From Fusobacteriaceae bacterium (GTDB taxonomy: Bacteria > Fusobacteriota > Fusobacteriia > Fusobacteriales > Fusobacteriaceae): a DNA stretch of 35,525 bases. The notes under the pieces are model-generated. The model was not told the DNA's origin and ran no database searches. It saw nothing but the letters and a program-made list of their open reading frames with translations. Below are positions 1 through 35,525 of this stretch, one piece after another; positions within the stretch are counted from its first letter, which is position 1, and each line of letters starts with the position of its first letter. The translations under genes were made by a program, and so were the position numbers. The stretch lies in contig JAISST010000006.1 of NCBI GenBank assembly GCA_031272945.1, positions 1 through 35,525 of the forward strand, given 5' to 3'.

Positions 1-2
1 AC

Positions 3-71
3 AAGAAAAAAATGACGGGGAACGACCTTGTCAACGGCAGATTTCTCAAACTCGGGGATCTGCTTCGATAG
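3..71 (+). CDS. 3' end of an unidentified protein (partial)
   Basis: The frame starting at base 3 is open from the window edge and ends with TAG at 69-71. It gives a short tail that includes GNDLVNGRFLKLGDLLR, which reads like real protein. A second frame is also open, to a TAA near 95, so the choice is not certain. The piece is too short to assign a family. It lies about 80 bases before folD on the same strand and could be the previous gene of the same transcript. Confidence 0.35.
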   Translation, partial: KKKMTGNDLVNGRFLKLGDLLR

Positions 72-148
72 AAAACGCAAAAAAGCACAAATAAAGAAAA
101 TCCTATAGAAAAGAGAGAAAAGGAAGAAAAGAGAGAAAAGGAGATTTC

Positions 149-1003
149 ATGCAAATTATAGACGGGAAACAGACGGCGGCCGACGTCCGTCTGGAAGTGA
201 AACAAGAAGTGGAGGCGCTCCGGATCCGGACAGGAAAAATCCCCGGACTTGCGATCTTGATCGTCGGGGAAAATCCGGCATCGAAAATCTATGTGCGCTC
301 CAAGGTGAAAAGCTGCGAGGAAGTGGGAATTTACGGCATCAATGACGAACTTCCGGCCGACATCAGCGAAAGCGCTCTTTTGGAAAGAATCGCTTACTGG
401 AACGCCCGGGAGGATATAGACGGGATTCTCGTGCAATTGCCCCTGCCGCCCCATATCGACGAAAAAAAGGTCATCGACGCCATTGAACTGACGAAGGATG
501 TGGACGGATTCAAACCGGAAAATCTGGGCCTCCTGTTTTTGGGCGACAAAGATTCGCTCAAATCCTGCACGCCGCTCGGCGTTCTGGAACTCCTGAAGCG
601 GTATCGCATTCCCATAGCGGGCAAAAACGCGGTCATCGTAGGGAGAAGCAATATCGTGGGAAAACCCATGGCGGGTCTCCTGATTACCGAGAGCGCCACA
701 GTCACGGTTTGCAACAGCCACACAAAGAATCTGGGCGCGGTCACAGCCGGAGCGGATATTCTGGTGGCGGCCATGGGCAAAGCGAAATTTATCAAAGGGG
801 ATATGGTCAAAGAAGGGGCCGTCGTGATCGACGTCGGCATAAACCGCGGGGCCGAAGGACTTTGCGGCGATGTGGATTTTGCGGAAGTTGCCCCGAAGAC
901 CTCTTTTATCACGCCGGTTCCCGGCGGCGTAGGTCCCATGACCGTAGCCATGCTGATGAAAAATACGCTCCACGCTTTTCGCATCAATAAAAAAATAATA
1001 TAA
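149..1003 (+). CDS. folD: Bifunctional methylenetetrahydrofolate dehydrogenase / methenyltetrahydrofolate cyclohydrolase
   Basis: FolD interconverts 5,10-methylene-THF, 5,10-methenyl-THF and 10-formyl-THF in the cytoplasm, feeding purine, formyl-Met and serine/glycine one-carbon metabolism. The 284-residue length is typical. Visible hallmarks are the catalytic region with YVRSKVKSCEEVGI (Tyr and Lys of the YxxxK motif), the segment GILVQLPLPPHID, the DVDGF motif, the Rossmann nucleotide site VIVGRSNIVGKPMA, and the C-terminal TPVPGGVGPMTVAMLM. The ATG is preceded by AAGGAG at good spacing. It heads a tightly packed series of plus-strand genes. No clear promoter was found in the A-rich stretch just upstream, so transcription may start before the window. 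Confidence 0.97.
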   Translation: MQIIDGKQTAADVRLEVKQEVEALRIRTGKIPGLAILIVGENPASKIYVRSKVKSCEEVGIYGINDELPADISESALLERIAYWNAREDIDGILVQLPLPPHIDEKKVIDAIELTKDVDGFKPENLGLLFLGDKDSLKSCTPLGVLELLKRYRIPIAGKNAVIVGRSNIVGKPMAGLLITESATVTVCNSHTKNLGAVTAGADILVAAMGKAKFIKGDMVKEGAVVIDVGINRGAEGLCGDVDFAEVAPKTSFITPVPGGVGPMTVAMLMKNTLHAFRINKKII

Positions 1004-1046
1004 TAAACTTTGGAATCCTTTGAACGGATCTGTTAAGGAGGAAACA

Positions 1047-1496
1047 ATGAAAAAATCCGAAAAAAGAGAATATTACATCGTAGATAAGCGCATTCTTCCA
1101 AATTCCATTAAAAGTGTCATCCGGGTCAACGATCTTGTGGAGAACAGCAAGATGACAAAATATGACGCGATCAAAAAAATCGGCATCAGCCGCAGTACGT
1201 ATTACAAATACAAAGAGTACATCAAACCATTTTTTGAGGGAGGGAAAGACAAGGTATTCAGTATTTACGTGACTTTGTACGACAAACCCGGCGTTTTGTC
1301 GAAGGTACTGGAACTGTTGGCCAAGGAAAATATGAACATTCTGACGATCATTCAGAATATTCCCATAGACGGGACCGCCACGGCCACGATTTCCGTGCAG
1401 ACCAGCGAGAATGTGCTGCGGAAGATCGAGGGGGTCCTTGAGAAAATTTCCGAACTGGAAGGGGTCAAAAATTTACGGATCGTGGGGAGCGACTGA
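1047..1496 (+). CDS. pheB: ACT domain protein of the PheB (UPF0735) type
   Basis: This is a 149-residue protein. Its N-terminal third has a helix-turn-helix-like stretch (about residues 35-60, YDAIKKIGISRSTYYKYKEY). From about residue 70 an ACT domain follows, recognisable from VFSIYVTLYDKPGVLSKVLELLA and the closing strand GVKNLRIVG. This layout matches the UPF0735/PheB family. ACT domains bind amino acids, so a regulatory role is likely, but the ligand is unknown. A longer frame opens at 1020, but the ATG at 1047 has a textbook AAGGAGG eight bases upstream and is preferred. It lies 43 bases after folD and 10 bases before accB, consistent with one transcript. Confidence 0.85.
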   Translation: MKKSEKREYYIVDKRILPNSIKSVIRVNDLVENSKMTKYDAIKKIGISRSTYYKYKEYIKPFFEGGKDKVFSIYVTLYDKPGVLSKVLELLAKENMNILTIIQNIPIDGTATATISVQTSENVLRKIEGVLEKISELEGVKNLRIVGSD

Positions 1497-1506
1497 GGGG
1501 AAGCAC

Positions 1507-1974
1507 ATGAAACTTGATTTGAATTGTATTAAAAATTTAGCGGAAAATATAGAAAAATATGGGTTGAATGAGGTCTCCGTCGAAAGCGACGGCGTCAAGG
1601 TCATTTTGAAAAGGGAAAAACCCGGACAGCCGTACCAACAGTCAGAAAGAACGGGCCGCTTTGAAGGAGAATCCGGAAGCGGCGCGACGGATCCGGTTCC
1701 GGCCGAAGAAGCCATCAGCGACGTGAAAGAAACGGAAGGAGAGACCATCAACGCCCCCATGACCGGAACGTTTTACAGGGCGCCTGCGCCCGGCAGTCCG
1801 CCTTTTGTGGCGGCGGGTCAAGAAGTCCTCGAAGGGGCGACGCTCTGCATTCTCGAAGCCATGAAACTCATGAACGAGGTAAAGGCGCCTGGAAACTGCA
1901 AAATCGTAAAAATCCTGGCCGAAGACGGTCAGATCGTACGGAAGGGGGACAAACTCTTTGCCGTCAAAAAATAA
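1507..1974 (+). CDS. accB: Biotin carboxyl carrier protein of acetyl-CoA carboxylase
   Basis: AccB carries the biotin that is carboxylated by biotin carboxylase and hands CO2 to acetyl-CoA, the first step of fatty acid synthesis. The 155-residue protein has the usual AccB N-terminal helix (about residues 1-35), an acidic Gly/Ser/Pro-rich linker (about 40-75) and a C-terminal biotinyl domain. The biotin-accepting lysine is K120 in the motif EAMKLMNEV. A thumb-like insertion is visible at YRAPAPGSPPF, the segment that distinguishes AccB from biotinyl domains of decarboxylases and pyruvate carboxylase. The ATG lies just after the pheB stop, with GAGGGGA as ribosome site. No accC or accA/D is adjacent, so the rest of the enzyme must be encoded elsewhere. 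Confidence 0.93.
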   Translation: MKLDLNCIKNLAENIEKYGLNEVSVESDGVKVILKREKPGQPYQQSERTGRFEGESGSGATDPVPAEEAISDVKETEGETINAPMTGTFYRAPAPGSPPFVAAGQEVLEGATLCILEAMKLMNEVKAPGNCKIVKILAEDGQIVRKGDKLFAVKK

Positions 1975-2024
1975 TCTTGTAAAAAGGAAATCGTGTTTAT
2001 ACGCAAGGAAGGTGTTTATCGTAA

Positions 2025-3350
2025 TTGGACACGTATCGTAGTATCTTAGTAATTGCGCTGATTGTGTTGGTGGCGCTGTCCGGATTCTTTTCCGCGGCGG
2101 AAACGGCCCTCACGTCATTCCGCAGTCTGCAACTGGAAAAACTGGAAAACGAACACATGGAAAGGGAAGTGGGACTTTTAAGAAAATGGCTCAAGAGTCC
2201 CAATGCCATGTTGACCAGTATCCTCGTGGGGAATAATGTGGTCAATATCCTCTCTTCGTCCATCGCGACGGTATTGACGGCCAGTGTGTTCGGCGTTTCC
2301 TCAGGCAGATCCATCGTGATCTCCACGGTCGTCATGACCACCATCATCCTGATCTTCGGGGAAATCACCCCCAAAATTATCGCCAAGAATTATTCTCTGA
2401 ATATTGCCAAACGGGTCATCGGCCTCGTTTACATCCTGAGCATCATTACAAAACCGGTCGTGGCGATTTTTATGTTTATTTCAAAGCTCTTCGGCCGCCT
2501 TTGCGGCATCGAACTCAAGGATTCCGCGATTCTCATGACAGAGGAGGACATCATTTCCTTTGTAAACGTCAGCGAGGAAGAGGGGATCATCGAAGAGGAA
2601 GAAAAGGAGATGATCCATTCCATCGTCGGATTTGCGGAGATTACAGCCAAGGAAGTCATGACGCCCCGGACTTCGGTACTGGCTTTCGAAGCGAGCAAGA
2701 CCGTCGACGAGATCTGGGAGGAGATTCTGGAAAACGGCTTTTCCAGGATGCCCGTCTATGAGGATACGATAGACGACGTCATCGGCGTACTCTACATCAA
2801 AGATATTATGCGATCGGTCAAAGAAGGAAAGACAACGGAGCCGGTGAAGAATTTCATCCGTCCGGCCTATTTTATTCCCGAGACGAAATCCATCATTGAA
2901 ATACTCAAAGAATTCCGGACGCAGCACGTCCATATCGCCATGGTCCTGGACGAATACGGGGGCATCGTGGGGATTGTCACCATCGAAGATCTGCTGGAAG
3001 AGATCGTGGGGGACATCCGCGACGAATATGACACGGAAGAAGGGGAAGCCGTGGAAAAAATAGACGACAACAGCTGGCGCGTCGACGCCATGATTGACAT
3101 TGAGACGCTGAACGATGAATTGCAGCTCAATCTGCCCGAATCCGACGACTATGAAAGCCTCGGGGGCTTGATTCTCTCGGAACTGGGCAAAATGGCCAGC
3201 GTAGGCGATGAGATCACGCTGGACGGCGCCCGCCTGAAAGTGATCAGTCTGGACAAAATGCGGGTTTCCCGTGTACTTGTGGAGAAAATCGGCGATCATG
3301 ACGAACAGGATAAAACGGAGGGGGAATCTTCCGGGGAGGTTGCCCAATGA
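2025..3350 (+). CDS. CNNM/CorC-type membrane protein with CBS domains (HlyC/CorC family)
   Basis: This 441-residue inner-membrane protein belongs to the family once called hemolysin C, now linked to Mg2+/Co2+ homeostasis. Residues 1-190 are a DUF21/CNNM transmembrane domain: hydrophobic segments include SILVIALIVLVALSGFF, followed by the conserved SAAETALTS, and later IISTVVMTTIILIFGEITPK. A CBS pair follows (about 205-335), starting at VMTPRTSVLAF and ending near DEYGGIVGIVTIEDLLEEI. Residues 345-430 are the C-terminal transporter-associated domain. The start is a TTG preceded by AAGGAAGG; no ATG fits upstream. The stop overlaps the next gene's start by four bases (ATGA), suggesting translational coupling. 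The transported ion cannot be told from the sequence. Confidence 0.9.
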   Translation: MDTYRSILVIALIVLVALSGFFSAAETALTSFRSLQLEKLENEHMEREVGLLRKWLKSPNAMLTSILVGNNVVNILSSSIATVLTASVFGVSSGRSIVISTVVMTTIILIFGEITPKIIAKNYSLNIAKRVIGLVYILSIITKPVVAIFMFISKLFGRLCGIELKDSAILMTEEDIISFVNVSEEEGIIEEEEKEMIHSIVGFAEITAKEVMTPRTSVLAFEASKTVDEIWEEILENGFSRMPVYEDTIDDVIGVLYIKDIMRSVKEGKTTEPVKNFIRPAYFIPETKSIIEILKEFRTQHVHIAMVLDEYGGIVGIVTIEDLLEEIVGDIRDEYDTEEGEAVEKIDDNSWRVDAMIDIETLNDELQLNLPESDDYESLGGLILSELGKMASVGDEITLDGARLKVISLDKMRVSRVLVEKIGDHDEQDKTEGESSGEVAQ

Positions 3351-3925
3351 TACGGAAATTGGTTTTTTGTATTGTTTTACTGGTTCTTGCAGGCGCGTGT
3401 ACGTCTACGGGCGGCGGAAAGGGAAAGAAACTGGAAACCGGGGATTACGCCTTTATCCGGGGGATGAACCTCTATGAGAAAGACCAAAAACACGAAGCCC
3501 TGGACGAGTATTTGAAAGCGTATCGGAAGACGCCGAAAAACGCGACCCTTGTGCGGGAAATCGCGCTGCTTTACGGAGAATTCGGAGATTACGACCATGC
3601 GCTTGAGTATTTTCAGAAAGCGGAGAAACTGGAGCCCGGAGACCGCAATACCTTGGAAAACCTCGGGTACCTGTACCATAAAAAGGGAGACAACAAAAAG
3701 GCCGCGGCCACATTCGCAAGGATACCCGGCGGCAGCCGCGCCGCCATCGAAAATATCCTCCGGGAGGGAGGGGCGGAGGACGACTCTCTCTATGCCCTGC
3801 TGACAAGACTCTACCTGAATGTAGGAGAAAAGGAAAACGCCCGGAATTCTTTCCGGCTCGTTTCCGACCGTTACCAAGGAACTGAGGATTATAAGGAATT
3901 GGCTGTGTTGACGCACAGACCCTAG
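3347..3925 (+). CDS. TPR-repeat lipoprotein
   Basis: This is a 192-residue protein with a short basic N-terminus, a hydrophobic stretch and a lipobox-like LAGAC, with the probable lipidated cysteine at C18 and a Gly/Lys-rich tether after it. Residues 35-130 contain tetratricopeptide repeats; the pattern is clearest in HALEYFQKAEKLEPGD and TLENLGYLYHKKGDNKKAAATF. TPR proteins act as binding scaffolds, and this one is likely anchored to the inner or outer membrane facing the periplasm. The start ATG overlaps the stop of the CNNM gene, and spoT follows 16 bases later. Specific partners cannot be inferred. The residue at -3 of the lipobox is Ala rather than Leu, so the lipidation call is moderately sure. 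Confidence 0.78.
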   Translation: MIRKLVFCIVLLVLAGACTSTGGGKGKKLETGDYAFIRGMNLYEKDQKHEALDEYLKAYRKTPKNATLVREIALLYGEFGDYDHALEYFQKAEKLEPGDRNTLENLGYLYHKKGDNKKAAATFARIPGGSRAAIENILREGGAEDDSLYALLTRLYLNVGEKENARNSFRLVSDRYQGTEDYKELAVLTHRP

Positions 3926-3941
3926 AGAAATGCGAGGAACC

Positions 3942-8750
<4,809 letters not shown>

Positions 8751-8777
8751 GTTCTCACCGTTTTTTCTTTTATTGCC

Positions 8778-10139
8778 TTATTGCAGTATTTTATCGATAT
8801 CGTCAAGGAATTTTTGCGTTGTGATGACGATGACCCGGTCGCCGCTCTGCATGACCGTGGCGCCGTCGGGAAAAAAGATTTCCCCTTTCCGCAAAAGCCA
8901 GGCGATCAGAATGTTTTCCTTCAATTTCAAATCTTTCAGCGGCTGATGGATCACCCGACTGCTCTCGTTGATTTTGAATTCGATGGTCTCGACCCTGTTT
9001 TCCGAGAGACGATACAGGGTCTCTATATTTCCGCCCTGGGCGCCCATCATGGAACGGGCGATCCGGACAATGGTATCGGCAATGATTTTTTTGGGCGTCA
9101 CGATGGACTGGAAGCCCGACAGACCCAGGATGCCAAGGAGCGAAGTCTCGTCGACTTTCGTGATGATTTTCTTGATGCCCAGTTTGTTGGCGTACATGGA
9201 TAAAATGACGTTCTCATCGTCGTCATCCACGAGAGAAATGCAGGCGTCATGCTTCTCGAAGCCCTCCTCGTCCAGGAGGTTCTTGTTGGAACCGCTGCCC
9301 AAAATGACCTCAATGTCGTCTCCGTAGGCGTTGGACAGCTTTCGGGCCTCATGAATGTCCTTTTCGAGAATTTTGATCCGGAAGCGTTTCGCCAGCAGGC
9401 GCTCCGCCAGATAGTAGGTAAGACCGCCGCCGCCGTTGATGAAAACCGTCCGGATGGGGTCGGTCTTCTTGTCGCTGAAGGACTTGTAAAACTCGTGGAT
9501 ATCCTGCCGTGTGCCCGTAACGTAAATCAGATCTCCCGCCGTTAGGATAAAGTTGCCCGTGGGAATATAGACGCTGTCTCCCCGTTCCACGATACAGACG
9601 AGGATATGGGGAAAGTAGTTGGCCTTGAAGTCCGAGAGTTTCAGATGGTCGAGATAAGTCTCCCCGGGGACTTGATACTTCACGATACTCACGCGGTTGT
9701 CCGCGAATGTTTCCACACTGAGGGCGTGGGGAAATTCGAGATTTTTGGAAATAAAAAGGGCGGCCTCATGTTCGGGGACGATGATGTGATCAATGGAGAG
9801 GATGTCCTTCATAAAGTCCATATGAGAGGTGTAATCGGGATTCCGCACCCGGGCGATGGTATGCCGGGCGCCCATTTTTTTCGCGATGACGCAGGAAATC
9901 AGATTGATTTCATCCGAATGGGTCACGCCCATATAGATGTCCGTATCTTCGACTTCCGCCTCCCGGAGAATATCGGGATCCGCGCCGTTTCCTACAATTC
10001 CGCGGATGTCGGCGATGGCCAATACCCGTTCCAATACCGTGGATTCTTTTTCGATAAGCGTGATGTCATTTCCCTCGATAGCCAGTTCTTTGCACAAAAA
10101 TTCGCCGACTTTTCCCGATCCTGTGATGATAATTTTCAT
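8778..10139 (-). CDS. trkA: Trk potassium transporter regulatory subunit with two RCK modules
   Basis: TrkA is the cytoplasmic NAD(H)/nucleotide-binding ring that gates TrkH. The 453 residues make two tandem RCK modules. The first Rossmann fold begins at residue 1 with IIITGSGKVGEFL and the second near residue 230 with VFINGGGGLTYYLAERL. Each is followed by a TrkA_C domain (about 140-220 and 370-453), the last ending with PDGATVMQSGDRVIVIT. The tandem arrangement is the TrkA type, not the single-module KtrA type. The start has GGGGG upstream; an extended -10 promoter lies further upstream on the minus strand. Confidence 0.94.
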   Translation of the reverse strand: MKIIITGSGKVGEFLCKELAIEGNDITLIEKESTVLERVLAIADIRGIVGNGADPDILREAEVEDTDIYMGVTHSDEINLISCVIAKKMGARHTIARVRNPDYTSHMDFMKDILSIDHIIVPEHEAALFISKNLEFPHALSVETFADNRVSIVKYQVPGETYLDHLKLSDFKANYFPHILVCIVERGDSVYIPTGNFILTAGDLIYVTGTRQDIHEFYKSFSDKKTDPIRTVFINGGGGLTYYLAERLLAKRFRIKILEKDIHEARKLSNAYGDDIEVILGSGSNKNLLDEEGFEKHDACISLVDDDDENVILSMYANKLGIKKIITKVDETSLLGILGLSGFQSIVTPKKIIADTIVRIARSMMGAQGGNIETLYRLSENRVETIEFKINESSRVIHQPLKDLKLKENILIAWLLRKGEIFFPDGATVMQSGDRVIVITTQKFLDDIDKILQ

Positions 10140-10195
10140 AGATTTTTCCCCCGTTTCATGCAGGCGTTTTTCCCTCCAAAAACAACTTTGGGTTT

Positions 10196-10201
10196 ATTAT
10201 A
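10196..10201 (-). promoter_or_regulatory. Extended -10 promoter for trkA-trkH
   Basis: On the minus strand the sequence reads TGTTATAAT, an extended -10 element (TGn before TATAAT). No good -35 was found 16-18 bases upstream, as is common for extended -10 promoters. It lies about 57 bases before the trkA start. The divergent htpG promoter is close by. Confidence 0.55.
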
Positions 10202-10224
10202 ACATATTATTCAGAAAAAATCCA

Positions 10225-10253
10225 TTGACAAGGCAAAGAAATTGTGATATAAA
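10225..10253 (+). promoter_or_regulatory. Sigma70-type promoter of htpG
   Basis: TTGACA at 10225-10230 is separated by 17 bases from TATAAA at 10248-10253, with TG just before the -10 region. Transcription would start near 10260, inside the adjacent CIRCE-like repeat, about 70 bases before the htpG ATG. Confidence 0.8.
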
Positions 10254-10257
10254 ATTG

Positions 10258-10284
10258 TTAGCCACTTATTATATAGAGTGCTAA
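10258..10284 (+). promoter_or_regulatory. CIRCE-like (HrcA) operator upstream of htpG
   Basis: The sequence TTAGCCACT, nine bases, GAGTGCTAA matches the CIRCE layout (TTAGCACTC-N9-GAGTGCTAA). The right arm is perfect. The left arm starts TTAGC and then is displaced by one extra C. It sits at the predicted transcription start, the usual place for HrcA repression. The imperfect left arm leaves real doubt about binding strength. Confidence 0.6.
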
Positions 10285-10329
10285 AACGAAAATCCATTAT
10301 GTAAATACAGATTGTTTCAGGAGGAAATC

Positions 10330-12156
10330 ATGCGAAAAGAATCGAAGGCCTTTCAGGCCGAAACAAAAGAATTGCTGGATTTGATGGTCAATTCCATTTA
10401 TACGAACAAGGATATTTTTTTACGGGAACTCATCTCCAACGGCAGCGACGCCATTGACAAGCTGAAATTCCAGTCCCTCACGGACAGCGCCATTTTAGGC
10501 GATGATACGGATTTCCGGATCACGATTGCCCTCGACAAAGACAAGAGAGAGATTATCGTGACCGATAACGGCGTCGGGATGACCTATGAGGAGGCGGAGG
10601 AAAACATCGGCACCATTGCCAAATCCGGCTCCAAAGCTTTCAAAAAATCCCTGGAGGATCAGGCGGGGGGGAGTGACGTCGATATCATCGGACAGTTCGG
10701 CGTGGGCTTTTATTCGGGCTTTATGGTGGCGTCCAACATATCCTTTACCTCAAAATCGCCCCATTCCGACAAGGGCGTCCGCTGGGAATCCACGGGAGAC
10801 GGTTCTTATGAAATTGAAGAAACCGAATCCGGCAAGAGAGGGACTTCGATCACCCTCGTAATCAAAAGCGGGGAGGAATACGACAAATATCTCGAGGAAT
10901 GGAAGATCAAGGATATTGTGAAAAAATATTCCGATTATATCCGCTATCCCATTTATTTCAAGGATGAAGTCATCAATTCCACAAAACCCATCTGGAAAAA
11001 AGATCCCAAGGAACTGAAGGAAGAGGATTACAACGAGTTTTACAAGTCAAATTTCCACGACTGGGCGGATCCGTCACTGCATTTTTCGCTGAAAGTCCAG
11101 GGGACCGTGGAATATACGGCGCTTCTCTATGTGCCGAAAAAAGCCCCGGCCGACTTTTATACAAAGGATTACAAAAGGGGTTTGCAGCTCTATACGAAAA
11201 ATATTTTCATCATGGACAAATGCGACGAACTGATCCCTGAGTACTACAGCTTCCTGAAGGGACTCGTCGATTGCGATACGCTCTCTCTGAACATTTCCCG
11301 GGAAATTCTCCAGCAGAACAAAGAACTGTCGGATATTTCCAAAAGCCTGGAAAAAAAGATCACCGGGGAATTTGAAAAACTGCTGAAGGACGACCGGGCA
11401 AAGTATGTGGAGTTCTGGGAAGAATTCGGGCGGAATATCAAATTCGGGATCCAGGATATGTTTGGACTCAACAAGGAAAAACTGCAAAACCTGCTGATTT
11501 TCCGGACCTCTCTCGATGACAGCTACAGCACGCTGCAGGAATATGTGGACCGGATGGGGGAGCGCAAGGAAATTCTCTACGCGACGGGAGACGATCTTGT
11601 TTCGATCAAATCGCTGCCCAAGATCGAGGCCCTCAAGGAAAAGAATATCGAAATCCTGTATCTGACCGACAAGATCGACGAATTTTCTTTGAAAACCATG
11701 CGGGACTTCAACGGAAAATCCTTCAAATCTGTCAATGATTCCGATTTCAAGTTGGACGACAGCAAGGAAAAGCAGGAGGAAATCAAAAAACTGTCCGAAG
11801 ACAACAAGAGCATCCTTGAAAAAGTAAAAGAAGCCCTGGGAGATAAAGTGGCGGAAGTAAGACTTTCGGCCGATATCGGGAAAAACGCCGCGGCTTCTCT
11901 TCTGGCCAAAGGGGAGATTTCCCTGGAAATGGAACGGGTGCTGTCGTCCATGCCCGGCAGCCAGGGCGTCAAGGCGGAGAAAATTCTGGCGATCAATCCT
12001 GAACATCCGCTCTTCGCGCGGCTGAAGGTCGAGGAGAACGGCGGTTCCTTCAAAGATCTCGTGGACGTCCTCTATACGGAATCCCTGATGCTCGAAGGCT
12101 TCCCGCTGGAAAATCCCGCGGAATTCATCAAAAAGTTAAACGCTTTGCTGAAATAA
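10330..12156 (+). CDS. htpG: Molecular chaperone HtpG (Hsp90)
   Basis: This is the bacterial Hsp90, an ATP-dependent cytosolic chaperone. The 608 residues include the GHKL ATP-binding domain (about 1-215) with LRELISNGSDAIDKL, DNGVGMTYEEAEENIGTIAKSG in two adjacent motifs, and GQFGVGFYSGFMVA. The middle domain (about 220-490) holds the catalytic-loop region, with LNISREILQQN, and a C-terminal dimerisation domain follows. The ATG has AGGAGG at ideal spacing. A TTG opening 18 bases earlier can be ignored. A strong promoter and a CIRCE-like element lie upstream, suggesting heat-shock control by HrcA. A run of seven G (10665-10671) occurs inside but the frame is intact. Confidence 0.97.
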   Translation: MRKESKAFQAETKELLDLMVNSIYTNKDIFLRELISNGSDAIDKLKFQSLTDSAILGDDTDFRITIALDKDKREIIVTDNGVGMTYEEAEENIGTIAKSGSKAFKKSLEDQAGGSDVDIIGQFGVGFYSGFMVASNISFTSKSPHSDKGVRWESTGDGSYEIEETESGKRGTSITLVIKSGEEYDKYLEEWKIKDIVKKYSDYIRYPIYFKDEVINSTKPIWKKDPKELKEEDYNEFYKSNFHDWADPSLHFSLKVQGTVEYTALLYVPKKAPADFYTKDYKRGLQLYTKNIFIMDKCDELIPEYYSFLKGLVDCDTLSLNISREILQQNKELSDISKSLEKKITGEFEKLLKDDRAKYVEFWEEFGRNIKFGIQDMFGLNKEKLQNLLIFRTSLDDSYSTLQEYVDRMGERKEILYATGDDLVSIKSLPKIEALKEKNIEILYLTDKIDEFSLKTMRDFNGKSFKSVNDSDFKLDDSKEKQEEIKKLSEDNKSILEKVKEALGDKVAEVRLSADIGKNAAASLLAKGEISLEMERVLSSMPGSQGVKAEKILAINPEHPLFARLKVEENGGSFKDLVDVLYTESLMLEGFPLENPAEFIKKLNALLK

Positions 12157-12198
12157 GACCGGAAACGGCGCAATACATTAGAAAATCAAGGAGGAATC

Positions 12199-12987
12199 AT
12201 GCGTGTGATCGTCTGCGTAAAGCAGGTCCCGGAAACGAGCAAAATACAAATTGACCCCGAAACCGGGACGTTGATCCGGGAAGGAGTCCCGGCCGTACTC
12301 AATCCCGACGACAGAAACGCGCTGGAAGCGGCGCTGCGGTTGAAGGAAACCCATGGAGGCCATGTGACGGCGGTGACAATGGGCCCCCCCCAGGCCAGGG
12401 CCGTCCTTCGGGAAGCTTACGCCATGGGGGCGGACAGGGTCATCCTCGTGACGGACCCCGTCTTCGCCGGCTCCGACAGCTGGGCTACGGCCCGGATCCT
12501 GGCGGCCGTCGTAAAAAAAACAGGCCCTTATGACGTGATTTTATGCGGCAGACAGTCCATCGACGGGGAGACGGCCCATGTGGGACCGGAAATCGCGGAA
12601 TTTCTGGACATTCCCCAGGTGACCTGCGCGAAGAAAATCCAGTGGCGGGAAGATCATTTTGTAATCACCCGGATCACCGACGGCGTGGATTACATAATCG
12701 AGGCCAAGCCGCCTCTTTTATTGACGGCGATCCAGGAATTGAACAATCCGCGACATTCGCCGCTGGACAGATTTTTTGAGGCCTTCGGCGAAGGGATTGT
12801 GGAGACGCTCTCAGCCGCCGATGCGGGTTTTGAGCCGGGACAGGCCGGATTTGCGGGTTCGCCGACGGAAATTTACCGTTCGACGCCCCTGCACAGAGAA
12901 AAACGCGGAGAGATTATCCGGGGGGAATCCGTTCGGGATCAGGCCGTCAATCTGATGAAAAAACTGAAAGAAGTCAACATGCTCTGA
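12199..12987 (+). CDS. etfB: Electron transfer flavoprotein beta subunit
   Basis: EtfB pairs with EtfA to form a soluble FAD-containing electron carrier for acyl-CoA dehydrogenases and related enzymes. The 262-residue protein begins with the typical MRVIVCVKQVPET, followed by NPDDRNALEAALRLKE, VTMGPPQA and the nucleotide-binding stretch ILCGRQSIDGETAHVGPEIAE. The signature LLTAIQELNNPR precedes a C-terminal arm that wraps EtfA. The ATG has AAGGAGG upstream and etfA follows 10 bases downstream. No acyl-CoA dehydrogenase or other partner enzyme is encoded beside it. A run of eight C (12384-12391) lies inside the gene without breaking the frame. Confidence 0.95.
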   Translation: MRVIVCVKQVPETSKIQIDPETGTLIREGVPAVLNPDDRNALEAALRLKETHGGHVTAVTMGPPQARAVLREAYAMGADRVILVTDPVFAGSDSWATARILAAVVKKTGPYDVILCGRQSIDGETAHVGPEIAEFLDIPQVTCAKKIQWREDHFVITRITDGVDYIIEAKPPLLLTAIQELNNPRHSPLDRFFEAFGEGIVETLSAADAGFEPGQAGFAGSPTEIYRSTPLHREKRGEIIRGESVRDQAVNLMKKLKEVNML

Positions 12988-12997
12988 GGGAGGAAAC

Positions 12998-14029
12998 ATG
13001 ACAGCGGCGCCAAATACAAAGAGCGGCCACCGGAAAGAATACAGCGACATCTGGGTCATCGGGGAACAGAAAGAAGGGACGCTCAACCCCATTACGGCGG
13101 AACTTTTGGGAGAAGGAAAAAAACTCGCCGGCCATTCAGGGAAAAGACTGATCGCGGTCATTGCCGGTGGCCATATCGGAAAAACAGCGGAAGAATTGCG
13201 ATATTATGGAGCGGACGGGGTTCTATGGATCGAAGACCCTTTGCTTGCGTCCTTTTCGACGGAAGGATACGCCACAGCCATGGCAAGAGCCATTGAGGCG
13301 GAAAAACCGGAAATCGTCCTCATGGGGGCGACGTCCCTCGGAAGGGATATCGCGCCCCGGATCGCGGCAAAATTAGGAACCGGCATTACCGCCGACTGCA
13401 CGAAATTGGAAATCGATCCGGAGGACGGAAAACTCCTGATGGGAAAGCCCGCCCTCGACGGAAAACTGTTGATTACAATTATTTGTCCCAAGACGAGACC
13501 GCAAATGGCCACGGTCCGCCCCGGGGTCTTTGAACGGGCGATTCGCGGGGAAAAACCCGCCGGCGAGATCCGGAAATTTCTGCCGGAATTGCGGGGGGAG
13601 GAAATCCGGACGAAATTGACGGCCATGAATCCCGTGGGGAAACGGATCGTGAATCTGACGGGGGCCAAAATCATCGTGGCCGGCGGCCGGGGGCTCAAAA
13701 CCGCGGAAAATTTCAAGCTGCTGGAAGACTTGGCCGATGCCCTGGGCGGTGAAGTGGGCGCATCGAGAGCGGCGGTGGACGCCGGTTGGATTGATCCCTC
13801 CCATCAGGTGGGGCAGACGGGAACGACCGTGCGGCCCAACGTCTATTTCGCCTGCGGGATATCGGGCGCCGTACAACATCAGGCGGGGATGCACGAAGCC
13901 AAGTATATTGTGGCGATCAATACGGACCCCCACGCTCCGATATTTCAGATCTGCGATTACGGAATTATAGGGGATCTGAGAGAGGTGGTCCCGGCTGTGA
14001 CCGAGGTTGTCCGTAAGCAAAAACAATGA
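12998..14029 (+). CDS. etfA: Electron transfer flavoprotein alpha subunit
   Basis: EtfA holds the FAD of the ETF heterodimer. The 343 residues have an N-terminal alpha/beta domain (about 15-200, with the strand EIVLMGATSLGRDIAPRIAA). The C-terminal FAD domain has the family signature GGRGLKTAENFKLLEDLA, then GASRAAVDAGW, HQVGQTGTTVRPN, and CGISGAVQHQAGM ending in VAINTDPHAPIFQICDYG. The ATG follows etfB after 10 bases with GGGAGGA as ribosome site. Whether the complex performs flavin-based electron bifurcation cannot be decided from the sequence alone. No ferredoxin domain is fused at the N-terminus. Confidence 0.95.
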   Translation: MTAAPNTKSGHRKEYSDIWVIGEQKEGTLNPITAELLGEGKKLAGHSGKRLIAVIAGGHIGKTAEELRYYGADGVLWIEDPLLASFSTEGYATAMARAIEAEKPEIVLMGATSLGRDIAPRIAAKLGTGITADCTKLEIDPEDGKLLMGKPALDGKLLITIICPKTRPQMATVRPGVFERAIRGEKPAGEIRKFLPELRGEEIRTKLTAMNPVGKRIVNLTGAKIIVAGGRGLKTAENFKLLEDLADALGGEVGASRAAVDAGWIDPSHQVGQTGTTVRPNVYFACGISGAVQHQAGMHEAKYIVAINTDPHAPIFQICDYGIIGDLREVVPAVTEVVRKQKQ

Positions 14030-14077
14030 ACTTTGTTGTGGTTTCATGATTTTTATGGTTGGAAATGATGAAAATTG

Positions 14078-14105
14078 TTGACTTTGCCAAAATTAGGCGT
14101 ATAAT
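14078..14105 (+). promoter_or_regulatory. Sigma70-type promoter upstream of the 153-residue protein
   Basis: TTGACT at 14078-14083 and a perfect TATAAT at 14100-14105 are 16 bases apart. The start would fall near 14112, giving a leader of about 145 bases. In the leader, CTTGAT (14131-14136) can pair with ATCAAG (14167-14172), and inside that stem TTCC (14151) can pair with GGAA (14159). Confidence 0.75.
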
Positions 14106-14255
14106 ATAGTTGTGTAGGAGATGGGAAAACCTTGATTTTTATCGAAGGATTTCCGTCTGGAAGCAGATCAAGTGATTTTTTACCGACGGCTGACTGGAAG
14201 GATGGATCCATTTCAGCAGGCTGTCTGTAAAAAACCGAAAAATCAGGAGGAAAAA

Positions 14256-14717
14256 GTGGAAATTAAATTGAACCCCCAGGAATTGGAACAGGCAAAAGGA
14301 AATCCCAATGTAATGGCGCAGATGTTGGTGACAAAAGCGATTTTGACGGAAATGTCCCAGCGGCCGTTTACTCCCGAGGAAGTTGCACAGCTGGACATCA
14401 TGAAAAAGAATCTGGAAATCGAGTTTTTCCTGAACATTCTGGCCCAGAAAGACGTGAAGATCGAAGATCACGAGATTCTGAAAGTGTATCAGGACAACGC
14501 CGAAGCCTTGAAAGACAAGAACATGGTGGAGATCTTTCCGCAATTGCGGCAGGCCCTCTTCAATCAGAAATTGGGCGAAGCGAAAGTCAAAGTGATCAAC
14601 GGATTCATCGAGCAATACAAATTGAATGATTCTTTGAAAGAATACGCCCCTCCGGTACAAGCCCCGGCCACGGCGCCCAGTGAAGCGCCCGTACCGCCTA
14701 CGCCGGAAATTCAGTAA
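14256..14717 (+). CDS. Unknown protein resembling SurA/trigger-factor chaperone N-domains
   Basis: This is a 153-residue protein of uncertain family. It is rich in helices: EEVAQLDIMKKNLEIEFFLN, then VKIEDHEILKVYQDNAEALK, then PQLRQALFNQKLGEAKVKVI. That arrangement (a helix pair, a 'V.D.E....Y..N...' segment, and a Q/K-rich 'I...L..QK' helix) resembles the N-domain of SurA-like peptidyl-prolyl isomerases, but no parvulin domain is present. There is no signal peptide, so the protein is probably cytoplasmic. The last 25 residues are Pro/Ala-rich and likely disordered. The start is the GTG at 14256, with AGGAGG five bases upstream; the longer frame from 14172 lacks a ribosome site. It has its own promoter and a terminator downstream, so it is a single-gene unit. 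Confidence 0.72.
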   Translation: MEIKLNPQELEQAKGNPNVMAQMLVTKAILTEMSQRPFTPEEVAQLDIMKKNLEIEFFLNILAQKDVKIEDHEILKVYQDNAEALKDKNMVEIFPQLRQALFNQKLGEAKVKVINGFIEQYKLNDSLKEYAPPVQAPATAPSEAPVPPTPEIQ

Positions 14718-14734
14718 GTGTTGTGATAAAGCAA

Positions 14735-14770
14735 GCAAAAAACACCCGCCGAAAAGCGGGTTTGTTTTTT
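14735..14770 (+). terminator. Rho-independent terminator
   Basis: ACCCGC (14744-14749), the loop CGAAAA and GCGGGT (14756-14761) form a stem followed by TTGTTTTTT. It ends the preceding unknown gene; manA begins ten bases later, so some read-through may serve manA, for which no separate promoter was seen. Confidence 0.85.
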
Positions 14771-14780
14771 AGGAGGTCCC

Positions 14781-15716
14781 ATGTCGATCGTAAAATTGAA
14801 GCCCGCCTTCAAAAATTATCTCTGGGGCGGCGCAAAGCTGAAAACCTTATATGGAAAAGAAAACCCGGACGCCATCATTGCCGAAAGCTGGGAATTGTCC
14901 TGCCATCCGGCGGGCGAGAGCCTGATCGCGACAGGAGATGCGGCGGGACTCACCCTTTCCGCTTATATTGCGCGCAGAGGAAAGCGCATCCTCGGGGAAA
15001 ACTGCAGGCGTTTCGCGGCTTTCCCGATTCTCGTCAAGCTCATAGATGCGGCCCGGCCCCTCTCGGTCCAGGTCCATCCCGGCAACGACTGGGCGCTCGC
15101 CCATGAAGGAGAACAGGGCAAGACGGAAATGTGGGTTGTTCTGGAATGCGAACCCGGCGCGTTTTTGTACTACGGTTTTACCCGGGAAATCTCCCGGGAG
15201 GAACTGGCTCAAAGGATTGCCGGCGGGCGTCTCGAGGAGGTCCTGAACCGGGTTCCGGTCCAAAGCGGCGATGTGTTCTTTATCAGCCCCGGCACGATCC
15301 ACGCCATCGGGGAAGGGATCGTAATCGCGGAGATCCAGCAATCCTCCGATGTGACCTACCGCGTCTATGATTACGGGCGCGTCGATCAGCAAGGACGTCC
15401 CCGGGAACTCCACATCGAAAAAGCCCTGGCGGTATTGACCCGGACCCCCCCGGGGGAACATCCGGATTTTGAGGGGCACTTAGGGAAATGTCCCTATTTT
15501 GAGGTGGACAGATTTACAATGGACGGAGAAAGAAAGGATGCCGTCGACGACTCTTCTTTTCAGGCTTTCCTTTTCTACAAAGGAGAAGGCGTTATCCGGC
15601 AGGAGGGAACGACGCTGCGCTTCCGGAAGGGAGACTGCTTTTTTGCGGAAGCGGGGAGCGGGTCCTACCGTCTGGAAGGAACCGGCGAATTTTTGAGGAT
15701 CCGTGTGCCGAGATGA
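14781..15716 (+). CDS. manA: Mannose-6-phosphate isomerase, class I
   Basis: ManA interconverts fructose-6-phosphate and mannose-6-phosphate, linking glycolysis to mannose use and to GDP-sugar synthesis. The 311-residue protein is the short class I type seen in Firmicutes and Fusobacteria. The metal-binding residues are visible in LSVQVHPGNDWA (Gln and His), GKTEMWVVLE (Glu) and SPGTIHAIGEGIVIAEIQQ (His). The Arg of VTYRVYDYGR is the expected catalytic residue. The ATG has AGGAGG at ideal spacing. A run of seven C occurs near 15445 without breaking the frame. It faces trpS across a shared terminator. Confidence 0.94.
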   Translation: MSIVKLKPAFKNYLWGGAKLKTLYGKENPDAIIAESWELSCHPAGESLIATGDAAGLTLSAYIARRGKRILGENCRRFAAFPILVKLIDAARPLSVQVHPGNDWALAHEGEQGKTEMWVVLECEPGAFLYYGFTREISREELAQRIAGGRLEEVLNRVPVQSGDVFFISPGTIHAIGEGIVIAEIQQSSDVTYRVYDYGRVDQQGRPRELHIEKALAVLTRTPPGEHPDFEGHLGKCPYFEVDRFTMDGERKDAVDDSSFQAFLFYKGEGVIRQEGTTLRFRKGDCFFAEAGSGSYRLEGTGEFLRIRVPR

Positions 15717-15725
15717 GAAAGATGT

Positions 15726-15761
15726 GAATAAAAAAAACGCGCGACGCGCGTTTTTTTATTC
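15726..15761. terminator. Bidirectional terminator between manA and trpS
   Basis: A run of eight A (15730-15737), a CGCG-rich stem and a run of seven T (15751-15757) make a symmetrical structure that would work in both directions. It overlaps the trpS stop codon at 15756-15758. Confidence 0.9.
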
Positions 15762-16751
15762 AAAATACTTGTACATATTTCCGGTTAATCCCACGATTTC
15801 CTTGGCCTCCGCCACCTTCTTCACCGCAATGGCCCGCGCCTTCTTTCCGCCTTCCCGCAGCACATCCCGCACATAGTCCATATTGCGCGCCAGCGCCTCC
15901 CTTTTTTCCCGGGCTTCGCCGAAATATTCGAGCATGGCTGACAAAAGCTCCTTCTTGGCGTCGCCGTAGCCGAAATTTCCCGCGAGGAATTTGTCCCGGA
16001 GGGCCTTTTGCTTTTCGACCGAGGCCACGAGTTTGTAAAGGGCCGAGATGTTGTTCTCCGGATTTTTCGGCTCCTCCAGCGGCGTGGAATCCGTTACGAT
16101 ACTCATGATCTGTTTTTTGAGCTCCTTGGCGGAAGCGAACATGTTGATGGTGTTGCCATAGGATTTGCTCATTTTCTGCCCGTCAATACCGGGTACGACG
16201 GCTACATCGTCGAGGATCAGCCCTTCGGGAAGTTTGAAAAATTCCACGTTGTATTGCTGATTGAATTTCATCGCGATGTCCCGGGTAATCTCCATATGCT
16301 GCTTCTGGTCCTTTCCGACGGGGACGACGTCGCTGTCATAGATCAGGATGTCGCAGGCCATCAGGACCGGATAGTTGAAGAGCCCCGCGTTGGGGAGAAT
16401 ATTCTTGGCGATTTTGTCCTTGTAGGAGTGGGAACGCTCCAGGAGCCCCATGGGTGTTACACAGGACAGAATCCAGGTCAGTTCCGTATGTTCCGGGATG
16501 TCAGATTGAATGTAAATTACGGATTTTTCCGGATCCAGCCCGCAGGCGAGCCAGTCCAGAATAATATTGTAGGTGTTTTCCCGGACCTCCGCGGGAGGCG
16601 GGAGCGTCGTCAGCGAATGATAGTCCGCCACAAAATAAAAACACTCGTACTCGCCGCTGTTCTGGTGGTCCACAAACTGTTTGATGGCGCCGAAATAATT
16701 GCCGATATGTAACACGCCGCTTGATTGAATTCCCGATAGACTTCTCTTCAT
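15756..16751 (-). CDS. trpS: Tryptophanyl-tRNA synthetase
   Basis: This class I aminoacyl-tRNA synthetase charges tRNA-Trp. The 331 residues are the typical length. The ATP-binding signatures are SGVLHIGNYFGAI near the N-terminus and GQKMSKSYGNTI near residue 190; the tryptophan-site region IYIQSDIPEHTELTWIL is also clear. The start ATG at 16751 (MKRSLSGIQ) has GAGG upstream; an in-frame ATG at 16784 would add 11 residues not usual for the family. It is a single-gene unit with its own promoter. Confidence 0.96.
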   Translation of the reverse strand: MKRSLSGIQSSGVLHIGNYFGAIKQFVDHQNSGEYECFYFVADYHSLTTLPPPAEVRENTYNIILDWLACGLDPEKSVIYIQSDIPEHTELTWILSCVTPMGLLERSHSYKDKIAKNILPNAGLFNYPVLMACDILIYDSDVVPVGKDQKQHMEITRDIAMKFNQQYNVEFFKLPEGLILDDVAVVPGIDGQKMSKSYGNTINMFASAKELKKQIMSIVTDSTPLEEPKNPENNISALYKLVASVEKQKALRDKFLAGNFGYGDAKKELLSAMLEYFGEAREKREALARNMDYVRDVLREGGKKARAIAVKKVAEAKEIVGLTGNMYKYFE

Positions 16752-16792
16752 AATAGACCTCACATTTTCTTGCTGAATAATCACATCAATAA

Positions 16793-16821
16793 ATCATAGC
16801 ACAAACAGACAAAAATTTCAA
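16793..16821 (-). promoter_or_regulatory. Sigma70-type promoter of trpS
   Basis: On the minus strand TTGAAA (16821-16816) and TATGAT (16798-16793) are separated by exactly 17 bases. Transcription would start near 16786, about 35 bases before the start codon. There is no room for a T-box leader. Confidence 0.75.
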
Positions 16822-16934
16822 TCGATAAAATCCGGGGAGGTGGTTTTCGTATCTTCCCCCGCGCCTTTGGGATTCCGTGCCAAGTGATTTCAAAGAATAT
16901 GTCATCCCCCGCCTTATTGGAAAAATCTCCCGGA

Positions 16935-16969
16935 TTTTGAAAAAGCGCCCCCGCAAATCTTTTTCAAAA
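16935..16969. repeat. Perfect 11-bp inverted repeat upstream of the autotransporter promoter
   Basis: TTTTGAAAAAG (16935-16945) and CTTTTTCAAAA (16959-16969) are exact reverse complements separated by 13 bases. It lies in the divergent region between trpS and the autotransporter, about 80 bases upstream of the latter's -35. It could be a regulator-binding site or an unidentified terminator; the rest of 16822-17047 shows no gene. Confidence 0.5.
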
Positions 16970-17047
16970 AACGTTGTCACACAAAAATTGTTTCATTTTT
17001 CGGTACGAATGTCCACGACGGGGGTCTAAAATTTCTTATTGTACGTC

Positions 17048-17076
17048 TTGAATTTACACAAAAAAAGGAGTAAGAT
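17048..17076 (+). promoter_or_regulatory. Sigma70-type promoter of the autotransporter
   Basis: TTGAAT (17048-17053) and TAAGAT (17071-17076) are separated by 17 bases. The start would be near 17083, giving a leader of about 250 bases before the ATG at 17332. Confidence 0.6.
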
Positions 17077-17155
17077 TCGCTTATGGGAGACGATACGCCG
17101 TCAGGGTATCGCGAAAAAGGTCGGGTCTTTTTGTTTTTGTTGATCAGAGAGAATA

Positions 17156-17190
17156 CGACTGAACCAGTCGGTTTTATGGGCGCAGCCCAT
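17156..17190 (+). other. Tandem hairpins in the autotransporter leader
   Basis: Two perfect six-base-pair hairpins with three-base loops are side by side. The first is CGACTG-AAC-CAGTCG (17156-17170) followed by GTTTT. The second is ATGGGC-GCA-GCCCAT (17176-17190). The first plus its T run resembles a weak attenuator. Confidence 0.5.
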
Positions 17191-17234
17191 TGGAAATACC
17201 CCAATCTTATTATCTACCGGATGGAAGAAATCAA

Positions 17235-17295
17235 CCGGCGACGCGCAAACGTTAACCGGAGGGGAAAACCCACAGCGAACGTAGGATTTCGCCGG
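17235..17295 (+). other. Nested stem structure in the autotransporter leader
   Basis: Three nested stems can be drawn: CCGGCGA (17235-17241) with TCGCCGG (17289-17295), ACGTT (17249-17253) with AACGT (17278-17282), and GGG (17262-17264) with CCC (17269-17271) closing an AAAA loop. The arrangement is aptamer-like, but it matches no riboswitch consensus I can recall with confidence. Confidence 0.45.
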
Positions 17296-17308
17296 AGCAT
17301 TTCGGAAA

Positions 17309-17327
17309 TCCCCCCGTCTAGGAGGGA
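17309..17327 (+). promoter_or_regulatory. Hairpin covering the Shine-Dalgarno site of the autotransporter
   Basis: TCCCCCC (17309-17315) can pair with GGAGGGA (17321-17327), leaving the loop GTCTA and one C-A mismatch. The right arm is the ribosome binding site for the ATG at 17332, so the folded form would hide it. Confidence 0.6.
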
Positions 17328-17331
17328 GACA

Positions 17332-17889
17332 ATGGATTATAACTTGAAAAAAGCGTCCGAGAAAGCGCTCAAAACTTTTCTCAAAAAGAAACAACAAGGT
17401 TATACCTTGAGTCTTTTGGTCACATTTTTAATTACGGGAGCGATTTCGTTATTTGCGGGCTGGACAGCGCCCCCGGCGGCGGAACCCGATCCGGCCGTCG
17501 TTGATGAAACGCCCGCCCCTTCTGACGACCCGTCGCAAGATGTGGCGTCCATGGAAAAGGAATTGCGGGCGAAATTGGTCGACAACGAGCAAAAACTCAT
17601 CGCCCTTCGTCGCAAGGAGAATCTCCTTCTTCACGAGGCCGACTGGTACAGTAAGCCCGTCTGGCTCACGACGACCGGGGGTCTTTTGGCATCCTGGAAG
17701 TCTTCCGACAGCGCGCCGGACCGTTGGGTGCGTCCCAACCGGCGGAATACGGACATGGATTTGGACAGGGAGCGATATGAGGCCGCGGCGGCCCTTCGGG
17801 GTAGCGGGGGGGGGTACCCTATACCGTCACAGGCTCCGAACCGCTTGAATCCGGCTCTGACAACGAGTGGTTTTCCACGGGCTGGTTGA
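17332..17889 (+). CDS. Autotransporter N-terminal part (frame upstream of the G9 tract)
   Basis: As the sequence stands, this frame yields a 185-residue protein. Residues 1-50 are an extended signal region: a basic helix (SEKALKTFLKKKQQGY), a hydrophobic core (SLLVTFLITGAISLFAG) and a cleavage region near GWTAPPA. After a Pro/Asp-rich stretch, residues 68-95 are a heptad-like helix (MEKELRAKLVDNEQKLIALR), and then YSKPVWLTTTGGLLASW. This order matches the conserved N-terminal domain of large fusobacterial autotransporters. Codons 159-161 are GGG GGG GGG; beyond them the frame reads an unrelated tail to TGA at 17887. The ATG at 17332 has GGAGGG at seven bases. A longer frame from 17083 exists but its extra 83 residues look like untranslated leader. 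The true product needs the downstream frame. Confidence 0.85.
   Translation: MDYNLKKASEKALKTFLKKKQQGYTLSLLVTFLITGAISLFAGWTAPPAAEPDPAVVDETPAPSDDPSQDVASMEKELRAKLVDNEQKLIALRRKENLLLHEADWYSKPVWLTTTGGLLASWKSSDSAPDRWVRPNRRNTDMDLDRERYEAAAALRGSGGGYPIPSQAPNRLNPALTTSGFPRAG
17806..17814 (+). repeat. Nine-G homopolymer at the frame break
   Basis: This is the longest G run in the window. The upstream frame is open until TGA at 17887-17889, and the downstream frame is closed by TAG at 17802-17804. The two therefore overlap only between 17805 and 17886, and the tract sits inside that overlap. One G more, or two fewer, fuses the frames. Confidence 0.9.
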
Positions 17890-20800
17890 CGGGAAATTCG
17901 TATTTCAACGCCAACACGACCCGCTACGATTATAAGGATGAATTTATGACATTGGCTGCCACAGCCCAGCCCGCGACGTCAAGACCCGAGACGCCGCAAT
18001 TTTTGTTTGCCGCCCCCGATACGCCCGATGTGCAGGAATTGAAGGAACCTGAGGTTTTGCTGATTAAAATCGGGGATATTGATGTGAAGAAGCCTGCCGT
18101 GGTAAAGCCGGAACCGGCGAAAATCGATGAGATTAAGGCGCCGGGCTTCGCGGGGATTTCCGTGAAAGAGCCGGATTTGAAGCTGGCCTCATTTGAGGTG
18201 GAGGTGAATCCGGCCGCGCCGGAGTTTGAGGTTAAGGCCAGTTTGCCGGTGGTGAAGGGGAAGGTGATTGCGCCTACGACGGTGGCGGACCCGAATCCAC
18301 AGGTTCCTGACCTGAATCCGGTGGTGGTGCAGCCCAATGTAAGTCCTTTTACGGATTACGCTTATTGGTATGTAAGAACATCCAGTAATGGCGGTTATCC
18401 CTTCACCTATTTGGCGGATGGCTCTGCGGGTGGTAAAACGGCGTTACTCATGAATTATCATTTCACAGGGGGTACTTATTACACGGGCGTCGCCAAAAGC
18501 ACCGCGGAAGGGGGAGCTGTTGTCAAAGCGAACGAGGCCGGCGGCTTCGGCATGAGCGGTACAAGCGACGCGTTTTATGGTCAAAACGGTGTTAGCTGGA
18601 CCGCTTTTCCGACGACGTCCCTTGCGATTAACGGACGAACTTCCACGATACTTTATTTTCACAATTTATTGTTATATCCGAATTCACCCAAACAAGTCGA
18701 AAATGTAACGCTCCATGTGGCCGGAAATGACGGCTCTTATACGGATACAAACGGCTTGAGTTATCTCGGCTCCATTGGAATGCATACGGCGGGACATTTG
18801 AATGTAACCGGCGTCACGGGGTATTTATACGGCCGGGCTATTTTTGTTTCCAACGAAACCTGGCAAGCCGGCGATGTGAAGCTGGCAAACAGCCAAGTGC
18901 ACGTGTCCGGCTCCGATAATACGGTTTTTTATATTTCTCCGGCAAATTACACGGATATCCAAACCCGGGCGGCTCGATATCAAGGCAGCTACACAGGCGC
19001 AATGGACGTCGTGATTCCGTCTAAAGGGAACGCCGTCTATTTGCAGGCGGGTCTCTCGGGAAGCATCAAAATCGAAAACAGCGGGCTGATTCGGCTGGAA
19101 GGCGCTTCCAATACGGTTTATACCACCTTGGGTTATTCTCCGAATTATACGAAGTTTACCGCCCACGGCGTCACTTATGAAGAAAATATGACGCCCTCCA
19201 TCCAATTGACCACGCCGGTGGAACTTTACGGCGACGAAAACGTTCTGATGTTTTTCAATTCCAAATGGACGGGAAAGCTGCCGTGGATTTATAACGGCAG
19301 CGGAGACGACAAACCTTTTATCGGCATTTATCAGGGACAAATCAAAGTGGCGGCCCATATCGGCGACGGTCCCCAGACCAATATCACGGCGTCGGAGCAG
19401 ACGGCCGAAGGCCGGATTACTGAAAAAGAAAATTCGACCTATAATTATACGGCCGGCACAGTAGACGGCAGCGTGGGAATCTATTCCCGTTCGGGCCAGA
19501 GGACAGGCATCAGCGCCCAGTTGCACTTGGGGGCCGGTTCGACTTACAGCTATTATGACGGAGACGCGATTCACGGCCTGGAAATCGGCAACGTCGATAT
19601 CAAATTCGGCCGCAATTCCAAAGGCGGCTTTATGTTTATCTCCGACCTCGGAACCGTCATCGAGGTCGCGAAGCCCGGAACCGATACCTCTGAAATCGGC
19701 TCCCTTTCCACAGCCATCTTTGACGGCATCGACAAAATCGTCGACAACAAAATCACGGAGGGCGAGGCGGCCACAGGGACCATTATCGCTTATTCCAAGG
19801 GCAAATGGGACCAGTCGGTTCATAAATTGGGCACGAGCGGCGTATTGGACGCTACGGATTCCAGTCTGACCAATCTCGTGGATAAACCCTCGGAAATCAA
19901 CATCTATATTCCCGTTACTATGACCTCCATGGAAGGCATCGGCTTCTTTGCCGACAGTTACGGCCACGTCAACGTTGTGGGCTCCACCTCCAACGTGACG
20001 GCCACGGGTTACCGGGCCATCGTGGCCTACGCGAAAAACTACGGCGTAGTAACCATTGACGGGAATATTACAGCTCAGGACGCTCACATGACGACAAACG
20101 TTTATCAAAATATCGGGGCCTACGCTGCGGCAAACGGGACCATCACGATCAAGGGCGCGGCTACGGTAGACGGCATAGGCGCTCTGGCCAAGGGGACCGG
20201 GGCCCATGTGATCATGACCAACGGCGGAAATCAAATCTTTACCGGCGTCGACCGGGGCGGCAGCTACAAATCAAACGGCGGTCTTGTGGCGCTTAACGGC
20301 GGAATTATCGAATTCGCCGGGGTCATCACTCACAAGAAACTCACGGAATACGCGAGCAAAGGCAATACCCACGCCGATACGCTTCCCTTCTATGCCGACA
20401 GCGCCTCCAAAATCGTGTTCCGGGGAGACACGACCATAAACCTCTCCGACGGCGCGGTCTTTTACGGAAAAGAAAACGAATATACCTCCGAAGACACGCT
20501 GGCCACGCGTTACAGCGGCATGAAATACGTGACGGTCAATATTACCGATAACGATCTTTCATTGGGCGTTTTCAACGGCATAACGGTGGACTGGAGCGGG
20601 GCCGATATCACGGCCGTGGAGACAAAGTATCTGAAGCAATTGGCCGATACCGTCAAAATCAAAGAAATCAAGAACAACAGCCATTGGTACAAGAGCTACC
20701 TTGAAGGCGGCGTCTTCAATATCGGCTTCAATGTCAACCTCGACACGGTTTCCTTGAACGCCACAAAAGGCGCTGACCCCTTCAACGACATCGTTCTTGA

Positions 20801-23800
20801 GCGGGAAAAAGTTGCAATCGCAAACGGCGTGACCGTCTCTTCGGCTCAGGGGAACGGCCTGGCCCTGGCCTCCAATATCAACGCCAACGCGGGCGCGGGA
20901 AAAAACCAGGACAGCGGCTTTACCAACGCCGGGACCATTTCTGTTACCGGCGGCAACCAGAGCGCGGTCTATGTCAATTACGGCTATGTGAAGAATTCCG
21001 GCCTTATTTCCGCTGACAAGGGCATCGGCGCCATGGGCGTCAACGGCAGCCAGCTCGTAAACACCGGAACCATCAAGGTCGAGGGAAAGGACGCCGCCAA
21101 AGGCGCGGGTCCCATCGGCATGGCGGGCCTCGCCCGGAAGGTCAAGGCCGACGGCTCGGCCGACGCGGCGGACGCCTTCGGAACCGACGTGACCACAGGC
21201 GCCGATCAGGACAATACCACGGCTCTCGTGGATATCGAGAATAACGGGACCATCCGTCTCGGGAGCGATACGAAACTCTCGGATTACGCCGTCGGCATTT
21301 ACGCGGCCAACAACGTGGCGGGCGCCCGGGCCCGGGTCAAGGTCGTCAATAACCGCTTGATTGAGTTAGGCAACGACAGCGTCGGCGTCCTCGTCTCGGG
21401 GGCGACCGAAGGGGGGACGATTACCCTTTCCACAAACGATGCCCAGAATATCGGTCTGAAGTTAGGCAAAAACGGCATCGGCGTCTACGCCGAAAACTCG
21501 GATATCACCGTAAACGGCGCCAGTTACACGATCGCCCTGGAGGATAACGGCATAGGCGTTCTGGCCCGTCTCGACAGTACCATCAAGGGCGGCGCCGGCG
21601 CGAAGCTCATCCTCGACTACAAGGGGACCGTAGACGGCACGGCCACGGCGGTCGTATTGCAGGGGGAAGCGGGAAAGACCGCCACAAACAATCTCGCCAT
21701 TGAAGTCAAAGCCCCCGCGGACATGAAAAAAACCGTCTCGGCCCTTTACAGCTCGGGAGGCGGCGGTCTCGTCAATACCGGCGCCCTGACATCCGCCGCC
21801 GCAAAGGCCTACGGGATTATCGCCGACTGCGTCGATGTGAGCAATTCCGGCGTCATTACGACAGGGAACCCCACCGGAGACGGCGGCATCGGCATTTATG
21901 TCCGGAACGCCGACCTTACGACCGGCGGGGACAAATTGCAGGTCAAGGGAACCGGGGCCATCGGCGTATTCGCCAGGAGCGAAGCCCCGAAGCAGACGGA
22001 AGCGGCCCTCGCGGCGGCAAAGACCGTCACCCTTTCGGATAATACGACCCTTGCCGTCACCGAAAACAAAGGCATCGGCGTCTATATTTTAGACAGCCTC
22101 GGCGATAAAATGAAGCTCAATCTCAAGAGCGACGTGAACCTGACGGCGGCCTCGGCCGATACAAACCGCAAAATCGGAGCCTTCCTGCAGGGAGCGAAAA
22201 ATACCGGCAATCTCGCCGACGGCGTCATTACGCTCGCGGGCACAGATACCGGAGGCTACAACATCGGGGTCTACGCCAAGGACTCCTATCTCAATACAAA
22301 CGGGACTTACCATATATCAGGATTGTCCAATATCGGCGTATTCGCCGAATCCACGGGAACGGGGACGACCCTCGTCACGGGCGGCGTCGCGGTCAATGTA
22401 GCGGGCAGTACGACAAAAGCCGGAGATATATCCATCGGCGTCTACGGCAAAGGGTCCAAGGTGGCGATTCAAGCGGCAACAGCCGCCACTTACACCGTGG
22501 GGCCCAACGGCGTCGGCGTCTTTATGGACGGAGACGCAAGCTCCAAACTCTCGGGAACTTACGTGATTCATCTTTCGTCCAAGGGCGTGAGCGAGACCGA
22601 AGGCATAGGGATTTATTACAAAGGCGGCGCAAGCGGGCAGGGGACTGTCACCCTGGACAGTACCTTGACCGAATCCAAGGACGGTCTTCCGGTACGGCCC
22701 ATCGGCATCTATTTCGGCGAGGGAAGTACGGTCCAGCCGCAGGATATCACGATTGCCGCGGGAAGCCAGAGCCTTATCGGGCTCTATGGCAAGGATTTGA
22801 GCGCCTTTAACGCAACCGGCAAGCTCCAGCTGAGCGCCGAATCCATCGGGGGCTATTTTACGGGAAGTAATGTCAACGTAAACGGCAATACAACCCTCGG
22901 CGCCACGGCCGAAAACGCCTACGGCTGGTACTTCAAGGACGGGAATTCCACAATCGGCGCGGCAACCGTAAGCACCATACTCGGCAAGAACGGTATCGCC
23001 TACGCCATCGAAGGCGCGGGCGGCAAACTGACCAACAAAGGGACCATCCAGGCCTCCGTGGCCGGTTCCATCGGAGCCTTCGCGACGGAAGGCGGGCTTT
23101 TCACCAACGATGTCGGCGCGCAAATCAACGCCACGGCCGTGAATGGCGCGGATCCGGGTTCTCTGGGACTCTTTGCCAAAGGGGGGAAAATCGAAAACAA
23201 AGGACAGGTCAATTCCTTCTATGTGGGTATCTACGGCCAGAGCGCGGCGGATATTCTGCTTTCGGCGGGAGAAGTCACGGCGGCTCAGGGTATCGGCATT
23301 TTAGCCAAAGACAAGGGCACGGCCATACGACTTACGGGCGGCGATATCAAAGGCACAAGCGCCGGCACCGTAGGCGTCTACGCCCTAGATAACGCGGAGG
23401 CGACCTTGGCGGGCAGCAAACTGACCATAGCCGATAAAGGCATCGGCCTTTACGCCACAGGCGGGGCCGCGTTGACGCTCAAAAACGGCGACATCACAGT
23501 CGGCGCCGAAGGAGCGGCCCTCTACGGAAAAGAGAGCGTTCTCGACCTTTCGGCCTATACGGGGACCATCACCCTCGGCAACAAAGGGATTGCCGTATAC
23601 GCGGCGGAGAGCGCCGTCACAGGCGGCAGCGCCGTTAAGGTCAGCTACAGTTCCGCAGGCGGCGATAAAGGCGTCGGCGTCTACTATGAGGGCGCGAATC
23701 CCACGACCAATAGCTTAAGCTTTACCCACAGCGGCGACAATCTGGTAAGCGTCTACGCCGACGGCGTGAAACTCACAAATACGGCCAACCAGACGATCCA

Positions 23801-26800
23801 GAACCTCGGGATCGGCATTTACGCCGATAACGGAGCGACGTTGGCCAATACCGGAACCTTGAATCTCCTGGGAACCGATACCGTAGGGATTTATCTCGAT
23901 AAGACAAAAGCCGCGACCGCTGGCGTCACGACCCTGACCGACGTCGGGACCATCACGGGAGCGGCGTTGAACGTCGCGGGCAAGAGCAAGGTGGGCGTCT
24001 ACGTAAAAGACGGCGACATCATCGGGACCAATGACTACAACTTCGCCATTTCCGGAGGCGTGGGCCTCTATCTGGCGGAAAAGCTTGTGAGCTGGCAGGG
24101 CACGCTGAAGGTGGGCGCGTCCTCCACGGCCAACAACAAGACCATCGGCATGTACGTCGCGCCGAAACTCTCGGGGACTCTGGCGGCCAATATCGAAATT
24201 ACCGCCCCGGACGCCGTGGGCATGTACCTCGACAGCGACGGAGCCGACAAGGCGACGATCAATTATACGGGCAGCTTGAAGATTTTAAACAAAGCACCCA
24301 ATATCGAGAGTCGCAGTATCGGCGTGGTCCTTGACGAAGGGACGCAGTTTACCCTCACGGGAAGCGGCAGTCTGGAACTGGGCGACGCGGAAAACGTCGG
24401 GTTTTACGTTCGGAAAGGCGCGCATTTCACGGTAGCCTCAGGGGCGAAAATCACAAACCTTGAGGGCGGCATTGTCGCCTATATCGAAGACGGACAAATG
24501 GATCTTTCGGGCCTGCCGACGGTCAATTACGCCAATATGATCGCGGCGGGAACTTCGGGCCTTCTCACAAACGCATCCAAGCTCACCGTAGGCACGAAGG
24601 GTCTCCAGGCCAATACGGGGGCGACCATCGTGAACGACACGGCGGGAAATCTTGTTTCCTCCGTTGAAAACGGCAAGGCCTTGGCGGCAACCTCGGGGGC
24701 AACCATCGTGAACCGGGGAAAAATCAACCTCACGGGGGAAAATTCCGTTGCGATTTTTGTCGATGACGGGGCCACGGCCACAACCACCGGCGCGGTTTCC
24801 GTAGGAGAAAATTCCGTCGCCTATTACGCGGCTTCCGACGGCGCGGGAAGCCGCGGCGTCATCACCGTTGCCGGGATCACTACAGTCGGCAAAGGCAGTA
24901 CGCTCCTTTACGCCAAAGGCGGCGAAATTCATTACAAAGCCGGGAATATCAGCCTGGGCGACGCGGGAAACATCCTGACGATAGAAGACGCCGGTTCCGT
25001 CGTGACCTTCCTGAACAGCGCCCTGACTGTCGGGGCCAAAGGTACGGGCATTTACGTCAAGGGTACGGGCGACATCAATGACGTCTCGGGCGTAACGGGT
25101 ATTACCGTCGGAGCCGGAGGCGCGGGGGTCTATATCAGCCGAGGCAACAACTGGACGACTGGCCTCGGTTTCACCCTTGCCGGTGAAAAGGCCTCGGCCC
25201 TCGTCATGGCGGGCGCGGGAAATATACAATACGGCGGGATCTTGAGTTCCACCGCCAAAGAAGCCAAGGGCATCGTCCTCACGGCCGGAGGAAATCTCAC
25301 CAATACCGGAACCGTATCCCTGACGGGCGAAGGCTCTCTGGGTCTTTACGGAGAAAACCTGACGTCCCTCGTCAATGACACGGGCGCCCTCGTGGCCCTC
25401 GGCGCGGGGACCGATACGGCGGCCGCCATCGCCCTTTACGGAAAGAACGCCCACGATATTGTAAACCGCGGAGAAATTTCGCTAGTCAGCAACGCCGTGG
25501 GGATTTACGGGGAAAAAGCCGCGGTCCGGAATGACGGCGCCATCCACAACGCCGGCCATGACAATACCGGCGTCTACGCGGTGGGCGGCAGCGTCGTCAA
25601 TACCGGAGCGATTACCCTCGGCGACACGTCCAACGGCATCTATCTTGAAAACGGAACAAAAATCGAAAACAGCGGCAATATCACTGTGGGCGGCGCGGGT
25701 TCCTCGGGCCTCTACGGCACGGGGACGACGACCGTCCTCCACAAGGCGGGGACCGTTACCGTAGGAGCCGAATCTACCGGCGTCGCCACGGAAGCGGGGG
25801 CCATCACCATAGCCAAAGGCGCGAAAATCACAGCGGGCGAGCAGTCCACCTATATCTATACGGAAAAGGGCGCAGCGACCTTGGAAGAAGACTTGACCCT
25901 TTCCGACTACAGCATCGGCATGTATACCACGGCGGGGACGCTCACCAACAAAGCCCGGATTACCACGGGGCTTTCCGGCGACAGCAGCTCCGACGGAAAG
26001 ACCTCGGTCGCCATGGCGGCGGGACCGGGCGCAGGCAAACGCGCCCTCGTCAACGCGGGCGTCATCGACGTCGCGAAAAAAGGCGGCGTGGGCATGCTCG
26101 TCAGCAACAAGGATTCCACGGCCCTCAATACCGGAACAATCTACGTGGCGGGAACGGACGCCTACGGCGTGGTTGCCTCCGACAACGCCGCGATTACCAA
26201 TCAGGGCGATATCTATGTGACGGGCTCCGGCGCCCGGGGCATGGCGGCCACAGGCGGCGCCAGGGTTCTCAATGATACGAGCGGCCGGGTTTATGTGCAG
26301 GGCGATAACAACACCGGGGTATTTGTGACCGACAAAGCCGTCGTTTCCAACAAAGGCGAAATCTTTGCGGACGGCAATACCAATACCGGCATCTTTATCG
26401 GCCGGGGCGGCGTCCTTGAAAACGCGGGCAAAATCACCGTCATGAACGGCGGCCTCGACGTCGCCACGACCGGCGCCAATGAGACGGTCCATGTGGGCGA
26501 GATCACCGTCGAAAGCCAGGGGCCTACCATCACCGTGGGTAGTACCGTCTACGACATGCCGACCATCGTGAATTCCGGCTATATCGAATTCGTAAACGGC
26601 GCGCTGGACTTCGGTACGGTGGCCATCACCAGCGCCGATGAAAACATCGGGACCATCTCGGCCGAAAACTTCCTCAAGGGAGAGTTCATCGTGCTGCCCG
26701 GGGCGACTCAGGGCAACAACGATCCGGTCCGGGTCATCCAGTACCTGAAGGGTCTGGGCTCCATGCCTCAGAGCGGTTCTGTCAAAGTGATTTCCCAGTC

Positions 26801-27977
26801 CGTGACCTGGCTGCCGGACCTCCAGGCCGACCCCGACAACCCCGACGTCACCCGGATTGTATTGGTCAAAATTCCCTATGCCTTCATTACGGAAAATACC
26901 CCCGCTTATGAATTCGGCAAGGGCCTCGACGAGATTTACGCCAATGCCCAAGGACCGGAGCTCGCCATGTTTGACAACATCGATATGATTTCCGACAAAG
27001 ACGAGCTGGCCGCGGTCTTCGACATGGAACTGCGGGGAAACGTCTACGCCAATATCCAGCAAAGAATGCTGGACGTAAAAGATGTCCTCACAGACGCCCG
27101 GGAAAACTTGCGGGAAAATGAGCTCTATTCCATGGAAACCCTGAAGATCGGCGCCATAGCCGCGGGCGGCAATACCAAAGACGCCAACGCCGGCGTCGAA
27201 GACTACGAATACAAGACCGCGGGCGTAACAGCGCTGAAAGAATACGCCCTCCGCAGCCCCGATACCAAAGCCTGGTGGGGCATGGCCTTCGGCGTGACGG
27301 ATCTCGATTTCGATTTCGGCTCCAAGGAAAAAATCTACAGTCTCGAAGGGAGCGCCGGATACAGCAGACCCCTCACCCGAGACAGACGCCTTCAGTGGCA
27401 TGTCCAGGGGGCCATCGGCGTCAACCGGCACGAGACCCTAAGAAAAATCGAAATCGGCGGGGTGGGCTACCACAACAAAGGAGACTTCTACTCGGCCATC
27501 GGAGAGATTGAAAACAAGCTCCGCTATGAGATGAAGAGCCTGGGCGGCCGGGTAAAAGCGGGGCTCTACGCGAGCTTTGACGCGGGAGTCGGCAAAATCA
27601 AAACCTTTACCGAAAAAGGGGACGGCATCGAGCTTGGCTTCAAAGAAAAGGATCTGACGATCGCGAGACCCGGCGCGGGCGCCGACATTACCTTGAACAA
27701 ATACACAAAGGGCGGCAAACTCTCCCTGACAGGCAAAGTGGACTACTTTCATGAACTGGGCAAGATCTACGACGGCCCCAACGAAATGAAAATCGCGGCT
27801 TCAAACGCGGACTACTACGCCCTCGAGCTTCCCGAACAGAGCAAAAATCAAGTGAAGCTGACCGCTCAGATCAAATACGAAAGCAAGGGCGGTACAAGCG
27901 TTGGATTGCAGGTCACAAGGACCGAAGGCGGCATAGACAGCACGCGGTACGGGATGAATTTCGCGGTCAAAATTTAA
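17886..27977 (+). CDS. Giant autotransporter: passenger and beta-barrel (frame downstream of the G9 tract)
   Basis: This frame continues the protein begun at 17332. Reading it from the tract (from 17814 after a one-base backward shift) gives VPYTVTGSEPLESGSDNEWF leading into NSYFNANTTRYDY, so the joined protein is about 3548 residues. Next comes a Pro/Lys/Val-rich linker (about residues 215-340 of the fusion), then a passenger of roughly 2800 residues. The passenger is built of short repeats such as 'N.G.I....', 'IGVYA', 'GIGIYGK' and 'NTGTI', as in right-handed beta-helix surface proteins. An alpha-helical linker (AVFDMELRGNVYANIQQR, about 3230-3265) precedes a C-terminal beta-barrel of about 280 residues with alternating strands (AWWGMAFGV, RLQWHVQGAIG, GGRVKAGLYASFDAGVG) ending in NFAVKI. 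It would be secreted by type V secretion and displayed on the surface, probably as an adhesin. The frame has no ATG with a ribosome site and no signal peptide of its own. Binding target is unknown. Confidence 0.9.
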   Translation: MTGNSYFNANTTRYDYKDEFMTLAATAQPATSRPETPQFLFAAPDTPDVQELKEPEVLLIKIGDIDVKKPAVVKPEPAKIDEIKAPGFAGISVKEPDLKLASFEVEVNPAAPEFEVKASLPVVKGKVIAPTTVADPNPQVPDLNPVVVQPNVSPFTDYAYWYVRTSSNGGYPFTYLADGSAGGKTALLMNYHFTGGTYYTGVAKSTAEGGAVVKANEAGGFGMSGTSDAFYGQNGVSWTAFPTTSLAINGRTSTILYFHNLLLYPNSPKQVENVTLHVAGNDGSYTDTNGLSYLGSIGMHTAGHLNVTGVTGYLYGRAIFVSNETWQAGDVKLANSQVHVSGSDNTVFYISPANYTDIQTRAARYQGSYTGAMDVVIPSKGNAVYLQAGLSGSIKIENSGLIRLEGASNTVYTTLGYSPNYTKFTAHGVTYEENMTPSIQLTTPVELYGDENVLMFFNSKWTGKLPWIYNGSGDDKPFIGIYQGQIKVAAHIGDGPQTNITASEQTAEGRITEKENSTYNYTAGTVDGSVGIYSRSGQRTGISAQLHLGAGSTYSYYDGDAIHGLEIGNVDIKFGRNSKGGFMFISDLGTVIEVAKPGTDTSEIGSLSTAIFDGIDKIVDNKITEGEAATGTIIAYSKGKWDQSVHKLGTSGVLDATDSSLTNLVDKPSEINIYIPVTMTSMEGIGFFADSYGHVNVVGSTSNVTATGYRAIVAYAKNYGVVTIDGNITAQDAHMTTNVYQNIGAYAAANGTITIKGAATVDGIGALAKGTGAHVIMTNGGNQIFTGVDRGGSYKSNGGLVALNGGIIEFAGVITHKKLTEYASKGNTHADTLPFYADSASKIVFRGDTTINLSDGAVFYGKENEYTSEDTLATRYSGMKYVTVNITDNDLSLGVFNGITVDWSGADITAVETKYLKQLADTVKIKEIKNNSHWYKSYLEGGVFNIGFNVNLDTVSLNATKGADPFNDIVLEREKVAIANGVTVSSAQGNGLALASNINANAGAGKNQDSGFTNAGTISVTGGNQSAVYVNYGYVKNSGLISADKGIGAMGVNGSQLVNTGTIKVEGKDAAKGAGPIGMAGLARKVKADGSADAADAFGTDVTTGADQDNTTALVDIENNGTIRLGSDTKLSDYAVGIYAANNVAGARARVKVVNNRLIELGNDSVGVLVSGATEGGTITLSTNDAQNIGLKLGKNGIGVYAENSDITVNGASYTIALEDNGIGVLARLDSTIKGGAGAKLILDYKGTVDGTATAVVLQGEAGKTATNNLAIEVKAPADMKKTVSALYSSGGGGLVNTGALTSAAAKAYGIIADCVDVSNSGVITTGNPTGDGGIGIYVRNADLTTGGDKLQVKGTGAIGVFARSEAPKQTEAALAAAKTVTLSDNTTLAVTENKGIGVYILDSLGDKMKLNLKSDVNLTAASADTNRKIGAFLQGAKNTGNLADGVITLAGTDTGGYNIGVYAKDSYLNTNGTYHISGLSNIGVFAESTGTGTTLVTGGVAVNVAGSTTKAGDISIGVYGKGSKVAIQAATAATYTVGPNGVGVFMDGDASSKLSGTYVIHLSSKGVSETEGIGIYYKGGASGQGTVTLDSTLTESKDGLPVRPIGIYFGEGSTVQPQDITIAAGSQSLIGLYGKDLSAFNATGKLQLSAESIGGYFTGSNVNVNGNTTLGATAENAYGWYFKDGNSTIGAATVSTILGKNGIAYAIEGAGGKLTNKGTIQASVAGSIGAFATEGGLFTNDVGAQINATAVNGADPGSLGLFAKGGKIENKGQVNSFYVGIYGQSAADILLSAGEVTAAQGIGILAKDKGTAIRLTGGDIKGTSAGTVGVYALDNAEATLAGSKLTIADKGIGLYATGGAALTLKNGDITVGAEGAALYGKESVLDLSAYTGTITLGNKGIAVYAAESAVTGGSAVKVSYSSAGGDKGVGVYYEGANPTTNSLSFTHSGDNLVSVYADGVKLTNTANQTIQNLGIGIYADNGATLANTGTLNLLGTDTVGIYLDKTKAATAGVTTLTDVGTITGAALNVAGKSKVGVYVKDGDIIGTNDYNFAISGGVGLYLAEKLVSWQGTLKVGASSTANNKTIGMYVAPKLSGTLAANIEITAPDAVGMYLDSDGADKATINYTGSLKILNKAPNIESRSIGVVLDEGTQFTLTGSGSLELGDAENVGFYVRKGAHFTVASGAKITNLEGGIVAYIEDGQMDLSGLPTVNYANMIAAGTSGLLTNASKLTVGTKGLQANTGATIVNDTAGNLVSSVENGKALAATSGATIVNRGKINLTGENSVAIFVDDGATATTTGAVSVGENSVAYYAASDGAGSRGVITVAGITTVGKGSTLLYAKGGEIHYKAGNISLGDAGNILTIEDAGSVVTFLNSALTVGAKGTGIYVKGTGDINDVSGVTGITVGAGGAGVYISRGNNWTTGLGFTLAGEKASALVMAGAGNIQYGGILSSTAKEAKGIVLTAGGNLTNTGTVSLTGEGSLGLYGENLTSLVNDTGALVALGAGTDTAAAIALYGKNAHDIVNRGEISLVSNAVGIYGEKAAVRNDGAIHNAGHDNTGVYAVGGSVVNTGAITLGDTSNGIYLENGTKIENSGNITVGGAGSSGLYGTGTTTVLHKAGTVTVGAESTGVATEAGAITIAKGAKITAGEQSTYIYTEKGAATLEEDLTLSDYSIGMYTTAGTLTNKARITTGLSGDSSSDGKTSVAMAAGPGAGKRALVNAGVIDVAKKGGVGMLVSNKDSTALNTGTIYVAGTDAYGVVASDNAAITNQGDIYVTGSGARGMAATGGARVLNDTSGRVYVQGDNNTGVFVTDKAVVSNKGEIFADGNTNTGIFIGRGGVLENAGKITVMNGGLDVATTGANETVHVGEITVESQGPTITVGSTVYDMPTIVNSGYIEFVNGALDFGTVAITSADENIGTISAENFLKGEFIVLPGATQGNNDPVRVIQYLKGLGSMPQSGSVKVISQSVTWLPDLQADPDNPDVTRIVLVKIPYAFITENTPAYEFGKGLDEIYANAQGPELAMFDNIDMISDKDELAAVFDMELRGNVYANIQQRMLDVKDVLTDARENLRENELYSMETLKIGAIAAGGNTKDANAGVEDYEYKTAGVTALKEYALRSPDTKAWWGMAFGVTDLDFDFGSKEKIYSLEGSAGYSRPLTRDRRLQWHVQGAIGVNRHETLRKIEIGGVGYHNKGDFYSAIGEIENKLRYEMKSLGGRVKAGLYASFDAGVGKIKTFTEKGDGIELGFKEKDLTIARPGAGADITLNKYTKGGKLSLTGKVDYFHELGKIYDGPNEMKIAASNADYYALELPEQSKNQVKLTAQIKYESKGGTSVGLQVTRTEGGIDSTRYGMNFAVKI

Positions 27978-27979
27978 CG

Positions 27980-28044
27980 CCCGTAGGGGCGCGCATTGCG
28001 CGTCCTCACTACCATATAAATTGCGCGTCCTCACCACCATATAA
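27980..28044. repeat. REP-like head and a 25-bp direct repeat
   Basis: CCCGTAGGGGC (27980-27990) starts a GC-rich intergenic element. It is followed by two tandem copies of a 25-bp unit beginning ATTGCGCGTCCTCAC (27995-28019 and 28020-28044), differing at one base. No gene is seen here. Confidence 0.7.
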
Positions 28045-28082
28045 TATGAATTGACGCCGATTTTAACAAAAAATCATTTTCA

Positions 28083-28116
28083 CCCGTAGGGGCAGACCTG
28101 TGTGTCTGCCCCTACG
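28083..28116. repeat. REP-like palindrome
   Basis: CGTAGGGGCAGAC (28085-28097) and GTCTGCCCCTACG (28104-28116) are a perfect 13-bp inverted repeat with a six-base loop. The head CCCGTAGGGGC is the same as at 27980. Palindromes of this GTAGGGGC type are dispersed in intergenic regions of many bacteria. Confidence 0.8.
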
Positions 28117-28230
28117 TCCGTCCAAACATCTGCCCCTACGTCCGTCCAAACATCTGCCCCTATGTCCGTCCGGACATCTGCCCCTACGTCCGTCCAAACA
28201 TCTGCCCCTACGTCCGTCCGGATGTCTGCC
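28105..28230. repeat. 24-bp tandem repeat array, five units plus a remnant
   Basis: Units start at 28105, 28129, 28153, 28177 and 28201. The core is TCTGCCCCTACGTCC followed by GTCC and AAACA or GGACA/GGATG. A degenerate sixth start (TCTGCC) is at 28225. Units 1, 2 and 4 are identical; units 3 and 5 carry GG in place of AA. The first unit overlaps the right arm of the adjacent palindrome. A minus-strand frame encodes an eight-residue repeat here but is unlikely to be a gene. Confidence 0.85.
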
Positions 28231-28260
28231 TCGATATTTTTAATGCAACCGGATTTTGAC

Positions 28261-28383
28261 ATTGCGCCCACGCCCTAACCCGCAATGGTAGGGGCGTAAT
28301 CGCGACTTCTTACGTTCGCGCAGCGAATGTTAGAAGGCCGCGATGTCTCGGCGGCAGCAAGCGTAGCGAGCCACAGCCGAGAC
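28261..28383. repeat. Further palindromic intergenic elements (two long hairpins)
   Basis: ATTGCG (28261) and CGCAAT (28281) flank a CGCCCTA, with a GTAGGGGCG motif right after. Next comes a large hairpin, 28299-28344: ATCGCG/CGCGAT on the outside and a 14-bp inner stem (28306-28319 with 28323-28336, one mismatch, one wobble, loop GCA). A third hairpin has GTCTCGGC (28345-28352) and GCCGAGAC (28376-28383), followed by TGATCTTTT. They may act together as a terminator for the autotransporter transcript, or be mobile REP/MITE-like units. Confidence 0.65.
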
Positions 28384-28456
28384 TGATCTTTTCGCCCGGT
28401 CCTCAGGAAAGTTAATTTTTTTAAAGAATAAGACCGAAGAAGAACATAAAAAAAAT

Positions 28457-28485
28457 TTGCTTTTTGCCCACATATGTGTTATATT
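28457..28485 (+). promoter_or_regulatory. Sigma70-type promoter of the mgl operon
   Basis: TTGCTT (28457-28462) and TATATT (28480-28485) are 17 bases apart. A perfect ten-base palindrome, CACATATGTG (28469-28478), fills the spacer, a position where a repressor would block RNA polymerase. The transcription start would be near 28492. Confidence 0.7.
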
Positions 28486-28534
28486 ACTAATTAGCAGTGA
28501 ATTATCTGTACATTGGTTACAATTATATTATAAA

Positions 28535-28553
28535 TTGTTCAGGTTCTGAACAA
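28535..28553. promoter_or_regulatory. Inverted repeat in the mgl leader, possible operator
   Basis: TTGTTCAG-GTT-CTGAACAA is a perfect 8-bp inverted repeat about 43 bases downstream of the predicted start and just upstream of the mglB ribosome site. It could be an operator or an RNA hairpin. Confidence 0.5.
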
Positions 28554-28577
28554 GAAAAAGAGGAGGATGTATATTTT

Positions 28578-29582
28578 ATGAAAAAAATCAATTACTTATT
28601 GGGTGCAATCGTTTTCCTGGGCCTGGCCACCGTCGGAAGCAAAACCGTAGAAGCGGCGCCGAAGTACAAGATCGGCTTCACCGCCTACAAATATGACGAC
28701 AACTTCATCGCCCTTGTCCGCAAAGTGGTGGAAGGCGAAGCGGCCAAAGAGAAAGACAAGTTTGAGCTGCAGGCAAACGATTCCCAGAACAGCCAGCAGA
28801 CACAGAACGACCAGATCGACGTCATGCTTTCCAAAGGCGTGAACGCCCTGGCCATCAACCTCGTGGACAACGGCGCGGCCAAGACCGTTTTAGACAAGAT
28901 CAGCAAGGAAAAAATTCCCGTAGTATTCTACAATCGGAAGCCCAGCGACGAAGCCATGGCTTCTTATGACAAAGTGTACTATGTGGGCACCGACCCCAAC
29001 GCCCAGGGAATCGCCCAGGGCGAATTGATCCTGAAATACTGGAAGGCCCATCCCGAAGCCGACTTGAACAAAGACGGCAAGATCCAGTATGTACTGCTCA
29101 AAGGCGAACCGGGCCATCCCGACGCCGAAGCGAGAACAAAATACGCGCCTGAGACCATCAAGAAAGGCGGCGTAGACGTGGTGGAACTCCATCAGGATAC
29201 GGCCATGTGGGATACGGCCCAGGCCAAAGACAAGACAGACGCATGGCTCTCGGGTCCCAACGGCGACAAGATTGAAGTCATCATCTGCAACAACGACGCC
29301 ATGGCTTTCGGCGCGATCGAATCGGCAAAAGCGCTCGGCAAGAAGCTGCCGATATTCGGCGTAGACGCGCTGCCCGAAGCCCTCGTAAAGATTGAAGCCG
29401 GCGAAATGGTAGGTACGGTATTGAATGACGCCAAAGGACAAGGTTTTGCGACCTGGAAACTGGCGGCGAACCTGGCCGAAGGCAAGAGCCCCACGGACGG
29501 AACGGACATCCAGCTTGACGGCAAAGAAGTGTTGGTTCCCAGCGTAGGGATCGACAAAGACAATGTGAAAGAATACAAATAA
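28578..29582 (+). CDS. mglB: Galactose/glucose-type sugar ABC transporter, periplasmic binding protein
   Basis: MglB captures the sugar (galactose/glucose in known members) in the periplasm and delivers it to MglAC. The 334-residue protein has a cleavable signal peptide ([20 protein letters not shown], cut near VEA-AP), so it is a free periplasmic protein, not a lipoprotein. The mature part is a type I periplasmic binding fold: [19 protein letters not shown], the second-strand region [18 protein letters not shown], then [11 protein letters not shown] and [22 protein letters not shown] calcium-loop-like [10 protein letters not shown] (near residue 165) matches the Ca2+ site of MglB proteins. 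The ATG at 28578 has AGGAGG upstream; an opening at 28497 lacks both a ribosome site and a signal peptide. A hairpin separates it from mglA. Confidence 0.93.
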
Positions 29583-29649
29583 GGGAATACCGGTATCTTT
29601 TCTCAATGCCTGACAAATCAAGAAATGATCAACTGAGCATATGTGAGAT

Positions 29650-29675
29650 AAGGGAGATGATTCATCTCCCTTTTT
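29650..29675 (+). terminator. Intercistronic hairpin/partial terminator between mglB and mglA
   Basis: AAGGGAGATG (29650-29659), loop ATT and CATCTCCCTT (29663-29672) form a stem followed by TTTTT. It lies inside the operon, so it probably ends most transcripts after mglB and stabilises its mRNA, making the binding protein more abundant than the ATPase and permease. Confidence 0.8.
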
Positions 29676-29710
29676 CTCAAAATTATTGAAAAAACGAAAA
29701 AGGGGTAAAT

Positions 29711-31216
29711 ATGAATGACGAATATTTGCTGGAAATGAGAGGGATCTCGAAGGAATTTCCGGGGGTGAAGGCCCTGGACAACGTGAGCCTGCAAGTCCGG
29801 CCCGGGACGGTCCACGCCCTGATGGGAGAAAACGGCGCCGGAAAGTCCACGTTGATGAAATGCCTCTTCGGAATCTACAAAAAAGACGCGGGGCAGATTT
29901 TCCTCGCCGGAAAGGAAGTCAATTTCCGCTCATCCAAGGAAGCCCTCGACAATGGCGTATCCATGGTCCATCAGGAGTTGAACCAGGTGTTGCAGCGCAA
30001 CATCCTCGACAACATCTGGCTGGGTCGTTTTCCCATGAAGGGCATTTTTGTGGACGAAAAGAAAATGTATACAGATACAGTCCGTATTTTCAGGGACCTG
30101 GAGATCAATATCGACCCCCGGAAAAAAGTGGCGGACCTGCAAGTAGCCGACCGGCAGATGGTGGAGATCGCCAAAGCCGTCTCCTACAATTCCCGGATCA
30201 TCGTAATGGATGAGCCCACTTCCTCCCTGACGGAGCGGGAAGTATCCCATCTGTTCAAGATCATCAACAAGCTCCGGGAGACCGGCTGCGGCATCATCTA
30301 CATTTCCCACAAGATCGAGGAAATCCGGGCCATCGCCCAGGAAGTGACCGTACTGCGGGACGGCAGATACATCGGGACGGAAAGAATCGAGGACGTGACG
30401 ACGGACAAGATTATTTCCATGATGGTGGGCCGCGATCTGACGGACCGCTTCCCGCCGCGCCTGGAAAAAGAAGTGGCCGAAACCCTGCTAATCGTGGAAA
30501 ACCTCACGGCGGCGACGCAACCTTCCATCAACGACGTGTCCTTTGAGCTGAAAAAAGGGGAGGTGTTGGGCGTCGCGGGCCTCGTGGGGGCCAAGCGCAC
30601 CGATATCGTCGAGACCATCTTCGGGATCCGGCAGCGATCCGGAGGAACCATCCGGATTCACGGCAGGGCCGTCCGGAACAAGACCCCGCTGGAGGCCATC
30701 AAAAACGGTTTTTCCCTGGTGACCGAGGAACGGCGGGCTACGGGAATTTATAGTATGCTGAGCGTAAAATTCAACAGCATCATCGCCAATGTCCGGCAGT
30801 ATATCGGAAAGACGAAAGTCCTCCTGGAGGAAGGGAAAATGAAGGAGGATACCAAGTGGGTCATCGACAGTATGCGGGTCAAGACCCCCTCCCAGAATAC
30901 GAACATCGGTTCTCTTTCGGGGGGGAATCAGCAGAAGGTGATTCTCGGCCGCTGGCTTCTGACGAACCCCGACGTGCTCCTTTTGGATGAGCCGACCAGG
31001 GGAATTGATGTCCTGGCAAAATATGAAATCTATCAGCTGATCCTCGATCTCGCGCGTCGCGGCAAGGGCATCATCATGATCTCTTCGGAAATGCCGGAAC
31101 TTTTAGGCGTGACCGACAGAATTCTCGTGATGAGCAACGGCCGGGTGGCGGGCATCGTCAACGCCACGGAAACAAGCCAGGAAGAAATCATGGCGCTTTC
31201 GGCCAAATATCTATAA
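29711..31216 (+). CDS. mglA: Sugar ABC transporter ATPase with two ABC domains
   Basis: MglA powers uptake of the sugar bound by MglB. The 501-residue protein has two fused ATP-binding domains. The first has Walker [10 protein letters not shown] (near residue 40) and Walker [12 protein letters not shown] (near 165). The second has the altered Walker [10 protein letters not shown] (near 292), the full signature [14 protein letters not shown] and Walker [15 protein letters not shown] degenerate Walker A in the second half is the norm for the monosaccharide (CUT2) family. The ATG has AGGGG upstream. mglC follows after 21 bases. Confidence 0.95.
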
Positions 31217-31237
31217 AACGGAACAGGGGAGTACAAC

Positions 31238-32239
31238 ATGAAGAAAGAAATGAATCTGAAAAAACTCTTGATCGAAAACGGTCTGTATACGGTGCTCATT
31301 TTGATTCTGGTCATGATCATCGTGCGGGAACCCACGTTTTTGAGCATTCGCAATTTCAAGAACATCCTGACGCAATCCTGCGTCCGGGCCATTATCGCAC
31401 TGGGCGTCGCGGGCCTCATCGTGACCCAGGGGACGGACCTTTCGGCGGGCCGTCAGGTGGGCTTTGCGGCGGTCATCTCGGCGACGCTGCTGCAAGACGT
31501 GAACGCCCCCAACAAACTTTTGAAAATCGGGGAAGTGGCCCTTCCCGCGGCGCTTCTGGTCGTAATTGTCGTGGGGCTTGTGATCGGTATGATCAACGGT
31601 TTCGTCGTCTCGTATTTTGACATCCATCCCTTTATTGTGACCATGGGGATGATGACGGCGGTCTATGGGGCAAATTCCCTGTATTACGACTATGTGGGCT
31701 CCGCCCCCATCGCCAGCTTCAGTGAAAAATACACAAGGTTCGCCCAGGAGAGCTTTCATTTGGGGAGCGTATCGCTGCCCTACCTGATCCTTTACGCCGC
31801 CGTTGCCACATTTATCATGTGGGTGTTGTGGAACAAGACAAAATTCGGAAAGGATCTCTTTGCCGTGGGCGGCACCAAGGAAGCGGCCCGGGTGTCGGGC
31901 GTCAATGTGCTTCTGACCTTTCTCAAAGTCTATGCCCTCTCGGGGATCTACTACGCCGTGGGCGGCTTTCTCGAAGCGGGCCGGATCGGTTCCGCCACAA
32001 ACAACCTTGGCAACATGTATGAGATGGACGCCATCGCGGCCTGCGTCATCGGCGGCGTGTCCTTCTACGGCGGCACGGGCAAGATTTCCGGCGTCATCAC
32101 GGGGGTTCTGGCGCTGACCGTCATCAATTACGGCCTTACCTATGTGGGGGTCAAGCCTTATTACCAGTACATCATCAAGGGATTTATCATCGTGGCCGCC
32201 GTCGTATTCGATTCCATGAAGCTCCGCCGGAAGAAGTAG
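31238..32239 (+). CDS. mglC: Sugar ABC transporter permease
   Basis: This is the inner-membrane channel of the MglBAC importer. The 333 residues contain about eight to ten hydrophobic helices, starting with LYTVLILILVMIIV. Family hallmarks are GVAGLIVTQGTDLSAGRQVG and the cytoplasmic ATPase-contact loop, FAVGGTKEAARVSGVNV. The last loops, CVIGGVSFYGGTGKISGVI, are also typical. The ATG has AGGGGAG upstream. The next gene starts eight bases after the stop, so the operon may extend further. Confidence 0.95.
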   Translation: MKKEMNLKKLLIENGLYTVLILILVMIIVREPTFLSIRNFKNILTQSCVRAIIALGVAGLIVTQGTDLSAGRQVGFAAVISATLLQDVNAPNKLLKIGEVALPAALLVVIVVGLVIGMINGFVVSYFDIHPFIVTMGMMTAVYGANSLYYDYVGSAPIASFSEKYTRFAQESFHLGSVSLPYLILYAAVATFIMWVLWNKTKFGKDLFAVGGTKEAARVSGVNVLLTFLKVYALSGIYYAVGGFLEAGRIGSATNNLGNMYEMDAIAACVIGGVSFYGGTGKISGVITGVLALTVINYGLTYVGVKPYYQYIIKGFIIVAAVVFDSMKLRRKK

Positions 32240-32247
32240 GATCCGCT

Positions 32248-32766
32248 GTGCTGTACCGGGGCCTGTTTGTGCATTGTACAAAGATCGCGGGGGAAACCGC
32301 GCTCTATACAAAAATCAGTGATGACAAGGGCCGCGAGGCCCTTTATCCTGATGTCCTTATAAAGCATGACTTCAGGGAGGGCGCCCTCGTAGACGGCGCG
32401 GCCTTTGAGCTGGCCGAGGAGGCCTTTGTCGCGTACCCGCCCCACCGGATATTTTTCTTTGGAATCGCGGGAGATGCGCCCGGGCCGGAAGTTTACGCCT
32501 GGCTCGACGAGGTCACGGAGTTTTTGCGTGAGGAAATAAAAGCCCCGTTAAAATTTACGGAACGGGAGGAAAAGGCGGTGGAGAACCTTGCCGAAACCTA
32601 TCGTTTCACGGTTTCCATGGGCCGGATTTTACGGGAACTCATGACATATGCAAAATGCGCGGGGCGGGATATACTGCTCCTGCTCTCCCCTTACGGAAGA
32701 GGGGGAGGTTCCAAACAGAGGGGGAAGGAAATTCTCGATGAACTTCGAAAAAAAATGGCGGAATAG
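32248..32766 (+). CDS. Unknown protein
   Basis: This is a 172-residue protein I do not recognise. It starts with GTG (MLYRGLFVHCTKIAGETALY), with AGTAGGA upstream. Visible features are a strand-rich N-terminal half, PPHRIFFFGIAGDAPGPEVYAWLDEV in the middle (two strand/helix elements), then helices with many charged residues and a basic C-terminus (GRGGGSKQRGKEILDELRKK). There is no signal peptide or transmembrane segment, so it is probably cytoplasmic. It is eight bases after mglC and overlaps the following radical SAM gene by 29 bases, which suggests co-translation with that gene rather than a role in sugar uptake. Confidence 0.75.
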   Translation: MLYRGLFVHCTKIAGETALYTKISDDKGREALYPDVLIKHDFREGALVDGAAFELAEEAFVAYPPHRIFFFGIAGDAPGPEVYAWLDEVTEFLREEIKAPLKFTEREEKAVENLAETYRFTVSMGRILRELMTYAKCAGRDILLLLSPYGRGGGSKQRGKEILDELRKKMAE

Positions 32767-33754
32767 CCCTTTGGCCCGGATCTATGTGGAAGAGGAGGCA
32801 AAAGGATACCCCCTGACGGAGGAGATTCTCGCCCGCTTTCCCGGGAGCGCTGTGGTTCCGATCCGCGCGTACAAAGAACTCTTTTCCCGCAAAAGGCAGA
32901 ATTTTCGCCTGCAAAAAAAAGCGCCTCAGCTGATTCTTGCCGTAAAAAAGGAGGGCTTTCTCTCTCCCGGCGCCAAAGTTTGCGAGCGCTTCGGCCACAA
33001 GCATTTTTATTACGGCTCTTCTGTCTTGAACTGCCTCTTTGACTGCGCCTACTGCTATCTGCAAGGGGTCTATGATTCGGCGAATCTTGTGGTTTTCGTC
33101 AATGTGGAGGACGCCTTCCGGGAGGTTTCGGCTTTTTTGTCTCACGACCCGCTGTACCTCTGTATTTCCTACGATACGGACCTGCTGGCCCTGAATGGAT
33201 TGACCGGCCTCGCGGAACGCTGGTACGATTATGCGCAGGAAGAGCCGGACCTGACGGTGGAATTGCGGACGAAAAGCGCGAACTTGGGATTTTTGCGCAA
33301 AAAAAATGAAAACAAAGCCTTCGTGCTGGCCTGGACCCTTTCCCCCGCCGATGTGATCGGAGAATACGAGAAGGGAACGCCCCCTTTGGAAAAAAGGATT
33401 GCGGCCATGCGGGAAGCCATAGATCTCGGTTATACGGTCCGTCTGTGTCTCGATCCGCTGCTCCGGATTCCGGATTTTGAATCGCAATACGAAAAACTGA
33501 TCGACCGGTTTTTTTCCGAAATCAACGGCAGGGAAATTCTCGACGTTTCCGTCGGCGCCTTTCGGATTTCCGCCGAATATCTGAAACGCCTGCGCAAAAA
33601 CCGCCCCGCCTGCGCGCTGACGCTGTATCCCTTCCAACTCCGCGACGGCGTCTACTCCTATCCGCCGGAAAAATCCGCCGCCATGCTGTGTTTCGTGCGG
33701 GAAAAATTAATTCGCTATGTCCGGGAATCACAGATCTATATGTCCGATTTTTAA
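32738..33754 (+). CDS. Spore photoproduct lyase-like radical SAM protein
   Basis: This 338-residue protein belongs to the SPL-like branch of the radical SAM superfamily. The iron-sulfur cluster motif C99-x3-C103-x2-C106 lies in SVLNCLFDCAYCYLQGVYDS, the SPL family spacing. Before it, KHFYYGSSVLNC is also SPL-like, and later ELRTKSANL and WTLSPADVIGEYE match the family core. SPL repairs UV thymine photoproducts in spore DNA, but many non-spore-formers carry related proteins of unproved function. The start is taken as the ATG at 32738 (MNFEKKWRNSPLARIYVE), with GGGGAAGGA upstream; the longer frame to 32648 is inside the previous gene. A residual function in DNA repair is possible but not shown here. 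Confidence 0.82.
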   Translation: MNFEKKWRNSPLARIYVEEEAKGYPLTEEILARFPGSAVVPIRAYKELFSRKRQNFRLQKKAPQLILAVKKEGFLSPGAKVCERFGHKHFYYGSSVLNCLFDCAYCYLQGVYDSANLVVFVNVEDAFREVSAFLSHDPLYLCISYDTDLLALNGLTGLAERWYDYAQEEPDLTVELRTKSANLGFLRKKNENKAFVLAWTLSPADVIGEYEKGTPPLEKRIAAMREAIDLGYTVRLCLDPLLRIPDFESQYEKLIDRFFSEINGREILDVSVGAFRISAEYLKRLRKNRPACALTLYPFQLRDGVYSYPPEKSAAMLCFVREKLIRYVRESQIYMSDF

Positions 33755-33821
33755 TTCCCGTATATTCGCCCGCTCCAAATATCCCAATCATCCCCCGCAA
33801 TCAAATCCTTATAAAAAACCC

Positions 33822-33850
33822 TTGCATTTTTTTCCAATATGCGCTAAAAT
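33822..33850 (+). promoter_or_regulatory. Sigma70-type promoter of the M20 amidohydrolase
   Basis: TTGCAT (33822-33827) and TAAAAT (33845-33850) are separated by 17 bases. The start would be near 33857, about 48 bases before the ATG. Confidence 0.7.
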
Positions 33851-33904
33851 GAACGAAAGCCTTTTTACAAAAAACGCGATACAGAAAATTACGGAGGAAA
33901 AAGA

Positions 33905-35077
33905 ATGAAAACATTGGAACTCGCAAAAAAATACCACGACTTTGTTGTCGGGATGAGAAGGGAATTCCACCGGAACCCCGAAGTCAGCATGAAGGAATTC
34001 AACACCCAGAAACGGATCCGGGAGGAACTGGATAAAATCGGCGTGGAAAACGTTCCCTGCGGCGGGACGGGCGTCCTTGCCACGATCAAAGGAACAAAAC
34101 CCGGCCTTACGGTGGGTCTCCGAGCCGATATCGACGCCCTGACCGTCGTGGAGGAAAACGACAAGGAATACGCTTCCGCCATACCCGGCGTTATGCACGC
34201 CTGCGGCCATGATACTCACGGCGCCATGCTTTTGGGGGCCGCCCGGATCTTGAATGAACTCAGGGACGAAATCAAAGGGACCGTGAAGTTTTTCTTCCAA
34301 CCCGGAGAAGAAGTGGGACTGGGGGCTCTGGCCATGATCAAAGACGGCGCTCTCGAGGGCGTCGACGGCATATTGGGCGTTCATGTCTCCTCGGAACTTC
34401 CTTCGGGCGTCATCAACGCCGAGGGGGGACCGCGGATGGCATCGGCTGATATGTTCAAGATTACCATCACCGGGAAAGGCGGCCACGGGGCCCATCCCGA
34501 GGAAACCATCGACGCCGTTGTGGTAGGCGCCGCCACGGTTATGAATCTTCAGACCATCGTGAGCCGCGAATTCTCTCCGCTGGATCCCCTGGTAGTCACT
34601 GTGGGCTCTCTCAACTCCGGCACCCGGATGAACGTCATCGCGCCGACGGCCATTCTCGAAGGGACTGTGCGCTATTTCCGGAGCGATTACGCCAAGCCTG
34701 TCAAAGAAGCCATCGAGCGGATCATGCGCGCCACCGCCGAGGCATATCGCGCTACGGCGGAACTCGAATACACCTATCTGATCAAACCGACCTTCAACGA
34801 TGAAAAAGTGGCGGCCATCGCGGAAAAGGCCGCGGCGGAAGTTGTCGGCGACAAAAACGTCGTAAAAGCGCCCCTGACCACAGGCGGCGAGGATTTTTCC
34901 GAATACTCGGCCCTGATACCGGGGGTTATGACGCGCCTCGGCACGGGGAACGCCGCCAAAGGAACCGATTATCCCCACCACCACGGGAAATTTGACGTCG
35001 ACGAAGACGCCTTTGTGTACGGCAGCGCATATTACGCCCAGTTCGCGTTGGATTTTCTTGACTCCTACAAGAAATAA
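33905..35077 (+). CDS. M20-family amidohydrolase (N-acyl-amino acid/hippurate hydrolase type)
   Basis: This is a 390-residue metalloenzyme that removes acyl groups from N-acyl amino acids or cleaves related amides, probably in the cytoplasm. The dinuclear-metal residues are visible in MHACGHDTHGAML (Cys/His ligands), FFQPGEEVGLGA (catalytic and ligand Glu), GVDGILGVHVSSELPSG (His) and the C-terminal GGEDFSEYS. The dimerisation insertion (about residues 180-295) contains KGGHGAHPEETIDAVVVGA. It matches the hippurate hydrolase/IAA-amino acid hydrolase (M20D) group; the exact substrate cannot be read from the sequence. The ATG has CGGAGGA upstream. It stands alone between a promoter and a terminator. 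Confidence 0.9.
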   Translation: MKTLELAKKYHDFVVGMRREFHRNPEVSMKEFNTQKRIREELDKIGVENVPCGGTGVLATIKGTKPGLTVGLRADIDALTVVEENDKEYASAIPGVMHACGHDTHGAMLLGAARILNELRDEIKGTVKFFFQPGEEVGLGALAMIKDGALEGVDGILGVHVSSELPSGVINAEGGPRMASADMFKITITGKGGHGAHPEETIDAVVVGAATVMNLQTIVSREFSPLDPLVVTVGSLNSGTRMNVIAPTAILEGTVRYFRSDYAKPVKEAIERIMRATAEAYRATAELEYTYLIKPTFNDEKVAAIAEKAAAEVVGDKNVVKAPLTTGGEDFSEYSALIPGVMTRLGTGNAAKGTDYPHHHGKFDVDEDAFVYGSAYYAQFALDFLDSYKK

Positions 35078-35144
35078 GCGCCGGATGGATGAACGTCATC
35101 GTGAATACGCGAAGCGAAATCAAAGGGAATAAATAGAAGAGGCA

Positions 35145-35189
35145 GAAAATATGAGCGTTGCACGAAAAAAACAAAGCGCTCATATTTTC
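35145..35189 (+). terminator. Hairpin after the amidohydrolase, probable terminator
   Basis: GAAAATATGAGCG (35145-35157) and CGCTCATATTTTC (35177-35189) are a perfect 13-bp inverted repeat with an A-rich loop. It is followed after a few bases by ATATTTTTTG. It probably ends the amidohydrolase transcript. Confidence 0.65.
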
Positions 35190-35205
35190 ATTCCATATTT
35201 TTTGA

Positions 35206-35234
35206 TTGTGCTATTTCGGTTTTTTTGGTATAAT
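35206..35234 (+). promoter_or_regulatory. Promoter of the last, truncated gene
   Basis: TTGTGC (35206-35211) and TATAAT (35229-35234) are 17 bases apart, with TGG before the -10 (extended -10). Confidence 0.75.
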
Positions 35235-35285
35235 AGGAAGATGGAATAATTTTTGAGAGGAACGCGGATGGGAAAGGAGAAGAGC

Positions 35286-35525
35286 ATGGGGAACGCGGAT
35301 ACGGTCTGGTTTGTCTTGAAAAAGACCGGAGAGAAATATTACATCCTCCCCTATGATCAGAACAAGAATAAAATCGAGCGCCTCGACGAATTGCAGGGCG
35401 ATTTTGATGAGACGACGAGACTGATTTTAGAGGAATTGCGCAATTTCAAGGGAGACGAGTTCTTTATTGACTGGGGGGAATCCGAGGGGGGAGATTTCTG
35501 TCTGAACGACTATACGGAAATCCTC
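35286..35525 (+). CDS. Unidentified protein, N-terminal part (cut by the window end)
   Basis: An open frame runs to the window edge; 80 residues are visible, beginning MGNADTVWFVLKKTGEKY. The ATG at 35286 has AAGGAG seven bases upstream. An in-frame ATG at 35268 with GAGAGGA is also possible and would add six residues. The visible part is acidic, with alternating strand and helix (YYILPYDQNKNKIERLDEL, then TRLILEELRNF). No family was recognised. Confidence 0.72.
   Translation, partial: MGNADTVWFVLKKTGEKYYILPYDQNKNKIERLDELQGDFDETTRLILEELRNFKGDEFFIDWGESEGGDFCLNDYTEIL

What the first reader, a model, noticed from the sequence alone, without database searches (positions are those of the whole stretch)
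17332..27977. A giant autotransporter gene with a G9 tract at its frame break: probable phase-variable surface protein
Seen: the frame from 17332 encodes the signal region and coiled coil typical of fusobacterial autotransporters, and the frame after the tract encodes the linker, passenger and barrel. Neither half works alone: the second has no signal peptide and no start site. They overlap only at 17805-17886, and the nine-G run lies there. Adding one G, or removing two, gives one protein of about 3548 residues. Known: poly-G tracts of this size switch surface genes by slipped-strand mispairing in Campylobacter, Helicobacter and Neisseria. Inference: this copy is in the OFF state. I do not recall this mechanism being described for an autotransporter of this family. 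Alternatives are ribosomal -1 slippage on the G run, transcriptional slippage, a decayed gene or a sequencing error. The rest of the 10-kb frame is intact, which argues against old decay.
Basis: partly seen in the sequence, partly recalled or inferred. Interest (0 to 1): 0.87.

Follow-up and report, generated by a model that had tools for sequence, protein, structure and literature searches.

The report
Poly-G switch in giant surface adhesin
A fusobacterium carries a 10.6-kb surface-adhesin gene whose reading frame breaks exactly at a run of nine Gs, and because its closest known homologue and many other surface genes in the same bacterial family carry similar G-runs at frame breaks or promoters, it is most likely switched on and off by slippage at that run.

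Summary
ORF 17332-17889 carries the fusobacterial autotransporter N-terminus. A second frame, open 17805-27977, carries linker, passenger and a RadD-like barrel. The frames overlap in only 82 nt (17805-17886), and the only homopolymer of 8 or more in the gene, G9 at 17806-17814, lies there. Homologues align to frame 1 up to the tract and to frame 2 after it, so this was one protein.

No second allele was found, so switching is not shown directly. Comparative support is strong. The best homologue found (G002, same genus; 41.7% identity over 3522 aa) has its own G11 at a frame break, in the signal peptide. The sister species' only G>=9 tract is a G12 at a frame break in a DNA methylase. Elsewhere in the family, G9-G15 tracts lie in or upstream of trimeric autotransporters, TonB receptors, type III methylases and acyltransferases, with lengths differing between near-identical paralogues.

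Against: G9 arises in about 4% of synonymous shuffles, G8 occurs in intact ordinary genes here, and tract-less broken autotransporters occur in relatives.

Verdict: probable phase-variable RadD-like type Va autotransporter, assembled out of frame. The mechanism is known and was suggested for fusobacterial autotransporters in 2005: a new member of a known kind.

The parts
17320..17325 (+). Shine-Dalgarno-like AGGAGG before ATG 17332
   Evidence: read directly
17332..17889 (+). First frame: signal/anchor region and coiled coil (fuso_auto_Nterm domain), reading through the tract into a premature stop at 17887-17889
17806..17814 (+). G9 tract, at the left edge of the 82-nt overlap of the two frames, in the hypervariable linker between the N-terminal domain and the conserved STGWL...NTTRYDY motif
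17805..27977 (+). Second frame: linker, passenger of about 2800 residues and barrel; no signal peptide and no plausible start of its own
26340..27977 (+). C-terminal RadD-like translocator (model NF049908 positions 2960-3478)
   Evidence: no PDB sequence relative of its last 332 residues at E<=0.1

Best explanation
The locus is a contingency gene. It encodes a RadD-like giant type Va autotransporter, and a poly-G tract near its 5' end sets whether the signal-bearing N-terminus is in frame with the passenger and barrel. Slipped-strand mispairing during replication changes tract length, so cells switch between making the about 3,550-residue surface protein and making only a short N-terminal fragment. 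The assembled sequence is in the out-of-frame (OFF) state. Shown here: the two half-frames are one ancestral protein, they change frame within 82 nt that include the only long homopolymer of the gene, the rest is intact, and related genes carry poly-G tracts at equivalent control points. Inferred: actual length variation of this tract, reversibility, and adhesin function.
For: 1) Homologues with one continuous frame (own C96; G001, G002, G003, G019) align to frame 1 before the tract and frame 2 after it. 2) The best homologue found, G002:C105 (same genus, 41.7% identity over 3522 aa, 2304 bits), has G11 inside the signal peptide, with the frame broken there and 3525 aa open after it; its autotransporter loci are AT-rich (31-35% GC), so G11 is very unlikely by chance. 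3) The sister species G001 has one G>=9 tract: G12 at a frame break in a DNA methylase. 4) In four other family genomes (G007, G010, G019, G022) all 14 G>=9 tracts lie on the sense strand in, or within about 0.5 kb upstream of, surface-protein genes: 8 trimeric autotransporters, 4 TonB receptors, 1 haemagglutinin-repeat protein, 1 probable lipoprotein. In G007, 3 of 5 tracts lie 107 nt before the open frames of NF033175-matching genes (naive P about 2e-8). 5) Tract length varies between near-identical copies: G9, G10 and G12 upstream of three paralogous adhesins in one single-contig genome; G9 and G12 at the same broken site in two type III mod orthologues. 6) No second lesion in 10.2 kb after the break; neutral divergence of 0.5% would leave an intact frame with P about 0.002 on the assumption of 1 indel per 10 substitutions.
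Against: No second allele of this tract was found, and no population or read data were available. G9 is near the lower limit for slippage (general knowledge) and G8 runs are found in intact ordinary genes of this genome. The tract is not conserved in intact paralogues. Broken autotransporters without any tract exist in G019, G055, G059, G060 and G061, so plain breakage has a real base rate. The assembly has G-rich artefact-like contig ends.
Confidence: 0.72

Rival explanations
1. Recent pseudogene: one indel at the G run inactivated the gene, with no selection for switching; the tract is only the weakest point of the gene.
For: Broken copies of this family without tracts exist in single-contig genomes of relatives. 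The gene is accessory: the syntenic trpS to binding-protein interval holds proS in G001 and about 300 bp without a gene in G002. G>=9 appears in 3.8% of synonymous shuffles.
Against: The 10.2-kb remainder is free of lesions, so the break is very recent or still reversible. The nearest homologue independently has a poly-G frame break. A tract unstable enough to break is also unstable enough to revert.
Confidence: 0.15
2. Sequencing or assembly error in a homopolymer: the real gene is in frame.
For: Fragmented assembly (159 contigs) with G-rich, error-like contig ends; no reads available.
Against: The tract is inside a 35.5-kb contig, not at an end. Other G8 runs in this assembly sit in intact frames, so the assembly does not generally mis-size G runs.
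Confidence: 0.08
3. Ribosomal or transcriptional slippage on the G run produces a constant fraction of full-length protein from the fixed sequence.
For: A run of G is slippery in principle; the two frames overlap at the tract.
Against: No unusual structure downstream (fold z-score -1.05). The tract is not conserved in homologues. The frame relation differs between this gene (offset 2) and its G002 homologue (offset 1), unlike a programmed site with one fixed direction.
Confidence: 0.05

Closest known systems
RadD (NF049908), giant type Va adhesin of Fusobacterium nucleatum
   Same: Similar length (about 3,500 aa), C-terminal part homologous over about 520 residues, N-terminal fuso_auto_Nterm-type domain
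   Different: 279.7 bits against a 3500-bit equivalog cut-off, so not RadD itself; a neighbouring rapA/rapB/fad-I operon was not looked for; frame broken at G9
G002:C105 autotransporter (L158) of a same-genus genome; another contig of that genome is JAITPM010000013.1, 'MAG: Fusobacteriaceae bacterium isolate Pq454_bin26'
   Same: Best homologue found; giant autotransporter out of frame at a poly-G tract near its 5' end
   Different: G11 in the signal peptide instead of G9 in the linker after the N-terminal domain
Lav autotransporter of Haemophilus/Neisseria (PMC9022572)
   Same: Autotransporter switched by the length of a repeat tract at its locus, predominantly found OFF
   Different: Tetranucleotide GCAA repeat, studied experimentally; no kinship claimed
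Poly-G contingency genes of Campylobacter and Neisseria (PMC6321876, PMC3639595, PMC3786947)
   Same: Poly-G in coding sequence or promoter of surface genes
   Different: Length variation shown there; here only inferred, and in another phylum

Membership tests
SSR (poly-G) phase-variable gene | Long homopolymer at a site where its length sets the reading frame | tested here: met
   G9 at 17806-17814 in the 82-nt overlap of the two frames
SSR (poly-G) phase-variable gene | Halves form one protein in relatives | tested here: met
   alignment to intact homologues
SSR (poly-G) phase-variable gene | Tract length varies within the species | not testable with these tools
   one copy, one genome per species, no reads
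SSR (poly-G) phase-variable gene | Expression switches reversibly | not testable with these tools
   needs culture or population sequencing
SSR (poly-G) phase-variable gene | Related genes carry comparable tracts at control points | tested here: met
   L158 G11; family-wide tracts
Fusobacterial type Va autotransporter (RadD-like) | fuso_auto_Nterm domain (NF033175) | tested here: inconclusive
   41.6 bits, E 1.1e-10, below the 55-bit cut-off; an intact paralogue also scores below it (47.2)
Fusobacterial type Va autotransporter (RadD-like) | RadD-type C-terminal translocator | tested here: met
   NF049908 C-terminal match, E 2.8e-83
RadD equivalog | Full-length score above 3500 bits | tested here: not met
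   279.7 bits

The most novel reading that the evidence does not exclude
Fusobacteriaceae as a whole use poly-G contingency loci, of both reading-frame and promoter type, covering giant type Va autotransporters, trimeric autotransporters, TonB receptors, DNA methylases and cell-surface acyltransferases; the window gene is one member of that unrecognised phasome.
Probability: 0.65. Interest if true: 0.66.

Novelty: new member of a known kind. Interest (0 to 1): 0.55.

Why it matters
If giant autotransporters and other surface proteins of fusobacteria are switched by poly-G tracts, then the presence of an adhesin gene does not predict its expression, annotated 'pseudogenes' may be OFF alleles, and strain differences in adhesion become testable by simply sequencing tract lengths. 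It would also extend poly-G contingency loci to a phylum where, in the papers found here, phase variation of surface proteins has only been suggested.

Tried and rejected
An orthologue at the same locus in sister species, to compare tract lengths: the gene is absent there. A second allele within the assembly: none. Other G>=9 runs of the own genome as further contingency loci: rejected, since three are near contig ends with artefact-like or non-coding context and one is an intergenic hairpin. Programmed frameshifting: no unusual structure, no conservation. A PDB relative of the barrel by sequence: none. No structure prediction was run, as it would not bear on the switch.

Full report
OBSERVATION. 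The window is contig C47 of a 2.02-Mb, 159-contig genome (G000); a same-genus genome (G002) is titled Fusobacteriaceae bacterium. The G9 run is at 17806-17814. The frame from ATG 17332, preceded by AGGAGG, runs into a stop at 17887-17889. The second frame opens at 17805, directly after a TAG, and is stop-free to 27977, whereas its two alternative frames hold 136 and 77 stops. The frames share only 17805-17886, so the change of frame is confined to 82 nt with the tract at the left edge.

WHAT IT ENCODES. The first half matches the fusobacterial autotransporter N-terminal domain NF033175 (41.6 bits, below cut-off) and the second half the C-terminal part of the RadD adhesin model NF049908. Intact homologues in the same genome (C96, 3480 aa), in the same genus and in other genera align to frame 1 up to the residues before the tract and to frame 2 shortly after it, through the shared motif STGWL...NTTRYDY. 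The tract lies in a hypervariable linker between these conserved blocks. The two halves are one protein.

IS THE TRACT SPECIAL? It is the only run of 7 or more G in the gene, and no other homopolymer reaches 8. Synonymous shuffling gives a run of 9 or more in 3.8% of trials. At 53% GC, G8 runs occur in ordinary intact genes of this genome. The tract alone is therefore modest evidence; its place at the break is what counts.

RELATED GENES. The nearest homologue found, in same-genus genome G002 (41.7% identity over 3522 aa), has a G11 tract in the signal peptide. The N-terminus is in one frame and 3525 codons of passenger and barrel are in another. The offset between frames differs from that of the window gene, as expected for random tract lengths and not for a programmed shift. 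The sister species G001 (93% identity in the tRNA synthetase next to the window gene) has one G>=9 tract, G12, at a frame break in a DNA methylase.

FAMILY SURVEY. Of 61 genomes of the family, 35 hold G>=9 runs. I fetched 40 regions. In G007, G010, G019 and G022 all 14 tracts lie on the sense strand in, or within about 0.5 kb upstream of, genes for surface proteins: trimeric autotransporters (8), TonB receptors (4), a haemagglutinin-repeat protein and a probable lipoprotein. The hits are partly paralogous, so the naive probabilities overstate independence. Tract lengths differ between near-identical sequences: G10, G9 and G12 upstream of three adhesins in one single-contig genome, and G9 and G12 at the same frame break in two type III methylase genes. 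Other genera add tracts at methylases, O-acyltransferases and hexapeptide transferases, the classical contingency-gene classes. Some tracts lie in unrelated genes (amino-acid kinase, phosphoesterase, DUF554), so not every tract is a switch.

AGAINST. Broken autotransporters without tracts are found in G019, G055, G059, G060 and G061, so decay has a real base rate. The gene is accessory: the sister species lack it at this place. No second allele was found. The absence of any further lesion in 10.2 kb argues that the break is very recent or reversible: at 0.5% neutral divergence, with an assumed 1 indel per 10 substitutions, an intact frame has probability about 0.002.

LITERATURE. Potential phase variation of F. 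nucleatum autotransporters was raised by Desvaux et al. 2005, as cited in PMC6346709, which also states that none had been demonstrated for trimeric ones; PMC12940168 cites the same paper for two-partner systems. I did not read the 2005 paper itself. Lav (PMC9022572) is an experimentally studied phase-variable autotransporter with a different repeat. I found no paper describing poly-G contingency loci in Fusobacteriaceae, in a library limited to open-licence papers.

VERDICT. Probable phase-variable RadD-like type Va autotransporter, assembled in the OFF state (0.72). Rivals: recent pseudogene 0.15, assembly error 0.08, slippage-based expression 0.05. It is a known mechanism in a new family member, with a wider unrecognised phasome as the more interesting reading.

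Noticed in passing
L153, L154, L155 (G007), 107 nt upstream of the open frames: Three paralogous YadA-type adhesin genes share a near-identical upstream region that differs in poly-G length (G10, G9, G12): a promoter-type contingency candidate.
   Followed up: partly
L156 (G007); L173, L174, L175 (G019): TonB-dependent receptors with G10-G12 encoding Gly residues near the N-terminus; those translated here are in frame.
   Followed up: partly
L176 (G052), L180 (G055): Type III mod methylase orthologues broken at the same poly-G site, with G9 and G12: candidate phasevarions in this family.
   Followed up: partly
L159/L102 (G001:C9:42177): DNA methylase (DPPYGT motif) out of frame at a G12 tract in the sister species.
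   Followed up: partly
L165 (G010), L171 (G067): Poly-G tracts forming the spacer between perfect TTGACA and TATAAT hexamers (19 and 18 nt).
   Followed up: no
L073, L077 (G019, G061); L076, L078, L084 (G060, G059): Giant autotransporter genes broken by single in-frame stops or frameshifts without any long tract, in single-contig or near-complete genomes.
   Followed up: partly
G000:C99 end, G000:C141 end; L168 (G021:C23 end, G77): Poly-G at or near contig ends, probably read artefacts of the assemblies.
   Followed up: no
window 16784-28497 versus L095, L096: The interval between the tRNA-synthetase gene and the sugar-binding-protein gene is variable: giant autotransporter here, proS-like gene in G001, about 300 bp in G002.
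   Followed up: yes
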